A stretch of 64,000 nucleotides of DNA. Source: Halorubrum salipaludis (GTDB lineage Archaea; Halobacteriota; Halobacteria; Halobacteriales; Haloferacaceae). The stretch spans positions 124,001-188,000 of the forward strand of contig NZ_NSKC01000003.1 of NCBI RefSeq assembly GCF_002286985.1. Reading direction: 5' to 3'. Of the stretch, positions 1-64,000 are shown piece by piece. The notes beneath the pieces are model-generated. The model was not told the DNA's origin and ran no database searches. It saw only the letters and a list, made by a program, of their open reading frames with translations. Position 1 is the first letter of the stretch, and every line of letters starts with the position of its first letter. A program made the position numbers and the translations under genes.

Positions 1-753
1 GCCGACCTCGAGGACGAGCGCGCGCTGCTGGTCGCCGACGTGCACGCCGGTATCGAGGTCGGGCTCCGATACGAGCGCGGCGTCGAACTCGACAGCCGCG
101 CTGACGAGCGTCGCGAGCGTCTCTGTGGCCTCATTACCGAGACCGACGCCGACCGACTCGTGGTCCTCGGCGACCTCGCACACCGGATCGCGGCGCCGGA
201 GGGCGACGAGCGCGAGGAGCTGGTCGAGCTGATCCGGGCGGTCACGGACCGCGTCCCGATGACGCTCGTCGAGGGGAACCACGACGCCGGGGTCGCCGAG
301 GCGTTCGCCGGCGACATCGACGTGATCGGTCCCGGCGGCGGGATTCTCGGAGACAGCGACAGGGATAACTCGACCGCGGACGCCGGCGTCGGCGTTCTCC
401 ACGGCCACACGTGGCCCGATCCCTCGCTCCTCGACGCAGACGTGATCTGCATGGGTCACGAGCACCCCCAAGTGCGACTGGAGGACGCGGTCGGCGGCTC
501 GCGCGTGGAGCGCGCGTGGCTCCGCGGCGAACTTGACCCGGCGGCGTTCGTGGAGAGCGGCGAAGCCGGCCCGCTACCCGAGGCGGACCCGCCCGAACTT
601 GTCGTCTTCCCCGCGTTCAACGAGCGCTCGGGCGGCACGTGGGTGAACGTCGACGGCCAGTCGTTCCTCGCGCCGTTCCTCCCGGACGCGCTACCGGCCG
701 GCGACGCGTACCTGCTTGACGGGACGCGGCTCGGAGACTACCGACGGGTGTGA
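1..753 (+). CDS. metallophosphoesterase, 5' end outside window
   Basis: Calcineurin-like phosphoesterase of the small archaeal SbcD-related type. The frame is open from base 1, so the start lies upstream and 250 residues are visible. Metal-binding motifs appear in family order: DVH at visible residues 13-15, GDLAH near 56, GNHD near 93, and the late GHTW and GHEHPQ motifs. Such enzymes hydrolyse phosphodiesters with a two-metal centre; the substrate cannot be told from sequence. It is the last gene of whatever unit lies upstream, because a 334-bp gap follows. The family assignment is firm, the biological role unknown. Confidence 0.85.
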   Translation, partial: ADLEDERALLVADVHAGIEVGLRYERGVELDSRADERRERLCGLITETDADRLVVLGDLAHRIAAPEGDEREELVELIRAVTDRVPMTLVEGNHDAGVAEAFAGDIDVIGPGGGILGDSDRDNSTADAGVGVLHGHTWPDPSLLDADVICMGHEHPQVRLEDAVGGSRVERAWLRGELDPAAFVESGEAGPLPEADPPELVVFPAFNERSGGTWVNVDGQSFLAPFLPDALPAGDAYLLDGTRLGDYRRV

Positions 754-1087
754 GGCGTCGCCGTTGGCCGCGGCCCGATTTTAGCCCGCGACGGATCGAT
801 AACGTGTGTGTTCGGCGCTCGCACACGCTGCCTCGGCCCGCTCTCTCGCTCGTCGCCGGTGGTCGAATAGGGGGCGCTTTCACAGGATGTTCTGGTAATT
901 CTCACGAGACAAGAACGGCGTATCGGATCTCGATAGTCGTGAGGGCGGGCGGTGAAACTCTGTTATAGGATGTGTGGGTCAGTTTTTCTGTCCAATGGCG
1001 GCGTCGAACGCGAATCAGATAGGGCCATATTACCACGACTGAGAACATGTCCATATATTTATCTGCCGAGGGTGAATTCGACCTCAT
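754..1087. other. intergenic region before the histidine kinase
   Basis: About 330 bp with no convincing gene on either strand. The distal half is noticeably richer in A and T than the surroundings and ends in the TATA-like box of the kinase gene. No clear hairpin terminator, RNA gene or repeat was recognised here. Confidence 0.5.
1056..1063 (+). promoter_or_regulatory. TATA-like box of the histidine kinase gene
   Basis: TATTTATC lies about 28 bp before the ATG at 1088, the spacing expected for a leaderless haloarchaeal transcript. No Shine-Dalgarno sequence precedes the start. Confidence 0.55.
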
Positions 1088-3148
1088 ATGGGGTTTTCAC
1101 CCGGTATCGTCTCTTGGGTCCTGTTCGGTATCTCCGGGCTGAACCTCGGCATCGCCGCCGTCGCGGTCCGGCGCAGAGAGGTGCGCGGCGCGGTCGCGTT
1201 CTCGCTGGTGATGATCTGCGTGTCTCTCTACTCGCTGGGCACCGGAATCCGCGCCGGGAGCACGACGCTCTCGCTGTATCAGGTCGGGACGGTGGTCAAA
1301 TTCGCCGGGATCCTCGGACTCGGGCCGACCCAACTCCGCTTCGGACTCATATACACCGGCCGGGAGTCCCTCCTCACTCGTCGCCGCTGGGCGCTCCTGC
1401 TCGCGTGGCCAGCCGCCGTCCTCGCGCTCGTCGCGACCGCACCGGCACACGACCTGCTCTGGACTGTTCACGGGTTCAGCAGCGCCGCTCCGCTGGCTGC
1501 GGTCGACCGAGCGAACGGGCCGCTGTTTTGGCTGGCGCTGGCGTACACCTACACCCTGATACTCACCACGTACTCGTTGCTGCTCGTCTTCGGGGTCAGG
1601 CGCGGCGGACAATACCGCACGCAGGTCCTGTTGATGCTCTCCGGCGGAATCATCCCGGTCATCGGCAGTTTCCTCCTCCTGTACAGCGGTAACCTGTCGA
1701 CGGCCTTCGACCCGACCGCGTTCGCCAACACGGCCACCGGCGTCGTGTTCGCCGTCGCGCTCTTCGGGTTCGGCTTCCTCGACCTGGCTCCCATCGCGAG
1801 GCATACCCTCGTCGACGAGATGGTCGACCCGGTGTACGTCGTCGACATCGACGATCGCGTCGTCGACGTGAACGTGGCCGGTATGGAACTTCTCGACGAG
1901 GGTGTGGATAAGCCAGTCGGGCGACCGGCGGCCGAGGTCGTTCCGCTGTACGACTCGTTCCACGGGAACACCGACGACGCCGACTCGGACGTGACTGTCG
2001 AACGCGACGGGTCGGTCCGGTTCTTCGACATCAACCGAACGACGTTGACTGACCGGAGCGGAGCGACGATCGGGTCGCTGTTGATCTACCGCGACGTCAC
2101 CGATCGACACATCGCCGAAGAGCGGTTCAAACGGCTCATCGAACAGTCTTCGGATGTCATCGCGGTGATCGACGAGGATGGAGATGTCACGTACGTTAGC
2201 CAGTCTGTCGAAGAGATTCTCGGCTACGTGCCGACGGCGTTGATCGGTGCCAACGTCATCAAGAATGTTCACCCCAACGACCGAGACGAACTCCGCGCCG
2301 AACTCTCCGCCCACGGCACCGAATACGGATACACAAGCTCCTACAGGGTCAGGTTCCGCCACGCCGACGGAGAATGGCGGGTCCTCGAAGTGCGGGCGCG
2401 GAACCTCCTCGATGACCAGTTCGTGGAGGGTATCGTGCTGAACTCCCGCGACGTCACCGAAAAGGAGCGGCAGAAGCGGCGGCTGGAACGGCAGAACGAG
2501 CGGCTCGACCAGTTCGCCAGCATCGTCTCGCACGACCTCCGAAACCCGCTGAACGTCGCGACCGGCCACGTCGATATGCTCGAATCTGACGCCGGAAGCG
2601 AGCAGGGAGACTCCATCGAGACGGTTCAGCGTCAGCTCGAGCGGATGGAGGCGATCATCAGCGACGCCCTCACGCTGGCTCGGTCGGGTGAGGTGATCTC
2701 CGAAGCCACTGAGGTGCGGCTCGAGGACATCGCCCACACCGCGTGGCAGAACGTCGACACCGCCGAGGCCGACCTGGTCGTCGACACGTCGCTCGCCCTC
2801 GACGCTGACAGGGACCGGCTGCTCAACGTCTTCGAGAACCTGTATCGGAACAGCGCCGAACACAACGAGACGACGGGTCTGACCGTTCGGGTCGGGTCGC
2901 TTCCCGAGACGTTCGGTTTCTACGTCGAGGACACCGGCACGGGGATCCCCGAGGACAAACGCGATCAGGTGCTCGAACAGGGGTACACGACCAACCGGGA
3001 GGGGACCGGGTTCGGGCTCGCGATCGTCAGGGACATCGTCAGGGCGCACGGGTGGCAGATCACGGTCTCGGAAAGCGACGAGGGCGGCGCGAGGTTCGAG
3101 ATCGAGTGCTCCGAGGTACCGCTGGAAGAGCAGCCGGCAACAGCCTGA
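1088..3148 (+). CDS. membrane PAS-domain sensor histidine kinase
   Basis: A 686-residue sensor kinase. Residues about 1-225 form the hydrophobic seven-helix histidine-kinase N-terminal module. Two PAS domains follow (about 240-335 and 345-460), then a HisKA dimerisation helix with the phospho-acceptor in SHDLRNPL (His482). The HATPase domain has an N box (NLYRNSAEHN), DTGTGIP and GTGFGLAIV. It should sense a membrane or cytoplasmic signal and autophosphorylate. No response regulator is adjacent, so its partner is encoded elsewhere, as is common for haloarchaeal orphan kinases. The next gene is convergent, ending 21 bp away. Ligand and output are unknown. Confidence 0.9.
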   Translation: MGFSPGIVSWVLFGISGLNLGIAAVAVRRREVRGAVAFSLVMICVSLYSLGTGIRAGSTTLSLYQVGTVVKFAGILGLGPTQLRFGLIYTGRESLLTRRRWALLLAWPAAVLALVATAPAHDLLWTVHGFSSAAPLAAVDRANGPLFWLALAYTYTLILTTYSLLLVFGVRRGGQYRTQVLLMLSGGIIPVIGSFLLLYSGNLSTAFDPTAFANTATGVVFAVALFGFGFLDLAPIARHTLVDEMVDPVYVVDIDDRVVDVNVAGMELLDEGVDKPVGRPAAEVVPLYDSFHGNTDDADSDVTVERDGSVRFFDINRTTLTDRSGATIGSLLIYRDVTDRHIAEERFKRLIEQSSDVIAVIDEDGDVTYVSQSVEEILGYVPTALIGANVIKNVHPNDRDELRAELSAHGTEYGYTSSYRVRFRHADGEWRVLEVRARNLLDDQFVEGIVLNSRDVTEKERQKRRLERQNERLDQFASIVSHDLRNPLNVATGHVDMLESDAGSEQGDSIETVQRQLERMEAIISDALTLARSGEVISEATEVRLEDIAHTAWQNVDTAEADLVVDTSLALDADRDRLLNVFENLYRNSAEHNETTGLTVRVGSLPETFGFYVEDTGTGIPEDKRDQVLEQGYTTNREGTGFGLAIVRDIVRAHGWQITVSESDEGGARFEIECSEVPLEEQPATA

Positions 3149-3169
3149 GCACCCGGCCCCGCCGGCCCC

Positions 3170-3595
3170 TCAGAGCGGCCGGAACCTGAACCCGTCCCAC
3201 CTCTGGCTCTCGGGCTCGCGGATGCCGGCGCCCGGCTCGCGCAGCTCGCCGGCGTAGACCGGCTCAACCCGGTCGCCGATGTCGACGTCGAACGTCTCGC
3301 CGGAACCGTCCTCCCGCTCGGCTATCTGCCCGAGCGCGCGGACAGCCGGGCCGTCGTACTCGTCGTCCATGTCGAACTCCACGATGGCGAGGGTGTTGGG
3401 CTCGCGGACGCCCGGCGGCGTCGCCGTCGAGGTCGTCCACGTGAGGACGCGCCCCTCGTACTCTCGGAGGTCGACCGTGCCGACGCGCTCGGCGCCGTTC
3501 GGTCCCACGGTGTGGGGCGGGTAGGTGACGGTTCCGTCCGCATATTCGGCGGCCTCGAAGGTCGGTTCGTCTACCGGCTGATCGTTCTCGCTCAT
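3170..3595 (-). CDS. DUF35-type OB-fold protein partnered with thiolase
   Basis: A 141-residue protein of the OB-fold family that accompanies archaeal thiolases (DUF35/ChsH2-like). Its ATG overlaps the thiolase stop by four bases (3592-3595), so the two are translated together. In the characterised methanogen acetoacetyl-CoA thiolase/HMG-CoA synthase complex a DUF35 subunit bridges the enzymes and helps hold CoA. A similar accessory role is the best inference here. The usual N-terminal zinc ribbon is absent: there is no cysteine in the chain, only the OB fold (about 40-140). An upstream in-frame extension exists but would lie inside the thiolase gene, so the ATG at 3595 is preferred. Confidence 0.75.
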   Translation of the reverse strand: MSENDQPVDEPTFEAAEYADGTVTYPPHTVGPNGAERVGTVDLREYEGRVLTWTTSTATPPGVREPNTLAIVEFDMDDEYDGPAVRALGQIAEREDGSGETFDVDIGDRVEPVYAGELREPGAGIREPESQRWDGFRFRPL

Positions 3596-4752
3596 TGGTT
3601 GCCCTCCAGGATCGTCGTGGTCACGCAGTTTCCGAACCCGCCGACGTTGCAGGCGAGCCCCGTGTCGGCCTCGACCTGCCGCGGGCCGGCGTTCCCGGTG
3701 ACCTGTTCGTATATCTCGTACACCTGTGCGACGCCGCTGGCGCCGAGGGGGTGTCCCTTCGACTTGAGCCCGCCGGAGGTGTTGATCGGGAGCTCGCCGT
3801 CGCGGTCGGTGACGCCCTCCTCGACCGCCTTCCACCCCTCGCCCTTCTCGAAAAAGCCGAGGTCCTCGCTCTGAAGGAACTCGAGGATGGTGAACATGTC
3901 GTGGAGCTCCGCCACGTCGACGTCGTCCGGGCCGATATCGGCCATCTCGTAGGCGATGTCGGAGGAGTCGACGACTCCCCCCATCGTCGTCGGGTCCGCG
4001 CGCTCGTGGACGACGTGGGTGTCGGTGGCGCCGCCGATCCCCGAGATGACCGCGTACTCGTCCTCGGGAACGTACTCCTCGGCCACGGACTCCGGACAGA
4101 ACACGAGCGCCGCGGAGCCGTCCGTGATCGGACAGAAGTCGTACAGCCGGAGGGGGTCGGCGACGATCGGCGACTCAAGCACCGTGTCGAGGTCGACCTC
4201 CTTCTGGAACTGCGCGTGGGGGTTGTCCACGCCGTTCCGGTGGTTCTTCACCGCGACCTTCCCGAGGCTCTCGCGGGGGGCGTCGTACTCGTCGAGGTAG
4301 AGCCGCGCCGTGAGCCCCGCGAAGGAGGGGAGCGTGACGCCCTGCTTGTATTCGACCGGATGGGTGAGCGACGCGATCACGTCGGTCGCCTCCGAGGTCG
4401 TGCGGTGCGTCATCTTCTCGCCGCCGACGAGCATGGTGAGGTCCGACGCGCCGGAGGCGACCGACTGCCACGCGGCGTACACCCCGGCGCCCCCCGAGGA
4501 GGAGGTCTGGTCGATCCGGGCGGTGTAGGCCGGCTGGGCCGCCAGGTCGTGGGCGAGCGCATTCGGGACGCCGGTCTGGCCCTCGAACTCGCCGCTGGCC
4601 ATGTTCGAGACGTACAGGTGATCGAGGTCGTCGCCGTCGATCCCGGCGTCGTCGAGCGCGGCCGCGCCCGCCTCCGCCAGCAGCTCTCGCACCCACGCGT
4701 CACGTTGCCCGAACGGGGTCATCGACGCGCCGATGATCGCTACGCGTTCCAT
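3592..4752 (-). CDS. thiolase-fold acyl-CoA C-acetyltransferase-like protein
   Basis: 386 residues of the archaeal thiolase/SCP-x type. The second half keeps family motifs: HDMF, KSKGHPLGASG and a final CNVGGFGNC carrying the second catalytic cysteine. The first catalytic cysteine would fall in the CASG-like turn, but this protein reads QTSSSGGAG, with serine in the expected place (about residue 86). It may therefore be a degenerate or altered thiolase. It is followed with a 4-bp overlap by the OB-fold gene and lies 94 bp after mutL on the same strand. Family is sure; activity in CoA-ester condensation or cleavage is uncertain. Confidence 0.8.
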   Translation of the reverse strand: MERVAIIGASMTPFGQRDAWVRELLAEAGAAALDDAGIDGDDLDHLYVSNMASGEFEGQTGVPNALAHDLAAQPAYTARIDQTSSSGGAGVYAAWQSVASGASDLTMLVGGEKMTHRTTSEATDVIASLTHPVEYKQGVTLPSFAGLTARLYLDEYDAPRESLGKVAVKNHRNGVDNPHAQFQKEVDLDTVLESPIVADPLRLYDFCPITDGSAALVFCPESVAEEYVPEDEYAVISGIGGATDTHVVHERADPTTMGGVVDSSDIAYEMADIGPDDVDVAELHDMFTILEFLQSEDLGFFEKGEGWKAVEEGVTDRDGELPINTSGGLKSKGHPLGASGVAQVYEIYEQVTGNAGPRQVEADTGLACNVGGFGNCVTTTILEGNQ

Positions 4753-4846
4753 ACCCGTGGGTCCACGGCGCCCGCCTAAAGCGTATCTCTCTGCGGTCGC
4801 CGAGCGACCGACTTCTCCACCTCGTCTCCTTCTCGTCTCCCCGCCG

Positions 4847-7111
4847 CTACTCCGCGCGGCGCCCGGCGTGACCCGGGTAGTCGCGCTCGAACCGTGAGCC
4901 GATCTCGTCGCGGTCGAGTCGGATCACGACCGGCCGCCCGTGCGGGCAGGCGTACGGGTTCTCGCAGGCGTCGAGCCGGTCGAGCAGGTCGACGACCGAC
5001 CCCTCCGTCAGCGAGGTGTTCCCGGTCACGGAGGGGTAACACGCGAGATCCGCGAGCAGCTCGTCGACCACGTCGGTCACCGGATTGTCGCCCGCACCCG
5101 CGTCGTCGACGAGCGCGGAGAGCACGTCCCGGACGAGCGCCGGGTCGAGCGCGGCGTCGAAGACAGCCGGGACCGACCGGACGACCGCCTCGCGCTCGCC
5201 CGCGCGCTCGGCGCGGAACCCGATTCCGGCGAGGTCGTCGACGAACTCCTCGAACAGCGCCGCCTCCCGCGCGGTGAGCTCGATCCGGACGGGCTCGGCG
5301 AGCGCCTGCGCGGCCGCGCCGTCGGCGAAGGCGGCCTGCAGCCGCTCGTAGTTCACCCGCTCGTCGGCGGCGTGCTGGTCGATCAGCACGAGCCCGTCGG
5401 GCGCCTCCGCGACGACGTACGTCTCGTGAAGCTGTCCGAGCACCCGCAGCGGCGGGAGCGAGTCGTAGGTTCGCTCCGCGCTCGTCGACTCGCCGGCGAG
5501 GGTCCGCTGGGCGGTCGCGGCCGGACGCGAGTCGGTGGTCGGGTCTCGTCGCTCGTCCGGCGCGTCGGCGCTCGGGCTCGGCACGGCGTCGGTCGACGCA
5601 GGTCCCTCGGTGTCGTCCGACGCCGAGTCACCGAACCGCTTGAGCCCCTCGGGCTCTCCCGCGTCGCTCTCGGAGTCCGTCTCGATCGCGGCGCCGGCGA
5701 CGGTATCACCGTCGTCCCTCTCGGTTCCCTCGGTCTCGTCCGCGTCAGACTGCCAGCTCCGCGGCGAGGGCCGGTCGGACGAGGTATCTGCGGAACCGGA
5801 GTCTCGGTCGGTGACCGGGTCGCTCGGATCGGGGGCGGCGTCCGAACTGGACCCCACGTCGCCGACCGCCCACGCCTCCTCGTCGGTGGGGTCCAGTTCG
5901 GACGCGGAATCGGTCGCGGGTTCGGTTTCCGGCTCTCCGCCCTCGTCTCGGTCACCGTTCTCCCGGTTTCCGATCGCGGCGCGCTCGTGGTCGGTCCCGG
6001 CGCCGCCGACGGCCTCGGTCTCGGGCCCTTCGGGGCTGATCTCGGTCTGATCCGGGGCCGACTCCCCCCGCGGCGCGGTCGACCGGATCAGCCCGTGGTC
6101 GAGCAGGGCCTCCTCCACCGCCTCCTCCACGGCGTCGCGCACCGCCGGCTCCTCGTCGAACCGGACCTCCAGCTTCCGGGGGTGGACGTTCACGTCGACG
6201 TCGCCGGGCGGGACCTCGACGAAGAGCACCGCGAAGGGGTACCGGTCGGGCGCGAGCTGGCCGCCGTACGCGTCGAGGACCGCCTCGCGCAGGGCGCTCG
6301 CGGTGACGTACCGACCGTTGACGTAGGTCGCGAGGTACTCGCGGGTCGACCGGGTCGTCTCGGGGTGCGAGACGAGGCCGGAGACGCCGCGGACCGGCGG
6401 GTCGGTAGTTGAACTGTCCGGCTCCCACTCCACGTCCACCATCGCCTCCGCGACCTCGCGGCCGTAGACGGCGAGGACGGCCGACCGGAGGTCGCCGTTC
6501 CCCTCGGTCGCGAACGTCTCCCGCCCATCGTGTTCCAGCGAGACGGCGACGTCGGGGTTCGCCAGCGCGTAGCCGGTGACGACCGTGTTGATCCGGTCGA
6601 ACTCGGTCGCGATCCGCTTGAGGAACTTCTTGCGGGCGGGGGTGTTATAGAAGAGGTCGTCGACCTCGGCGGTCGTCCCCTCGGGGCAGCCGGCGGGGCG
6701 CACGTCGCCCACGTCGCCCCCCTCGACCGTTATCTCCGCGCCCGCGTCGGCGCCGGGCGGGCGGGACCGGACGGTGAGGCGCGAGACCGCGCCGACGGTG
6801 TACAGCGCCTCGCCGCGGAAGCCGAGGGTACCGACGCCATGGTCGAGGTCCTCGATGTCGCCGATCTTCGAGGTGGCGTGCTCCGCCACCGCCGCCTCCA
6901 GTTGGTCGGGGGGGATGCCGACGCCGTCGTCGCGGACGCGGATCCCCTCGGTGCCGCCGGCCTCGGCCGACACGGCCACGCGCGTCGCGCCCGCGTCGAG
7001 GCTGTTCTCGATCAGCTCCTTGACGACGCTGGCCGGGCGCTCGACGACCTCGCCGGCCGCGATGCGCTGGACGGTCCGCTCGTCCAACCGCTCGATGTTC
7101 GGCGGCTCCAT
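4847..7111 (-). CDS. mutL: DNA mismatch repair protein MutL
   Basis: 754 residues. The N-terminal GHKL ATPase has ENSLDAGATRV (about 35-45), DDGVGI (61-66) and GFRGEAL (near 95). A long acidic, low-complexity linker (about 335-560) follows, then the C-terminal dimerisation and endonuclease domain. That domain contains DQHAADERVNYE, fitting the DQHA(X)2E(X)4E metal motif, and the CPHGRP motif near the end. It should therefore be a nicking-type MutL like those of bacteria lacking MutH. The start at 7111 (MEPPNIERL) is chosen because homology begins there; nine further codons upstream are open but unlikely. No mutS is next to it in this window. Confidence 0.95.
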   Translation of the reverse strand: MEPPNIERLDERTVQRIAAGEVVERPASVVKELIENSLDAGATRVAVSAEAGGTEGIRVRDDGVGIPPDQLEAAVAEHATSKIGDIEDLDHGVGTLGFRGEALYTVGAVSRLTVRSRPPGADAGAEITVEGGDVGDVRPAGCPEGTTAEVDDLFYNTPARKKFLKRIATEFDRINTVVTGYALANPDVAVSLEHDGRETFATEGNGDLRSAVLAVYGREVAEAMVDVEWEPDSSTTDPPVRGVSGLVSHPETTRSTREYLATYVNGRYVTASALREAVLDAYGGQLAPDRYPFAVLFVEVPPGDVDVNVHPRKLEVRFDEEPAVRDAVEEAVEEALLDHGLIRSTAPRGESAPDQTEISPEGPETEAVGGAGTDHERAAIGNRENGDRDEGGEPETEPATDSASELDPTDEEAWAVGDVGSSSDAAPDPSDPVTDRDSGSADTSSDRPSPRSWQSDADETEGTERDDGDTVAGAAIETDSESDAGEPEGLKRFGDSASDDTEGPASTDAVPSPSADAPDERRDPTTDSRPAATAQRTLAGESTSAERTYDSLPPLRVLGQLHETYVVAEAPDGLVLIDQHAADERVNYERLQAAFADGAAAQALAEPVRIELTAREAALFEEFVDDLAGIGFRAERAGEREAVVRSVPAVFDAALDPALVRDVLSALVDDAGAGDNPVTDVVDELLADLACYPSVTGNTSLTEGSVVDLLDRLDACENPYACPHGRPVVIRLDRDEIGSRFERDYPGHAGRRAE

Positions 7112-7197
7112 TGTTACTCCGGTCGGGCGAGCGCGCACTTGAACCCGTTGTCGCCGGCGGCGACGGGAAGTGGTCTGCTCGTCTGGACACGGTGTTA

Positions 7198-7545
7198 CTT
7201 ATAAGTGAATCGCGGTGGCGCGTGCCTGCGAGCGGTCGCCCACGGCGACCGGGAGCAGCACGCGCGAGGGAGTCGCTGGCTCCCGGAGCAACGCGGAGGG
7301 TGCCAGCGACGAGGCTGGGGAGGCATGAGGTGCGGTTGCGGGGCGGTTGGGCGGGACTCAAAGGGGCGGCCGTGAGGGCGGCGTAGGCGATGTAAGCACC
7401 GCAGCGAAGGAGCGTGTGCGACTGAGCGAGGAGCGCAACGAGCGTACGCCGCCCTCACGGCTGGGGCTTTGACGGTGTTGACGGCGGAGTCATCGTTCAC
7501 GTACAACCGAGCGACTGGGGCTTTGACGCTGATAACCGCCGAGCC
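7198..7545 (+). repeat. dispersed structured element, copy 1
   Basis: Intergenic between mutL and the sugar permease gene, shown in the proposed RNA sense. It begins at CTTATAAGT (7198-7206), followed by the conserved block GCGGTGGCGCGTGCC. A triloop hairpin (7233-7251, 8 bp) comes next, then an inner 13-bp stem with one mismatch (7272-7284 with 7308-7320). The outer stem is 17 perfect pairs, 7369-7385 with 7445-7461. CAAAG (7359-7363) and CTTTG (7467-7471) close it across a GGG/GGG internal loop. The end block GGGGCTTTGACG recurs at about 7516-7527, a partial tandem duplication of the right end. Short open frames inside are not conserved in phase between copies. Confidence 0.85.
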
Positions 7546-7623
7546 GTGGTCTACGCCTTCGGAGTCCCAAAAACCGTAAGAACGAGAGAACGCAGAACGC
7601 AGGGAAGCGGGACCGAACCCCGC

Positions 7624-8685
7624 CTATCCCTCCATCCCGCCGAACGACAGGCCGTCTTCGACGGAGCGCTGCGCCGCGAAGTAGACGATCGCGACGGGGA
7701 GCGCGAACAGGTTCGCGAACGCCGCGAACTGCGTCCACGGCGTGGAGAACCGCCCCTGGGTCGCGATGTTGTACAGCTCCACCGACAGCGGGTAGTTCTC
7801 GGGGCGCAGCAGCGTCTGCGCGATGATGAACTCGTTCCACCCCGCGAGCCAGACGAAGATGAGCACGACGGCGAGCCCCGGCTTCGTCAGCGGGAGGATC
7901 ACCTCCCGGATCGTGTCGAGGAAGCTCGCGCCGTCGACCATCGCCGCCTCCTCGTAGGAGACGGGGATGTTGTCCATGTACGTCTTCAACAGCCACGTGT
8001 TGAACGGGATCGCCGACGCGGCGTAGAACAGCCCCAAGATGAAGAGGTTGTTCGTGAGCCCGTACGTGCTGAACAGCGAGTAGAGGGCGACGAGCGTCGC
8101 GATCGACAGCCCGGCGCCGATCTGCGTGAACAGGACGTACCCGTAGAGGATCCGCTTGCGACCGATGAACTGCCGGCGCGAGAACGCGTACGCGGCCGGG
8201 ACGATCATCCCGAACCCGGCGGCGAGCGTCACGCTGACGATGTAGAGGCTGTTGAACAGCGCGCCGGGCCCGGTGTCGGTGCCGACCCACCGGAAGCTCA
8301 CCAGCCCGCTTCCGCCGCCGAGGACGAGCTGGGGGTACCCCCAGTCGCCGTCGACGAAGAAGAAGTCGGACTCGAAGATCACCCACCGGTAGGCGTCGAG
8401 GTTGTACGTCGACGGGTCGGGGAAGATGCCGCCGGTGTTGAACAGCCGCGTCCCCTCCGCGAGCGACGCGGTCGTGATCCAGAACAGCGGGAACAGCAGC
8501 ACGAGCACCATCGCGAGCCCGAACAGCGTCATCAGGACGCTCTTGGTCACGTCCCACGCGGTGCGGTTCCCCGTGCGCACGTCGTAGACGGCCCGCTGGA
8601 CCATGACGACGAAGCGCTTCGGGGCGGTGGCGAGCGCGACGAGCTTCGCGCGGACCAGCGCCAGGAGGGCGGCGAGCGCGCTCAT
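7624..8685 (-). CDS. carbohydrate ABC transporter permease, MalG type
   Basis: 353 residues with about six membrane helices and a long loop after the first helix. The binding-protein-dependent permease EAA signature appears as EEAAMVDGASFLDTIREVIL near residue 240. It forms the second half of the membrane channel with the MalF-type permease, whose stop it overlaps by four bases (8682-8685). The family imports sugars or glycerol phosphate; the substrate cannot be read from the sequence. It is the last gene of the binding protein-permease-permease unit, and the structured element copy 1 begins about 80 bp downstream. Confidence 0.9.
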   Translation of the reverse strand: MSALAALLALVRAKLVALATAPKRFVVMVQRAVYDVRTGNRTAWDVTKSVLMTLFGLAMVLVLLFPLFWITTASLAEGTRLFNTGGIFPDPSTYNLDAYRWVIFESDFFFVDGDWGYPQLVLGGGSGLVSFRWVGTDTGPGALFNSLYIVSVTLAAGFGMIVPAAYAFSRRQFIGRKRILYGYVLFTQIGAGLSIATLVALYSLFSTYGLTNNLFILGLFYAASAIPFNTWLLKTYMDNIPVSYEEAAMVDGASFLDTIREVILPLTKPGLAVVLIFVWLAGWNEFIIAQTLLRPENYPLSVELYNIATQGRFSTPWTQFAAFANLFALPVAIVYFAAQRSVEDGLSFGGMEG

Positions 8686-9674
8686 TCGTCACCCACCCCC
8701 TCGGCGAGGCCGCCGTAGCGCACGGCGACGTACATGAACAGCCCGACGAACGCGATGCCGACGATCAAGATCGCGGCCGAGAGGCCGAACTGGTTGAACG
8801 TGATCGCCTCACGGTAGCCGTACACGATGATCAGCTCGTTCTGTCGCGACGGGCCGCCCTGGTTGAACACCCACGGGATCAGGAACTGCTGGAACGAGGT
8901 CGCGGCCGTGAGGATCGACGCGAACAGCACCGGCCCCTTGATCGCGGGCAGCGTGACGGTGCGGAACCGCTCTAACGCGCCCGCCCCATCGACCATCGCG
9001 GCCTCGTGGAGTGACCGGGGCACGTCCTGCAGCGCGCTCACGATGATGATCACCATGAACGGGTACGCCAGCCACACCTCCGTGGTGACGTACGCGAAGA
9101 AGGCCTCCCACCGACCGCTGAGGAAGCCGATCGGCACGTCGAACAGGAGGAGTTCGGGCGCCGACAGCGACGACATGACGTCGTTGTACCGGCCCAGGAT
9201 CGTGTTGAACACGCCGAAGCGCGCGTCGCTGAACATGCCGCGCCAGACGGTGATCGTGAAGATGCCGGGGAACCCCAGCGGGACGATCACCGCCGCGCGC
9301 ATGTACCGCTTGCCGGCGACGCGCACGTGGTTCAACAGGAGGGCGATCCCCACCGCCAGAAGCACCTTGATCACGAGCGAGACGGCGACGAACAGCCACG
9401 TCGTCGTCATCGACGTCCAGAACTGCGAGTCGCCGATGAGCTGGACGTAGTTCGCGAGGCCGATCAGCTCGGCGCCCCCGCCGATCACCGACCCGGCGAA
9501 CGTCGCGTCGGTGAGCGAGATGTAGAAGAGATAGAAGATCGGGTACAGCATGAAACTCGAGAAGAGGAGCACGCCGGGAGCGACGAGGAGGAGCCCCCAG
9601 TCGCGGTTGGAGAAGGGCAGCGCTGATCGGAGGCGCGACAGCCCGCCGCCGGTGCCGATTTGCGAAGAGGCCAT
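8682..9674 (-). CDS. carbohydrate ABC transporter permease, MalF type
   Basis: 330 residues with six predicted membrane helices; the first spans about residues 28-50. The cytoplasmic EAA loop HEAAMVDGAGALERFRTVTL docks onto the ATPase. It lies 15 bp after the binding-protein gene and overlaps the next permease, so the three genes form one operon. The family is clear from size, topology and context. The transported solute is probably a sugar or sugar derivative but is not determined. Confidence 0.9.
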   Translation of the reverse strand: MASSQIGTGGGLSRLRSALPFSNRDWGLLLVAPGVLLFSSFMLYPIFYLFYISLTDATFAGSVIGGGAELIGLANYVQLIGDSQFWTSMTTTWLFVAVSLVIKVLLAVGIALLLNHVRVAGKRYMRAAVIVPLGFPGIFTITVWRGMFSDARFGVFNTILGRYNDVMSSLSAPELLLFDVPIGFLSGRWEAFFAYVTTEVWLAYPFMVIIIVSALQDVPRSLHEAAMVDGAGALERFRTVTLPAIKGPVLFASILTAATSFQQFLIPWVFNQGGPSRQNELIIVYGYREAITFNQFGLSAAILIVGIAFVGLFMYVAVRYGGLAEGVGDE

Positions 9675-9689
9675 GGCTCCGGAGGGGAG

Positions 9690-10985
9690 CTACAGCGCCT
9701 CCCGGATCTCGGAGGCGGCCTGGTCGAGGGCGGCGTCGCCGTCCTGCTCGCCGTTGAAGACGCGTTCCAGCGCCTCCGTCACCGGCGTCCAGACGCTGTC
9801 CATGTCCGGGTGCGACGGGATCGGGACGCCGTGGTCGACCTGCCGCGCGAACGCCTGCACCTCGGCGGAGAGGTCGTCGTTGTCCACGGCGTCGGCGAGG
9901 ACGGGAATGTACCCCTGCTCGTCGGCGTTGGTCAGGACGATGTCCTCGTTGGTGGTGTACCACTCGGCGAGCCCCGTCGCGGCGTCGACGGTCGAGGCGT
10001 CGGCGTCCGCGAGCATCGACGAGAAGTAGAACAGCTGAATCCCGGAGTACGTCCGCGGGTTGTTGCCCTCGACGGTCGGCAGCGTCGTGACCCCGAGGTT
10101 GTCGATCTCGCCCTGGAGGTTACCGAGCTCCCACGGGCCGTTGATCGCGAACGGCGCGAGCCCGTCGGCGAACGCGACGATCTGCGACTCGTAGCCCGGG
10201 TCGGACGGGATGTACTCGAACAGGGTCTGGAGCGCGTCGATCCCCTGTTTACACGCGTCGCTGTCGACGCCGACCTCGAGGTTCGACTCGTCGAACAGGT
10301 CGCCGCCGTACGCCTGGATGAACCCGCTGGCGAAGTAGGGGTCCGTGGCGGGGTACGAGAGACCGTACTGACCGTTCTCCGGGTCGTGGTGCTCGTCCAT
10401 GATCGAGACCATCTCCGCCATGGTCTCCGGCGGCTCGTCGACCAGGTCCTCGTTGTAGAACAGCGCGACCGTCTCGGACGCGAACGGGAGCCCGTAGAGC
10501 CCGCCGTCGAACTGCGCCGCCTCCTGTGCCGTCTCGGTGTAGTCGTCGAGCGAAACGTCGATGTCGTCGCTCGCGTCGTAGAGGAACGGCGGGTCCTCGC
10601 GGACCGCGAACCGGCCGACCCAGTCGTGCGCCCAGATCCACGAGTCCGGGCCGTCGCCCGCCGGGATCGCCGTTTCGAGCTGTTCGTCGAGTTCGCCGCC
10701 GGGCGCCTCCTTGTTGATCGTGTCGCCGGTCTCGGACTCGTACTGGCCGATGTACTCCGAGAGCGCCTCGTCCTCGGCGTCGGCGAGGTCGACCCACAGC
10801 CGCGCGGATCCGCCGCTGCCGCCGTCGGAACCGTCGGAGCCGTCGCTACCGTCGGAACCATCGCTACCGTCAGAGCCGTCGCCGCCGTCGCCGCCGTCGC
10901 CGCCGGTGCTGATACAGCCCGCGAGCGCCGCGAGCGCGGTCGATCCCCCCATCGCCTTCAGGAGCGTTCTGCGTTTCTCGTTCAT
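9690..10985 (-). CDS. extracellular solute-binding lipoprotein (sugar type)
   Basis: 431 residues. The start carries a Tat-like signal (KRRTLLK) and a lipobox LAGC with the lipid-modified cysteine at residue 24. A tether of glycine, serine and aspartate repeats (about 28-58, DNA 10811-10909) precedes the family-1 binding fold. The repeat tether is typical of haloarchaeal lipoproteins and is a likely site of length variation. The protein should capture its solute outside the cell and deliver it to the two permeases encoded directly downstream. It is transcribed divergently from the ATPase gene. Confidence 0.9.
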   Translation of the reverse strand: MNEKRRTLLKAMGGSTALAALAGCISTGGDGGDGGDGSDGSDGSDGSDGSDGSDGGSGGSARLWVDLADAEDEALSEYIGQYESETGDTINKEAPGGELDEQLETAIPAGDGPDSWIWAHDWVGRFAVREDPPFLYDASDDIDVSLDDYTETAQEAAQFDGGLYGLPFASETVALFYNEDLVDEPPETMAEMVSIMDEHHDPENGQYGLSYPATDPYFASGFIQAYGGDLFDESNLEVGVDSDACKQGIDALQTLFEYIPSDPGYESQIVAFADGLAPFAINGPWELGNLQGEIDNLGVTTLPTVEGNNPRTYSGIQLFYFSSMLADADASTVDAATGLAEWYTTNEDIVLTNADEQGYIPVLADAVDNDDLSAEVQAFARQVDHGVPIPSHPDMDSVWTPVTEALERVFNGEQDGDAALDQAASEIREAL

Positions 10986-11175
10986 GTGACTACAACAAAC
11001 GATGAATTACATATTCATACATTTAGTACTTTGGGTCGGGTTCGCAGGGGCTCCGGATAAACGCGGTTCGACGCCGATCGCACCGCGATCAGCGCGCACT
11101 CGATATTCGAGATGAGATCGTTCCTCACATATCTGAAAAACAGCAAAGAACTAATATGCCAGTAGGTCCGTTCTC
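10986..11175. promoter_or_regulatory. divergent promoter region of the sugar ABC transporter
   Basis: 190 bp between the binding-protein gene (minus) and the ATPase gene (plus). Both edges are rich in A and T, unlike the surroundings: near 11005-11030 for the minus gene and near 11125-11160 for the plus gene. A short palindrome AGTACT at 11027-11032 could be part of a regulator site. Shared control of both transcripts is inferred, and exact boxes are uncertain. Confidence 0.5.
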
Positions 11176-12315
11176 ATGGAAATGGCACGAGTCACGCTCG
11201 ACACGCTCCGGAAGGAGTTCGACCGGGGGACCATCGTCGCCGTCGACGACCTCGACCTGGAGATCGAGGACGGGGAGTTCGTGACCGTCGTCGGCCCGTC
11301 GGGCTGCGGGAAGACGACCACGCTCCGGATGGTCGCGGGGCTAGAGGAGCCCACCTCGGGCGCCGTCCGGTTCGACGACGAGGACGTCACGGAGGTCCAC
11401 GCGAAGGAGCGCCCGGTCGCGATGGTGTTCCAGAACTACGCGCTGTACCCCCACAAGACGGTCATGGAAAACATGGCGTTCGGGCTCAAGATGAGCACCG
11501 ACATGACGGAGGACGAACGGCGCGAGCGCGTGACCGAGATGGCCGAGATGATGGGGATTGAGGACCTGCTCGACGACAAGCCGGATGAGCTCTCCGGCGG
11601 GCAGAAGCAGCGCGTCGCGCTCGGCCGCGCCATCGCCCGCGAGCCCGAGGTGTTCCTGTTCGACGAGCCGCTCAGCAACCTCGACGCCAAGCTCCGCACC
11701 GAGATGCGCGCGGAGATACAGAAGCTCCAGAAGGAGTTCGGCGTCACCGCGATGTACGTCACTCACGATCAGGAGGAGGCGATGACGATGGGCGATCGCC
11801 TCGCGATCTTGAACGACGGGAAGCTCCAGCAGGTCGGGAAGCCGACGGAGGTGTACGAGAACCCGGTCAACGAGTTCGTCGCCGGCTTCATCGGTTCGCC
11901 CTCGATGAACTTCGTCGACGTGACGGTCGAGACCGACGGCTCGTCGGCGACGATCCGCAACGACGATGTCGGGCTCGCCTTCGAGCTCAGCGACGAGTAC
12001 GTCGCGGGCCACGCGCTGGAGAACGCCCCGTACACGCTCGGGATCCGCCCCGAGAACATTCGGATCGTGGAGGAGCCGACCGGCGACGAGACGCTCGCCT
12101 CGACCGTCGAGGTCGTCGAACCGATCGGTTCCGACAACTACGTCCACCTCGCGGTCAACGACGACTTCCTCGCGCGGTCGCCCCCGGACGTCAAGCCCGA
12201 GGCCGGCGACGAGGTGGGCGTGGTGTTCGAGGAGGAGAGCATCCACCTGTTCGACGCCGAGACCGGCGAGGACGTGTTCCTGACCGACGAGGAGATTGCG
12301 GCCGCAGTGGCCTGA
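11176..12315 (+). CDS. sugar ABC transporter ATPase, MalK/UgpC type
   Basis: 379 residues. The nucleotide-binding domain (1-240) has Walker A GPSGCGKTT, the Q loop (VFQNYALYP), signature LSGGQKQR, Walker B VFLFDEP and the switch histidine (VTHDQEEA). The C-terminal TOBE/MalK regulatory domain (about 245-375) marks it as the sugar-importer subclass. It energises the transporter whose binding protein and permeases are encoded divergently. A second ATG six bases downstream (MARVTLD) is an equally possible start. In other systems MalK-type ATPases can serve several importers, so it may not be exclusive to its neighbours. Confidence 0.93.
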   Translation: MEMARVTLDTLRKEFDRGTIVAVDDLDLEIEDGEFVTVVGPSGCGKTTTLRMVAGLEEPTSGAVRFDDEDVTEVHAKERPVAMVFQNYALYPHKTVMENMAFGLKMSTDMTEDERRERVTEMAEMMGIEDLLDDKPDELSGGQKQRVALGRAIAREPEVFLFDEPLSNLDAKLRTEMRAEIQKLQKEFGVTAMYVTHDQEEAMTMGDRLAILNDGKLQQVGKPTEVYENPVNEFVAGFIGSPSMNFVDVTVETDGSSATIRNDDVGLAFELSDEYVAGHALENAPYTLGIRPENIRIVEEPTGDETLASTVEVVEPIGSDNYVHLAVNDDFLARSPPDVKPEAGDEVGVVFEEESIHLFDAETGEDVFLTDEEIAAAVA

Positions 12316-12386
12316 TACGGAGCGGTTCCGGATCGGTGGGTTCGCGCGGAATCTCGGAATGCGCCGGTCGTCACGGTCGACGATGC

Positions 12387-12705
12387 CTTATAAACAGTTG
12401 TTGTCGGATCATCGGTGAACACCACCAAAGCCCCAACCACGAGGCCGGCGCACGCTCGCTGCGCGCTTCGGTCGCTCGCGGTGCTCGCTCCCTGCAGTGC
12501 TTGCGTCGCCTGCGCCGGCCTCGCGGCTGCCCCTTTGAGTCCCGCCCCCACAGCACCGCACCTCACGCCTCCCCAGCCTCGTCGCTGGCACCCTCCGCGT
12601 CGCTCCGGGTGCCAGCGACTCCCTCGCGCGTGCTTCTCGGCCACTGGGGCGGCCTCGAAGGCACGCGCCACCGCACTAACAGGATTCAAAAGTCGACTTA
12701 TAAAC
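12387..12705 (-). repeat. dispersed structured element, copy 2
   Basis: Lies in the convergent gap between the ABC ATPase and the hydroquinone reductase genes, proposed sense on minus. It is bounded by identical 9-bp direct repeats CTTATAAAC at 12387-12395 and 12697-12705. The inner stem is 13 perfect pairs (12581-12593 with 12607-12619). The outer stem pairs 12441-12452 with 12511-12522 perfectly. It extends outward with two positions that are A-C on plus but G-U on minus. Conserved blocks include CAAAGCCCC, CCCCTTTGAGTCCCGCCC, GCCTCCCCAGCCTCG and GCGCCACCGCA. The variable hairpin of other copies is degenerate here. A reading frame opens at 12415, but its phase is not kept in the other copies. 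Confidence 0.85.
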
Positions 12706-12729
12706 CGCTCCGTCCGCTGTCTCACTCCT

Positions 12730-13761
12730 TCAGTCCGCCGCGTCCGGCGTCGGCGCCTCGCCGCCGAGCCGGTCGCGGTCGTGGTCGGCCTCGAAGTCGA
12801 GGTCCGGGCCGCGCGCGATGATCCCGGAGGGAGTCACGTCCGGGTGCGTCGTGTAGTAGTGCTCCTTGATGTGGCTCATGTTCACCGTCTCGGCGACGCC
12901 CGCGGTCTGGTAGAGGTCGCGCAGGTACGGCCAGAGGTGCTCGTACTGGTGAACGAACTGCTTGTTACACATGAAGTGGGTGTGGTACACCTGATCGAAC
13001 CGGACCAGCGTCGTGAACATGCAGATGTCCGCCTCGGTCAGCGAGTCGCCGACGAGGTAGCGCTGGTCCGCGAGGTGCTCGTTCCACCGGTCGAGCGCGC
13101 CGAACAGCTCGTCGATCGCCTCGTCGTAGGCCCCCTGCGACTTCGCGAACCCGGCGCGGTAGACGCCGTTGTTGACGGGCTCGTAGATGTCGGTGATCAC
13201 CTGGTCGACCGCCGCGACGGTCGCCTCGTCGTCGGGACCGGGCAGCAGCGACGCGTCGTTGCCGAACTCGTCGAAGGCGGTCGAGAGCATGCGGAGCACC
13301 TCGCGCGACTCGTTGTTGACGATCGTCTCCTCCTCGGTGTCCCACAGCACGGGGACGGTCACCCGACAGGTGGCGTCGGGGTCGGCCGCGACGTACAGCT
13401 CGCGGAGGTAGTCGCTGCCGTGGAGCTTGTCTGGCGTGCATCCCTCCTTCTCGGGGCTGAACTGCCAGCCGTCCTCGGCCCGGTACGGGTCGACGACCGA
13501 GACGCCGATCGCGTCCTCCAACCCGAGCAGCGACCGCGCGAGCAGGGTGCGGTGCGCCCACGGACAGGCGTACGAGACGTACAGGTGGTACCGCCCCGCC
13601 TCGGGCTGGAACCGCTCGTCCGGCTCGGCGTCGACGTGGTCGGGCACGTCGCTGCCGGCGATCCAGTTCCGGAAGGTCGTCTCGCCGCGCTGGAACGACC
13701 CCTCATCGTCGGTCGCCTCGTACGCGTCGGTCCGCCACTCGCCGTCGACGAGCTGATTCAT
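12730..13761 (-). CDS. glutathionyl-hydroquinone reductase-like (omega GST) protein
   Basis: 343 residues of the YqjG/ECM4 family. The N-terminal thioredoxin-like half holds the catalytic YACPWAHRTLLA motif. The all-helical GST C-terminal domain follows, with a SLTEADICMFTTLVRFD segment. The family reduces S-glutathionyl quinols. Haloarchaea are known to make gamma-glutamylcysteine rather than glutathione, so the thiol partner here is probably different (inference). The start at 13761 (MNQLVDGEWR) matches the family; nine open codons upstream are unlikely to be used. The gene converges on element copy 2 and stands alone. Confidence 0.9.
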   Translation of the reverse strand: MNQLVDGEWRTDAYEATDDEGSFQRGETTFRNWIAGSDVPDHVDAEPDERFQPEAGRYHLYVSYACPWAHRTLLARSLLGLEDAIGVSVVDPYRAEDGWQFSPEKEGCTPDKLHGSDYLRELYVAADPDATCRVTVPVLWDTEEETIVNNESREVLRMLSTAFDEFGNDASLLPGPDDEATVAAVDQVITDIYEPVNNGVYRAGFAKSQGAYDEAIDELFGALDRWNEHLADQRYLVGDSLTEADICMFTTLVRFDQVYHTHFMCNKQFVHQYEHLWPYLRDLYQTAGVAETVNMSHIKEHYYTTHPDVTPSGIIARGPDLDFEADHDRDRLGGEAPTPDAAD

Positions 13762-13857
13762 ACCCGATCGTACGGGCGCGAGCCCCATAACGTGGGCGGG
13801 GACGCGCGCGTCACCGGGCCCTCATCGCTGGCCCCTCGCGCCAGACGACCGCACCGC

Positions 13858-13871
13858 CGGCAATATTGCCG
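13858..13871. promoter_or_regulatory. 14-bp perfect palindrome, possible operator
   Basis: CGGCAATATTGCCG is a perfect inverted repeat in the gap between the reductase gene and the following plus-strand gene. It sits about 13 bp before a TATA-like TTTATG near 13884. Its position would suit a regulator-binding site, but no regulator is known for it. The remaining gap to 14058 holds no convincing gene, only a 31-codon GTG frame at 13970 that overlaps the next start. Confidence 0.35.
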
Positions 13872-14058
13872 CGTCGCGACGGGTTTATGCGACGCACGCG
13901 ACTACCGACTGCCAGTCATGGCCGCACAGGCGATGGATCGCGTTCCGCGATCGTGATGAGGTCTCTTCCGTGAGTATCGACAGTACGCGCCGAGCCGACG
14001 ACTCGCCCCCGAGAGCCGTCGCTCCGCCGACCGCGTCGTCGACCGAGGTGATCGCCCG

Positions 14059-14877
14059 ATGCTGACCGGCCGCGAGGCGGTCGCCCGGACCGGCATCGAC
14101 GCCGCGGCGCTGAAGCCCGCCGAGTGCGACGTCTCCCGCGCGGTCGACCTCCCGGTCGATCGGGTGACGATCGACTACGAGGGCCGCGAGCACCTCCCGG
14201 ACGCGGCGACGCTCGACCGGCTGGCCGCGGCGACGGAGCTGTACGTCACCACCCCGGTGCGGGCCGACGGGTTCGACCCGCTCGGGGACGACTCGCTCGT
14301 CGGCGAGATCCCGGACGCCGCCCGCCGGGTGCTCGTCGCGGGCCACGGCGCCTACCTCTCGGAGGAGGAGTCGTCGCGCGCGGTCGCCCCGCGGCTCGGG
14401 GCCGCGCGGCGCGACGCCCCCGACGCGTGGGTCGGCACCGAGGGCGTCGAGCGCGTCGCGCTCGCGGCGGGCGGGACCCAGTTCGAGCTGCTCACTCGGT
14501 CGACCGACCGGGACGTGCGCGCGCTCCGCGCCGCCGGGTTCGAGGGCGAGGTCGCCGTCTACGCGCCCACCGTCCTGACCGACGACGAGGACGCCGTCCT
14601 CGACGCCGTGGGCGCGTACGTCTCCCGGCGCCGTCCCGTCGCTCGCGCGCTGCCGGACGGGGACGGAGACGGGGCCGACGGAGCCGACGGCGACGGGCCC
14701 CCGACCGACTCGTCGGCGACGGGGCGCGCCCGCGAGGTGCTCTCGGCGGCCGCGCGCGACTTCGCGCTCGTCGGGTCGCCCGAGACGGTCCGCGAGCGCG
14801 TCGACGACCTCCGCGAGGCCGGCGTCGACCACGTGGTCGGCTACCCCGCACGCGGGATCGACGAGTTTCTGGCGTAG
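14059..14877 (+). CDS. uncharacterised haloarchaeal protein, luciferase-like C terminus
   Basis: 272 residues, acidic, no membrane segments. I recall similar haloarchaeal proteins annotated only as a DUF. The last 35 residues (GSPETVRERVDDLREAGVDH) resemble the C-terminal helix of luciferase-like flavin/F420 monooxygenases. The rest lacks a recognisable complete TIM barrel. A glycine, aspartate and alanine run (about 195-220) forms a flexible linker before that tail. The gene is followed 62 bp later by an FAD oxidoreductase on the same strand with its own TATA box. No function is assigned. Confidence 0.7.
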   Translation: MLTGREAVARTGIDAAALKPAECDVSRAVDLPVDRVTIDYEGREHLPDAATLDRLAAATELYVTTPVRADGFDPLGDDSLVGEIPDAARRVLVAGHGAYLSEEESSRAVAPRLGAARRDAPDAWVGTEGVERVALAAGGTQFELLTRSTDRDVRALRAAGFEGEVAVYAPTVLTDDEDAVLDAVGAYVSRRRPVARALPDGDGDGADGADGDGPPTDSSATGRAREVLSAAARDFALVGSPETVRERVDDLREAGVDHVVGYPARGIDEFLA

Positions 14878-14908
14878 CGCCGGTTCCCCCTCGCCGCGTC
14901 GGCCACGG

Positions 14909-14915
14909 TTTTTAA
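14909..14915 (+). promoter_or_regulatory. TATA-like box of the FAD oxidoreductase gene
   Basis: TTTTTAA lies about 28 bp before the ATG at 14940, consistent with leaderless transcription. Confidence 0.5.
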
Positions 14916-14939
14916 CAAGACGCACCGCGACGCATCCCC

Positions 14940-16211
14940 ATGAGCCGAGACGAATCGCCGGACAGCGCCGAGCGCTCCGCAGGCGCGACTCCCGCGGTCG
15001 CGGTCGTCGGCGGCGGGGCGGTCGGCGTCACCGCGGCCGCGGACCTCGCGGCGCGCGGCGCCGACGTGACGCTGTACGACCGCGGCGACCTCGGATCCGG
15101 GAGCTCCGGGCGCGCGGCGGGCGTGCTGTACGACGCGTACGCCGAGGACGTGGACGCCGCGCTGGCCGCCCGCGCGATGGACCGGTTCCGGGCGTTCGAC
15201 CGCTCGCTCCCCGGGTTCTCGTTCACGCCCTGTCCCTACGTCATCGCCGTCCGAGAGGGCGATTCCGACGCCGAGGCCGTGCCCGCGATGGTCGATCGGA
15301 TGCGCGAGCACGGTCGGGACGTGGCGGTCGTCGACCCCGAGGCCCTCGCCGAGCGGTTCCCCCTCGCGACCGACGACCTCGCGGTCGCCGCGGTCGCCGA
15401 GGGCGCCGGCTGGTGTGACCCCGCGAGCTACGTCGCCGCGACGGGCGAGCGCGCGCGCCGTGAGGGGGTCGCCGTCGAGACCGACACTCCCGTGTCGCTC
15501 GCGGGCGACGGTACCGAACCGGAGCCCGTCGTGGCGGGGCGATCCGGCAACCCCCGAGCGTTCGACGCGGTCGTCGTCGCCGCCGGCGCGCACACCGCCG
15601 CCCTCCTCGGCGACGCGGGGATCGAGGTCCCCGTGGTCCCGTACCGCGTGCAGGCGCTGACGGCCGGGGTCGGCGCGGGCGGACCGGAAAGCGCCGACGG
15701 GCGGACGGCGTACGACGGACCGATGGTGTACGACGCGACGGCCGGCGCCTACGTCCGACCCCACCCGACCGGGCTGCTCGCCGGCGACGGCACGGAGCCG
15801 GTCCCCGCGGACCCGGACGGCTATGACCGGACGGGCGACGACTGGTTCGTCGATTCTGTCTCCGAGACGCTCCGCGAGCGGCTCGACGCAGTCGGGTCGG
15901 ACGGCCCGGACGTCGAGCGCGCGTGGGCCGGGCTCTGTACGGCGACCCCCGACGGCGACCCGCTGGTCGGGCCGGTCGGCGGCCCCGCCGACCGCGTGTT
16001 CGTCGCCGCCGGCTGGCAGGGCCACGGGTTCATGCGCGCGCCGGCGATCGGGGAGCTGGTCGCCGAGGGGGTGCTCGCGTCGCTCGACGGGATCGACGCG
16101 GGAGCCCCGGAGTCGCCGTGGATCGACGCGTTCGATCCCGCCCGCTTCGACGGGGACGAGGCGTTCGAGATCGCGGAGGGGATGTCGGTAGAGAGCCGGG
16201 CGGGGGAGTGA
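14940..16211 (+). CDS. FAD-dependent oxidoreductase, DAO/glycine oxidase type
   Basis: 423 residues. The N-terminal Rossmann FAD site (VVGGGAVGVTAAADLAARG, about 21-39) is followed by the acidic ribose-binding strand TLYD. The late FAD segment includes WAGLCTATPDGDPLVGPVG and a GHGFMRAPAIGEL helix near residue 360. The family oxidises secondary or primary amino groups of amino acids such as sarcosine, glycine or D-amino acids. No partner subunit or transporter is adjacent to narrow the substrate. It converges on the Hsp20 gene 12 bp away. Confidence 0.85.
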   Translation: MSRDESPDSAERSAGATPAVAVVGGGAVGVTAAADLAARGADVTLYDRGDLGSGSSGRAAGVLYDAYAEDVDAALAARAMDRFRAFDRSLPGFSFTPCPYVIAVREGDSDAEAVPAMVDRMREHGRDVAVVDPEALAERFPLATDDLAVAAVAEGAGWCDPASYVAATGERARREGVAVETDTPVSLAGDGTEPEPVVAGRSGNPRAFDAVVVAAGAHTAALLGDAGIEVPVVPYRVQALTAGVGAGGPESADGRTAYDGPMVYDATAGAYVRPHPTGLLAGDGTEPVPADPDGYDRTGDDWFVDSVSETLRERLDAVGSDGPDVERAWAGLCTATPDGDPLVGPVGGPADRVFVAAGWQGHGFMRAPAIGELVAEGVLASLDGIDAGAPESPWIDAFDPARFDGDEAFEIAEGMSVESRAGE

Positions 16212-16223
16212 GAAGCGCCGCGG

Positions 16224-16703
16224 TCAGGCGTTGTCGTCTTTGCCGTCTTCGTCGCCGTCGCTGGTGTCGCCGTCGTCGCCCGCTTCGTCACCGTCCTCCT
16301 CCACCACGGCCACGTCGCGCCCGTCGTCTTTCTTCGGGATCTCCACCTGAAGCGTCCCGTTCCGTGTGAGCGTCGCGTTCGCGCCCTGCGGCGTCACGCT
16401 CGCGTCCGCCGGGAGGTCGGCGCTGCCGGACAGCGAGACGCCGCGGCCGGGGAACAGCATCTCGTAGCCGTCGTAGAAGTCGCGGAACCGGTCGAGCTCG
16501 ACCTCGACGGTGTGATCGAGGAACGTCACGTTCAGGTCCTCGCCGCGGACGCCAGGGGCGTCGAAGACGACGAGGTAGGCGTCGTCGCTCTCGAGGAGGT
16601 CGTACGAGAGCGGCCGGCGCTCCTGCATCTTGCTCCACCCGCGGCCGAGGCGTTCGAGGGTGCGGCGGACGATCGACCGCCCCGTCTCGACGAGGTCGCT
16701 CAC
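16224..16703 (-). CDS. Hsp20/alpha-crystallin small heat shock protein
   Basis: 159 residues starting with GTG at 16703. The alpha-crystallin domain spans about residues 30-125 (YLVVFDAPGVRGEDLNVTFL near the start), ending with the LQVEIPKK strand. A highly acidic aspartate/glutamate tail (about 130-159) suits a high-salt cytoplasm. It should act as an ATP-independent holdase; homologues also include gas-vesicle GvpH, but no gvp genes are here. The start is three bases after the zinc-finger gene's stop, so the two are probably cotranscribed. Confidence 0.85.
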   Translation of the reverse strand: MSDLVETGRSIVRRTLERLGRGWSKMQERRPLSYDLLESDDAYLVVFDAPGVRGEDLNVTFLDHTVEVELDRFRDFYDGYEMLFPGRGVSLSGSADLPADASVTPQGANATLTRNGTLQVEIPKKDDGRDVAVVEEDGDEAGDDGDTSDGDEDGKDDNA

Positions 16704-16706
16704 GGG

Positions 16707-16862
16707 CTACACCTCGATCTCGGAGAGCTCGCTCCCGCCGCAGTACGGGCACGAGAGGTCCTCGACCGCGTGGTCGTCGGGCACGTCGTAGGTGTAGTGG
16801 TTCTCGAACATGTCGAGCTCGCAGTCGTCGCTCTCGCACTTGACCTCCATCGTCGATGGCAT
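16707..16862 (-). CDS. 51-residue zinc-finger micro-protein
   Basis: A small open frame easily missed by gene finders. The product begins MPSTMEVKCESDDCELD and ends with a CPYCGG motif and SELSEIEV. The four cysteines (a CxxxxC-type pair near residues 9-14 and CPYC near 40) should hold one zinc. Conserved haloarchaeal zinc-finger micro-proteins of this design are known. The ATG at 16862 fits leaderless transcription from the box at 16889; a second in-frame ATG at 16850 would give 47 residues. It lies immediately upstream of Hsp20 and is probably cotranscribed. Function unknown. Confidence 0.8.
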   Translation of the reverse strand: MPSTMEVKCESDDCELDMFENHYTYDVPDDHAVEDLSCPYCGGSELSEIEV

Positions 16863-16888
16863 ATACGGAACCGTTGTGTCGGCGAGGG

Positions 16889-16895
16889 CTTAAAC
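16889..16895 (-). promoter_or_regulatory. TATA-like box of the zinc-finger/Hsp20 unit
   Basis: GTTTAAG on minus, about 28-30 bp before the ATG at 16862. This supports the longer start of the zinc-finger protein. Confidence 0.5.
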
Positions 16896-16947
16896 GGCGT
16901 GGCGGCGGCGGTCCGGTCGGCACGTGTGACCGATCGCGCGGGTCCCG

Positions 16948-17340
16948 TCAGATCCCGGCTCCGCGGAGCCGTTCGGGAACGACGGTGCGCTCGGCGAGCG
17001 ACACGGCGAGCGTCCCGAGCGCGACGCCCGCGAGGAAGCCGGGTCCGTACGGGAAAAGCGCCGGCGCGAACGCGAGCGCGACGCCGAGCCAGACGGACGC
17101 GAGCAGGATCCCTCCGCCGGCGGCGACGTACGTCAGCGTCTCGTACCGGTCCGGTGACAGCCGATCCCGCGCCAGCCACGCGGCCGGGCCGAAGACGAGG
17201 GCGGTTCCGACCGCCCACGCGGCCGCAGTCAGCCACGGTCGGGGGTCGGCGCCGTAGAACTGCACGGCGGCGAAGACAGAAACACCGCCGAGGGCGACGT
17301 ACTGTACGACCCGCTGGCGTCGACTGGACGTGGAGGGCAC
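16948..17340 (-). CDS. four-helix membrane protein of unknown function
   Basis: 130 residues from a GTG start. Four hydrophobic segments lie at about 13-30, 36-54, 70-88 and 95-112, separated by short charged loops. No catalytic or transport motif is visible, and no family was recognised. A strong TATA box 26 bp upstream supports the GTG start and leaderless transcription. It is a single-gene unit between the zinc-finger gene and the divergent radical SAM gene. Confidence 0.7.
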   Translation of the reverse strand: MPSTSSRRQRVVQYVALGGVSVFAAVQFYGADPRPWLTAAAWAVGTALVFGPAAWLARDRLSPDRYETLTYVAAGGGILLASVWLGVALAFAPALFPYGPGFLAGVALGTLAVSLAERTVVPERLRGAGI

Positions 17341-17362
17341 GGGTTCCGTTACCGAGCGACTC

Positions 17363-17370
17363 CTTATAAG
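17363..17370 (-). promoter_or_regulatory. TATA box of the four-helix membrane protein gene
   Basis: CTTATAAG preceded on minus by CCGATCG, placed 26 bp before the GTG at 17340. It is one of the clearest promoters in the window. Confidence 0.65.
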
Positions 17371-17451
17371 CGATCGGCCCGCCGCTCACGCTCCCGATCC
17401 GCCCCCGCGTTCCGCACGCTTTTCCCGTCTCGGCCGACTACGAGAGGTAAC

Positions 17452-19329
17452 ATGACCGATTCGCCCGCGTCGGGCCGGGGCTCGCTCCCGCCCGACCCGA
17501 ACGACCTCTCCGTCACCATCGTCGACGGCTACGTCGACGAGCCGGCCCACTTCGGCGTGCCGCCGTACATCTCGACGTACCCGCGGTACACCGCCGGCGC
17601 GCTCGTCGACGCGGGCGTCCCCGAGTCGCAGGTCACCTACCACACCATCGACGAGCTCCGCGACGACCGGAGCAAGCACGCCGACGTCGCGAACGCGGAT
17701 CTCATGGTGTACGTCGGCGGGATGACGGTCCCGGGCAAGTACGTCGGCGGCACCCCCGCCGAGCCCGACGAGGTGCGCGAGCTGGGGTGGACCGCGGACG
17801 GCGTCACCCTGCTGGGCGGGCCCGTGCGGTTCGGCGTCGGCGAGGAGAACGCGGGCGCACAGGAGACCGAGCGCGACGACCTCGACTACGACTTCGTGGC
17901 CATGGGCGACGTGGAGGCGGCCGCGTACGACCTCGTCAGCGAGGGGTTAGAGGGGTTCGGCAACCGGATGCGCGACAACGCGGAGATCGACCGGTGGGCC
18001 GAGAAGGGGGCGTTCGTCGTCGAGCAGCACCCGAACCACCCCGACTACCTCATCTGCGAGATGGAGACCTCCCGCGGCTGCGCCTACCGGTGTTCGTTCT
18101 GCACGGAGCCGCTGTACGGGAGCCCGGCGTTCCGGGAGGCGCGCTCGGTCGTCGACGAGGTCGACGCGCTCTCGGACCGGGGAGTCAAGCACTTCCGGCT
18201 CGGCCGGCAGGCCGACATCCTCGCGTTCGGCGGCGACGGCGAGGCGCCGAACCCCGACGCGCTCCGCGAGCTGTACGGCGGGATCCGCGAGGTCGCGCCC
18301 GACCTGCGGACGCTCCACCTCGACAACATGAACCCGGTGACGATCACCGACTACCCCGAGGCCTCCCGCGAGGCGATCCGCGTGATCGCCGAGCACAACA
18401 CGCCCGGCGACACCGCGGCGTTCGGGCTCGAATCCGCCGACCCCGTGGTTCAGGAGGAGAACAACCTGCTCGTCACCGCCGAGGAGTGTCTTGAGGCGGT
18501 CCGCGTCGTCAACGAGGAGGGCGGGTGGCGGCCGGGAGAGACCCCGGCGTCGACGCCCGGCGGCGACGGCCGAGTGATCGGTCCCTCGACCGGCCCCGAC
18601 GCGAGCCCCCGGCTGCCGAAGCTCCTCCCCGGGATCAACCTCGTCCACGGGCTCGCGGGCGAGCGCCCGGAGACGTACGAGCACAACAAGGAGTTCCTCC
18701 AGACCGTCTACGACGAGGGGCTCATGCTCCGCCGGATCAACATCCGGCAGGTGATGGCGTTCGCGGGCACGGAGATGGCCGAGACGGGCGCCGACATCGC
18801 ACAGGAGCACAAAGACCAGTTCCAGGCGTACAAGAAGGAGGTGCGCGAGACGGTCGACAACCCCATGCTCGACCGGGTCGTCCCGCCGGGGACGGTCCTC
18901 CCCGACGTGCACCTGGAGTACCACCAGGACGGCAAGACGTTCGGACGCCAGCTCGGCACCTACGCGCTCCTCGTCGCCGTCCCCGGCGAGCGCGAGCTCG
19001 GCACCGCCATCGACGTGGCGATCACGGACCACGGCTACCGCTCCGTGACCGGCGTCCCGTACCCACTCGACGTCAATTCGGCGTCGATGAGCGAGCTGAC
19101 GGCGATCCCCGGGATCAACCGGAGCAAGGCGGGCGACATCGTGGTCGGGCGCCCGTACGGGTCGATCGAGGCGGTCGACGCCGGCGTCGCCGACCTCTCG
19201 CGGTTCGCCGTCGCCGGCGACACGGACGTGCCGATCCCGGGGCGCGAGCGCGCCGGGTCGGGCCCCGGCGCGGACGCGCGCTCGCTGCTCGACCGGCGCG
19301 ACGGCTCCTCGGTGGGCCGCGGGGACTGA
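17452..19329 (+). CDS. radical SAM protein with C-terminal helix-hairpin-helix
   Basis: 625 residues. The N-terminal part (about 15-190) resembles the B12-binding-like Rossmann domain of YgiQ/MiaB-type radical SAM proteins. The radical SAM cluster motif is CAYRCSFC with cysteines 210, 214 and 217. The barrel follows to about 500. Near 540-590 is a helix-hairpin-helix segment (VNSASMSELTAIPGINRSKA), more usual in DNA- or RNA-binding proteins. The MBL hydrolase starts three bases after its stop, so the pair is an operon. It should cleave SAM to a radical and modify an unknown substrate; tRNA or DNA modification is only a guess from the HhH domain. Confidence 0.85.
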   Translation: MTDSPASGRGSLPPDPNDLSVTIVDGYVDEPAHFGVPPYISTYPRYTAGALVDAGVPESQVTYHTIDELRDDRSKHADVANADLMVYVGGMTVPGKYVGGTPAEPDEVRELGWTADGVTLLGGPVRFGVGEENAGAQETERDDLDYDFVAMGDVEAAAYDLVSEGLEGFGNRMRDNAEIDRWAEKGAFVVEQHPNHPDYLICEMETSRGCAYRCSFCTEPLYGSPAFREARSVVDEVDALSDRGVKHFRLGRQADILAFGGDGEAPNPDALRELYGGIREVAPDLRTLHLDNMNPVTITDYPEASREAIRVIAEHNTPGDTAAFGLESADPVVQEENNLLVTAEECLEAVRVVNEEGGWRPGETPASTPGGDGRVIGPSTGPDASPRLPKLLPGINLVHGLAGERPETYEHNKEFLQTVYDEGLMLRRINIRQVMAFAGTEMAETGADIAQEHKDQFQAYKKEVRETVDNPMLDRVVPPGTVLPDVHLEYHQDGKTFGRQLGTYALLVAVPGERELGTAIDVAITDHGYRSVTGVPYPLDVNSASMSELTAIPGINRSKAGDIVVGRPYGSIEAVDAGVADLSRFAVAGDTDVPIPGRERAGSGPGADARSLLDRRDGSSVGRGD

Positions 19330-19332
19330 GGG

Positions 19333-20244
19333 ATGGGAGCCTTCGACCCGGGCCCGTTCCCGGGTCCGAGCCCGTCGATCGCCCGCGTCGAGGTCCCGGT
19401 CGAGACCCGCGCGCCGGGCGGGACGACGAACGCCCACGCCGCCGGCGGCCTCCTCGTCGACCCGGCCGCCCGGACCGACGCGCTCGACGCGGCAGTCGGC
19501 GTCGCCGACGCGGACTCCGACAGAGACGGGGGGACCCCCGAGATCGACGCGATCGCCGTGACCCACGCCCACCCCGACCACGTCGGCGCAGTCGCCGAGT
19601 ACGCCGACCTGACGGGCGCGCCGGTGTTCGCGCACGCGGACCACGTCGACCGGTTCGCAGCGGCGACCGGCGTCGAGCCTGACGGGACGTTCCGCGGCGG
19701 CGACCGCGTCGGCGACACCGGCGTCCGCGCGGTCGAGACGCCGGGCCACGCGCCCGATCACGTCGCGTTCGCGGTCGAGTCGGCGGGAGGGAGTGACGAA
19801 GGCGACAGAGGCGTCGCGGCGGACGCGGCCCGCGAACTCCTCTGCGGCGACCTCGCCGTCGCCGAGGGGAGCGTCGTGGTGGGCGCTCCCGAGGGCGACC
19901 TCCGCGAGTACCTCGACAGCCTCGACTGCGTCCGCGCGGCCGGGTACGACCGTCTCTACCCCGGTCACGGCCCCGTGATCGACGATCCGGAAGGTGTCTG
20001 CGACCGGCTGATCGACCACCGGCTGGAGCGCGAGCGGACGGTCCTCGCGGCGGTCGAGGACGGCGCGAGCGACGTGGAGAGCGTGGTCGACGCCGCGTAC
20101 GAGAGGGACCTGACCGGCGTCGCGGACCTCGCGCGGGCGACCGTCGTCGCGCACCTCGAAGCGCTGCTCGCGGAGGGACGGATCGGCCGGGAGTGGGGGG
20201 ACCGGATCGGCGGCGAGCGCGCGGACGGAACTCCTAAAGAATAG
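19333..20244 (+). CDS. MBL-fold metallohydrolase
   Basis: 303 residues with the metallo-beta-lactamase motif THAHPDHVG (His78, His80, Asp82, His83). A later TPGHAPDH and YPGHGPVI supply the remaining metal ligands. The C-terminal 70 residues are helical, as in the LACTB2-like subgroup. It starts three bases after the radical SAM gene, so a joint pathway is likely. Substrates in this family range from thioesters to RNA, so no reaction is assigned. Confidence 0.88.
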   Translation: MGAFDPGPFPGPSPSIARVEVPVETRAPGGTTNAHAAGGLLVDPAARTDALDAAVGVADADSDRDGGTPEIDAIAVTHAHPDHVGAVAEYADLTGAPVFAHADHVDRFAAATGVEPDGTFRGGDRVGDTGVRAVETPGHAPDHVAFAVESAGGSDEGDRGVAADAARELLCGDLAVAEGSVVVGAPEGDLREYLDSLDCVRAAGYDRLYPGHGPVIDDPEGVCDRLIDHRLERERTVLAAVEDGASDVESVVDAAYERDLTGVADLARATVVAHLEALLAEGRIGREWGDRIGGERADGTPKE

Positions 20245-20258
20245 CTGTTTCCGGCGCG

Positions 20259-20879
20259 TCAGAGCTCCGCTTCGAGGTGGGCCGCCAGCTCGTCGAGCGG
20301 GGTCTCCGTCACGTCGACGAACCGGCCCCCCACGTCCTCGACGCCGCCGTCGGCGGTCGGGTCGTCGCCCACGTGGACCAGCGACGCGGGCGCGACGCCG
20401 AGCGCCTCGGCCGCCGCCTCGAACGCCTTCGGGTGGGGCTTCCGCCAGCCGCAGCCGATGCTCGTCGTGACCGCGTCGAACTCGCCGCGGAGGCCGGCGC
20501 GGATCAGCGTCTTGGGGACCAACTCCGGCACCGCGCAGTTCGAGAGGAGGCCGACCGGCCCGCGCTCGCTCACGTCGCGGACGGCCGCCTTGGCGCCGTC
20601 GCGCCGGGCCACGTCCGGGTCGAACGCCGCGACGACCGCGTGCCGGACGACGTTGTCGGCGGCCTCGACGCCGCGGGAGTCGAGCGCGTGCGCCACGTGG
20701 GCCGGGAGGGGGACCTCGGCGCCCGCCGGGGCGTCCACGTGTCGCTCGCCGTACGCGACGTGCCAGTCGTCCGGTACCGCGACGCCGCGCGACTCCAGCT
20801 CGCGCGCGACGATCTCCGCGGGGTCGGAGGGGTACTCCACGTCGACGAGGGTCCCGAACAGGTCGAAGGTGACTGCCAC
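20259..20879 (-). CDS. HAD-superfamily hydrolase
   Basis: 206 residues. The nucleophile motif is FDLFGTLVD near residue 5. The middle motif has LLSNCAVPE and the last motif reads VHVGDDPTADGG. Size and motifs suggest a haloacid-dehalogenase-type phosphatase with a small helical cap. It lies 82 bp after the membrane protein gene on the same strand and may be cotranscribed with it. The substrate is unknown. Confidence 0.88.
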   Translation of the reverse strand: MAVTFDLFGTLVDVEYPSDPAEIVARELESRGVAVPDDWHVAYGERHVDAPAGAEVPLPAHVAHALDSRGVEAADNVVRHAVVAAFDPDVARRDGAKAAVRDVSERGPVGLLSNCAVPELVPKTLIRAGLRGEFDAVTTSIGCGWRKPHPKAFEAAAEALGVAPASLVHVGDDPTADGGVEDVGGRFVDVTETPLDELAAHLEAEL

Positions 20880-20961
20880 GATATCGGGACTACGGCGAAA
20901 ACGGGATTGAACCTGTCGGTCGGCGCGGTCGATGCCGGGTTCCGCGCTCCGCGGGCCCCTG

Positions 20962-21444
20962 TCAGAACATCGATGCGATGTGAAGGGTGTAGAGCCGGTA
21001 GAGCCCGGTCACCCACGCGCACAGCCAGAGGAGCATGAACCCGGCCACCCCGGCTCGGAGCCGCGCCCGCCAGTGGCCCATGTCCTCGTGGATCTCGTCG
21101 ATGTCGACGTCGGGGTCCTCGTAGGCGTCGGCGTTGCGCTTCGCCTGCAGGATTCGGGCGATCCCGGTGAGCGCGAACGCCAGCAGCGCGTACGCCTGCA
21201 CCCCGAGGAACGCGTGGATCACGGCGATCCCGGACAGGTTCACGAAGAGCCGGGGGATCATCCACCCGACGATCGGGACGGTCGTGAGCACCAGCCCGGC
21301 GCCGATGTACCGGAGGTGGCGCATGAGGACGGTCCACGTCACGGTCTCGGTGTCGATCATGATCCACGCCCCGTACAGCAGGAACGGGAGGCTCGCAGTC
21401 ACCGACAGCCCGGCCGCCGCCGCGATAACCGACTCGTCGACCAT
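20962..21444 (-). CDS. membrane protein beside the cytochrome b cluster (DUF7321-like)
   Basis: 160 residues with four or five hydrophobic segments and an acidic loop (about 107-125, with EDPDVDIDEIHEDMGHW). It stands divergently from the cytochrome b cluster. I recall haloarchaeal relatives in the same place under a DUF name. Conserved position suggests a role in assembly or function of the quinol-oxidising complex (inference). The start at 21444 is chosen from the TATA box 28 bp upstream; a long upstream open extension is antisense to the neighbouring gene and not real. Confidence 0.75.
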   Translation of the reverse strand: MVDESVIAAAAGLSVTASLPFLLYGAWIMIDTETVTWTVLMRHLRYIGAGLVLTTVPIVGWMIPRLFVNLSGIAVIHAFLGVQAYALLAFALTGIARILQAKRNADAYEDPDVDIDEIHEDMGHWRARLRAGVAGFMLLWLCAWVTGLYRLYTLHIASMF

Positions 21445-21467
21445 TACCCGGGGTTCGGTCTCCGGCG

Positions 21468-21475
21468 CGTAAAGC
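21468..21475 (-). promoter_or_regulatory. TATA-like box of the divergent membrane protein gene
   Basis: GCTTTACG on minus, about 28 bp before the ATG at 21444. Confidence 0.45.
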
Positions 21476-21571
21476 CCCGCGATCCGCGGCTCGGTGTCGC
21501 GGTATCCCGGGCTCGAACCGTCGGCGCCGCAGACGAAAACAGTTAGCGTCCGGAGGACGTATCGGCGGACA

Positions 21572-22396
21572 ATGGAGGACACCTCGACGGGACCGGACCC
21601 GGAGTCGCGGCCGGATCGGGAGCCGGCCGGGCCCGACGGCGACGATCCGGACCGAGGACCGGACGAGTCAGACGGCGACGAGGATCTCGCCGCGCTCCGC
21701 GAACGGGTCGAAGAAGAGTACGACTTCGACGACTTCGGCCCCGCCGACATGGCCCGGATGAGCGCCGAGGAGTGGGACGCGGCGTTCGACCCGGACTCGT
21801 GGATCACCGGGGACCGCCTGCTCGACCGCGCCGAGGCGGAGCTGAAGACCCGGATCGCGCGCCGGGACGTGTTCGGCGTGTTGGAGCGCGTCCGCGAGGA
21901 CGGCGAAGACCGGATCCTCGTCTACTCCGACGAGGGGTACGCGATCGTCCGGCCGACGGGCGAGGTGACCGGGCAGGGGACCGTCCTCCGCGACATCGAG
22001 CCGATCGTCGCGCTGGCCGCGATGGAGTCGTACGACGTGCCCGAGCCCCCGGACGACTGGTCGCTGCCGCACCCCGACACCGTCCCGGAGGGCTCGGGCG
22101 AGTTCGGCAACCTGATGGTCCAGGTGATCGCGGTCGTGCAGGTGCTCGCCGGGGGCGCGCTGCTCGTCGCCTCGTTCGTCACCGACTTGAACACGATCGT
22201 CGCGCCGGCGATGGGGATCGTGTTCCTGCTGATCGGCCTGTTTCTCTTCGTCATGGTCGCGAACGCGCGGCTCTCCGATCGGTTCCGTTCGGAGGAGTAC
22301 CGAGAGCGGCTGCGGGCACTCCGCCAGGCCAAGGAGCGACCCGACTTCGTCCCGGTCGAAGGCGGGGTCGTGAACGAGGAGGACCGAGACGAGTGA
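21572..22396 (+). CDS. acidic membrane protein of the cytochrome b cluster (DUF7319-like)
   Basis: 274 residues. A very acidic, proline- and glycine-rich N terminus (about 1-60) is followed by a soluble domain. Two membrane helices (about 186-208 and 213-235) and a charged C-terminal tail complete it. No catalytic motif was seen. It precedes halocyanin and cytochrome b on the same strand, an arrangement I recall as conserved in haloarchaea. A structural or assembly role is inferred. The ATG at 21572 is preferred over an upstream one at 21494, which lies in promoter-like sequence. Confidence 0.75.
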   Translation: MEDTSTGPDPESRPDREPAGPDGDDPDRGPDESDGDEDLAALRERVEEEYDFDDFGPADMARMSAEEWDAAFDPDSWITGDRLLDRAEAELKTRIARRDVFGVLERVREDGEDRILVYSDEGYAIVRPTGEVTGQGTVLRDIEPIVALAAMESYDVPEPPDDWSLPHPDTVPEGSGEFGNLMVQVIAVVQVLAGGALLVASFVTDLNTIVAPAMGIVFLLIGLFLFVMVANARLSDRFRSEEYRERLRALRQAKERPDFVPVEGGVVNEEDRDE

Positions 22397-22460
22397 ACCG
22401 CCGATATCGCGGGACACAGGCCTTGTAAACTCCACCGCGTCGACGGATTCAGTCGGTGGG

Positions 22461-22468
22461 TTTAAGCG
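22461..22468 (+). promoter_or_regulatory. TATA-like box of the halocyanin-cytochrome b operon
   Basis: TTTAAGCG lies about 28 bp before the halocyanin ATG at 22492. It suggests that the operon core has its own leaderless promoter separate from the preceding gene. Confidence 0.5.
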
Positions 22469-22491
22469 CACCCCGTCCCGAGTGAACCTGT

Positions 22492-23130
22492 ATGAAAAGG
22501 CGGGAATTTGTGCGGACGGCCGGGGGCGCCAGCGCGGCGGTCGCCGCCTCCGCTGGGGCGACCGGCACGGCGGCTGCACAGGAGGTTCAGCCCGACTGGC
22601 CGAGCGGTGTCACCGGCGGAAACCTCGGAGAGTACCAAGACGCCCGCGGCGAGAGCGAGGTCACCGTTGAGGTCGGCGCCGGCAGCGACGGGCTCGCGTT
22701 CGCCCCGACCCAGCTGTGGGTCGACACCGGCACGACGATCACGTTCGAGTGGACCGGGAACGGCGGCGACCACAACGTCGTCACGGTCGAGGGTGAGGCC
22801 TCCCTCGACAGCGGCGACCCGGTCGGCGAGGAGGGGTACACCTACGAGTACGAGGTGACCGAGGAGGACGCCGGTATCACCCACTACCACTGCTCGCCCC
22901 ACGACGCTGTCGGGATGCACGCCGGCATCGCCGTCGGCGAGGACGTTCCCACCGTCGAGACCGGCGGGAACACCGGGTGGCCGGAGAACATCGCCCACGT
23001 CGGCGTCCCGCTGCACGCCCACTGGGTCGGCATCGCAGCGATACTCGGTATCGCGCTGACCTTCGTGTTCACCTTCTACCTCCTGAAGTACGGTGAGTCG
23101 GCTCACACCGGGCACGGAGGTGCGCAATGA
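22492..23130 (+). CDS. halocyanin, membrane-anchored blue copper protein
   Basis: 212 residues. A Tat signal (KRREFVRT) ends near AAAQE at about residue 27. The plastocyanin-like domain follows, with expected type-1 copper ligands His94, Cys134, His137 and Met142 (in YHCSPHDAVGMH). A single C-terminal helix (about 181-203) anchors it in the membrane, so it faces outside. It overlaps the next gene by four bases and is operonic with cytochrome b. It should carry electrons from the quinol-oxidising complex toward a terminal oxidase. No Rieske iron-sulphur gene is in the cluster. Confidence 0.92.
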   Translation: MKRREFVRTAGGASAAVAASAGATGTAAAQEVQPDWPSGVTGGNLGEYQDARGESEVTVEVGAGSDGLAFAPTQLWVDTGTTITFEWTGNGGDHNVVTVEGEASLDSGDPVGEEGYTYEYEVTEEDAGITHYHCSPHDAVGMHAGIAVGEDVPTVETGGNTGWPENIAHVGVPLHAHWVGIAAILGIALTFVFTFYLLKYGESAHTGHGGAQ

Positions 23131-23516
23131 GCTCCGGCGGCTCCTCGTACGGCGACATCCACCGGTACGAGCCCGCCCGCGAGAGCACCGCCGCCGCGAT
23201 CGCGATCGTGCTCCTCACCGTCATCGAGGTCGTGTTCGTCTCCCTGTTCGTCTTCGGGCTCATGTCCGCCTGGGCCTCGACGGAGTTCGGGAACATGTTT
23301 GCCGGCGCCCTGCTGGCGATGATCTTCATCGACCTCGCCTTCATCCTCCTGTTGTACCGCAAGGAGTTCCTGCCCGACGTGATGATCGTGAAGAAGCGCC
23401 GCCGCAAGTGGGAGGACCTCTACGTCCGCGAGGAGGACAAAGACGGCGTCGGCGTCGACACCGGAAACCTGACCGAGACGCTCAAGCGGGCGGTCTACCC
23501 GTACTACAAGAAGTGA
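23127..23516 (+). CDS. small two-helix protein of the cytochrome b complex (DUF7318-like)
   Basis: 129 residues with two membrane helices (about 20-43 and 50-72) and a basic-then-acidic C-terminal tail. Its ATG overlaps the halocyanin stop and cytochrome b starts seven bases after it, so translation is coupled. It is probably a small subunit or assembly factor of the complex. No cofactor-binding residues are visible. Confidence 0.78.
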   Translation: MSSGGSSYGDIHRYEPARESTAAAIAIVLLTVIEVVFVSLFVFGLMSAWASTEFGNMFAGALLAMIFIDLAFILLLYRKEFLPDVMIVKKRRRKWEDLYVREEDKDGVGVDTGNLTETLKRAVYPYYKK

Positions 23517-23523
23517 CCACACA

Positions 23524-24333
23524 ATGAGCCTCAAAAAACAAGACGAGATGGACCACAATGCGTGGCTCAAAAATCAGGACCTGACGGTCATCGAGACCGC
23601 CTTCCTGACCACGCTCATCTGGCTCGACAAGCGGCTCCGCATCGTCGACTACCTCGAGCTGCTGGAGACGATGTACTACCGCGCGAACCTCCAGATGCCG
23701 AAGAGCCACACCGAACAGTACGACCTCGACAACAAGTTCTGGTACTGGTACCCCCTGTACTCGCTCGGCTCCCTGTCGATCGTCGCGTACCTGGTCGCCG
23801 CGGTCTCCGGCGCGCTGCTCGGGTTCTACTACGCGCCGTCGACCGCCGGCGCCGCGGCGCAGGGCGACCCGACGGCCGCGTACGACTCGCTCGTGATGAT
23901 CATGACGGACGTGCAGTTCGGGTACATGCTCCGTTCGATCCACCGCTGGGCCGCCCAGTTCATGGTGGCCGCGGTGTTCCTTCACATGCTTCGCGTGTAC
24001 TTCACCGGCTCCTACAAGGAGCCCCGCGAGGTCAACTGGATCCTCGGGATCGTCCTCATTGGCCTGACGCTGCTGTTCGGCTTCTCCGGGTACGTGCTCC
24101 CGTGGAAGCAGCTGTCCTTCTGGGCCGCACAGATCGGCGTCGAGATGGCGCTCGCGACGCCCCTCGTGGGCGAGTGGGCGGCACAGCTCCTGTTCGGCGG
24201 GTTCACGCTCGGACAGGCGACGCTCGTGAGAATGTACATCCTGCACGTCTTCGTGCTGCCGTTCGTGGTGACGGGGCTCATCGCCCTCCACGTCGGCATC
24301 GTCTGGGTGCAGGGCATCGCGGAGCCGCACTAA
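23524..24333 (+). CDS. petB: cytochrome b, N-terminal (b6-type) subunit
   Basis: 269 residues with four transmembrane helices after a soluble N terminus. The bis-histidine haem ligands are His140/His154 and His241/His256. Spacings of 14 and 15 match cytochrome b6 rather than mitochondrial cytochrome b, where both are 14. It holds both b haems and the core of the quinol-oxidising site. The C-terminal half of cytochrome b is the separate next gene, four bases downstream. The family is certain; the gene symbol is by analogy with b6f. Confidence 0.92.
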   Translation: MSLKKQDEMDHNAWLKNQDLTVIETAFLTTLIWLDKRLRIVDYLELLETMYYRANLQMPKSHTEQYDLDNKFWYWYPLYSLGSLSIVAYLVAAVSGALLGFYYAPSTAGAAAQGDPTAAYDSLVMIMTDVQFGYMLRSIHRWAAQFMVAAVFLHMLRVYFTGSYKEPREVNWILGIVLIGLTLLFGFSGYVLPWKQLSFWAAQIGVEMALATPLVGEWAAQLLFGGFTLGQATLVRMYILHVFVLPFVVTGLIALHVGIVWVQGIAEPH

Positions 24334-24337
24334 TCCA

Positions 24338-25126
24338 ATGACCGACGACGACACCCCCATGACGGACGGAGGCACCGACGCGGAAGCGCGCACGGACGGC
24401 GGTCCGCCGGCGACCGTGCCGCCGGACGACGAGACGCCGACCTGGTCCGACCGCAAGGAGCGCTCGCAGGGACTCGCACAGCTCACCTACCAGTACTTCG
24501 AGCGCTCGCGCCGCGAGGACGAGGACCTCCGCGCCGAGTCGACGTACGTCGAGCGCGACGTGCTCGGCTTCCCGACGTGGCCCCACGAGACGCTCCGGAA
24601 CCTGGCGATCACGAGCTTCTTCGTCGGCATCATGCTCCTCGTCGCGGCGCTGATGCCGGCCCACTTCGGCGAGCCCGCCAACCCCGGTGCGACGCCGGCG
24701 ATCATCCTGCCCGACTGGTACCTCTACTGGTCGTTCGGGCTGTTGAAGCTCAACCCGCTCAACCCCGAGCTGGCGGTGCTCGGCGGCGACATCGTGATGT
24801 CGAACGAGCTGCTCGGCATCGTGGCCCACGGGGTCGTGTTCGGCGTCATCGGACTCGTGCCCTTCCTCAACAAGGGCAGCGCGCGCCGACCCGTCGAGCA
24901 GCCGTTCTGGGCCGCCGTCGGCGTGACGGGCGTCATCCTGGCGTTCACGCTTGCGGCGCTCGCGATCCAGAACTTCTTCCCGATCTCGCTCGACCTGCTC
25001 ATCACCCTCACGTTCGTGTTGCCCGTGCTCGGCGGGATCCTCACCTACGCGGTGTTGAAGACGATGCGTGAAGGGTACATGTACGACCTGAACCGGCGGT
25101 ACTACATGCTGCGCCCCCCGAAGTAA
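24338..25126 (+). CDS. petD: cytochrome b, C-terminal (subunit IV-type) subunit
   Basis: 262 residues. An acidic, unordered N terminus (1-75) precedes helices equivalent to E to H of cytochrome b. The quinol-site motif is PDWY at residues 125-128, in place of PEWY. PDWY is typical of menaquinone-using complexes, which agrees with haloarchaeal menaquinone. Together with the preceding subunit it makes a complete cytochrome b. A second in-frame ATG at 24359 is possible. It is followed by two further small genes on the same strand. Confidence 0.9.
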   Translation: MTDDDTPMTDGGTDAEARTDGGPPATVPPDDETPTWSDRKERSQGLAQLTYQYFERSRREDEDLRAESTYVERDVLGFPTWPHETLRNLAITSFFVGIMLLVAALMPAHFGEPANPGATPAIILPDWYLYWSFGLLKLNPLNPELAVLGGDIVMSNELLGIVAHGVVFGVIGLVPFLNKGSARRPVEQPFWAAVGVTGVILAFTLAALAIQNFFPISLDLLITLTFVLPVLGGILTYAVLKTMREGYMYDLNRRYYMLRPPK

Positions 25127-25165
25127 CGGGCCGAACTGCTCCCGATTTTGCGGTCTCCGTCACCG

Positions 25166-25621
25166 ATGTCATCACCATCCAACACCGACGCCGACGACAC
25201 GCAGGCGTACGACGAGACGGGTGACCCCGTCGCGAAGGACGCCGGGGACGCCGGAGACGGCGACCGGAACCCGCGGACCGAACCCACCGGGCCGCGCGTC
25301 GGCCCCGACGGCCGGGAGATCGTCGTTCCGTTTCGGCTGTACAAGGCCGTCACCGTCTTCTCCACGCTCGCCGCCGTGATCGCGTACCTGATCGGCTTCA
25401 CGCTGATCGACGCGGCGACCTTACAGATCAGCTTCGTCCGGACGGCGATCGTCTACCTGCTCAACAGCGCCGGGCTCTACCCGTCCGACGACCTGTTGGT
25501 CGCGGCCCTCGCGATCACCGGAATCGGGTTCCTCGTCGCCGGAACGGCGGTGTACGTTCTCGGCACGCGGTTCCGCGGACAGGGGATGGGAAAGCCTCAA
25601 GGCGATTCCAGCGAAACCTGA
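25166..25621 (+). CDS. two-helix membrane protein of the cytochrome b cluster (DUF7315-like)
   Basis: 151 residues: a charged N terminus (1-55), then helices at about 60-80 and 110-133. The ATG at 25166 (MSSPSNTD) is preferred; a TTG at 25148 is also in frame. It sits 39 bp after the subunit IV gene and 4 bp before the next. A structural role in the bc-type complex is inferred from conserved position only. Confidence 0.75.
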   Translation: MSSPSNTDADDTQAYDETGDPVAKDAGDAGDGDRNPRTEPTGPRVGPDGREIVVPFRLYKAVTVFSTLAAVIAYLIGFTLIDAATLQISFVRTAIVYLLNSAGLYPSDDLLVAALAITGIGFLVAGTAVYVLGTRFRGQGMGKPQGDSSET

Positions 25622-25625
25622 GATA

Positions 25626-25904
25626 ATGGCAGACGAGTTCATCAAGGGGTTCACCCTCTTCACGCTCGGCGGTCTCGGATGGCTCACCTTCGGCGGCTGG
25701 TACCGCACGCCCTCGTACTACGACGTCGTCCAGCTCGTCAACCCGGCTGAAGGAGTCAACACGGCCTACGGCGAGATCGGCCTGGTCGTCGGCGACGCGT
25801 CCTTCTGGCTGATGATCCTCGGCGCGCTCACCTTCTGGGTGCTGATTCCGGTGAGTCGCCAGCTCCGCGACGTGCTCGGCGAGGACGCCGAAGCGACGAA
25901 CTGA
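25626..25904 (+). CDS. small membrane protein ending the cytochrome b cluster (DUF7314-like)
   Basis: 92 residues with two hydrophobic segments (about 8-25 and 56-78). The loop between them is rich in aromatic residues, including GGWYRTPSYYDVVQ. It is the last gene of the cluster, followed by a T-rich stretch (CCCCTTTTCCG near 25940) that may end transcription, then element copy 3. No function is visible beyond association with the cluster. Confidence 0.75.
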   Translation: MADEFIKGFTLFTLGGLGWLTFGGWYRTPSYYDVVQLVNPAEGVNTAYGEIGLVVGDASFWLMILGALTFWVLIPVSRQLRDVLGEDAEATN

Positions 25905-26084
25905 CTGCGACCGTTTCGGCTTCGGTTTCCACCCTCTGCCCCTTTTCCGTCGTCGTGTCGGCTCCGCGCTTCGATCCGATCGGTTCAGTATGGGCTGTCC
26001 TCGGTTCCGTCGTTCGTCCGAAACGGCAGATCGGACCGTCTGATCGATAACGGGAATGGGGATATCGAGACTGCGGTTCGGTCG

Positions 26085-26454
26085 TTTATAAGTGCTCGAA
26101 CGGTGTTAGTGTCGGCCGTTTATACGTGAATGACGACGCTCCGAGGAGGGTCTACAAAGCCCCAGCCGTGAGACGGGCGCACGCTCGCTGCGGCCCTCAC
26201 TCGGTCGCTAGCTCCCTCGTTGCGGTCCTTGCGGCACCTGCGCCCGCCTCACGGCTGCCTATTTGAATCCCGCCCTGCACAGCACCGCACCTCACGCCTC
26301 CCCAGCCTCGCGGCTCCCTTCGGTCGCCGCGTCCCTCGCGCGTGCTGACTCGCGGCCTGTCGGCCGCTCGCAGGCACGCAGGGCGAGAGCACAGCTCTCG
26401 CTTGCAGCCGGCGGCGGAGCCGCCGGCGACGCCACCGCACGGTTCTTTATAAGT
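26085..26454 (-). repeat. dispersed structured element, copy 3
   Basis: Lies in the convergent gap after the cytochrome b cluster, proposed sense on minus. Identical 9-bp direct repeats TTTATAAGT bound it (26085-26093 and 26446-26454). The outer stem pairs 26164-26181 with 26239-26256 over 18 positions, with a single A-C (G-U on minus). CAAAG (26155-26159) faces ATTTG (26261-26265). Two perfect triloop hairpins follow: 26383-26401 (8 bp) and 26407-26427 (9 bp), plus a tetraloop hairpin at 26352-26367. A second TATA-like unit (TTTATACGT near 26119) shows the duplicated right end. The flanks 25905-26084 and 26455-26651 hold no gene I can support. Confidence 0.85.
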
Positions 26455-26651
26455 AATCGTCGCCGTCGCTCACTGTTCGCTTAAATATGGCCTTGCCGCC
26501 ACCGATCTGCAATACCCACTCCCGCTATCGATCACCGCGGCTCTCGCACTACTACAGGAGGAACGGAACGCCCGCTCCGGACTTCGAAGCGCCTCCGCGT
26601 TCCCGATCGACGACCGTCGGCCGGAACCGGATTCGTCGGTTCGCGGTCGCC

Positions 26652-27095
26652 CTACGCGACGACGAACTGGTTCCAGATCCCCGAGACGAGGAAGAACAGC
26701 GCGTAGTAGGCGGCGTACACCAACACGAGCAGCGACGCGGCGATCGAGCTCTTGGGGGCCTCGATCGGCATGTCGTTGCGCGCCTCGACGTTGCGCGCCT
26801 CCAGCTCGAACAGGTCGGCGATCAGCATCGTGATCACGATCACGGCGAGGATCGTCCCGCTGACGGGGGAGTCGAGGACGAACAGGAACGACAGGAGCAG
26901 CAGCCCGATGTTCGTGAACGCGTGCGGCGCGTACGGCTCGACGCTGTCGCCGTCGCTCCCCTGTTCGACGTGGTGCCGGTGCGCGATGTGTCGCGTCGCG
27001 AGGTTCGCGACCGCCATCACGAGTATCGCGTACGGCAGCATCGGTCCGACGTCGGACAGCCAGCCGAGCGGAACGAGGAACTGCAGTGGGTCCAT
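26652..27095 (-). CDS. membrane protein of unknown function (DUF7313-like)
   Basis: 147 residues with four hydrophobic segments (about 18-35, 65-80, 83-100 and 120-142). A histidine-rich loop RHIAHRHHVEQG lies near residue 36-47 and could bind a metal (speculative). The ATG at 27095 fits a TATA-like CTAATAAG about 25 bp upstream (27116-27123). That box overlaps the end of the preceding gene, 14 bp away on the same strand. No function is assigned. Confidence 0.72.
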   Translation of the reverse strand: MDPLQFLVPLGWLSDVGPMLPYAILVMAVANLATRHIAHRHHVEQGSDGDSVEPYAPHAFTNIGLLLLSFLFVLDSPVSGTILAVIVITMLIADLFELEARNVEARNDMPIEAPKSSIAASLLVLVYAAYYALFFLVSGIWNQFVVA

Positions 27096-27109
27096 ACCGA
27101 CACTTCCGG

Positions 27110-27868
27110 TCACGACTTATTAGAGTGTTTCCGATCGTCGCGCTCGCGACGCCCCCTCGGCACCGCGAACGCGACCCGGTCGACCGCCTCGATCGCGATC
27201 GGACGGTGCGGCTCGACGGTCCCGCATCGCTCCCCGTCGACCACGAGCCCGATCGGTTCGCTCTCCCGTTCGACCGTGATCTGCACCCGATCCCCCGCGA
27301 CCCACGCGTCCGTCCGGGTGCTGAACGGTGCGATCGGCGCGACCGAGAGTCCGCCGCCGGGCTCCACGAGGGGGGCGCCGACCGCGTTCGCATATCCGTC
27401 GCTCCCCAAGGGCGTCGCGACGACGACGCCGTCGGCGCGGACCGACTCGTCCCGGCCGCGGGAGAACGCGACCGCGAACTCCGAGATCCGCGCCGGCTCG
27501 TCGGTGACGAGGGCGACGTCGAACGCGGCCCTGCCCGACGCGACCCCCGCGCCCTCGACGCCGAGGACCGGATGCGTGACGCGCCCGACGGGCGCTCCGG
27601 TCTCCGACTCCCCGAGGAGCCCGCTGAGGGCGTCGACCGCGCCGTCGCGGTCGAACGCGAGCCGGCGGTCGGCGACCGGGACCACCGTCCCGCCCGGCGC
27701 CGCGACGACCGCGTCTCGGATCGCCTCGTCGCCGACCGCCACGAGGAGCGTCGCCTCGGCGCTCGCGGCGGCCGCGAGCCGCCCTCCGGCGTCTCGGACG
27801 GCGTCTCGGAGCTCCGACGCGCGCTCGTCGTTGCCGACGACGGCGACGCGGCGTTCCGACGCTTCCAT
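27110..27868 (-). CDS. NAD kinase-like protein with degenerate phosphate site
   Basis: 252 residues. The C-terminal half fits the NAD kinase fold, with VATPLGSDGYANAVGAP in place of the usual TPTGSTAY turn and a later FSTRTDAWV strand. The N-terminal half should contain GGDGT, but the corresponding stretch reads LLVAVGDEAIRDAV. Catalysis as a NAD kinase is therefore doubtful. It may bind a nucleotide or act as a regulator. It is upstream of the DUF7313-like gene and 58 bp after the M28 peptidase on the same strand. Confidence 0.7.
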   Translation of the reverse strand: MEASERRVAVVGNDERASELRDAVRDAGGRLAAAASAEATLLVAVGDEAIRDAVVAAPGGTVVPVADRRLAFDRDGAVDALSGLLGESETGAPVGRVTHPVLGVEGAGVASGRAAFDVALVTDEPARISEFAVAFSRGRDESVRADGVVVATPLGSDGYANAVGAPLVEPGGGLSVAPIAPFSTRTDAWVAGDRVQITVERESEPIGLVVDGERCGTVEPHRPIAIEAVDRVAFAVPRGRRERDDRKHSNKS

Positions 27869-27926
27869 GTCCGGGACTGCGGCCGGCGCGCGTGAAAACC
27901 TCCCGGTTCGCGGCGAGCGAGTGGGG

Positions 27927-29243
27927 CTAGAACGGCCAGTCGCCGGTGATCTTCATCCCCGTCGCCTTCCCCTCCCGCTCGAGCGCGGCCGCGATCTCGT
28001 CGGTGGGCCGCCGCGCGGTCGAGACGTCGTCGCCGGCGAGGTCGACGACCAGCTCGGTCAGCAGGATCGCCTGCTCGCGGAGGTTCCGCGACTCCAGCTT
28101 GTCGAGCGTGTCCGCGCCGGTGTGTCCCCACCCCCGGCCGCGCCCCTCCGTCTTCCCGGAAACCATGTAGCCGGGGATCCCGCGCTCGACGAACGGCCAG
28201 TGGTCGCTGTGGGGGACCAGCTCCTCGCCGAGCGCGATCGGGTGGTCGAACCGGTCGCTCACGCGCTCGCCGGCCGCCGCCAGCGCGTCGAACCCGTGGT
28301 GATCGAGCTTCAGGGTGCGACCGAACACGTTGCTGTCGACGTTGACGACGGCCTTGACGCGATCGGGGTCGACGCTCGCGGCGAACTCGGAGGAGCCGAC
28401 GAGGCCGACCTCCTCGGCGCCGAAGCCGACGAACCGCACTCGCGTGTCGAGCTCGTCTTCGCGGGCCGCCAGGGCGTTCGCGACCTCGACGAGCGTCGCG
28501 GTGCCGGCGCCGTTGTCCATCGCGCCCTCGGCGAGGTCGTGGGCGTCGACGTGACAGGAGACGACGAGGTACTCGTCGGTGTCGGGGCCGAGGTCGGCGA
28601 CCGCGTTCCCGCTCGTCGAGTCGGGCGTCTCGCAGTCGACGGCAACGGTGAGTTCCTCCCCCTCGCGCCGACGCGCGAGGCGCGCGCCGGTCTCCTTCGA
28701 GACGCCCACCGCCGGGATCCCGCCGATCGGCGCGTCCGCGGTGCCGACGCTCCCGGTCGGCGGCAGCGTCCCCTCGACGTGGTTCGCGAAGACGAAGGCG
28801 GCGGCGCCGGCTTCGACGGCGTGGTAGTACTTCTCGCGGCGGTGGATGAACCGGTCGACGGAGTCGGGGGTGTCCGACGAGACCATCACGACCTTGCCCG
28901 TCAGGTCCCCGTCGAAGTCCTCGGGGACGCCGTACCCCAGGTCGACGAACTCGCCGGTCGCCTCGGCGCTCGGGCTCCGGGGGAGCGCGATACAGGCGTT
29001 TTGGCCGCTCGCGACGGCCTCGCCGCCGCGTCGGATCTCGCTGTCGCCGCGCTCCCACCCCTGTATCTCGAACTCCTCGATCCGCGCGCCGCGCGCGCCG
29101 GCGTCGGTCAGCGCGTCGCGGGTCAGTTCGAGTCCGGCGCGCTCGCCGGCCGAGCCGGCCATGCGGTCGCCGACGTCGACGAGTGATTCGAGGTGGTCCC
29201 AGCCGGCGTCGCTCGTGAAGACGTCGCCGATCCAGTCGGTCAT
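27927..29243 (-). CDS. M28-family zinc aminopeptidase/carboxypeptidase
   Basis: 438 residues. Zinc-site motifs appear in order: SCHVDAHDLAEGAMDNGAG (first His and bridging Asp), FGAEEVGLVGSSEF (Glu pair), then a VNVDSNVFG aspartate and a late HSDHWPFVERGIPG histidine region. A protease-associated (PA) insert precedes them (about 100-205). There is no signal peptide, so it is probably cytoplasmic and recycles short peptides. Its upstream neighbour, 89 bp away, is the DUF420 gene. Confidence 0.9.
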   Translation of the reverse strand: MTDWIGDVFTSDAGWDHLESLVDVGDRMAGSAGERAGLELTRDALTDAGARGARIEEFEIQGWERGDSEIRRGGEAVASGQNACIALPRSPSAEATGEFVDLGYGVPEDFDGDLTGKVVMVSSDTPDSVDRFIHRREKYYHAVEAGAAAFVFANHVEGTLPPTGSVGTADAPIGGIPAVGVSKETGARLARRREGEELTVAVDCETPDSTSGNAVADLGPDTDEYLVVSCHVDAHDLAEGAMDNGAGTATLVEVANALAAREDELDTRVRFVGFGAEEVGLVGSSEFAASVDPDRVKAVVNVDSNVFGRTLKLDHHGFDALAAAGERVSDRFDHPIALGEELVPHSDHWPFVERGIPGYMVSGKTEGRGRGWGHTGADTLDKLESRNLREQAILLTELVVDLAGDDVSTARRPTDEIAAALEREGKATGMKITGDWPF

Positions 29244-29332
29244 GCCTGTGGGTGGCCGGGACGCCGGTCAAACGTTTCGGTGGCGGCGGACGGGGCCGGA
29301 TCCGGCGCGTCGACGCCGCCGAGACGCGCCGG

Positions 29333-29995
29333 CTACAGGACGGGAGCAGTCGGAAGGAGGACCGCCGCGGCCTCGGCGGCCGCGAACGTCGAGTCGTACG
29401 CGTGGTTCAACATCAGGTAGGTGACGACGCCGAGCACGAGCGAGAGGAGCCACGCGCTCGCCGCGATCCGGCCGACCCGGCGGTGCGGGGTCTCGTTCCG
29501 GAGCTCCGCCTCCGAGTGCGTGAGCCCGAGGACGACCGCGTAGAGGACGACCGGCACGGCGACGACGGAGAGGACGATGTGGACCGCGAGCATGAGGAGG
29601 TACGCGGGGTAGATCGGCTCCCACAGGGGAACCCACGCGTAGGCGGAGTCGAGGACGAACTCCCGCGTCCCGCCGCCGGCGACCTTCGGCAGGTACAGCC
29701 CGAGGAACACGAGGATGAGGGCGAACGAGGTCGTCATCGCGGCCGCGTGCTTCTTCACCTCGCCGTTGCGGATCCAGTACCAGCCGAGCGAGAGGGTACC
29801 GATCGCGACGGTGTTGACGGCGGCGATGGCGTGCGCGAGCAGGTCGACGGTGCTCCGCGTCAGCTCGGGAAACAGCGCCTGGAACTGGGGGACGAGGAAC
29901 ACGCCGCCGACGGCGCCGTAGCCGACGACGGTGAGGAGCAGGGTGAGCGCGCCGGCCCGTTCCTTGGCCCGGTCGCGAACGCTGGCGGTGGACAT
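29333..29995 (-). CDS. DUF420 family membrane protein
   Basis: 220 residues with six hydrophobic helices, the first at about 17-36. Conserved histidines sit in or near helices (LLAHAIAAVN, KKHAAAM, LAVHIVLS, LNHAYDS). The family (YozB/CtaM-like) is linked in bacteria to maturation of haem-copper oxidases, so a role in terminal oxidase assembly is a fair inference. No oxidase subunit gene is adjacent. The start at 29995 is the first ATG and fits the first helix. Confidence 0.85.
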   Translation of the reverse strand: MSTASVRDRAKERAGALTLLLTVVGYGAVGGVFLVPQFQALFPELTRSTVDLLAHAIAAVNTVAIGTLSLGWYWIRNGEVKKHAAAMTTSFALILVFLGLYLPKVAGGGTREFVLDSAYAWVPLWEPIYPAYLLMLAVHIVLSVVAVPVVLYAVVLGLTHSEAELRNETPHRRVGRIAASAWLLSLVLGVVTYLMLNHAYDSTFAAAEAAAVLLPTAPVL

Positions 29996-30083
29996 ACGCG
30001 GAGTTGTCGCGGGACCGTTAACTCGCTTTCGAGCGCGGAACGGGTCGCCGGCCGTCGGCGGACCCGTTCGGTCGCGATCCGGG

Positions 30084-31136
30084 TCAGCCGTCGATGACGC
30101 CCGTCGCGGTCGCGACCTCGATCGCGGCCGCCTCGTTGATCCCGCCCTGTAAGATCGTGTACCGGTCGCGGATCTCGTGGGCGCTCGTGAGGGCGGCGAT
30201 CAGCTCGGCGTCGTCGATGCCGAGCTCCGCGGCGGTCGTCGGGGCGTCCAGCTCGGCGAGGGCGTCGCGGATCGCGCTCCACTCCCCGTTCTCGCCGCTG
30301 TGGAGGTACTCGGTCATGATCGAGGCGACGCCGACCTGGTGACCGTGGAGCGCCCGCCCCGGCGCGGTCCGGTCGAGCTGGTGGGAGATGAGGTGTTCCG
30401 CGCCGGAGGCGGGCCGCGAGGAGCCCGCGATCGACATCGCGACGCCGGAGGAGACGAGCGCCTTCACGACGACCCACGCCGACTCCTCTAACCCGGGTCG
30501 GATCATATCGGCGTTCTCGACGAGCAGCTCCGCGGTCATCTCCGAGAGCGCGCCCGCGTACTCGCTGTACTCGACGTTACGCAGCCGGCGCGCGAGCCGC
30601 CAGTCCTTCACCGCGGTGTAGTTCGAGATGATGTCGGCACAGCCCGCGGTGGTGAGCCGCCACGGGGCCTCCGCGATCAGCGTCGTGTCCGCGACGACCG
30701 CCAGCGGCGGGTCGGCCGCGACCGAGTGGCGCGTGTCGCCCTCGGGGATCGACGAGCGCCCCGAGACGATCCCGTCGTGGGAGGCGACCGTGGGGACGGA
30801 GACGAAGCCGACGCCGAGGTGGTCGGCGGCCATCTTCGCGATGTCGATCGGCTTCCCGCCGCCGAGGGCGATCAGGTAGCCGGGGTCGACCGCCTCCGCG
30901 GTCTCGGTGAGCTCCTCGACCGCCTCGAAGGAGGCCTCCTCGACGACGGCGGTCGCGGGGTCGTCGAACTGCGCGCGCACCCGGTCGCCGGCGATGTCGT
31001 TGGGCGTCGGGCTCGTCACGATCAGCGGTCGCCCCGTGAGGTAGAGCTCGCCGACCGCCTCGCCGAGGTCGTCGAGGACGCCGTGGCCCACGAGCACGTT
31101 CCGCGGGAGCTTGATCCACGTGGTCTTCTCGAACAT
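30084..31136 (-). CDS. egsA: sn-glycerol-1-phosphate dehydrogenase
   Basis: 350 residues of the iron-alcohol-dehydrogenase-like AraM/EgsA family. The coenzyme loop is ALGGGKPIDIAK. The zinc-binding region is VASHDGIVSG followed by later histidines (GAEHLISHQLD and LHGHQVGVAS). It reduces dihydroxyacetone phosphate to sn-glycerol-1-phosphate, the backbone of archaeal membrane lipids, and is a clear archaeal marker. The start at 31136 (MFEKTTWIKL) matches the family; thirteen open codons upstream are unlikely to be used. Confidence 0.95.
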   Translation of the reverse strand: MFEKTTWIKLPRNVLVGHGVLDDLGEAVGELYLTGRPLIVTSPTPNDIAGDRVRAQFDDPATAVVEEASFEAVEELTETAEAVDPGYLIALGGGKPIDIAKMAADHLGVGFVSVPTVASHDGIVSGRSSIPEGDTRHSVAADPPLAVVADTTLIAEAPWRLTTAGCADIISNYTAVKDWRLARRLRNVEYSEYAGALSEMTAELLVENADMIRPGLEESAWVVVKALVSSGVAMSIAGSSRPASGAEHLISHQLDRTAPGRALHGHQVGVASIMTEYLHSGENGEWSAIRDALAELDAPTTAAELGIDDAELIAALTSAHEIRDRYTILQGGINEAAAIEVATATGVIDG

Positions 31137-31261
31137 ACCGGGCGGTCGCGCCCGCGGGTGAAAGCCGTTGTCCATGCTGGGCGGCGACGTTGTCCATGCC
31201 GGTCGGCGCGGCCGTCGCCCGTGTCGGTGGTCGCGGTCGCGGAGGCCTGTCTCTCGCCCCG

Positions 31262-31960
31262 CTACGCGCCGAGCGCCGCCAGCGTGGTCGCCGCGTCGTA
31301 GAGGAAGTAGACGCCGAACCCGGCGAGCACGACCGCGGAGCCGACGGCGACGATCGGCGCGAACGTCTCGATCCGGCGCTCGGCGGCGACAAGCCCGGTC
31401 GGGAACCCGGCGACCCAGACCAGCACGCCGAGGAAGAACCCGCCGATGAGCGCGGGCGAGCCGGTGGCGACGACGAAGGTCCCTGCGAGGTCCGCGCCGA
31501 CGACGGGGAGCCGGGCGAGCACGTCGAGCTCGCCCGGCCGGAGGAGGCCGACGCCGACCGTCAGCCAGAACAGCACCTGGTACGGGTTCGTCAGCGCGAG
31601 CACCAGCGCCTTGCGGAACCCCTTCCCCTCCGCGACGATGGGCTCGTCGCCAGAGGTGGGGCGGAACGACGCGCGGGCGCCCCGCGCCGCGCCGACGGCG
31701 AAGTACAGCATCAGGACGCCGCCGACCGCGATCATGGCGCCCCGCAACAGCGGGAACGACTCCACGACCGCGACGACGCCGAGGTACGCGAGGACGAAGA
31801 AGATCGCGTCGGCGGTCGCGGCGCCGAGGCCGGCGCGGAAGCCGGCGAGGCGACCGCGGAGCACCGCCTCCTCGGCGATCACGGCGTTCATCGGCCCGGG
31901 CGGCGCCGCGAGCGCCAGCCCGAAGACGACGCCGGCGCCGAGCGTTACGAGGAGACTCAC
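31262..31960 (-). CDS. LysE-family exporter
   Basis: 232 residues with six transmembrane helices. The family signature in the first helix pair is ALAAPPGPMNAVI (about 16-28). The family exports amino acids or related small molecules. A helix break in the middle (about 95-110) is polar, as in relatives. It stands upstream of egsA with 125 bp between and is followed upstream by the DtxR-type regulator. The substrate is not known. Confidence 0.88.
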   Translation of the reverse strand: MSLLVTLGAGVVFGLALAAPPGPMNAVIAEEAVLRGRLAGFRAGLGAATADAIFFVLAYLGVVAVVESFPLLRGAMIAVGGVLMLYFAVGAARGARASFRPTSGDEPIVAEGKGFRKALVLALTNPYQVLFWLTVGVGLLRPGELDVLARLPVVGADLAGTFVVATGSPALIGGFFLGVLVWVAGFPTGLVAAERRIETFAPIVAVGSAVVLAGFGVYFLYDAATTLAALGA

Positions 31961-32061
31961 ACCGTTCGGGAGGGCCGTTTTCGTGAAAAGCCTCGCGAAC
32001 GAAGGGTGATCCTCACGGGCGGAGAACCAGCATCGATGAGCGAATGTGAGCGGTCGGCGCC

Positions 32062-32120
32062 GGGTGTCGGCGTCGGATGTCAGCGTCGGATGTCGGCGCC
32101 GGTGTCGGCGTCGGGGTCGG
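32062..32120. repeat. short tandem GTCGG-type repeats
   Basis: About five imperfect 12-13 bp units of the form GGTGTCGGCGTC lie just after the DtxR regulator stop. They are outside any supported gene and probably arose by slippage. Confidence 0.5.
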
Positions 32121-32128
32121 TCCGCCTC

Positions 32129-32788
32129 TCAGCCCGCGTCCTCGACCCGGATCGAGCCGGCGATCTCGGCCGGGAGACTCTGCTCGCCCGTCGGCGTCGC
32201 CACGGTCACCATCCCGAACGGGGCGACGTCGACGACCTCGATCTCGGTGCCCGGCGTGATCCCGGCGTCGGCGAGGTACTCCAGTTCCTCCTCGTCGCGG
32301 TCGGAGACGCGCGCGACGACCACCCGGTCGCCCTCCTCGCGGTCCGCGAGCCGCGCGCCGCTCCCTTCGTCGACCGGTTCGAGGTCCGCGCTCGGGATCG
32401 GGTCGCCGTGGGGGTCGACGGCGGGGTCGCCGAGCGCCTCCGCCACGCGGCGCTCGAACGCCTCGGAGATGTGGTGTTCGAGGGCGTCGGCCTCCTCGTG
32501 GACCTCGCTCCAGTCGTAGTCGAGCCGCTCGGCGAGGAACGCCTCCAGCAGCCGGTGGTGACGGACGATCTCCAAGGCGACCGCCTCGCCCTCCGCGGTC
32601 AGCTCCGCGCCGCGGTACGGCTCGCGCTCGACGAGCCCGCGGTCCTCCAGCTTGCCCAGCATGTCGGTGACCGACGGAGAGGTCTTGTCGAGGTACTCCG
32701 CGATCGCCGACGTCGAGACCGGCGGCCCCCGCTCCGACTGGAGGACGTAGATCGCCTTCAGGTAGTCCTCCATCACGTCGCTCAGCAT
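32129..32788 (-). CDS. DtxR/MntR-family metal-dependent transcription regulator
   Basis: 219 residues. The N-terminal winged helix (1-60) includes STSAIAEYLDKTSPSVTDML. The metal-binding dimerisation domain (60-140) carries the ligand segment ALEHHISEAFE. A C-terminal FeoA/SH3-like domain (145-217) ends in ATPTGEQSLPAEIAGSI. The protein should sense iron or manganese and repress uptake genes. A TATA box CTTATAAA touches the ATG at 32788, too close for it. The ATG five codons in (32773, MEDYLKAIYVL) may be the real start, or an upstream promoter is used. Confidence 0.88.
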   Translation of the reverse strand: MLSDVMEDYLKAIYVLQSERGPPVSTSAIAEYLDKTSPSVTDMLGKLEDRGLVEREPYRGAELTAEGEAVALEIVRHHRLLEAFLAERLDYDWSEVHEEADALEHHISEAFERRVAEALGDPAVDPHGDPIPSADLEPVDEGSGARLADREEGDRVVVARVSDRDEEELEYLADAGITPGTEIEVVDVAPFGMVTVATPTGEQSLPAEIAGSIRVEDAG

Positions 32789-32869
32789 TTATAAGCGATC
32801 GCGCGCGGCGGCGGAAATACCTACCGGGAATCGGCGTGGCCGACCGTCGCCGTTCTGCGTCCGGACTCG

Positions 32870-33661
32870 TCAGTCTTGCAGCTCCGCGTCCCGCAGCGCC
32901 TCGTTGAGGTCCTCGCGGACGCGCTCGCCGGTCTCGCGGTCCATCGCGGTGGTGACGATCCGGTTCTCCTGCACGCTGGAGCCGTCCCGCAGGAGGAGCC
33001 GGACGTTCCCGTTCGTGCCCGCGCGCGTCGCCTTCGCGCGCAGCCCCGTCCGGGAGCCGGTGCCGCCGGCGTCGATCGGCCCGGGGACGATCTTCTTGAC
33101 GTGCGGGTGTTGCGCGACCGTGCTGACCGCCTTCCGGCCCTTGCGGTCGCCGATGAGCGTCGAGTGCGACCCGCCGATCTTCTCGCGGGGGGGCGTCTCG
33201 ACGACCTCGAGGGCTCGGTCGCCGCGGCGGTCGAGCACCCACGAGACGACGGGGCTCTCGTCGCGCCCCTCGCCGTCGCGCCCGTCGGCGGACTCCCCGT
33301 TTCCGCCTCCGTCCCCCGCCTCCGCGTCGGGGACCCGGTAGAACTCGTGGTGGACCTGCGCGCGCGTCTCCCGGAGCGGCTCCCGGGCGCCGGCGGCGTA
33401 GACGGTGTCGGGTCGTTTCCGACGGATCTCGTCCGCGACACGCCCGGCGAAGTTGCGGAGCTGGATCTCGGTCAGCTGCTCGTCGCTCTCGGGACGGGTG
33501 GTCACGGTCGTCTCGCCGACGACCTCGTCCTCGTCGAGCATCGTGAGCCGGGCGCGGTCCGCCTCGAACTCGACGACGACGGCGTCGGCGTTGGCGGTGT
33601 TACAGGTGAGACAGTAGTCCCCGGGCTTGCGGAGCGGGGTCCCACACCGCCGGCAGTTCAT
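32870..33661 (-). CDS. zinc-ribbon protein of the DUF2103 type
   Basis: 263 residues. An N-terminal zinc ribbon (MNCRRCGTPLRKPGDYCLTC) has four cysteines in two CxxC pairs. A middle domain follows, and a C-terminal domain includes GSHSTLIGDRKGRK and VKKIVPGPI, which I associate with the DUF2103 predicted metal-binding family. The acidic stretch near 130-150 is a linker. The start at 33661 is set by the zinc ribbon and by a TATA-like box about 27 bp upstream. Function unknown; nucleic-acid binding is possible. Confidence 0.78.
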   Translation of the reverse strand: MNCRRCGTPLRKPGDYCLTCNTANADAVVVEFEADRARLTMLDEDEVVGETTVTTRPESDEQLTEIQLRNFAGRVADEIRRKRPDTVYAAGAREPLRETRAQVHHEFYRVPDAEAGDGGGNGESADGRDGEGRDESPVVSWVLDRRGDRALEVVETPPREKIGGSHSTLIGDRKGRKAVSTVAQHPHVKKIVPGPIDAGGTGSRTGLRAKATRAGTNGNVRLLLRDGSSVQENRIVTTAMDRETGERVREDLNEALRDAELQD

Positions 33662-33683
33662 AGCGAACGGAGGGACGTGACGG

Positions 33684-33690
33684 ATAAAAG
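33684..33690 (-). promoter_or_regulatory. TATA-like box of the zinc-ribbon gene
   Basis: CTTTTAT on minus, about 27 bp before the ATG at 33661. On plus, CTATTAG (33722-33728) has the same spacing to the divergent gene at 33752. Confidence 0.45.
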
Positions 33691-33751
33691 GGCGTCCGTT
33701 CGGTCGCCGCCGGAGCAACCCCTATTAGTGTCGCCGGCCTCGACACGCGGT

Positions 33752-34384
33752 ATGGACGGAACGCGACGCGGCGGGGGGTCCGACGAGGAGGCCGTTGACC
33801 GGCTGCTCCGACTGCTTCGAAACGGTCGCACCAACGCGATCGTCGTGTGGGCGATGGTCGCGGTGCTCGTCGGCGTGTTCGTCGAGAGCTTCCTCGACGC
33901 CGACCTGCTGTCGATGGCGTTCGTCGTCGGCCTCGTCGCGGTCGTGTTGGCTCCCGCGGTCTCGGCGCGCGACTGGAAGGTCCTGCTCCCGGCCGAACTG
34001 CTCGGGCTCGCGCTGCTGCCCGTGCTCGTGCGCGTGCTGCTCGGCGGGGAACTCGGGGTCTTCGCGACGTACCTCGCGATCGCCGCGCTGGCGCTCGCCG
34101 TCACCGTCGAGCTCCACATGTTCACCTCGCTGCAGGTCACCCACTGGTTCGCGGTGGCGCTCGTCGTCCTGACGACGCTGGCGACGGCGGCGGCGTGGAC
34201 GATCCTGCGGTGGAACGCCGACCGCCTGCTCGACACCGCCTACCTGACGACCAACGAGGCGCTGATGGTCGAGTGGATCTACGTGACGCTGGCCGGACTC
34301 GCCGCGGGACTGCTCTTCGACGCGTACTTCCGGCGGCGCGGGCGTCGCCTCGGGCGGGCGATAAAGCGGGTGGTGCGCCGATGA
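33752..34384 (+). CDS. multi-helix membrane protein of unknown function
   Basis: 210 residues with about six hydrophobic segments spread from 30 to 195 and a basic C terminus (RRRGRRLGRAIKRVVRR). Its stop overlaps the next membrane protein's ATG by four bases, so the two are coupled. No family motif was recognised. The likely start is the ATG at 33752, just after a TATA-like box. Confidence 0.75.
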   Translation: MDGTRRGGGSDEEAVDRLLRLLRNGRTNAIVVWAMVAVLVGVFVESFLDADLLSMAFVVGLVAVVLAPAVSARDWKVLLPAELLGLALLPVLVRVLLGGELGVFATYLAIAALALAVTVELHMFTSLQVTHWFAVALVVLTTLATAAAWTILRWNADRLLDTAYLTTNEALMVEWIYVTLAGLAAGLLFDAYFRRRGRRLGRAIKRVVRR

Positions 34385-35046
34385 GGCTCCTCCCCCGCCC
34401 CTCGATGCGAACGCAGCGCCGGCTCACGAGGGCGATGCAGGCTGTCCTCATCGGGATCATCGTCTACGGGCTGGTCGGCGGCACATTCGGGCTGCCCGGC
34501 GGCGGGACGAAGGCGGTCACCAACGGGACGATCGGGCTGCTGGTCACCTTCGTTCCGGCGGTGCTCGAACGGAACTACGACCTCCCGCTGGACCCGTGGC
34601 TCGGGGTGTGGATCACGACCGCCGTCTTCCTCCACACTCTCGGGTCCGCGGGGTTCTACGCGCAGATCGAGTGGTGGGACCACGTCACGCACGCGCTCTC
34701 GGCGTCGCTCGTCGCGGGCGTGGGCTACACGACGATCCGCGCCGTCGACCTCCACAGCGACGAGATCCGGATCCCCGCCCGCTTCGCGTTCGTCTTCATC
34801 TTCGTGGTGGTCCTCGGGTTCGGCGTCGCCTGGGAACTGTTCGAGTTCGCGCTCGACATCGTCGCCGACGAGACCGGGATCGACATGCCGCTCGCGCAAC
34901 ACGGGCTCGACGACACGGTCGGTGACCTGATGTACAACTCCGTCGGCGCGCTGCTCGTCGCGGCGTTCGGGCAGGCGCACCTCGCGGGCGTCGCCGACGA
35001 CATCCGCGACGGGCTGTTCTCCGACGCCGAGCGGCGCGGCGAGTGA
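34381..35046 (+). CDS. YjdF/DUF2238-like membrane protein
   Basis: 221 residues with six hydrophobic helices. Conserved polar motifs of the family are visible: WWDHVTHALSASLVAG, GVAWELFEF and DTVGDLMYNSVGA. These put histidine, aspartate and glutamate in the membrane, but no reaction is established. It is translationally coupled to the preceding membrane protein, so the two may form one complex. It converges on the ArsA-like gene. Confidence 0.78.
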   Translation: MRLLPRPSMRTQRRLTRAMQAVLIGIIVYGLVGGTFGLPGGGTKAVTNGTIGLLVTFVPAVLERNYDLPLDPWLGVWITTAVFLHTLGSAGFYAQIEWWDHVTHALSASLVAGVGYTTIRAVDLHSDEIRIPARFAFVFIFVVVLGFGVAWELFEFALDIVADETGIDMPLAQHGLDDTVGDLMYNSVGALLVAAFGQAHLAGVADDIRDGLFSDAERRGE

Positions 35047-35069
35047 GAACGGCGGCGGCGAGACGCGGC

Positions 35070-36290
35070 TCAGCGCAGACAGGCGGCGACGACCCGCAAC
35101 GCGGCCTCCCCGCGGACCTCCTTCGCGAGCAGGGGCACGCGCTTCACGTCGCGCCCGCGGAACAGGTCCGTCGCGCGTCTGAGGGCGGCCTGCTGGACCT
35201 CCCAGCGCCGTGCGCAGAACTCGCAGGTGTCCGGGTTCGGCTCGACGACCCACTCGGGGTCGATCGCGGGCGCGGTCTCCTCGCTCCCGCTCTCTCCGGG
35301 GGACCTCGCCCCGGTCACGTCGCCGACGCCCTCCATCACCCGGTTGACGACGAGGGTGTTCACCGGAATCCCGAACTCGTCTAAGCGTGCGACGAGCCGC
35401 TCGGACTCGGCGACGCTCATCTCCTCCGGGATCGTCACCACGCGGAAGTCGGTCTTCGACGGGTCCCGGAGCACGCTCCGGAGGCGCTCGATCCGCTCGC
35501 GGAGCTCGTCGAGGTCCGCGGAGGGGTCGGGGTCGTCGTCGCCCCCGCCGAACATCCCCTTGATCCCGTCCATCATCCCGGAGAAGCGCTGCCGGAGCTT
35601 CATCACCCGGCCGATCATCGAGTCCATGATCTCGGGGAGCTGGAGGAGTCTGAGGGTGTGGCCAGTCGGCGCGGTGTCGACGACGACGCGGTCGAACCGC
35701 GGGTCGTCGAGGTACTCCAACAGCTGGCGCATCGCGGCCGCCTCGTCGGCGCCGGGCATCGTCCCGCCGAGCAGGGAGCCGAGGCCGGCGTCGCCGTCGG
35801 CGTCCGGGTCTCCCGCCCCGTCGCCCGCGCCGCCCATCATCCCGCCCATCGCGTCCCCCATCTCGCCCATCCCGCCGAGGGGGTCGCCGTCGGCGCCGAA
35901 CATCCCCTCCTCCATCGCGTCGTCGGGGTCGATCTCGGCGGCGTACAGCGGGATCTCCTCGCGGATGCGCGACGGCTTCGCCGGGATCTCGGTCTCGTAG
36001 GTGTCGGAGAGGGAGTGGGCCGGGTCGGTGGAGACCACCAAGGTACTGACCCCGCCCGCCGCCGAGGCGAGCCCGGTCGCGGCCGCCATCGTCGTCTTCC
36101 CGACCCCGCCCTTCCCGCCGTAGAGGACGTAGTCCGGGGCGTCCACGCCCACCGGGAGGGCCGTGGCGGTGTCCGTCTCGGTCGGGAGATCCGTATCGGG
36201 GTCGGTTTCGCGGTCGCTCTCGGCGTCGACGTTCCCGTCACTTTCCGACTCCTCGACGCGATCCACCGGCTCGACGTCGATATCGTCCAT
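35070..36290 (-). CDS. ArsA/GET3-family ATPase
   Basis: 406 residues. After an acidic N terminus (1-50) comes the deviant P-loop GGKGGVGKTT (about 58-67). Switch I is STDPAHSLSD and switch II is DTAPTGHTLRLLQLP. A glycine- and methionine-rich insert (near 135-165) occupies the region that in GET3 forms the client-binding helices. A CEFC pair lies near residue 365. No arsenite-resistance genes are nearby, so a GET3-like role in handling tail-anchored membrane proteins is more likely than arsenite efflux (inference). Confidence 0.88.
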   Translation of the reverse strand: MDDIDVEPVDRVEESESDGNVDAESDRETDPDTDLPTETDTATALPVGVDAPDYVLYGGKGGVGKTTMAAATGLASAAGGVSTLVVSTDPAHSLSDTYETEIPAKPSRIREEIPLYAAEIDPDDAMEEGMFGADGDPLGGMGEMGDAMGGMMGGAGDGAGDPDADGDAGLGSLLGGTMPGADEAAAMRQLLEYLDDPRFDRVVVDTAPTGHTLRLLQLPEIMDSMIGRVMKLRQRFSGMMDGIKGMFGGGDDDPDPSADLDELRERIERLRSVLRDPSKTDFRVVTIPEEMSVAESERLVARLDEFGIPVNTLVVNRVMEGVGDVTGARSPGESGSEETAPAIDPEWVVEPNPDTCEFCARRWEVQQAALRRATDLFRGRDVKRVPLLAKEVRGEAALRVVAACLR

Positions 36291-36411
36291 ACCGGATTGT
36301 GGGCGCGGCCCGCTTGTGTACCCGTCGGTCCCGATACGTGGGCGTTGGGTTGGTGATCGGGTCGTTCGGCGGTTTGGGTGGGTGAGTGGATTAGGAGGGG
36401 GTGGTCGACCG

Positions 36412-36785
36412 CTTATAAGTGGTTACCGGCGACGCATGATTTCTCCCGAAGGCCTCCGTCGATCGCTTATAAATGGCTGTTCCCGTATCGGCGGTGAAGG
36501 CCTCCAAAGCCCCAGGCGCGCTCGGCTCCCACAGCTCGCTGCGGTCCTCGGTCGCTCGCGCTGCTCGCTCCCTGCGGTCCTTGCGTCGCTGGGGTTCGCC
36601 GAGCGCGCCTGCCCCTTTGAGTCCCACCCCGCACGCACAGCACCGGGCCTCACACCTCCCCAACCTCGTCGCTGGCACCCGTCGCTTCACTCCGGGTACC
36701 AGCGACTCCCTCGCGCGGTGCTCCTCGCGGTCGTCGGTGACGACCGCTCGGAGGCGCGCGCCACCGCACATGCATGAATATAAAA
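36412..36785 (-). repeat. dispersed structured element, copy 4
   Basis: Between the ArsA-like and PUA genes, proposed sense on minus. The outer stem is 12 perfect pairs (36515-36526 with 36598-36609), closed by CAAAG (36505-36509) and CTTTG (36615-36619). The inner stem (36668-36680 with 36694-36706) has one C-A on plus that is G-U on minus. A perfect 9-bp triloop hairpin spans 36727-36747. The outer end is tandemly duplicated: each unit runs from a TTATAA box (near 36413 and 36467) to GAAGGCCTCC. The far end (AATATAAAA near 36778) does not match, so no clean target repeat is seen. Confidence 0.85.
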
Positions 36786-36810
36786 TCTGTTTAAAAGGGG
36801 TGAGCGTGCA

Positions 36811-37332
36811 CTACTCGTCGGTCTGGTTACCCTCGCTCCCCGCGCCGTTCCGCACCTTCACCGCGACGCCGCTCGCGAAGTGCTCGGCCTCGGCGCCGGA
36901 GAGCTCGGCCCGTCCGACCGCGAACAGCGCGTCGTCCTCGTCGACGACGAGCACCTCGTCGCCGGGGCGGATCCCGTCGTCGGCCGCGGTCACGAACTTC
37001 GCGAAGGCGTTGCGCCCCTCGCGGACGAACGGCTCGCTCTCCTCGCCGACGACCATTCGGTGACGCGGAGTCGAGAAGGCCTCGCGGAGCCGGCGTCCGC
37101 CGGCGACGCCGAGGGTGAACCGCCCGTCCGTGCCGTAGGAGACGAGCCGGTCGCCCTCCGGGCTGCCGGGGTCGTCGTCCACGTCGCCGACGATCACCTG
37201 TCTGGGGCGGCCGCCGCTCGACCGCCGCAGGGTCAGCGTCTCGTCCGGGGGGAACAGCGCGTCGCCCGCGCCGGCGCCGAACTGGTAGTCGGCGCCGGTC
37301 CGCAGGTCCGCGAAGGCGGCTTCGTCGCTCAT
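36811..37332 (-). CDS. PUA-domain protein
   Basis: 173 residues. The C-terminal 80 residues form a PUA RNA-binding domain (GDEVLVVDEDDALFAVGRA near 120). The N-terminal half (1-85) is a separate alpha/beta segment seen in archaeal PUA proteins. The protein probably binds or modifies RNA, for example tRNA or rRNA, but no catalytic motif is present. It lies 74 bp after the large NTPase regulator gene on the same strand. Confidence 0.82.
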   Translation of the reverse strand: MSDEAAFADLRTGADYQFGAGAGDALFPPDETLTLRRSSGGRPRQVIVGDVDDDPGSPEGDRLVSYGTDGRFTLGVAGGRRLREAFSTPRHRMVVGEESEPFVREGRNAFAKFVTAADDGIRPGDEVLVVDEDDALFAVGRAELSGAEAEHFASGVAVKVRNGAGSEGNQTDE

Positions 37333-37406
37333 ACCCGGCCTATCGCGGCCACCCGCAAAGCGGTTGCGACACGGGGCGCGGGCGACGAGAGGCCCGATCC
37401 CCCGGT

Positions 37407-40400
37407 TCACTCGGCCTCGCTCCCGTCCGCGGTGAAGTCGGCGGCGGCCCCGTCCGCGCCGACGCGCCACCGGTCCGCGAGCTCGCGGTACGCGGCCGAG
37501 TCGGTCGCCGCCGCCTCGGGGATCGGGCCGGGGGCATCGACGTCGAGGTCCCCGTCCCGACGCGCCGCGAGCAGCGCCGCCAGCTCCTCGGCCGCGGGGA
37601 CGACCGCGCGCACGCACTCGATCCGACAGCCGAGGTCGATCGCCGCCGTCAGCCGGTCGACCGCGGTCCGCGCGTCCCCCCGCTCGGCCGCGAGGCGACC
37701 GAGGTCGCCGAGCACGCGCGCCTCGACCGTGGTGAATCCGCCCGCCTGCGCCTGCTCCAGCCCGGACTCGAACGCGGCCGCGGCGCCGTCGAGGTCGCCA
37801 CGCTCGAGCGCGAGAACCCCCCGGTTCCGGTCGAGCATCGCCAGCCGCCGTCGCCCCGCGTGGTCGTCGAGCAGCGACGCCGTCCGGTCGATCCACCGCT
37901 CGGCCGCGTCGAGGTCGCCCCGCTGGAGTCCGATCTCGGCGAGGGTCACCGCGACCATCGCCCGCCGGGAGTCGGCGCCGAGCTCCTCGAACGCCGACAG
38001 CGCGTCGCGGAGGTGCCGCTCCGCGCGGTCGAGGTCGCCGGCGAGCTGCGCCGCCGACCCGAGGTGGCTCACCGCGAACGCGCGGTAGAGGTCGGACCCG
38101 ACCCGGTCGGCGATCGCCCGCGCCTCCCTCGCGTGCGCCGCCGCCTCGCCGACCTCGCCGCGCTGCTCGGCGATCGCGCCGAGGTTCAACAGGACGACCG
38201 CCTCGCGGTGCTCGTCGCCCACGGTCCGGTAGCCGTCGAGCGCGCGCTGCGCCTCGCGTTTGGCGGCCGCCAGGTCGCCGCGCCGGCGGCGGGCGACCGC
38301 GAGGTTTGTCCCGACGTTCGCCTCGCCGTGGGTGTCGTCGTAGGCCCCGAACAGCCGGCGGGCGACGCGGTAGTGGTCGATGACCGCGTCGGTGCCGTCG
38401 AGCGCGTCGAGCGCGTTCCCGGCGTCCATGAGGGCCTTCGCGACCGCGATCGGGTCGCCGACCGCCGCGGCGATGGCGTACGCCCGCGAGGCGGCCTCGT
38501 ACGCCGCCTCGTAGTCGCCGGCGAAGTGGGCGGCCTGCGCCCGCCCCCGGACCGCGGCGGCGAGCCCCCGGCGGTCCTCGGCCGACGCGAACAGCTCCGC
38601 GGTGCGGTCGTAGCGGTCGCGGGCCGCGTCGTACTCGCCCCGGCGGCGGGCCACGTCGCCGTACCCGCGCTGGCGCTCGGCCTCGCCGGCCTCGTCCGCG
38701 GGCCGCCACGCGTCGAGCGCGTCGGTCGCGCCGTCGAGGTCGCCCGCGTCGACGTACATGCGCGCGACCCACTCAGGCGGCCGGTCCCGGAGCTCTGCCG
38801 GGCAGGCGTCGGGGAGGTCGATCCACGAGTAGCGGACCCGCCCGTACAGTCCCGCGAGCCGCGGGTAGCGCCGCCCGACGCCGTACAGGGCCCGGACCGT
38901 GTCGGCCGCCCACGCCTCGGGGTCGCGCTCGATCCGGTCCATCGCCGGCGCGTCGCCGCCCGTCGCGCGCCGGATCCGTGACCGCCTGGCCGGCTCGTCG
39001 GCGAGCGCGAGCACCCGCGTCGCGGCGCGGCCGACCCGCCTCGCGACGACCGGCTCCGGCTCCCGGTCGAGGAGCCGCTCTAAGAACAGCACCGACCACT
39101 CCTGGTGGACCGTCCGGTCCGGCTCGTCGGGGGTCGGGACGAGGACCGTGCCCGACAGCCGGTCCAGCGCCCGCCGCACCGACTCGGGCGTCGTCTCGTC
39201 GTCGGCGAGCGCGTACGCGAACTCCCGCACGTCGCCGATCCCGGCCACGTTGAGCAGGTTCGCCAGCACCGCGACGTCCGCCGTCGGGGACGGCCGCCCG
39301 GTCAGATCGCGGACCGCCGTCGAGACGGACGCTTCCAGCCCCGTCTCGCGCTCCTCGGCCGCGTCTCCGGCACCGACCTCCCCGGCCGAGGAGTCGCCGT
39401 CGAGCAGGTCGCCCGTCCGCACGAGGTGGTGGACGAGGCGCAGCAGCTCGCCGGACCGGTCGTCGGCCGGCCGGCGCACCGCGTCGAGAAGCGACCCCGG
39501 ATCGGCGACCGGCGGGGCGCCGGTGAGGTCCGCCACGTGCTCCGCGAGTCGCTCCGCCTCGCGCTCGTCGATCCGCGGCATCCGGACGGTCTCGATCTCC
39601 CGCCGGTACTCGAGGTCGATCGGGTCGAGCGGGAGCGAGTCGGGGTCGTCGTACCGGTCCTCGCGCGCGTCGAACAAAAACGAGACGTCGGTCCGGTCGG
39701 CCAGCTCGCGGGCCACGCGGACCGCGTCCGCCGCGTCGGGATCGACGGCGTCCTCGACGACGACGAGCGCGTGCCCCTCGGCGTCGAGCGCGCGCTCGCG
39801 GAGCCGGTCGGCGGCCGCGAACGGCTCCCCCTCGTCGCCGGCGCGGTACAGCACCGCCCCCCGCCCCGACCGGTACCACCGCACGGCGGCGAGCCGGCAG
39901 ACGGTGCTCTTCCCGCCGCCGGCCGGACCGACCAGCGCGTGGTCGTCTCCACCGTCGAGCCCCTCGATCAGCCGGTCGGCGATCGACCGGCGCGAGCCGT
40001 CGCGGACCGCGGTCCGGTCGAGCACGTACCCGTCGTCGACCTCGGCGAACGACGCCGTCGCGCGGAGCGGGCCCATCGGGTCGGCGTCGCGGTCGAGCAG
40101 CGCGTCGTCGAGCGCGACGAATCCCTGCGCGGAGAGGGGGTCCGGGGACGAGGAGCGCCCGCCGGCCCGGGGCGGCGCGCCGAACGCGTCGAACCCGCCG
40201 GCGTCGGCCACGTCGGTCTCGACCGCGCCGTCGCGCTCGTCGCCCCCGGGCTCGGCGACGCCGGCGGTCTCCCCGTCCCGTCCAGCCCTCGCCTCACGGA
40301 TCGCGGCGAGCTCGCCCGTCGCGTCGCGACCCGCCTCACGGAGGTCGCGCACGCGGTCGCGGGCCCACGCCACCGCCTCCGGGTCCGTCGACTCGGCCAC

Positions 40401-41069
40401 GCCGTGAACGCCGCCGTCGTCGTCGAACACGACTAGGACCGCCGTCCCGTCGGCGACGAGACAGCCGACCTCGACCGCGTCGATGACGGACACCCCGGCG
40501 CCGTCGCCGGCCGCGAGTCCGCCCAGCGTGTCGGCGTAGCGTTCGCGGGCGTGTCGGTACGTACGCTCGGTCAGCACGAGCTCGACGCGCCCGCCGTCGG
40601 CGGCGATCCGCCGGCACCGGTCCAGCAGCCGGGGGTACGGGAGCGCCGGGAGCGCGGCGGCGACGCTCTCGGCGTCCGCGAGGACCGCATCGAGGCGCTC
40701 CAGGGGTCGATACGGGTCGGGGGCCGCGGCGCGATAGGTGTCGGCGTCCCGCAGCGCGGCCGGGGCGAGCGCGACGTCCGGCCCGAGCGGGGCGAGCGTT
40801 TCGCTCGCGGCGTCGACGTCGGCGGCGACCGTCAGAAACCGGCGGTAGCTCCGCGCGAGCAGTCGCCCGGTCAGGGTCGTCCGGTACCCGTCGGTCTCGC
40901 CGGCGACGAGCCCGGCCGCCTCCAGCTCGTCGATCGCGCGGTTGACCGTCGAGCGGGAGTGACCGAGCTCGTCGACCAGCTCGTGTTTCCGAAGCCCCTC
41001 CTCGACGAGTCGCTCGAGGAAGTCGAGCCGGCGTTCGACCACCTCGACGAGCGCTGAGGGCGCCTCCAT
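37407..41069 (-). CDS. giant HTH-FilR1-NTPase-TPR regulator (STAND-like)
   Basis: 1220 residues starting at ATG 41069. Residues 1-75 are a winged HTH (HELVDELGHSRSTVNRAIDE). Residues about 110-255 match the archaeal FilR1 sensory domain usual in small haloarchaeal regulators. After an acidic linker come a P-loop NTPase with GPAGGGKST (about 380-388), a Walker B-like ALVVVEDAVD (near 430) and a following FDARED arginine (near 460). From about 795 to 1170 there are roughly nine TPR units. The layout resembles STAND switches such as MalT, but with the HTH at the N terminus. Ligand binding to the TPRs may license NTP-dependent assembly and DNA binding (inference). An aldehyde-dehydrogenase-like gene is divergent. 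Confidence 0.85.
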   Translation of the reverse strand: MEAPSALVEVVERRLDFLERLVEEGLRKHELVDELGHSRSTVNRAIDELEAAGLVAGETDGYRTTLTGRLLARSYRRFLTVAADVDAASETLAPLGPDVALAPAALRDADTYRAAAPDPYRPLERLDAVLADAESVAAALPALPYPRLLDRCRRIAADGGRVELVLTERTYRHARERYADTLGGLAAGDGAGVSVIDAVEVGCLVADGTAVLVVFDDDGGVHGVAESTDPEAVAWARDRVRDLREAGRDATGELAAIREARAGRDGETAGVAEPGGDERDGAVETDVADAGGFDAFGAPPRAGGRSSSPDPLSAQGFVALDDALLDRDADPMGPLRATASFAEVDDGYVLDRTAVRDGSRRSIADRLIEGLDGGDDHALVGPAGGGKSTVCRLAAVRWYRSGRGAVLYRAGDEGEPFAAADRLRERALDAEGHALVVVEDAVDPDAADAVRVARELADRTDVSFLFDAREDRYDDPDSLPLDPIDLEYRREIETVRMPRIDEREAERLAEHVADLTGAPPVADPGSLLDAVRRPADDRSGELLRLVHHLVRTGDLLDGDSSAGEVGAGDAAEERETGLEASVSTAVRDLTGRPSPTADVAVLANLLNVAGIGDVREFAYALADDETTPESVRRALDRLSGTVLVPTPDEPDRTVHQEWSVLFLERLLDREPEPVVARRVGRAATRVLALADEPARRSRIRRATGGDAPAMDRIERDPEAWAADTVRALYGVGRRYPRLAGLYGRVRYSWIDLPDACPAELRDRPPEWVARMYVDAGDLDGATDALDAWRPADEAGEAERQRGYGDVARRRGEYDAARDRYDRTAELFASAEDRRGLAAAVRGRAQAAHFAGDYEAAYEAASRAYAIAAAVGDPIAVAKALMDAGNALDALDGTDAVIDHYRVARRLFGAYDDTHGEANVGTNLAVARRRRGDLAAAKREAQRALDGYRTVGDEHREAVVLLNLGAIAEQRGEVGEAAAHAREARAIADRVGSDLYRAFAVSHLGSAAQLAGDLDRAERHLRDALSAFEELGADSRRAMVAVTLAEIGLQRGDLDAAERWIDRTASLLDDHAGRRRLAMLDRNRGVLALERGDLDGAAAAFESGLEQAQAGGFTTVEARVLGDLGRLAAERGDARTAVDRLTAAIDLGCRIECVRAVVPAAEELAALLAARRDGDLDVDAPGPIPEAAATDSAAYRELADRWRVGADGAAADFTADGSEAE

Positions 41070-41186
41070 TCGTCGCCCACGACTCGGCCCACCCGAATAA
41101 CTGTTTCCTCGATCACACGTCTCGTCGCGAGGTGACACAGTGTGCCACCGGATGAGAATATGGGGCTCGGCGAACGGGATCCGCGT

Positions 41187-42647
41187 ATGAACGGAGGAGT
41201 GGTCGCGGACGAGGAGGGAGGTGACAGGGTGGAGACGACCGTCGCCGACGCTCGGGCCGCGGGAGCGCGGCTCGCGGAGCGCGACGCCGCGGCGACCGAG
41301 CGGATCGTCGAGGCGATCGGGGACCGGCTGAGCGACGCGGAGACCGTCAGCCGGCTGGCGCTGGCGGCCGCCACCGAGACCGACCGGGGGCACCCCGGGG
41401 CGAAGACGGAGAAGATATCGACGGCGATCGAGGGGGCGCGAGCGCACCTCCGCGAGACGGCGACCGCCGGCGTGATCGACCGCGACGACCGGCGCGGCGG
41501 GCTCACCGTCGCCCGGCCGGTCGGCGTCGTCGGCGTCGCGGTCCCGGCGACGCACCCGGTGGTTGTCCCCGCCGTCGCGTCGCTGTACGCGCTGGCCGGG
41601 CGGAACGCGGTCGTCCTCGCGCCGTCGCCGTCGGCGGTCGAGACCTGCGACATGGTCGTCGAGGAGCTCCGGCGGGGGCTCGCGTCGGCGGGCGCGCCCG
41701 CCGACGCCGTCTCGATGGTCCCCGCGCCGCCGTCGAAGCCCGGGACCGACTCGCTGTTCGAGCGGGCCGACTTCGTCGTCGCCTCGGGGTCGGCGGCGAC
41801 GGTCGCGGCCGGACAGCGCTGCGGGACGCCGAACGCCTGCGCCGGCGCCGACGGGCTCGTCGCGGTCTCGGACGGGTCGGCGTCGGTCTCGGCGGTGGCG
41901 ACGCGCGTCGCGGTCGGCGCGACCTACGACTTCGGGTCCCACCCCGCGGCCGACGCCGCGGCGGTGACGGCGACGGGGACGACGGAGCCGCTGACCGCGG
42001 CGCTCGAAGACGAGGGCGGGTACGTCCTCGACGCGGCCGAGCGCGACCGGCTCCGCGACCTGCTGACGGACGGCGCCCCGGACGCGGTCCGTGCGGACGG
42101 CGCGGACCGGAACGCGGGGTCGTCGGATCCCGTCGGGAACTCGCCGCGGTGGTTCGCGTCCGCGCTCGACCTGCCACCGGCCGCGGACGCGGCGGCGTTC
42201 CTGATCGTCGACCGGGGGGTCCGCGGCGGAGACGGGAACGAGACGGCGGGGTCAGGGGACGACCCGCTGGCGACGCTCCCGGGGATTCCGGCGGTCACGG
42301 TCCACGCCCGCGAGGGGTTCGGCCCCGCGCTGCGGCTGGCGAGCGAGCTGGGCGGGCCGCACGCTGCCGCGGTCCACACGACCCGACAGGGGCGGGTCAC
42401 GCGGGCCGCGGAGCGGCTCGCTCCGGGTCGGCTCGTCGTCAACCAGCCGGGCGTCGCGGCGGCGGGGTCGACGCGGAACGGCCTCCCGGTCGCGCCGCTC
42501 CTCGGGGGCGGGAGCCGCGAGGGGTGCCAGCTCGACGGCGGGCTGACCGCGACCGACCTGATCGAGGAGACGAACGTCGCGACGACGACGGTCGCCGACC
42601 GGGCTCCGCACCGGAGCGGTGCCGGAGAGACGCTTCGGGGTCCGTAG
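41187..42647 (+). CDS. aldehyde dehydrogenase-like protein lacking the catalytic cysteine
   Basis: About 486 residues of the CoA-acylating aldehyde dehydrogenase type (EutE/AdhE-like). The nucleotide-fold segment VARPVGVVGVAVPATHPVV and RNAVVLAPSPSA fit the family. The loop that should contain catalytic cysteine in a FDNGTICASEQ-like context reads YDFGSHPAADAAA, with no cysteine. It is probably a pseudoenzyme or has changed function. ATG 41187 has a TATA-like AATATG about 27 bp upstream; ATG 41160 or GTG 41142 are in frame too. It is divergent from the giant regulator, which may control it. Confidence 0.72.
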   Translation: MNGGVVADEEGGDRVETTVADARAAGARLAERDAAATERIVEAIGDRLSDAETVSRLALAAATETDRGHPGAKTEKISTAIEGARAHLRETATAGVIDRDDRRGGLTVARPVGVVGVAVPATHPVVVPAVASLYALAGRNAVVLAPSPSAVETCDMVVEELRRGLASAGAPADAVSMVPAPPSKPGTDSLFERADFVVASGSAATVAAGQRCGTPNACAGADGLVAVSDGSASVSAVATRVAVGATYDFGSHPAADAAAVTATGTTEPLTAALEDEGGYVLDAAERDRLRDLLTDGAPDAVRADGADRNAGSSDPVGNSPRWFASALDLPPAADAAAFLIVDRGVRGGDGNETAGSGDDPLATLPGIPAVTVHAREGFGPALRLASELGGPHAAAVHTTRQGRVTRAAERLAPGRLVVNQPGVAAAGSTRNGLPVAPLLGGGSREGCQLDGGLTATDLIEETNVATTTVADRAPHRSGAGETLRGP

Positions 42648-42712
42648 CCGGGACTGCCGAGAGACGCTCGGTTTCCCGTACCGAGACGGCCGAGAGACGC
42701 TCCGAAAGCGGC

Positions 42713-43609
42713 CTACAGCTCGATCCGGTCGACGATCGACCCGTTGCCGTCGCCGTCGCGGTGGGTGTTGATCGCGACGGTCCGGATCTGGTCTTCCAAC
42801 AGCGACCCCTCGATCTTCGCTTTGAGCAGCGAGTCGACCTGGTAGACGCCGGCCGCGTTGTTCATTCGGATCACGACCTGCGCCGGCGTCTTCTCGCCCT
42901 CGCGCAGGGAGACGCGCTCGATCGCCTGTGAAGAGACGGTGTTGATCCCGCGGCCGCCCTCCTCGTAGGGGACCCGCGAGCGCCCCCGCTCCATGTCGAG
43001 ACCGTCGGCGATCCGGACGACGCCCGCCTCGCGGGTCAGCGGCTGCTCTTCGGTGTGGTGACAGAGGATGGCGTGGAGCACCTCGGCCTTGACCCGAACC
43101 CGCTCGGGGACGCCGTAGAAGGCGGGGAGGAAGTCGTCGAGGTAGTCGGCCGCGAGCGGGATCGAGTAGTACGGGTGGTCGTGGCGGTGGACGACGTGTC
43201 CGATGTCGTGGAGCGTCGCGGCGAGCGCGATGATCACCGGCTCGTCCGCCTCGTCGAGCCCCTGCTGGCGGGCGCCGTTGAACTCGACGCCGCCGGACTT
43301 CAGCAGGTCGTACAGCCGGAGCGCGCGGTCCCGGACGATCTCGACGTGTTTCGCGCCGTGGTCGTTGTACCCCTTCCGGTCGACCGGGTTGACGTTCTGG
43401 GCCTCCAGGTACGCCGCGATCTCGGGATCCGACTCGATCCGGTCGAGCACCTCGTTAAGCCGCTCGTCGGGGAACGCGTGTTCCCGGTCGGGATGGTACT
43501 CGTGGCGGTCCGCGTCGGGGTCGGCGTCGACCTGGTCGGAGCCGCCGGGGTCGCCGTCGGCGTCAGGGGAGCCGGTGTCGGAGGAGCCGGTGTCGGAGGA
43601 GTCGGTCAT
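42713..43609 (-). CDS. HD-domain phosphohydrolase
   Basis: 298 residues. An acidic unstructured N terminus (1-45) precedes the HD domain. Metal-binding residues appear in DHGAKHVEIV, LHDIGHVVHRHDH and AILCHHTEE, giving the H...HD...H...H/D pattern. Such enzymes hydrolyse nucleotides or cyclic nucleotides; the substrate is unknown. The start at 43609 (MTDSSDTG) is supported by a TATA box 29 bp upstream. It converges on the aldehyde dehydrogenase-like gene. Confidence 0.85.
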   Translation of the reverse strand: MTDSSDTGSSDTGSPDADGDPGGSDQVDADPDADRHEYHPDREHAFPDERLNEVLDRIESDPEIAAYLEAQNVNPVDRKGYNDHGAKHVEIVRDRALRLYDLLKSGGVEFNGARQQGLDEADEPVIIALAATLHDIGHVVHRHDHPYYSIPLAADYLDDFLPAFYGVPERVRVKAEVLHAILCHHTEEQPLTREAGVVRIADGLDMERGRSRVPYEEGGRGINTVSSQAIERVSLREGEKTPAQVVIRMNNAAGVYQVDSLLKAKIEGSLLEDQIRTVAINTHRDGDGNGSIVDRIEL

Positions 43610-43635
43610 GAGATCGGTGAAAACGCGGCGAGTTC

Positions 43636-43643
43636 TTAAAAGG
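43636..43643 (-). promoter_or_regulatory. TATA-like box of the HD hydrolase gene
   Basis: CTTTTAAG on minus, about 29 bp before the ATG at 43609. Confidence 0.55.
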
Positions 43644-43932
43644 GTGTTCGTGGTCGGTGATCGGGAGACGAAAGGCCGATCGGTCGCGCGGACGCAATTT
43701 TCCACCCGAGGCGCAATCTATAAGCGAGCCAAAGGCGCATACCGTGGTGTGACCCGACCCGCGTCAGGACGCGGCTCGCCGACGCCGGCAGCGACGCGGC
43801 TCTTCTCGAAAAAACGCGCGTGACTCGTCCGACGGCGGGAGTGGCGACCCCGTCCCGGACGACCCCCGACACGCGCGCACCGTTTCCGACTGACGCAAAC
43901 ACCGACCGCACACAGACTCCACCACCCACACC
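43644..43932. other. long upstream region of the dap operon
   Basis: The divergent gap before dapA is 323 bp in total. A TATA-like TCTATAAG at 43714-43721 points toward dapA but lies over 200 bp before its ATG. A short hairpin (CCGCGT/ACGCGG) follows near 43755-43775, and CTCGAAAAAACG near 43805. This could be a long leader or a small RNA gene. I recognise no tRNA, riboswitch or protein here. Confidence 0.4.
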
Positions 43933-44946
43933 ATGACGGACACCACGACCACGACGCCCTACGCGACGACCGACGAGACGGACCGAGAGCCGACCGACGC
44001 GCCCTTCGAGGGGGTCTATCCGGCGATGACGACACCCTTCACCGACGCGAACGAGGTCGATCACGCCCAGCTCGCCGACAACGCCCGGTACCTCGAGCGC
44101 GCCGGGGTCGACGGGGTCGTCCCCGTCGGCTCGACCGGCGAGTCGGCGACGATGACCCACGACGAGCACGTCGCGGTGATCGAGACGGTCCGCGACGCCG
44201 TCGACGAGGTCCCCGTGATCGCCGGCACGGGCTCGAACAACACCGCCGAGGCGCTCTCGCTCTCCGAGCGCGCCGCCGACGCGGGCGCGGACGGCCTCCT
44301 CCTCATCTCCCCGTACTACAACAAGCCCGAGCCCGCCGGCTTCCTGGAGCACTACCGGACGATCGCCGACGCGGTCGACCTCCCGCAGATCGTCTACAAC
44401 GTCCCGAGCCGGACCGGGCAGTCGATCCCCGTTGACGTGACCGCGGAGCTCGCCGAACACCCGAACATCCAGGGGTACAAGGCCGCCTCCGGCGACCTGA
44501 ACCTCATCAGCGAGGTGATCGAGCGCACCCGCGACGAGGAGTTCGCCGTGCTCTCCGGCGACGACGGGCTCACGCTCCCCGTGCTCTCCATCGGCGGGAC
44601 GGGCACCATCAGCGTCGTCGCCAACGTCGAGCCGGAGCGCTCCTGCGCGATGGTCGGCGCCGCGCTCTCGGGCGACTACGACCGCGCGCGGGCGCTCCAC
44701 CACGAGCTGTCGCCGCTCGTCCGCGAGCTGTTCGCCGAGACGAACCCGATCCCGGTGAAGGAGGCGATGCACATCCGCGGGCGCGGCGGCCCGCGCGTCC
44801 GCTCGCCGCTCTCGCGGCTCTCCGAGGACCGACGCGCGGTCCTGCGCGAGCTGCTGGCCGAGTACGACGAGGGCGCCCCCGGAACCGTCGATCCGGCGGC
44901 CGTCGATCCGGAGGCCCTCGGCCCCGCCACGGGGGACGCCGAATGA
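43933..44946 (+). CDS. dapA: 4-hydroxy-tetrahydrodipicolinate synthase
   Basis: 337 residues including a 26-residue acidic N-terminal extension. It condenses pyruvate with aspartate semialdehyde, the first committed step of diaminopimelate and lysine synthesis. The Schiff-base lysine is in GYKAASGD. The catalytic tyrosine is in VYNVPSRTG, and the GSTGES loop is intact. It overlaps dapB by four bases and heads the lysine operon. Related aldolases (N-acetylneuraminate lyase, KDG aldolase) are excluded by the neighbours. Confidence 0.93.
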   Translation: MTDTTTTTPYATTDETDREPTDAPFEGVYPAMTTPFTDANEVDHAQLADNARYLERAGVDGVVPVGSTGESATMTHDEHVAVIETVRDAVDEVPVIAGTGSNNTAEALSLSERAADAGADGLLLISPYYNKPEPAGFLEHYRTIADAVDLPQIVYNVPSRTGQSIPVDVTAELAEHPNIQGYKAASGDLNLISEVIERTRDEEFAVLSGDDGLTLPVLSIGGTGTISVVANVEPERSCAMVGAALSGDYDRARALHHELSPLVRELFAETNPIPVKEAMHIRGRGGPRVRSPLSRLSEDRRAVLRELLAEYDEGAPGTVDPAAVDPEALGPATGDAE

Positions 44947-45737
44947 GCGGCGCGGACCCCGCCCTCCGGATCGCCGTCACCGGCGCAGGCGGCCGGATGG
45001 GCCGCGAGGTGATCGAGGCCGCCGCCGCTCGCGAGGGCGTCGCCGTCGCGGTCGCGGTCAACCGCACCCCGACCGACCCGGTGGCCGGGGTCGACGTCCG
45101 GGACGCCGACCGCCTCGACGAACTGCTCGCCGCCGAGGCGCCGGACGCGCTCGTCGACTTCACTGGGCCCGAGTCGGCGGTCGCGTACGCCGAGGCCTGC
45201 GCCGACGCCGGCGTGCCGATGGTCACCGGGACGACCGGCTTCGCGGACGCCCAGATCGACTCGCTCCGGGCCGCGAGCGAGTCGGTCTCGGTCCTCAAGG
45301 CGTCGAACTTCGCGCGCGGCGTCGCCGCGCTCCGGCGCGCGGTCCGGGAGGCCGCCGCCGCGCTCCCCGGCTACGACGTGGAGCTGACGGAGACGCACCA
45401 CAACGCCAAGCGGGACGCCCCCTCCGGCACCGCGAAGTCGATCCTCGACGACGTGGAGGACGTGCGCGAGGACCTCGACGAGCGCGTCCACGGGCGCGAG
45501 GGCGACGCGCCGCGCGAGGCCGGCGAGATCGGGGTTCACGCCCGGCGCGCGGGCGACGTGACCGGCGAGCACGAGGTGCTGTTCGCGGGGAACCGCGAGT
45601 CGATCGAGCTCACCCACCGCGCTGGCGACCGCGGCGTGTTCGCCGAGGGCGCGCTCGACGCCGCCGACTGGCTCGCCGGCCGCGACCCCGGCTGGTACGG
45701 GTTCGGCGACGTGCTGGACGCGGATACAGATGCCTGA
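44943..45737 (+). CDS. dapB: 4-hydroxy-tetrahydrodipicolinate reductase
   Basis: 264 residues. The N-terminal dinucleotide fold begins AVTGAGGRMGRE. The substrate domain has the family signature ETHHNAKRDAPSGTA with the catalytic histidine pair and lysine. It reduces the DapA product with NAD(P)H. Its ATG overlaps the dapA stop. A 53-bp gap with its own TATA-like box separates it from dapD. Confidence 0.94.
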   Translation: MSGADPALRIAVTGAGGRMGREVIEAAAAREGVAVAVAVNRTPTDPVAGVDVRDADRLDELLAAEAPDALVDFTGPESAVAYAEACADAGVPMVTGTTGFADAQIDSLRAASESVSVLKASNFARGVAALRRAVREAAAALPGYDVELTETHHNAKRDAPSGTAKSILDDVEDVREDLDERVHGREGDAPREAGEIGVHARRAGDVTGEHEVLFAGNRESIELTHRAGDRGVFAEGALDAADWLAGRDPGWYGFGDVLDADTDA

Positions 45738-45757
45738 CGCGCATACGCACATCGACG

Positions 45758-45766
45758 AATAAATAC
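45758..45766 (+). promoter_or_regulatory. internal TATA-like box before dapD
   Basis: GAATAAATA lies about 29 bp before the dapD ATG at 45791. The second half of the lysine operon may be transcribed separately. Confidence 0.5.
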
Positions 45767-45790
45767 CGACACTCATCCATACACCATTCA

Positions 45791-46630
45791 ATGACGCTGG
45801 AAGCCGACGTATCCGATCTGTGGGACCGCTATCAGGACGGGCTGACCGCCGCCGACGCCACCGACGAGGACGCGGCCGTGATCGACGAGTTCCTCGCCGC
45901 CTTGGAGGCCGGCGAGGTCCGCGCCGCCGAGAAGACCGGCGACGACGTGACCTCGTGGGAGGCCAACGAGTGGGTCAAGCGGGGGATCCTGCTCAACTTC
46001 GGCCTGCGCGAGACCGAGCCGCGCGAGTACGGCGGCGTCACCTATCACGACGTGCTCCCGCTGCGCGACACCGACGACCTCGGCGAGCGCGGCACCCGAA
46101 ACACGCCGGACGGCACCGCGATCCGCCGCGGCGCGTACCTCGGCAGCGACTGCATCATGATGAGCCCCTCGTTCGTCAACATGGGCGCGTACGTCGGCGA
46201 CGGGACGCTCGTCGACTCCTGTGACACCGTCGGCTCCTGCGCCCAGCTCGGCGAGAACGTCAAGCTCGGCGCCAACACGCTGATCGGCGGCGTCCTCGAA
46301 CCGGTCGAGGACGCGCCCGTCATCGTCGAGGACGGCGTCTCGCTCGGCGCGGGCTGCCGCGTCACCTCGGGCTTCCGCGTGGGCGAGAACTCGATCGTCG
46401 GCGAGAACACCCTGCTCACCCCCCGGATCCCCGTCTACGACCTCGTCGAGGAGGAGGTCATCTACGGCCACCTCCCGGCCGAGCGCCGGGCGTTCACCCG
46501 GATGGTGGAGTCGTCCGTGGGCGACCACGACCTGTTCGAGGGCGGCGCGTACAAGCCCGCGGTGGTCGCGACCCACGTCGAGGAGGAGACGCTGGAGGCG
46601 ACCCAGCGAGAGGACGCGCTCCGCGAATGA
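45791..46630 (+). CDS. dapD: tetrahydrodipicolinate N-succinyltransferase
   Basis: 279 residues with a left-handed beta-helix built of hexapeptide repeats in the centre (about 110-220, for example SCDTVGSCAQLGENVKLGAN). It succinylates tetrahydrodipicolinate from succinyl-CoA, committing the pathway to the succinylase branch together with dapE. The stop overlaps lysA by four bases. The succinyl rather than acetyl variant is inferred from overall similarity and the dapE partner. Confidence 0.9.
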   Translation: MTLEADVSDLWDRYQDGLTAADATDEDAAVIDEFLAALEAGEVRAAEKTGDDVTSWEANEWVKRGILLNFGLRETEPREYGGVTYHDVLPLRDTDDLGERGTRNTPDGTAIRRGAYLGSDCIMMSPSFVNMGAYVGDGTLVDSCDTVGSCAQLGENVKLGANTLIGGVLEPVEDAPVIVEDGVSLGAGCRVTSGFRVGENSIVGENTLLTPRIPVYDLVEEEVIYGHLPAERRAFTRMVESSVGDHDLFEGGAYKPAVVATHVEEETLEATQREDALRE

Positions 46631-48006
46631 GCGACCCCGAACCGGCTGCAGAGTCTCCGCCAAACCCCTCGGTCCGACGCGTGAGCGACTGGGACGCCGA
46701 CCGCCTTGCCGGGCTCGCGGCCGACCACGGGATGCCCCTCTACGTGCAGGACCTCGACCGCGTCCGCGAGAACTGCGAGCGCCTGCGCGACGCCTTCCCG
46801 GACGCCGAGGTGCGGTACGCGGTGAAGGCCCACACCGGTCGGGCCGTGCTGGAGGCGGTCCGCGAGGCGGGCCTCGACGCCGAGTGCGCCTCGGCGGGCG
46901 AGGTCGACCGCGCGCTCGCGGCCGGCTTCGGCGGCTCGCGGCTCCACTACACCGCGGTGAACCCGCCCGCCCGCGACCTCGACTACGTCGTCGGCGTCGC
47001 CGAGGCGGAGCCCGACATCACGGTCACCGTCGGCGCCGTCGACACCCTCGACCGGCTGGCCGAGCGCGGCTACGACGGCCGGGTCTGCGTCCGGGTGAAC
47101 CCCGGCGTCGGCGCGGGGCACCACGAGAAGGTCCGGACCGGCGGCGCGGCGAAGTTCGGAATCCCGTTCGATCGGGCCGCGGAGGCGGCGCGGGACGCGG
47201 CCGACCGGTTCGACGTGGTCGGGATCCACGCGCACGCGGGATCCGGCATCGACCCGGACCAGCTCGACAGCCACCGCGAGCTGGTCGCCCGGATGGGCGA
47301 ACTGACGCGGGAGCTGGCGTCCCCGGACGACGCGGACGCCGACCCCCTCGATCTCGAATACGTCGACGTCGGCGGCGGCTTCGGGGTCCCCTACGAGGAG
47401 GACGCGCCGGCGCTCGACCTCCCGGCGGTCGCCGAGGCGACGCGGGAGGCGGTCGCCCCGCTCCCCGCGGGCGTCGACCTCGCGATCGAGCCCGGGCGGT
47501 ACGTCGTCGCCGACGCGGGCGTGCTCCTGACGCGCGTGAACACGGTGAAGCCGACCCCGGACGAGCGCGTCGTCGGCGTCGACGCCGGGATGACCGACCT
47601 GCTTCGCCCGGCGATGTACGACGCCTACCACCCGATCCGGAACCTCGGCGGCGGGCGAGAACGCGACGGGAGCGACCCCCCGGCCCCAGACGAGCGGGAG
47701 GCAACCCCTGTCACGGTCGCCGGACCTATCTGTGAGACCGGCGATGTCCTCTGTAGGAACCGAGCGCTCGCCGACCCGGTCCGCGGGGACCTCCTCGCGG
47801 TCGGGATCGCGGGCGCGTACGGATACGAGATGGCGAACCAATACAACTCACGACCGCGGCCGGCGGAGGTCGCGCTCGACGACGGGACCGCGGCTGTCGT
47901 CCGCCGCCGAGAGGCGCTCGGCGACCTGACGGCGGTCGAGCGGGAAGCGACGCCCGACCGGACCGACCGAACCGGCCGAACCGACCGGACGGGGGCGGGC
48001 CGATGA
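46627..48006 (+). CDS. lysA: diaminopimelate decarboxylase
   Basis: 459 residues. The PLP barrel includes the Schiff-base lysine in RYAVKAHTG (about residue 67) and the phosphate-binding GGGFGVPY. The C-terminal beta domain has the substrate motif GPICETGDVL containing the shared-active-site cysteine. It makes lysine from meso-diaminopimelate, the last step of the route encoded here. A hydrophilic tail (from about 440, DRTDRTGRTDRTG) is a recent-looking repeat. It overlaps both neighbours by four bases. Confidence 0.94.
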   Translation: MSDPEPAAESPPNPSVRRVSDWDADRLAGLAADHGMPLYVQDLDRVRENCERLRDAFPDAEVRYAVKAHTGRAVLEAVREAGLDAECASAGEVDRALAAGFGGSRLHYTAVNPPARDLDYVVGVAEAEPDITVTVGAVDTLDRLAERGYDGRVCVRVNPGVGAGHHEKVRTGGAAKFGIPFDRAAEAARDAADRFDVVGIHAHAGSGIDPDQLDSHRELVARMGELTRELASPDDADADPLDLEYVDVGGGFGVPYEEDAPALDLPAVAEATREAVAPLPAGVDLAIEPGRYVVADAGVLLTRVNTVKPTPDERVVGVDAGMTDLLRPAMYDAYHPIRNLGGGRERDGSDPPAPDEREATPVTVAGPICETGDVLCRNRALADPVRGDLLAVGIAGAYGYEMANQYNSRPRPAEVALDDGTAAVVRRREALGDLTAVEREATPDRTDRTGRTDRTGAGR

Positions 48007-48932
48007 GCGCCCACGCCGTCCCGTTCGAGAAGTACCACGGCACGGGCAACGACTTCATCGTCGTCGACGCTGACGCCGAGGGCGTCGGCGACCGCGCGGC
48101 CTTCGCTCGCGCCCACTGCGACCGCGAGACCGGCGTCGACGGGTCGGAGTTCGACGCCGAGGGTGACGGGGCGTCCGCCGGCCGACGCGGCGCCGACGGC
48201 GTCCTCTTCCTCAGCGTCGAGGAGCGCTTTCACCCCACCCGCGTCGTGATGACGCTGGTCCAGCCCGACGGCTCCACGGCGACGATGTGCGGCAACGGCG
48301 CCCGCGTCGTCGCGCTGTGGGCCCACGACCGGACGGGCGACCGCGAGTTCATGATCGACACGCAGGCCGGCACCCGGCGCGCCTCCGTGACCGCGGACGC
48401 GACCGCGGCCACCATCGAGATGGGCGAGCCGACGTTCGACCCCGCTCGCGTGCCGCTCGCCCGCGACACGCCGCTGATCGACGAGCCGGTGGAGGGGCTG
48501 ACGGTCACCGCCGTCAACACCGGGGTCCCGCACGCGGTCGCGTTCGTCGACGGCGGCCGCGACGACCCCGACGGGATCGACGCGGTCGACCTCGACGCGG
48601 TCGCGCCGCCGGTCCGTCACGCCGACGTCTTCCCCGACGGCGCGAACGTGAACCTCGCCGCGGTGGTCGACGACGGCTCCGGCGACGGCCCCGCCGTCAT
48701 CGACCAGCGAACCTTCGAGCGCGGCGTCGAGGGAGAGACCCGCTCCTGCGGCACCGGCGCGGTCGCGGTCGTCGCGGCCGCGCGTCGGCTCGGCCTGATC
48801 GCCGGCGAGTCGGCGGTCAGCCGACCGCCGGGCGGCGAGCTGGAGATCACGGTGCCGGACGAGGGGCACGCCACCCTGACCGGCCCGGTCGCCCGCGAGT
48901 TCACCGGGACGCTCCCGGCCGACCCGCGATGA
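48003..48932 (+). CDS. dapF: diaminopimelate epimerase
   Basis: 309 residues. The two catalytic cysteines are in MCGNGARV and SCGTGAVAV, symmetric across the two halves of the epimerase fold. It converts LL- to meso-diaminopimelate, the substrate of LysA. The stop overlaps dapE. A short acidic insertion (near residue 50) is unlike bacterial forms but common in halophiles. Confidence 0.95.
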   Translation: MSAHAVPFEKYHGTGNDFIVVDADAEGVGDRAAFARAHCDRETGVDGSEFDAEGDGASAGRRGADGVLFLSVEERFHPTRVVMTLVQPDGSTATMCGNGARVVALWAHDRTGDREFMIDTQAGTRRASVTADATAATIEMGEPTFDPARVPLARDTPLIDEPVEGLTVTAVNTGVPHAVAFVDGGRDDPDGIDAVDLDAVAPPVRHADVFPDGANVNLAAVVDDGSGDGPAVIDQRTFERGVEGETRSCGTGAVAVVAAARRLGLIAGESAVSRPPGGELEITVPDEGHATLTGPVAREFTGTLPADPR

Positions 48933-50143
48933 GCGAGGGAGCGTTCGACGCGGTCTCCTTTTTGGAGCGGGCGGTCCAGATCCCGTCTCACGAGTCGGTC
49001 GACGAGATGCGCGCGCTCGTCGTCGAGACGCTCGACCGGTTCGGGGTCGACTGCGAGGTCGTCGCCGGCGGCTGCGTGCTCGCCGAGAAGCGCTCGGACG
49101 CCCCCGACGACGGCCCGCACCTCGTGGCGAACACGCACCTCGACACGGTGACGCCGCACGTCCCGTTCGAGCGCGGGGAGGCGACCGAGGACGAGCGCGG
49201 CGGTTCGGAAGACGCCGGTGACGCCCCCGAAGCCGTGATCCGCGGGCGCGGGTCCTGCGACGCGAAGGGGCCGCTTGCCGCGTTGCTCGCCGGGTTCCTC
49301 GCCGCCGACCCGGAGCGCGGGCGGATCACGCTGGCGCTCACGCCGGACGAGGAGTCGCTGTCGCTCGGCGCGGCGGCGCTGACCGGTCGCTCGCCCGGGA
49401 CCGACGACCGGCTCGACGGCGACCTGTTCCTGGTCGGCGAGCCGACCGGTCTCGACGCCTGCACCGCCGCGAAGGGGCGGTTTCAGGGAACCGTCGAGCT
49501 GTCGGGGACCGCCGCCCACGCCGCGGAGTTCGCGGGCGCGAACGCGGTCGCGGCCGCCGAGGGCGCGCTCGGGGCGATCCGGACCTTCGACGACGGCGCC
49601 GACGAGCACCCGCAGCTCGGCCCGCCGAAGCTCACGCCGACCGTCATCGAGGGCGGCGGCGCGACGAATCAGGTGCCCGCGGACTGTGAAATCACCGTCG
49701 ACCGGCGGAGCGTCCCGCCGGAGACGGCCGAGGGGTTCCGGTCGTCGCTCGCGGACGCGGTCCGAGCGTCGACCCCCGACGACGTAGGCGTCGAGGTCGC
49801 GCTGACGGACCGCGAGTCGCCGTTCTTCGAGGCGTTCTCGACGGACCCGGACAACGAACTGGTGGAAGCGGTCGCGGGCGCTGCCCGGAGCGCCGGCGAG
49901 TCGGTCGGGCTCCCGGCGGACCGCGGCGGCGCGATCCGGCCCTTCGGCGCGGCGACGGAGGCGTCGTACTTTGCACCGGCGCCGACGGTCGTGTTCGGGC
50001 CCGGTGACCTCGCGGACGAGGCCGGAGCGGTGGCTCACGCCGAGCGGGAGTACGTCCGGGTCCGAGAAGTGGAGGCGGCCGCGAAGACGGTCGAACTGGC
50101 GATCGGCGCGGTGCTCGGGGACGCCGGCGGCGCGGGACGCTGA
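48929..50143 (+). CDS. dapE: succinyl-diaminopimelate desuccinylase (M20 family)
   Basis: 404 residues of the M20 di-zinc hydrolase family. Metal and catalytic motifs include ANTHLDTVTPH, GSCDAKGPLAAL and LTPDEES. The dimerisation domain (about 175-290) lies between the catalytic halves. It removes succinate from N-succinyl-diaminopimelate, completing the set dapA-B-D-lysA-F-E. Only the aminotransferase and aspartate kinase/semialdehyde dehydrogenase steps are missing from the cluster. Some M20 relatives are LysK-type or ArgE-type; context decides for DapE. Confidence 0.88.
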   Translation: MSEGAFDAVSFLERAVQIPSHESVDEMRALVVETLDRFGVDCEVVAGGCVLAEKRSDAPDDGPHLVANTHLDTVTPHVPFERGEATEDERGGSEDAGDAPEAVIRGRGSCDAKGPLAALLAGFLAADPERGRITLALTPDEESLSLGAAALTGRSPGTDDRLDGDLFLVGEPTGLDACTAAKGRFQGTVELSGTAAHAAEFAGANAVAAAEGALGAIRTFDDGADEHPQLGPPKLTPTVIEGGGATNQVPADCEITVDRRSVPPETAEGFRSSLADAVRASTPDDVGVEVALTDRESPFFEAFSTDPDNELVEAVAGAARSAGESVGLPADRGGAIRPFGAATEASYFAPAPTVVFGPGDLADEAGAVAHAEREYVRVREVEAAAKTVELAIGAVLGDAGGAGR

Positions 50144-50166
50144 CCTCGGCGGCGCGGGACGCTGAC
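50125..50166. repeat. 22-bp tandem duplication at the dapE stop
   Basis: CGGCGGCGCGGGACGCTGAC occurs at 50125-50144 and again at 50147-50166. The first copy contains the dapE stop codon. It looks like a recent slippage duplication. Confidence 0.7.
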
Positions 50167-50176
50167 TCCGGCGCGG

Positions 50177-50674
50177 TTACAGCAGGAACGTCTCCTCTTC
50201 TTCCGCGAGGTCGACGAAGTCGTCGGCGGCCTCGATCAGTTCGTCGGCCGCGGAGTTGCCGAAGCCCATCGCCTCGACGCGGACGCCCTCGTGCCGGAGG
50301 TGCGAACAGAGCCGGGCGAAGTCGCCGTCGCCCGTACAGAGCACCACCGTGTCGACGTGGCTCGCGAGCGAGACGGCGTCGAGGCTCATTCCGAGGTCCC
50401 AGTCCGCCTTCTTCGACCCGTCGGCGAACGTCTTGATGTCCTTGATCTTCGTCTCGAAGCCGATGCCGCGGAGCGCCTCGAAGAAGCTCTCCTCCTCCGG
50501 GGAGTCGGCCCGGATCACGTACGCGATCGCCCGGACGAGCGACCGGTCGTTGACGGCCGCCTCGAGCAGTCCCGAGTAATCGATGTTGCGAGAGTACACG
50601 CTCTGGGCGGAGTGGTACAGGTTCTGCGAGTCGGCGAGCACCGCGACGCGCTGATCGGGGTGGATTTCGGTCAT
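50177..50674 (-). CDS. NYN/LabA-like PIN-fold protein
   Basis: 165 residues. Acidic residues of the NYN (DUF88/LabA) nuclease-like fold are visible: VLADSQNLYHSA near 12, the KKADWDLGM segment near 88, and LCTGDGDFARL near 112. The family is predicted to act as a metal-dependent RNase, although not all members are active. It is a single gene between dapE (convergent) and the binding-protein gene (divergent). The RNA target is unknown. Confidence 0.85.
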   Translation of the reverse strand: MTEIHPDQRVAVLADSQNLYHSAQSVYSRNIDYSGLLEAAVNDRSLVRAIAYVIRADSPEEESFFEALRGIGFETKIKDIKTFADGSKKADWDLGMSLDAVSLASHVDTVVLCTGDGDFARLCSHLRHEGVRVEAMGFGNSAADELIEAADDFVDLAEEEETFLL

Positions 50675-50780
50675 ACGCCCCGTTCGATCCGATGGGTTAG
50701 GGGTTTTGGGATCCGTCTGTCGGTCATGCAGCTCGACGTAGATCTGGGTGTTTTTGTATTTCTTCTTATTGAGGTAGAAC

Positions 50781-52685
50781 GTGCGACAGCAGTATTCTAC
50801 TCCTGGAAATATTAGCGAAAAACATATTCATCGGCGACGGTATCTCTCCGCGCTCGGCACCACCGGTGTCGCGACGCTCGCCGGCTGTTCCGAGCGGGGC
50901 GGCGAGGGGAACGGCGGCGAGACCAAAACAGACGGTCCCAATGGGGGGGACGGTGGCGATACCGTTGATATCGGCGATTTCCCGCAATTCGGCGTTGACG
51001 ATCTACACGGCGAGGAGATAGCCCGCGAGCTCGCACAGCAGGCATTCGAGCAGTCAGAGTACGACTACGGCTTCGACGGCGGCAACTTGGTCTCCCCGGC
51101 GGGCGATCAGGTGGAGCTGGATATCTACCACAGCACGGGACAGGAGACCTCGCGGCTTACCGCCGAGTTTATCGCCAAGGAACTTGGTGAGAATCTCGGC
51201 ATTGACGTCGCCGTCGAGGCGATCGACAGCGTCCGGTTCAACAACGAGCACTGGGTTGCCGAGCCGAGAGGTGGTACCGACACGGTTGACGGGAACACGG
51301 TCGAGTGGGCGAGTCCGACACCGCAGAACCCCGGCCCGCGTTCCGTCACGAGCAGGGAGCCGTGGGACATGTCGACCGTGTTCGGACTGAACACCCATCC
51401 TCTGAACCCACTGACGAACGAGCTGTTTTTCGCCGGCGCGGATTCGTCCTACAATCCAGTTGGCTACTACCCCCGGTTCAACGCACGGGAACTGTTCGAG
51501 GATGCCGGGAAGGCGACGAACCCTGCTGAACTCCGAGAGGCGGTCGTCGAGATCCTCGAGAACCTCGCCCGCGAGCAGCCGTACATCACGCTGCTGTTCA
51601 GCGACGACCTCGTCGGCTACACCTCCAAGCTTAGCGGGCCGGCCGAGAACTTCTCGAACGGATGGGACTTGCCGGCGTGGTACTTTACCGATCCCGCAGT
51701 CTCTGGCTCGTACGACAGCGTTACCTCGGCCGCGTTCGAGACCCTGAACCCGCTGTATCACACAGAGGGCAGCGAGCGGATAGCGATCGGTCGCGCGCTC
51801 GATCGGGGATATACGTTCGACGAGAATCAGGAGTACTTCCCGCTCTTGTACGACATGTCCACCGAGCACGGAGCAGTGTGGACGTTCGAGGTCCGCGAGA
51901 ACCTCCGGTTCAGCGAACCATACGGGCAGGTTACTGCCGAGGACTTCGTCTATCTGATTCAGGAGCTCCACCAGTCCGACTGGGCGAACACCGCCGCGTC
52001 GACCAGCTGGGACGGCGTCGAGGTCGAACAGACCGGCAGGTTCGAGTTTCAGGCCACGCTCGAACGGCCCACCCTCCTGTGGCCCCAGTCGTACGACCCG
52101 CTCCTGTACCCGATTCCGCGCGGCCTCGTCGAGCCGTACGTCGAGGAGGAGGACGCGGACGGCCTCGAACAGGACGAGGAGCTGCTCGAACTACGCTTCA
52201 CCGGCAACCTCGGCGCGTTCACGCTCGACGAGTGGAACCGTGGATCCGGGACAACATACACCCGCAACGACGAGTACTACCTGCGCGACATCGACGAGGG
52301 GTCCGACCCGTTTCCGGGGGTACCGCTCTTTGAGGCGGCCTCGATCAGCGTCGTTCAGGAGCAGGCGTCTCACCTTGAGGCGCTCGAAGCCGGCGAGATC
52401 GACTCGGCCGCCATCCCGCTGGAGCAGTACGAGTCGTATGACGGGAGAGATGCCGTGACGCTCCGGCGGATCCCCACGTCTTACAGCACGGTTCTTTCCG
52501 TGAACCAGCGGGACAACGGGTGGGGAACCGGTCCGGGTAACTTGTTCCAACACGTCTCATTCCGGCAGGCGGTGGCCTCGGCGATCAGCAAAGACCGGCT
52601 CATCCAAGACGTCTATCGCGGACTCGCTGAGCCGCAGTTCACTTGGCAGCCCCGCTGGTCCGACTTTCACCCGGCCAACGCCTAA
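50781..52685 (+). CDS. family-5 solute-binding lipoprotein with permuted halves
   Basis: 634 residues from a GTG start. A Tat signal (HRRRYLSALG) leads to a lipobox ending at Cys36, then a glycine-rich tether. Residues about 66-303 correspond to the C-terminal half of a DppA/OppA-type protein (LDIYHSTGQETSRLTAEFIA to GWDLPAWYF). Residues about 309-634 correspond to the N-terminal half (TLNPLYH, WTFEVRENLRF, QVTAEDFVY, FTGNLGAFTLDEWNRG, SFRQAVASAISKDRL). The protein ends at WQPRWSDFHPANA, where a normal family member would continue into the residue-66 region. It is thus an apparent circular permutation. No permease or ATPase genes are adjacent. Confidence 0.8.
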   Translation: MRQQYSTPGNISEKHIHRRRYLSALGTTGVATLAGCSERGGEGNGGETKTDGPNGGDGGDTVDIGDFPQFGVDDLHGEEIARELAQQAFEQSEYDYGFDGGNLVSPAGDQVELDIYHSTGQETSRLTAEFIAKELGENLGIDVAVEAIDSVRFNNEHWVAEPRGGTDTVDGNTVEWASPTPQNPGPRSVTSREPWDMSTVFGLNTHPLNPLTNELFFAGADSSYNPVGYYPRFNARELFEDAGKATNPAELREAVVEILENLAREQPYITLLFSDDLVGYTSKLSGPAENFSNGWDLPAWYFTDPAVSGSYDSVTSAAFETLNPLYHTEGSERIAIGRALDRGYTFDENQEYFPLLYDMSTEHGAVWTFEVRENLRFSEPYGQVTAEDFVYLIQELHQSDWANTAASTSWDGVEVEQTGRFEFQATLERPTLLWPQSYDPLLYPIPRGLVEPYVEEEDADGLEQDEELLELRFTGNLGAFTLDEWNRGSGTTYTRNDEYYLRDIDEGSDPFPGVPLFEAASISVVQEQASHLEALEAGEIDSAAIPLEQYESYDGRDAVTLRRIPTSYSTVLSVNQRDNGWGTGPGNLFQHVSFRQAVASAISKDRLIQDVYRGLAEPQFTWQPRWSDFHPANA

Positions 52686-52721
52686 TTGATTCCCTTCGAG
52701 CGGGGGAACAGTCACTCGCCG

Positions 52722-53432
52722 CTACTTTGGTAGTTCTGTATCGCCGTCAACGACCACTGTCGGATCGCTACTGGCTCCGCCGTTCTCGCGGTCGGAATTC
52801 CGGTCCGCCAGGACGACCGTTCCCCCGACCGAGAGCGGCGCGACCACGCTCCCGGCCAGCGTCCGCGGGTCCGAGAAGTCACCTCGAAGAACGACCCGAG
52901 TGTCGGAGTTTATGCCGTACCGGTCGACGACTGCGGAAGCCGCCGCGAGGAGGTCGCGGTGAGTGACCTCGCTGTCGGCGACACGGACAACCGGGTCGCC
53001 GGGGTCGACGTCGCTCGGCGGCGTCGCGGGGTTCTCGCTCCACAGCTCCTGCTCCCAGTGCGTCGTTTCGGGGCGGTCCGGCGGGCCGCCGAAGACCGCG
53101 AGCTTCGTGCCGGGCGCCGGCTCCGCGCCGGCCTCGTAGGCCACGTCGACGAGCACCACGCGATCGCCTCGTTCGAGCCCCAGCGCCGGGTCGAATCGGA
53201 CCGGAGCCCCCAGCCCCGCGGCGCCCAAGAAGGCGAGCGTCGTGTGAAACCCCGGCGTCGGCTCGACGGCGACGGTCGAGCCCTCGCGGGCGCCGAGGTA
53301 GCGCAACACGTTGGCGGCCTTGTACGCGTTGGTGATCAGGTCCCGGTACGTGCGCTCGCGTCCGTCCGGCGTGACGAGCGCGGTCTCGCGGCTCCGGCGG
53401 TCGCGATCGAGCAGATCGCCGACGACGTCCAT
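52722..53432 (-). CDS. short AMP-binding (acyl-CoA synthetase-like) protein
   Basis: 236 residues resembling only the N-terminal part of acyl/acetyl-CoA synthetases (ALVTPDGRERTYRDL, VLRYLGAREGSTVAVEP). The TSGTTGxPK nucleotide loop and the lysine-bearing C-terminal domain of active enzymes are missing. It ends with a short variable tail. It may be a conserved shortened paralogue or a decayed gene. A clear TATA box supports the start and suggests that it is expressed. Confidence 0.68.
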   Translation of the reverse strand: MDVVGDLLDRDRRSRETALVTPDGRERTYRDLITNAYKAANVLRYLGAREGSTVAVEPTPGFHTTLAFLGAAGLGAPVRFDPALGLERGDRVVLVDVAYEAGAEPAPGTKLAVFGGPPDRPETTHWEQELWSENPATPPSDVDPGDPVVRVADSEVTHRDLLAAASAVVDRYGINSDTRVVLRGDFSDPRTLAGSVVAPLSVGGTVVLADRNSDRENGGASSDPTVVVDGDTELPK

Positions 53433-53456
53433 GCCCGCGGCTCGGGGCGGGCGAGA

Positions 53457-53465
53457 CTTAAAAAC
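53457..53465 (-). promoter_or_regulatory. TATA-like box of the short AMP-binding protein gene
   Basis: GTTTTTAAG on minus, about 29 bp before the ATG at 53432. Confidence 0.55.
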
Positions 53466-53527
53466 GCGGAGGCGTTCCCGGGACTCACGAGCCGGGCGGC
53501 GAAGGTCGGAAAGAGACCGCGGGTCTC

Positions 53528-53848
53528 TCAGGGGGCGCCGGCGATGACCATCTTCGAGCCGTCCGCGGAGAAGGCCAAGTCGCGCGTGGAGTCGGCGTCC
53601 ACCCGGACCGCGTCGCCGGGTCCGAGCTCGACGGGGTCGCCGTCGACGGTGAGCGTCGCCTCGCCGTGGAGCAGCACGTACACTTCCTCGTGACCCTCCT
53701 CGGCGTGGTCGTGTTCCATTCCCTCCCAGCCGTCGTTCGCCTCGACGACCGTGACGCCGAGCTCCTCGCAGTCGAGCGCGTCGCGGAGGAAGTACATGCC
53801 GGGGGCGCGCGGTTCGACGTCGTCGTAGGCGGTCGCGTCGTAGCCCAT
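53528..53848 (-). CDS. small cupin-domain protein
   Basis: 106 residues forming a single cupin barrel. The first motif (MEHDHAEEGHEEVYVLLHG, about 46-64) has the histidines and glutamate that bind a metal. The second motif is weaker: DPVELGPGDAVRVDAD. Single-domain cupins bind sugars, metals or small ligands, and no reaction can be assigned. It lies between dnaJ and the short AMP-binding gene, each with its own spacing. Confidence 0.85.
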   Translation of the reverse strand: MGYDATAYDDVEPRAPGMYFLRDALDCEELGVTVVEANDGWEGMEHDHAEEGHEEVYVLLHGEATLTVDGDPVELGPGDAVRVDADSTRDLAFSADGSKMVIAGAP

Positions 53849-53915
53849 ATCGGAGAGAGGAACCGGACCGCGGAAAAGGTACGGGTCGGCGAGAGGGCGT
53901 CGCCGAAGCCGGCGC

Positions 53916-55076
53916 TTAAAAGGAGCTCTTCAGCTTCTCGAAGAAGCCGCCGCCAACGTCCACGTCCTCGCCGCCGGCCTCGGCGAACGCCTCCAGCGCC
54001 TCGCGCTGCTCCTCGTTGAGCTCCTCGGGAATCACGACCCCGACCTGCACGTAGAGGTCGCCGCGCCCGCGCCGACGCAGGCGGGGCATCCCCTTCCCCT
54101 TGAGGCGGAACGTCTCGCCGCTCTGGGTGCCGGCGGGCACGTCCATCTCGACGCTCCCGTCGACCGTTTCGACCTCGATGGTGTCGCCGAAGACGGCCTG
54201 CGGGAAGGAGACGGCCTCGTTCACGCGGAGGTCGTCGCCGTCGCGCTGGAACCGGTCGCCGACGTCCACGTCGACCTCGATCAGCAGGTCGCCCTTCGGA
54301 CCGCCGTTCTCGCCGGGCGCGCCCTCGCGCTCCATCCGGAGGCTCTGTCCCGAGCGGATCCCCGCCGGAATCTCGACGGAGAGCGTCGCCTCCTCGCGGA
54401 CGACGCCGTCGCCGCCGCAGTCGGCGCAGTCCTCGCTGTAGAGTTCGCCCTCGCCCTCGCACCGGGGACACGTCGAGGTCTGCTGGACGCGGCCGAGCGG
54501 CGTCTGCTGGACCTGCTGGACCTGCCCGCGCCCGTTACACTGCGGGCAGGTCTCCACGTCGGCGTCGGGCGGGTGGCCGGCGCCGTCGCAGGTGTCGCAC
54601 TCGGTCGGTCGCGTGAGGGTGACCTCCTTGGTCGCGCCCTCGAACGCCTCCTCCAGATCGATCGTGAGGCCGGTGCGGAGGTCCTGTCCCTGTCGCGGTC
54701 GGTTTCCGCCACCGCCGCCTCCGCCGCGGCCCCCGCCGAAGAACTGGTTGAAGATGTCTTCGAAGCCGCCGGCGCCGCCGGCGCCCCCCGCGCCGCCGAA
54801 GGGACCGCCCGCGCCGCCGGGACCGCCGCCGCCGGTCGCGCCGCGCTTGTCGGCCTCGGTGAAGCGGTCGTGGCCCAGCTGGTCGTACTGCTGGCGCTTC
54901 TGCTCGTCGGTGAGCACCTCCTTGGCCTTCTGGATCTTCTTGAACCGCTCCTCGGCGTCGTCGTCGTCGCTGACGTCGGGGTGGTGTTTGGCGGCCTGCT
55001 TGCGGTACGCCTTCTTGATCTCTTCCTCGCTGGCGTCCCGCGAGACACCGAGGACGTCGTAGAAGTTCTCGCTCAT
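53916..55076 (-). CDS. dnaJ: co-chaperone DnaJ
   Basis: 386 residues with all four classic parts. The J domain (1-70) has the HPD motif near 33. A long Gly/Phe-rich region (about 75-135) follows. Four zinc-finger repeats are [24 protein letters not shown] and CADCGGDG (about 158-230). The substrate-binding C domain completes it. It stimulates DnaK ATPase and delivers clients. It is 85 bp downstream of dnaK on the same strand; no grpE is adjacent in this window. Confidence 0.96.
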
Positions 55077-55161
55077 GCGTTACGTTCGTTATTGGGTCGT
55101 TCGTGGCTGGGTCGTGTTAAGCGGCGCGTCCGAGGGACGCCGCGAACCGAAAGGGTCCGCG

Positions 55162-57081
55162 TTACTCCTCGTCGTCGTCTACATCCTCGAAGTCGGCGTC
55201 GACGTACTCCTCGTCGTCGCCGTCGGCGCCGGGGCCCGCACCGCCCGGACCGGCGGCGCCGCCCATGCCGCCCATCCCGCCGGGACCGGCGCCCGCGGCG
55301 CCGCCCGCGCCGCCCGGACCGGCCTGCGCGGCCTGTCCCTCGTACATCTGTTTGCCGATCTCCTGGAGCTCCTCCGTGAGCGCCTCGGTGGCGGACTCGA
55401 TCTCGTCGGTGTCGGCGTCCTCGTCTTCGAGGACTTCCTCGACGTCCTCGATGGCCGCCTCGATGTCGGCGACGAGCTCGTCGTCGTCAAGCTCCTCCTC
55501 GTTCTCCTCTAAGAGGGTCTCGGCGCGCTGGATCGTCGTCTCGGCCTCGTTGCGGGCCTCGATCCGCTCGCGGCGGGCCTCGTCCTCCTCCTTGTGCTTC
55601 TCGGCCTCCTCCTGCATCTCCTCGATCTCCTCGTCCGAGAGGCCGACGCCGCCCTCGATGGTGATCGACTCGGCGTTCCCGGAGCCCTGGTCCTCGGCCT
55701 CCACGTTGACGATGCCGTTCTCGTCGATGTTGAAGGAGACCTCGATCTGCGGCGTTCCGGCGGGCGCCGGCGGGATGCCGGAGAGCTGGAACGCGCCGAG
55801 CAGCTCGTTCTCCTCGGCGATCTCGCGTTCGCCCTGGAAGACGCGGACGTTGACGGAGGTCTGGTTGTCCGCGGCCGTGGTGAACACCTTCGACTCCTCG
55901 GTCGGGATCGTGGTGTTCTTTTCGATGAGCCGCTCGAAGAGGCCGCCCTTCACCTCGATCCCGAGCGAGAGCGGGGTCACGTCCAGCAGGACGATGTCGT
56001 CGACGTCGCCGGAGAGCACGCCGCCCTGGACCGCCGCGCCGAGCGCGACCGCCTCGTCAGGGTTGACGTTCTTCTTCGGCTCCTGGCCGACGAGCTCCTC
56101 GACCTTCTCCTGGACCTGCGGCATCCGGGTGGAGCCGCCGACGAGGATGACCTCGTCGATGTCCGACTTCGAGTAGTCGGCGTCGGAGAGGGCCTGCTCG
56201 GTCGGCTCGACGGTGCGGTCGATCAGGTCCGAGGTGAGGTTCTCGAACGTCGCGCGGGTGACAGACTGCTCGAGGTGGACCGGACCGCTGTCGGTCGCGG
56301 TGATGAAGGGGAGGTTGACGGTGGTCTCCTTCTTGTTGGACAGCTCGATCTTCGCCTCCTCGGCGGCGTCCTTCAGCCGCTGGAGCGCCTGCCGGTCGTC
56401 GCGCAGGTCGATGCCGTGGTCGTTCTGGAACTCGTCGGCGAGGTGGTCGATGAGCGCCTCGTCCCAGTCGTCGCCGCCGAGGTCGTTGTCCCCGTTCGTG
56501 GCGACGACCTCGTAGACGCCCCCGCCCAGATCGAGGACGGACACGTCGAACGTGCCACCCCCGAGGTCGTACACGAGGACGGTCTGGTCGGACTCGTCGT
56601 CGAGGCCGTACGCCATGGAGGCCGCGGTCGGCTCGTTGACGATCCGTTCGACCTCGAAGCCGGCGATCTCGCCGGCGTCCTTGGTCGCCTGCCGCTGCTT
56701 GTCGTTGAAGTACGCGGGGACGGTGATGACCGCCTTCTCGACGTCGTCGCCGAGGTACTCCTCGGCGTCGCGCTTGATCTTCTGGAGGATCATCGCCGAG
56801 ACCTGCTCCGGCGTGTACTCGTCGTCGCCGATCTCGACGGTGTAGTCGTCCTCGCCCATGTGCCGCTTGATCGACTGGATCGTGCGGTCGGGGTTCTGGA
56901 CGGCCTGGTTCTTCGCGGGCTTGCCGACGAGGCGCTCGCCGTCGTCGGCGAAGGCGACGACCGACGGCGTGGTCCGGTCGCCTTCCGCGTTGGCGATGAT
57001 CTCCGGCTCGTCGCCTTCCATCACCGCGAACGCGGAGTTGGTGGTACCGAGGTCGATACCGAGGATTTTGTTGCTCGCCAT
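55162..57081 (-). CDS. dnaK: molecular chaperone DnaK (Hsp70)
   Basis: 639 residues. The actin-like ATPase domain has [17 protein letters not shown] at the start, [11 protein letters not shown] near 170 and [10 protein letters not shown] near 310. The substrate-binding beta domain and helical lid follow. The tail is rich in glycine, alanine and methionine, then acidic. The start at 57081 ([10 protein letters not shown]) is fixed by homology and a TATA box 28 bp upstream; 24 open codons upstream are not used. It works with DnaJ encoded next door. Confidence 0.97.
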
Positions 57082-57108
57082 CTTACCCAAATGTACCGGC
57101 TTGTGTCG

Positions 57109-57115
57109 GTTAAAG
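57109..57115 (-). promoter_or_regulatory. TATA-like box of dnaK
   Basis: CTTTAAC on minus, about 28 bp before the dnaK ATG. A second TATA-like TATAAAG lies further upstream near 57203 and could be an additional promoter. Confidence 0.5.
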
Positions 57116-57231
57116 GTTACTAGACGGCGCGATTCGGACGCGCATCGGATCACGCCGCAGTCATGCGGTTTCCGCGATCGTGTGAACGCGTCTCACCGAT
57201 GTCTTTATACCGATCCGCAAGCGCAGCAACC

Positions 57232-57297
57232 CGATCGCCGTCGCGAGGATCGAGAAACGACTTCCGATCGCCGTCGCGGAGACCGAGAAGCCGCCTC
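57232..57297. repeat. 33-bp tandem repeat behind tpiA
   Basis: Two units of about 33 bp starting CGATCGCCGTCGCG (57232 and 57265) are followed by a third, partial one that runs toward the tpiA stop. It lies between tpiA and dnaK, outside supported coding sequence. Confidence 0.65.
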
Positions 57298-57316
57298 AGA
57301 TCGCCCTCGACGCCCC

Positions 57317-57961
57317 TCAGATCCCGCTGACGAGGTCTTCGAGCACGGCCTCCGGATCGTCGGCCTTCGCGACGCCGGAGGCCAGCAGGACGCCGGCGGC
57401 GCCGAGGTCGCCGGCGGCGGCCACGTCCTCGCCGGTCGAGACGCCGGCGCCACAGAACACGTCCACGTCCTCGTCGACGGCCTCGGCGGCCGCGACCGCG
57501 TCCTCGACGATCCCCGGGTCGGCCGTCGAGACGGAGACGTCGCCGCCGATGAGCGCCGGCGGTTCGACGGCGACCGCGTCGGGGCCGAGCGCGGCGGCGG
57601 CGCCGACCTGCGCGGGGTTGTTCGCGCAGACGATCGTCTCCAGGTCAGCGCGCTCTGCGGCGCGGACGGAGCCGTCGACGTCGGCGAGCTTCAGGCGGTT
57701 CTCCGAGTGGTTGATCAGGGTGCCCTCGGCGCCGTTGTCGGCGACGGCCTCGGCGAGCGTCGACCCGGTGTGGGAGCCGTGGGCGTTCGGCGAGACGTGC
57801 TGGGCCCACGTCTCGACGCCGGTGTCGGCGACGCGGGCGATGTCCGCGGCCTGCGGCGAGACCGCGATCCGCGCGCCGGACGCCTCGGCCACGTCGCGGG
57901 CGGCGGTCGCGACTTCGATCGGATCGCACGGGTACGCCTTGAGGTTCACTAGGATGAACAT
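57317..57961 (-). CDS. tpiA: triose-phosphate isomerase
   Basis: 214 residues, the short archaeal form. Recognisable parts are the N-terminal VNLKAYP strand with the active lysine, the catalytic histidine in LINHSENR, and the glutamate in [10 protein letters not shown]. The phosphate-binding [10 protein letters not shown] and LLASGV loops close the barrel. It interconverts dihydroxyacetone phosphate and glyceraldehyde-3-phosphate. The start at 57961 ([11 protein letters not shown]) is chosen by homology. It is divergent from the DICT gene. Confidence 0.94.
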
Positions 57962-58051
57962 ACCCGCATTCGGGGTCCGCGGCGCAAATAGCTTCATACT
58001 CCGGCGACGCTCCGCCGAGACTCTCTCGCGCCCCCCGAGAGCAGTAACGAC

Positions 58052-58059
58052 CTTATACC
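58052..58059 (+). promoter_or_regulatory. TATA box of the DICT-DsbB operon
   Basis: CTTATACC lies about 28 bp before the ATG at 58084. Confidence 0.55.
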
Positions 58060-58083
58060 CCGGTACTGTGGGTCCGGCAAGGG

Positions 58084-58890
58084 ATGTCCCTCATCGAGCT
58101 CATCGCCGGCGTGGAAGCTCACGAGGCCACGCTGACCGTCTTCAACGCCGACCCGGAGGTCACGGACGAGCTCCGGGAGCACTTCGCCGACCGCAACATC
58201 CGGGTGGTCGAGGCCCAGACCGCCGCCGGCCCCGAGGGGTTCGCCGTGCTCGCGCGCGACGGCGAGTTCGTCACGGCCGTGACCGTCGACGAGCTGTTAC
58301 CGCGACGGGACGACCCGGGAGACGGCGAAAGCGAGTCGGACGGCCGCGGCGGCGAGTCGGAAGGCGGTAGAGACGAGCCGGCGGCCGGAGAGCCGGCCGG
58401 CGGCCGCGTCGGGGCACCGGTGTTGGACCACCTCGACGAGACGATGTTCACCTCCTACTCGCGCGCGGACATGGTGGCCGCCTCCCGCGAGATCGAGGAC
58501 CGCGCGTGGCGGGTCGGCGACGGGGAGCTCCACGCGGGCTTCCAGACCCTCGACGTGCTCACCGGCGAGGCGGACACCTACGACCTGCTCGGCGGGAAAG
58601 AGCGGCTCGACGTGCACGCGTACGCCGCGGACGAGGGCGACGCCCCCGACGTGGAACACTACACCGTCCACGTCGGCGAGACCGCGGAGATCCGGGAGAC
58701 GTGGTTCGTCGCGTACGACGGCGGCGGGTACGACGACGCGAAGTGTGCGCTGCTCGCCGAGGAGCGCGCGCCGGGCGAGTTCTACGGCTTCTGGAGCTAC
58801 GACCCCGAGACGGTCGACTACATCATCGACTACCTGACGGAGCGGTACGGCGGGTCGGAACAGACGGACGACGGCGGAGCGACGGTGTGA
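58084..58890 (+). CDS. DICT-domain sensory protein
   Basis: 268 residues. The N-terminal segment ([20 protein letters not shown]) is a small sensory or dimerisation module; a glycine- and glutamate-rich linker (about 82-110) follows. The central and C-terminal DICT domain runs from about 118 to 255 ([20 protein letters not shown] near the start). DICT domains occur with signalling and transcription proteins in archaea and cyanobacteria; the ligand is unknown. No DNA-binding motif is visible. Its stop overlaps the GTG start of the DsbB-like gene, so the two are coupled. Confidence 0.82.
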
Positions 58891-59330
58891 CGGGGGAGCC
58901 ATCGAGCGACGGCGTGTGGGAGCGCCTTTCGGACTCGAGGGTCTGGCTGTCGGCCGCAACGCTCGTCGCGACGGTCGCGACCGCTGGGAGCCTCTGGTTC
59001 AGCCTCGGGCTCGGGCTCACGCCCTGCGACCTGTGTTGGTACCAGCGAATTCTCATGTACCCGCTCGTCGTTGTCCTCGGCGTCGCAACCGTCGAGGGCC
59101 GGGCGGCGGTCTCCCGGACCGCGCTGCCGTTCGTCGGCCTCGGACTCATCCTCTCCGCGTACCACTCGTACCTCCAGGCGACGACGGCGGAGTGCACGCT
59201 CGGCGGTCCGTGCGCGGCGGTCCAGTGGCAGAGCCCGGTGATCGGACTCACGATCCCGAACCTCTCGCTCGTCGCGTTCGGGCTGCTCGCGGTGCTCCTC
59301 GTCGGAATGTGGGTTCGAGTCGGACGGTAG
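58887..59330 (+). CDS. DsbB-family disulphide bond formation protein
   Basis: 147 residues with four membrane helices, starting at GTG 58887 within the preceding stop. Two cysteine pairs face outside: Cys47/Cys50 in TPCDLCWYQ, the quinone-coupled pair, and Cys103/Cys109 in AECTLGGPC. DsbB enzymes reoxidise a thioredoxin-like partner using membrane quinone. The partner (DsbA-like) is not in this window. Coupling to a DICT sensor suggests redox- or stress-linked expression (inference). Confidence 0.9.
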   Translation: MTGEPSSDGVWERLSDSRVWLSAATLVATVATAGSLWFSLGLGLTPCDLCWYQRILMYPLVVVLGVATVEGRAAVSRTALPFVGLGLILSAYHSYLQATTAECTLGGPCAAVQWQSPVIGLTIPNLSLVAFGLLAVLLVGMWVRVGR

Positions 59331-59360
59331 GAGAGAGAAACTTCGGGACGTATCCGCGCG

Positions 59361-59894
59361 TCAGTCCTTCCGCTTGACCACGTCGCCGAGCGTCATCGTC
59401 CCGGCGTCGCCGCTGTCCCAGTCGGCGTCGTCGACGGACTCGCCCTCGACCAGCGAGATGTCGAGCGCGCTCTCCAGCTTCCGCTGGATGTCGTCGGTCG
59501 GGAGGGTGTCCCCGCGCTCCAGCTTACGGATGAGGCTCGCCTTCTCGTTGAGCTGATCGGCCAGCTCCTCCTGGCTGAGCCCCCGAGACTCGCGGGCCTT
59601 GCGAATCCGGTCGTCGTAGTCGGTGGCGATCTCGTCCATGTCGTCGAACATGTCGCGCGGGCGCGTCGACCCGCCCGACGAGCCGGACGACCCGCTTGAG
59701 GAGCCGGAGGAGGACCCGGACGACTTCCCGGTGCTCGAACTCGTGGAGTACTTGCTGCCGCCGGAGCCGGTGGACTCGTCGCGGACCTCGGTGCCGAAGT
59801 CCGTACACGAGCTGCACAGCTCCAGCTCGGCGCCTTCGACCTTCGTCGTCGTCAGCGAGGCCTCGTCGGCGCCACACATCTCACACTGGGGCAT
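59361..59894 (-). CDS. multiprotein bridging factor aMBF1
   Basis: 177 residues. An N-terminal zinc ribbon (CEMC at 4-7 and CSSC near 28) is joined by a serine- and glycine-rich linker (about 40-78) to a Cro/C1-type HTH (RKARESRGLSQEELADQLNE). Archaeal MBF1 contacts ribosomes or the transcription machinery. The unusually long low-complexity linker may vary in length between strains. The start at 59894 is set by the zinc ribbon and a strong TATA box. Confidence 0.9.
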   Translation of the reverse strand: MPQCEMCGADEASLTTTKVEGAELELCSSCTDFGTEVRDESTGSGGSKYSTSSSTGKSSGSSSGSSSGSSGSSGGSTRPRDMFDDMDEIATDYDDRIRKARESRGLSQEELADQLNEKASLIRKLERGDTLPTDDIQRKLESALDISLVEGESVDDADWDSGDAGTMTLGDVVKRKD

Positions 59895-59917
59895 ACGCGA
59901 CGGTAGCGCTCCCGGTG

Positions 59918-59925
59918 GTATAAAG
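59918..59925 (-). promoter_or_regulatory. TATA box of the aMBF1 gene
   Basis: CTTTATAC on minus, about 28 bp before the ATG at 59894. Confidence 0.6.
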
Positions 59926-60052
59926 GGTGCGCCGGCGGCCCACGGCGGGCGCTCCGGTCGCCGATCGGCGGCGCCGGATCGCGCCGCGGGGCACACCAAC
60001 AGAATCGTGCCGCGGCCGGTACCCACTTGTCGCCGCGGGCGGCAGGGATGGT

Positions 60053-61441
60053 ATGGACGTTCACGTCACCACCTCGACCGTGCGAGGATCGACCCGCGCG
60101 CCGCCCTCGAAGAGCTACACCCACCGCGCGCTGCTGGCCGCGGGATATAGCGACGGCGCGACCGTGCGCTCCCCGCTCGTCTCGGCCGACACGAAGGCGA
60201 CCGCTCGGGCCGTGACGGCCTTCGGCGGCGCGGTCGATCCGGGCCCCGGGTCCGGGGCCGAAGCCGAGTCCGACGCGGACGACATGGACGCCGCCGACGC
60301 GCTCGCCGTCGACGGCTTCGGCGGTCGCCCCGCAGTCCCCGACGACGTGATCGACTGCGCGAACTCCGGGACGACGATGCGGCTCGTCACCGCCGCGGCA
60401 GCGCTCGCGGACGGCACGACGGTGTTGACGGGCGACGGCTCCCTCCGCTCGCGTCCGCAGGGGCCCCTCCTGGAGGCGCTCGGCGACCTCGGCGTGCGCG
60501 CGGAGTCGACCCGCGGGAACGGGCAGGCGCCCCTCGTCGTGAGCGGGCCGCTCGCGGGCGGCAGGGTGGCGATCCCGGGCGACGTCTCCTCGCAGTACGT
60601 CACCGCGCTGCTGATGGCCGGCGCGGTCACCGAGGAGGGGATCGAGGTCGACCTGACGACCCCGCTCAAGTCGGCGCCGTACGTCGACATCACGCTCGAA
60701 CTCCTCGACGACTTCGGGATCGAGGCCACGCCCGTCGGCGACGGCGGGGACGCGCTCGACGGCGCGGCCGGGGCGGCGGGCTTCGTCGTCGAGGGCGGCC
60801 AGTCGTACGCGCCCGCGGGCGGGAGCTACACGGTCCCCGGCGACTTCTCCTCGATCTCCTATCTGGTCGCCGCCGGCGCGGTCGCCGCCGAGCCCGGCGA
60901 GGCGGTCCGGATCGAGGGCGCGGTGCCGAGCGCGCAGGGCGACTCCGCGATCGTCGAGATCGCCGAGCGCATGGGGGCCGACATCGAGTGGGACCGCGAC
61001 GCGGGCGTCATCACCGTCCGGCGCTCCGATCTGTCGGGCGTCGAGGTCGACGTGGGCGACACGCCCGACCTCCTCCCCACGATCGCCGCGCTCGGCGCGG
61101 TCGCCGACGGCGACACCCGGATCACGAACTGCGAGCACGTCCGGTACAAGGAGACGGACCGCGTCGCGGCGATGGCCGAGGAGCTGGAGAAGCTGGGTGC
61201 CGAGACGACCGAGGAGCAGGATACGCTGACGATTCACGGCTCCGAGAGTGACCTCCGGAGCGCGGCCGTCGACGGGCGCGCCGACCACCGGATCGTGATG
61301 TCGCTCGCGGTGGCCGCGCTCGTCGCCGAGGGCACTACGACGATCCGCGGGGGCGAACACGTTGACGTCTCGTTCCCCGACTTCTTCGACGCGATGGCCG
61401 ACCTCGGGATGGCGGTCGAGCGCGACGGCGCGAGCGAGTAG
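60053..61441 (+). CDS. aroA: 3-phosphoshikimate 1-carboxyvinyltransferase (EPSP synthase)
   Basis: 462 residues with the two-domain EPSP synthase fold. Motifs in order are [11 protein letters not shown] (about 20-30), NSGTTMRLV (near 105), [14 protein letters not shown], and late [14 protein letters not shown] and [13 protein letters not shown]. It transfers enolpyruvate to shikimate-3-phosphate in aromatic amino acid synthesis. Short alanine- and aspartate-rich insertions (near 65-80) are halophilic features. The start at 60053 ([10 protein letters not shown]) is the first codon of the homologous region. Element copy 5 begins within 30 bp of its stop. Confidence 0.95.
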
Positions 61442-61465
61442 CGCGCGAAACGAGGAGGAGCGTAC

Positions 61466-61968
61466 AAAAACGGTGCGGTGGCGCGTCCCTCCGAGCGTGC
61501 CGCCGCCGGCGGCCGCGAGGAGCACGCGCGAGGGACGCCGCGAGCGACGTGGGCGACCGGAGGGAGCCCCGAGCGAGCGGCGAGGCTGGGGAGGCGTGAG
61601 GCTGCTGTGCCGTGCGGTCGGGGTGGGACTCAAAGGGGCAGCCGCGAGGACGAAGCACGGCGCAGCAAGCACTGGAGGGAGCGAACGAAGTGAGCGACTG
61701 AAGCGCGTGGTTCGAGAGAGCAAAGCTCTCTCGTCATCGCCAGAAATCACCGATTTCTGGCTAGCAGTCAGAACGCAAAGCGTTCTGACGACATCACGAA
61801 AGGCGCTTCGCGCCTTTCGAACGACAGCAAGCCGCGCGAGTCCTCGCGGCTGGGGCTTTGGAGGTGTTCTCCGTCGATCCGCCGTGAGCAACTACTTATA
61901 GGCGAGCGGCCGGGGATTTGGGGGCGTTCACCGCGAAACCGTCGATCACGTATAAACGGCCGACAGCG
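61466..61968 (+). repeat. dispersed structured element, copy 5 (longest)
   Basis: In the convergent gap after aroA, sense on plus. It opens with CAAAAACGGTGCGGTGGCGCG and a 6-bp triloop hairpin (61499-61513). The outer stem is 13 perfect pairs (61639-61651 with 61840-61852). CAAAG (61631-61635) and CTTTG (61856-61860) close it across a GGG/GGG loop (61636-61638 and 61853-61855). The region enclosed by this stem holds an array of four further triloop hairpins, making this copy about 180 bp longer than copy 2. The right end is duplicated: TATA-like boxes near 61896 and 61951 each follow a CTTTGGAGGTG- or ATTTGGGGGCG-like block. Confidence 0.85.
61713..61819 (+). repeat. array of four perfect triloop hairpins in element copy 5
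   Basis: Four back-to-back inverted repeats with no stem mismatch: 61713-61733 (9 bp, loop AAA), 61739-61761 (10 bp, loop ACC), 61767-61789 (10 bp, loop AAA) and 61797-61819 (10 bp, loop TTC). Spacers are 5, 5 and 7 bases. The four stem sequences are unrelated to each other, so the form is conserved, not the sequence. Confidence 0.9.
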
Positions 61969-61982
61969 CCACAAACGTCGAC

Positions 61983-62996
61983 TTACAGGAATCCGGCCAG
62001 CCCGACCGCCTCGATCAGCGGGACGCCGGCGACGACGGAGCCGATCAGGTAGCCGCCGATCGCGCCGCCGTTTAAGAGGGGGAGCCCGGCGTGCGGCCGC
62101 CCCTTTATCACCCAGCTCATCAGCACCAACAGCCCCGCGAGGCTGCCGACCATCGCGAGCAGCGCGGGGGCGTTGATCCCGATCAGCGGCACGTCGAGGC
62201 CGGCCGCCGGCGAGAACGTCGCCGCGCTCGCCACGAGCACCGCCGGGATCACGGCGTCGCCGAGCCCGATGAAGAACGCGTCGCGGTCCTCGATATCGGT
62301 GGGTTCCGAGACGTCGGCGGCCCCGTCGTCGACGGTCCCGTCGGCGGCGCTCTCTCCGGCCGAGCCGTCGTCCTCGGTCGGCCCGCCGTCATCGCCGACA
62401 TCATCGCTCTCCTCCGACTCCTCACCCAGAAGCGAGTACGAGAGCGACAGCGGGATCACGAGCACCACGGGGATGTTCAGGTCCATCACGCCCTCCGCGA
62501 GCGACAGCATGTGTTCGGTGCCGTACACCGAGATCGCGTCGTAGATCGCCAGGAAGGCCAACAGCAGCAGCGCGGGCAGGAGTCCGAAGGAGATGCCGAA
62601 CAGTCCCGCCGCGCCCGCGCCCATCAGCACCCCGGCGGCGTCGATCACGTACCACTCGGGGTACGCGAGCAGGGCGACGCCGACCGCGACCGCGGGCACG
62701 GCGGCCGCGAGCGGCGAGATCACGGCGGAGAAGACGTACCACGAGAGCCACGCCGAGACGCCGACGATCAGGAGTCGGATCCCCTGGTCGAGGTCGTAGC
62801 GGAACGCGGCGAGCATCACGCCCGTCATGGCGACGATCGCGGCGATGTAGACGAGGCTGTTCGTCGGGTTGTCGGGGTTTTCGACCGCCTGGTAGCCGCT
62901 CGCTGCGAACTCCGGGACCAGCGCCAACGCGCCCAGCTGGACGACGAGGAACAGGCCCACGACGAAGGCGACGCCGCGGTACTCGCGGGGGAACAT
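61983..62996 (-). CDS. presenilin/signal-peptide-peptidase-like intramembrane protease
   Basis: 337 residues with nine hydrophobic helices. The catalytic aspartates are in YDAISVYGTEHML (about residue 152) and GLGDAVIPA (about 245). The PAL motif follows in NAPALLAM (near 276). An acidic loop between the two aspartate helices (about 190-230) is large and unstructured. This is the GxGD aspartyl protease layout of archaeal presenilin homologues, which cleave peptides within membranes. Natural substrates are unknown. It converges on element copy 5. Confidence 0.92.
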   Translation of the reverse strand: MFPREYRGVAFVVGLFLVVQLGALALVPEFAASGYQAVENPDNPTNSLVYIAAIVAMTGVMLAAFRYDLDQGIRLLIVGVSAWLSWYVFSAVISPLAAAVPAVAVGVALLAYPEWYVIDAAGVLMGAGAAGLFGISFGLLPALLLLAFLAIYDAISVYGTEHMLSLAEGVMDLNIPVVLVIPLSLSYSLLGEESEESDDVGDDGGPTEDDGSAGESAADGTVDDGAADVSEPTDIEDRDAFFIGLGDAVIPAVLVASAATFSPAAGLDVPLIGINAPALLAMVGSLAGLLVLMSWVIKGRPHAGLPLLNGGAIGGYLIGSVVAGVPLIEAVGLAGFL

Positions 62997-63624
62997 TCGA
63001 CCGACGATTCGGGATCCGAGGGTTTCGTCCTTGCGCTTCGGCTCGGCCCGGAAACGCGGCCGCCGCTACGTCTGCTGTCGGGCGTCGAGAAGCGTGACTG
63101 TCGGGTGCCGAGAAACGGGATCGGGTACGGTGTGGGAGCGGATGACCCGAGCCCGAAAGCCGACGGACGACGGACGGTGGAAGCGAGTCTCCGGCCGGCC
63201 CGCCCGAAAACGGGAGTGGGCCGGCCGGTTTCGTCCGCGGCGTTTAGCTTCTACCTTGTGCGGGATAAGTAGCTATCGCTCGAATTATCGAGGTTGATTC
63301 CGAGCGAGCGACCCCCTCGACGTCGATGGCCGTCGCACGGACGTGAGCACGGATCCGCGGCTCGCGAGATCACGGACGTGAACCCGTAACTGGGAGCCGG
63401 TTCCGAAAGGGAGAGACGAAGGCGGCGAAAGGCGAAGCGGAAGGTTGAACGACGGGAGGCGGACGGGCGGCGGCCGAACAGCGGACCCCCGGGCTGTCAT
63501 CGGCGTCGCCGCCCGAGTGGTCGGGACGGGCGCGTGGTTTTGTCGCCGAACTCCAACGAGAAAAGCGTCGGACTTCGGCAAGCGATCGTTGTCGCTTCTC
63601 CCGTATAAATGAGACGGTCCGTGC
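62997..63624. other. 628-bp region without a supported gene
   Basis: No open frame here looks coding by composition. On minus, a TATA-like TTTATACGG (63603-63611) is followed by a TTTTCTCG stretch (near 63560). This leaves room for a short RNA, but no structure was recognised. On plus, CGAATTATCGAGG near 63280 is rich in A and T. The element blocks found at the five repeat copies are absent. Confidence 0.4.
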
Positions 63625-64000
63625 CTACCGGCGGTCCCGCAGCGCGGGGAACTCCTCGCGCACCGCGGCCACACGGTCCGGGTCGACCTCGGCGGTCACG
63701 GTCGTCGGCTCCTCGCCCGCCGACGCGAGCGTCGTCCCCCACGGATCGTAGACGGTCGTCCGGCCGCAGAGCGCGTCGTCGTCGAACGTCCCGCTCCCGT
63801 TGACTGCCGCGACGTACGCCAGGTTCTCGATCGCCCGCGCCCGGCCCAGCGTCCGCCAGTGCTCGACGCGGGGGTACGGCCACGCGCTCGGCACCAGCAC
63901 GCACTCGACGCCCGCATCGACCATCCGCCGGAACTGCTCCGGGAACCGGAGGTCGTAACAGGTCGTCACGCCGACGCGCACACCCTCGACCTCCGTCACC
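63625..64000 (-). CDS. carbon-nitrogen hydrolase (nitrilase family), 5' end outside window
   Basis: About 125 C-terminal residues are visible; the frame remains open at the window end. The catalytic cysteine lies in TTCYDLRFPE. The later WRTLGRARAIENLAYVAAVN segment fits the family's conserved C-terminal half. The glutamate and lysine of the triad would lie outside the window. Members hydrolyse amides such as deaminated glutathione or omega-amides; the substrate is not known. Confidence 0.88.
   Translation of the reverse strand, partial: VTEVEGVRVGVTTCYDLRFPEQFRRMVDAGVECVLVPSAWPYPRVEHWRTLGRARAIENLAYVAAVNGSGTFDDDALCGRTTVYDPWGTTLASAGEEPTTVTAEVDPDRVAAVREEFPALRDRR

Follow-up and report, generated by a model that had tools for sequence, protein, structure and literature searches.

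Locus and part order of the window protein

The window, which is the whole stretch of 64,000 nucleotides of Halorubrum salipaludis analysed here, carries a 634-codon open reading frame at 50781-52685 on the forward strand, which begins with GTG and is uninterrupted by internal stops. SBP_bac_5 was the sole Pfam family found on the whole protein, in two stretches, and the score for PF00496 (140.9 bits, against a gathering cut-off of 32.4) satisfied membership of this family. The features of the gene and its surroundings are as follows.

50177..50674, reverse strand: upstream neighbour, an NYN-domain protein (PF01936, 6.3e-37), a synteny marker found at permuted and canonical loci
50781..50885, forward strand: Tat signal peptide with the twin/triple arginine motif RRRYLSALG, ending in the lipobox LAG/C (read from the sequence); it precedes permuted and canonical relatives alike
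50886..50975, forward strand: lipid-anchor Cys36 and a Gly/Asp-rich linker (read from the sequence), whose length varies across all relatives
50976..51689, forward strand: canonical C-terminal part (residues 66-303), placed first; Pfam profile 266-348, aligning with AppA 347-502
51690..51704, forward strand: new junction linker from the old C-terminus to the old N-terminus (PAWYFT-DPAVS-GSYDSV); 5-7 residues between BLAST segments in 14/14 permuted proteins listed
51705..52682, forward strand: canonical N-terminal part (residues 309-634), placed second and ending at cut A (FTWQPRWSDFHPANA); Pfam profile 14-251, aligning with AppA 35-320
52686..52721, no strand: site of dppBCDF in relatives (about 4.6 kb), empty in the window (tblastn with H. 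lipolyticum DppB, DppC, DppD and DppF)
52722..53432, reverse strand: downstream neighbour, a short AMP-binding-enzyme-like protein (PF00501, 1.9e-9), a conserved synteny marker

Residues 362-627 of the protein matched positions 14-251 of the SBP_bac_5 profile, and the part from residue 66, tested separately, matched positions 266-348. The normal linear order of the profile is thus not met, 266-348 standing ahead of 14-251; linear order is a trait of the canonical members and lies outside Pfam's membership rule. The original prediction had proposed that the two halves were swapped (66-303, then 309-634), and this was confirmed by the Pfam order and by alignment with AppA (1XOC). The profile of 14 permuted homologues aligned with 1XOC in three pieces in swapped order, query 263-572 with chain residues 35-320, 39-90 with 347-397 and 142-228 with 419-502, whereas the profile of canonical homologues was colinear with the chain. 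The prediction that the Tat signal and the lipobox were kept in an open frame (RRRYLSALG, LAGC with Cys36, no internal stop) also held. The twin arginine motif, the hydrophobic stretch and the lipobox Cys in RRRYLSALGTTGVATLAGC fulfil, by reading of the sequence, what is expected of a haloarchaeal Tat lipoprotein. This shows that the new N-terminus carries a complete Tat signal, lipobox and linker.

The two junctions were then compared with canonical proteins. In the permuted proteins, the old C-terminus (..NGWDLPAWHF) leads into (E)DPSVS-GSYDTV, and canonical proteins of other genera end with ..FPTWHFEE or PTWHFEE before the stop and start after the lipoprotein linker with ..LPSVSGTYNS or PSVSGTY. 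Because these canonical ends and starts match the fused joint, little beyond the stop, the signal and the linker of the second copy was lost in the fusion. The length of the seam was nearly constant in all permuted proteins, which is the expectation for one event. At the other joint, the canonical proteins of Halorubrum have a short acidic loop (..FYP-PEE-EIPQFGVG..). It had been suggested that the end and the start of the window protein would join naturally, and the canonical protein of Halorubrum genome G009 indeed reads ...YTWQPRFTDFYPGD-D-DLPQFGMGDEYGREFARDLAQ... without a break, matching FTWQPRWSDFHPANA at the end and DFPQFGVDDLHGEEIARELAQ at the start. In the AlphaFold2 model of a canonical protein, which was of low quality overall with region 340-410 fairly confident, the cut loop lay between strand 312-315 and helix 343-356. 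These results show that the parts were swapped at a loop immediately ahead of the first helix of the second half (cut A) and that a short linker fuses the old termini. With canonical homologues carrying the parts in the other order and junctions at loops, the placement of which comes from a low-quality model, the test for a natural circular permutation was met.

The mean pLDDT of the AlphaFold2 models was 54.8 for the permuted protein and 56.3 for the canonical control, and both models were too poor to use. A Foldseek search with the poor model gave only weak matches (E > 0.001), nearly all top ranks of which were substrate-binding proteins. As the canonical control fared as poorly as the permuted protein, the predicted fold gives no support.

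Permuted and canonical forms in Halorubrum

Among 59 genomes searched, 13 further Halorubrum genomes had the order and the junction of the window protein, and 10 other Halorubrum genomes had the canonical order at 57-66% identity; genome G033 carried one divergent canonical gene in addition to those 10. Some of the permuted genomes lay on contigs of 2.7-2.9 Mb. Four more permuted cases were found in a second collection, which was scanned with a permuted-only alignment. The permuted form in this collection occurred in Halorubrum salsamenti, lipolyticum, halophilum, kocurii and saccharovorum, in Halorubrum amylolyticum, sodomense, ezzemoulense, coriense and yunnanense, and in several strains or bins, and all other matches of the scan, including those of Natronomonas aquatica, Saliphagus, Halobellus, Halovenus and Halolamina, were canonical. 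In the permuted gene of Halorubrum sp. CSM-61 (L039), the signal peptide stands in another frame, which may be local decay or a sequencing error; the same may apply to the broken frames and the stop in DppB at a canonical locus (L047, genome G016).

The flanks were common to permuted and canonical Halorubrum loci wherever the contig reached them. DapD-LysA-DapF-DapE-NYN lay upstream in many loci, and AMP-binding-cupin-DnaJ-DnaK lay downstream; in a subset of species with either form, the upstream side differed and the downstream side was the same. In H. salsamenti (L033), an insertion of about 2 kb lies between dnaJ and dnaK, which is absent in the window. The permuted form was thus shown to occupy the locus of the canonical form in sister species, mostly ahead of an intact dppBCDF operon.

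The permuted proteins formed one clade in three trees (support of 94/95; SH-aLRT 97; 99), and each half analysed separately recovered this clade with SH-aLRT of 99 and 95. As both halves have the same phylogeny, one gene was rearranged, and unrelated halves were not fused. These results show that the permuted form arose once in Halorubrum. For a marker gene at a distance of about 30 kb, however, a single clade of the permuted species was rejected (p-AU 1.9e-105), and permuted and canonical species interleaved in the DppBCDF tree (p-AU 1.6e-110). The transporters of the permuted H. sodomense, H. ezzemoulense, H. coriense and relatives were 88-90% identical to those beside canonical proteins. 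This is most simply read as transfer of the binding-protein gene from species to species at a conserved locus. Alternatively, an ancestor may have had both copies and its descendants lost one or the other, but no one genome was seen to hold the two together.

Two ways in which a permutation could be mimicked were considered. The window gene taken alone could be misassembled, and tandem paralogous binding-protein genes do occur in haloarchaea, where adjacent matches were seen, so that a canonical pair might be collapsed into one gene by assembly or annotation. Yet 13 further independently assembled species and four from another collection share the order and the junction, and we regard such an artefact as practically ruled out. 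The circular permutation is real: it recurs in many independent assemblies, and sister species carry canonical orthologues at this locus, which excludes misassembly and chance. The fusion of two unrelated half-proteins has a precedent in discussion, as the authors of the Tp0684 study raised the possibility that the permuted part of their protein had been acquired from a different gene (PMC4990184). We believe this to be very improbable here, since each half of the permuted clade is monophyletic and has the same canonical relatives around it, and both halves of a permuted Natronomonas protein (see below) are closest to the same canonical protein, with 80% and 73% identity. A tandem duplication whose outer halves were then lost had been offered as a possible route to the swap. 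The junctions are compatible with this part of the prediction, but no tandem-duplicate intermediate was found.

The dppBCDF transporter and the fate of the window copy

The original prediction had stated that no transporter subunits were nearby. This was true for the window by tblastn, where the neighbouring permease and oligopeptide-type ATPase genes (two of each) expected beside the binding component of a Dpp/Opp importer are absent, but in most permuted relatives dppBCDF lies immediately downstream of the gene. In most of these relatives, the four downstream genes were of full length and free of stops; those of H. lipolyticum encode two permeases (PF00528) and two oligopeptide-type ATPases (PF00005, PF08352). 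A single clade, made up of the window, H. salsamenti, H. halophilum and H. saccharovorum, has no operon, and a separate loss took place in H. yunnanense, where a DppC remnant of 46 residues persists. No close DppC was found elsewhere in the genome of the window, the best being about 35% identical, and other Dpp-type permeases are present in this genome. The missing transporter is a secondary loss in the lineage of the window. The divergent canonical copy of G033 (L055), at the same locus, is also without dpp genes, so transporter loss with the binding protein retained seems to have occurred more than once.

Among permuted proteins, dN/dS was 0.11-0.36 for every pair except one with H. amylolyticum, which gave 0.46. 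In view of this range and of the intact operons beside permuted forms, the permuted protein most likely serves the importer that the canonical one serves, an inference made without ligand or expression data. Pairs that included a transporter-less member had dN/dS of 0.2-0.36, compared with 0.11-0.20 for close transporter-bearing pairs. The proteins of the window lineage, with dN/dS of 0.2-0.3, tended to have longer branches, and both features could point to an ongoing loss of function. The transporter-less proteins of the window lineage and H. yunnanense are orphans, on which constraint is weakened but still present.

What the orphan does now may be read in two ways. The gene of the window species may be a decaying remnant after transporter loss, though the permuted form works in relatives. 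The absence of dppBCDF in all five species, the longer branches, the raised dN/dS and the lack of any DppC closer than about 35% point in this direction. The open reading frame, however, is intact in 5/5 transporter-less species, third codon positions still hold most substitutions, and the transporter-less clade comprises several species, and we hold decay to be a tentative explanation that falls somewhat short of an even chance. Purifying selection that persists without the operon in several species, in a genome that carries other Dpp-type permeases, would also suit a sensor or a scavenger for another ABC importer; direct evidence of a partner is lacking, and we place this possibility on a level with decay.

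Whichever of these applies to the orphan, we are confident, with some reservation, that the gene product is the substrate-binding lipoprotein, in circularly permuted form, of a Dpp/Opp-type (SBP_bac_5, cluster C) ABC importer; it was probably exchanged between species and is an orphan in the lineage of the window, and its fold, ligand binding and uptake are inferred. In OppA-type structures, both termini lie in lobe 1. Because both termini of this class are in the same lobe, the usual fold and ligand cleft are inferred to be kept, and, judged from the same structures, the lipid tether would have moved from lobe 1 to lobe 2. The long flexible linker may tolerate a tether on the other lobe, so that either form could feed the same transporter. 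We infer that an in-frame tandem gene duplication, of which the outer parts were then lost, gave the permutation, and that it spread among Halorubrum species via homologous exchange at the locus. The lineage of the window later lost the transporter genes, and the orphan protein may now serve another importer or slowly decay.

Other permutations in Halobacteria and comparison with known systems

An order-wide search also found permuted matches outside Halorubrum. The protein of Natronomonas genome G319 (L144:7413-9308) is permuted at a different point, cut B, which follows cut A by about 35 residues; it stands beside an intact dpp operon and is known from one genome only. Its nearest relative is the canonical protein of Natronomonas aquatica (L105), with 77% identity overall and 80% and 73% by half. 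Neither a grouping of the G319 protein with the permuted clade of Halorubrum (p-AU 0.004; by half, 0.03 and 0.02) nor a single group of all permuted proteins of this set (p-AU 0.001) was accepted, both being rejected by the test. This shows that the Natronomonas permutation is independent of that in Halorubrum, a result that rests on one genome. A further 16 proteins with 32-37% identity were permuted at cut B. The tree requires four changes, three of which are forced by well-supported branches.

The genome of the window carries a second permuted binding protein of another family, also with cut B (G000:C1:439579-441525; L174:5580-7526). This family occurred in 140/243 Halobacteria genomes and was permuted in 21/21 members read. 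Part of it had been taken for canonical on the basis of broken alignments, which were misleading; reading of the proteins showed that all were permuted. Searches with PF00496 in eight haloarchaeal genomes and one more gave further permuted proteins, and L225, L226, L227, L230, L232 and L237 are permuted SBP_bac_5 proteins from several haloarchaeal genera with A-like or B-like cuts. In the other sampled classes of the phylum, outside Halobacteria, nearly all SBP_bac_5 matches were in normal order. Two odd matches there were checked, of which G427 proved canonical and G433 possibly represents a permutation of another kind. The non-haloarchaeal G433 protein (L236:796-3165) is family-5-like, with profile 149-353 ahead of 28-133 at weak scores, and has a C-terminal PGF/hydrophobic anchor in place of a lipobox.

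The Halorubrum protein is no isolated oddity, as several permutations exist among the binding proteins of haloarchaea. We consider it reasonably probable that the family-5 binding proteins of haloarchaea are a natural permutation hotspot, in which the chain has been opened anew in several independent events at two loops, one on each side of a single helix, with permuted and canonical forms freely interchangeable on the same ABC importer and the tethered lobe switchable. The claim of a haloarchaeal hotspot was compared only with other classes of the same phylum, without a bacterial control, and the number of independent events behind the older permuted families was not resolved. If the hotspot reading is true, the position of the lipid tether, on lobe 1 or lobe 2, is evolutionarily switchable. 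Inference of a natural circular permutation usually rests on remote relatives; in the present case, the permuted and canonical orthologues are 57-66% identical (77% in Natronomonas), and in Halorubrum they share one locus and about 90% identical transporters. With close orthologues at one locus, the origin, tolerance and functional cost of a permutation are directly testable in culturable archaea. The case also provides a natural test of whether the identity of the membrane-tethered lobe matters for a binding protein, and it suggests that many permuted binding proteins go unrecognised under their family annotation. In the literature searched, which left most subscription papers outside its coverage, no report was found of permuted family-5 or cluster C binding proteins or of permuted haloarchaeal ones.

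The closest known proteins are the canonical family-5 (DppA/OppA-type) proteins of haloarchaea, such as those of Halorubrum G009 at the same locus and Natronomonas aquatica L105, which belong to the same family (57-66% identity) and have the same Tat/lipobox N-terminus, dppBCDF operon and, in Halorubrum, neighbours; their part order, in contrast, is normal. One study has shown that Tp0684 (MglB-2) of Treponema pallidum, placed in 'Cluster Bc', is a naturally permuted, tethered ABC binding lipoprotein that still binds its ligand, and that its permuted part is poorly conserved and of uncertain origin (PMC4990184). Unlike the window protein, Tp0684 is bacterial, has a type I / cluster B glucose-binding fold and is cut differently; the window protein is SBP_bac_5 by sequence and does not meet membership of the Tp0684-like Cluster Bc. 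AppA of Bacillus subtilis (1XOC) is of the same family and fold class and aligns with both parts, but its order is canonical. The second permuted protein of the window genome is likewise an SBP_bac_5 Tat lipoprotein and differs from the first in its cut B and its order-wide family.
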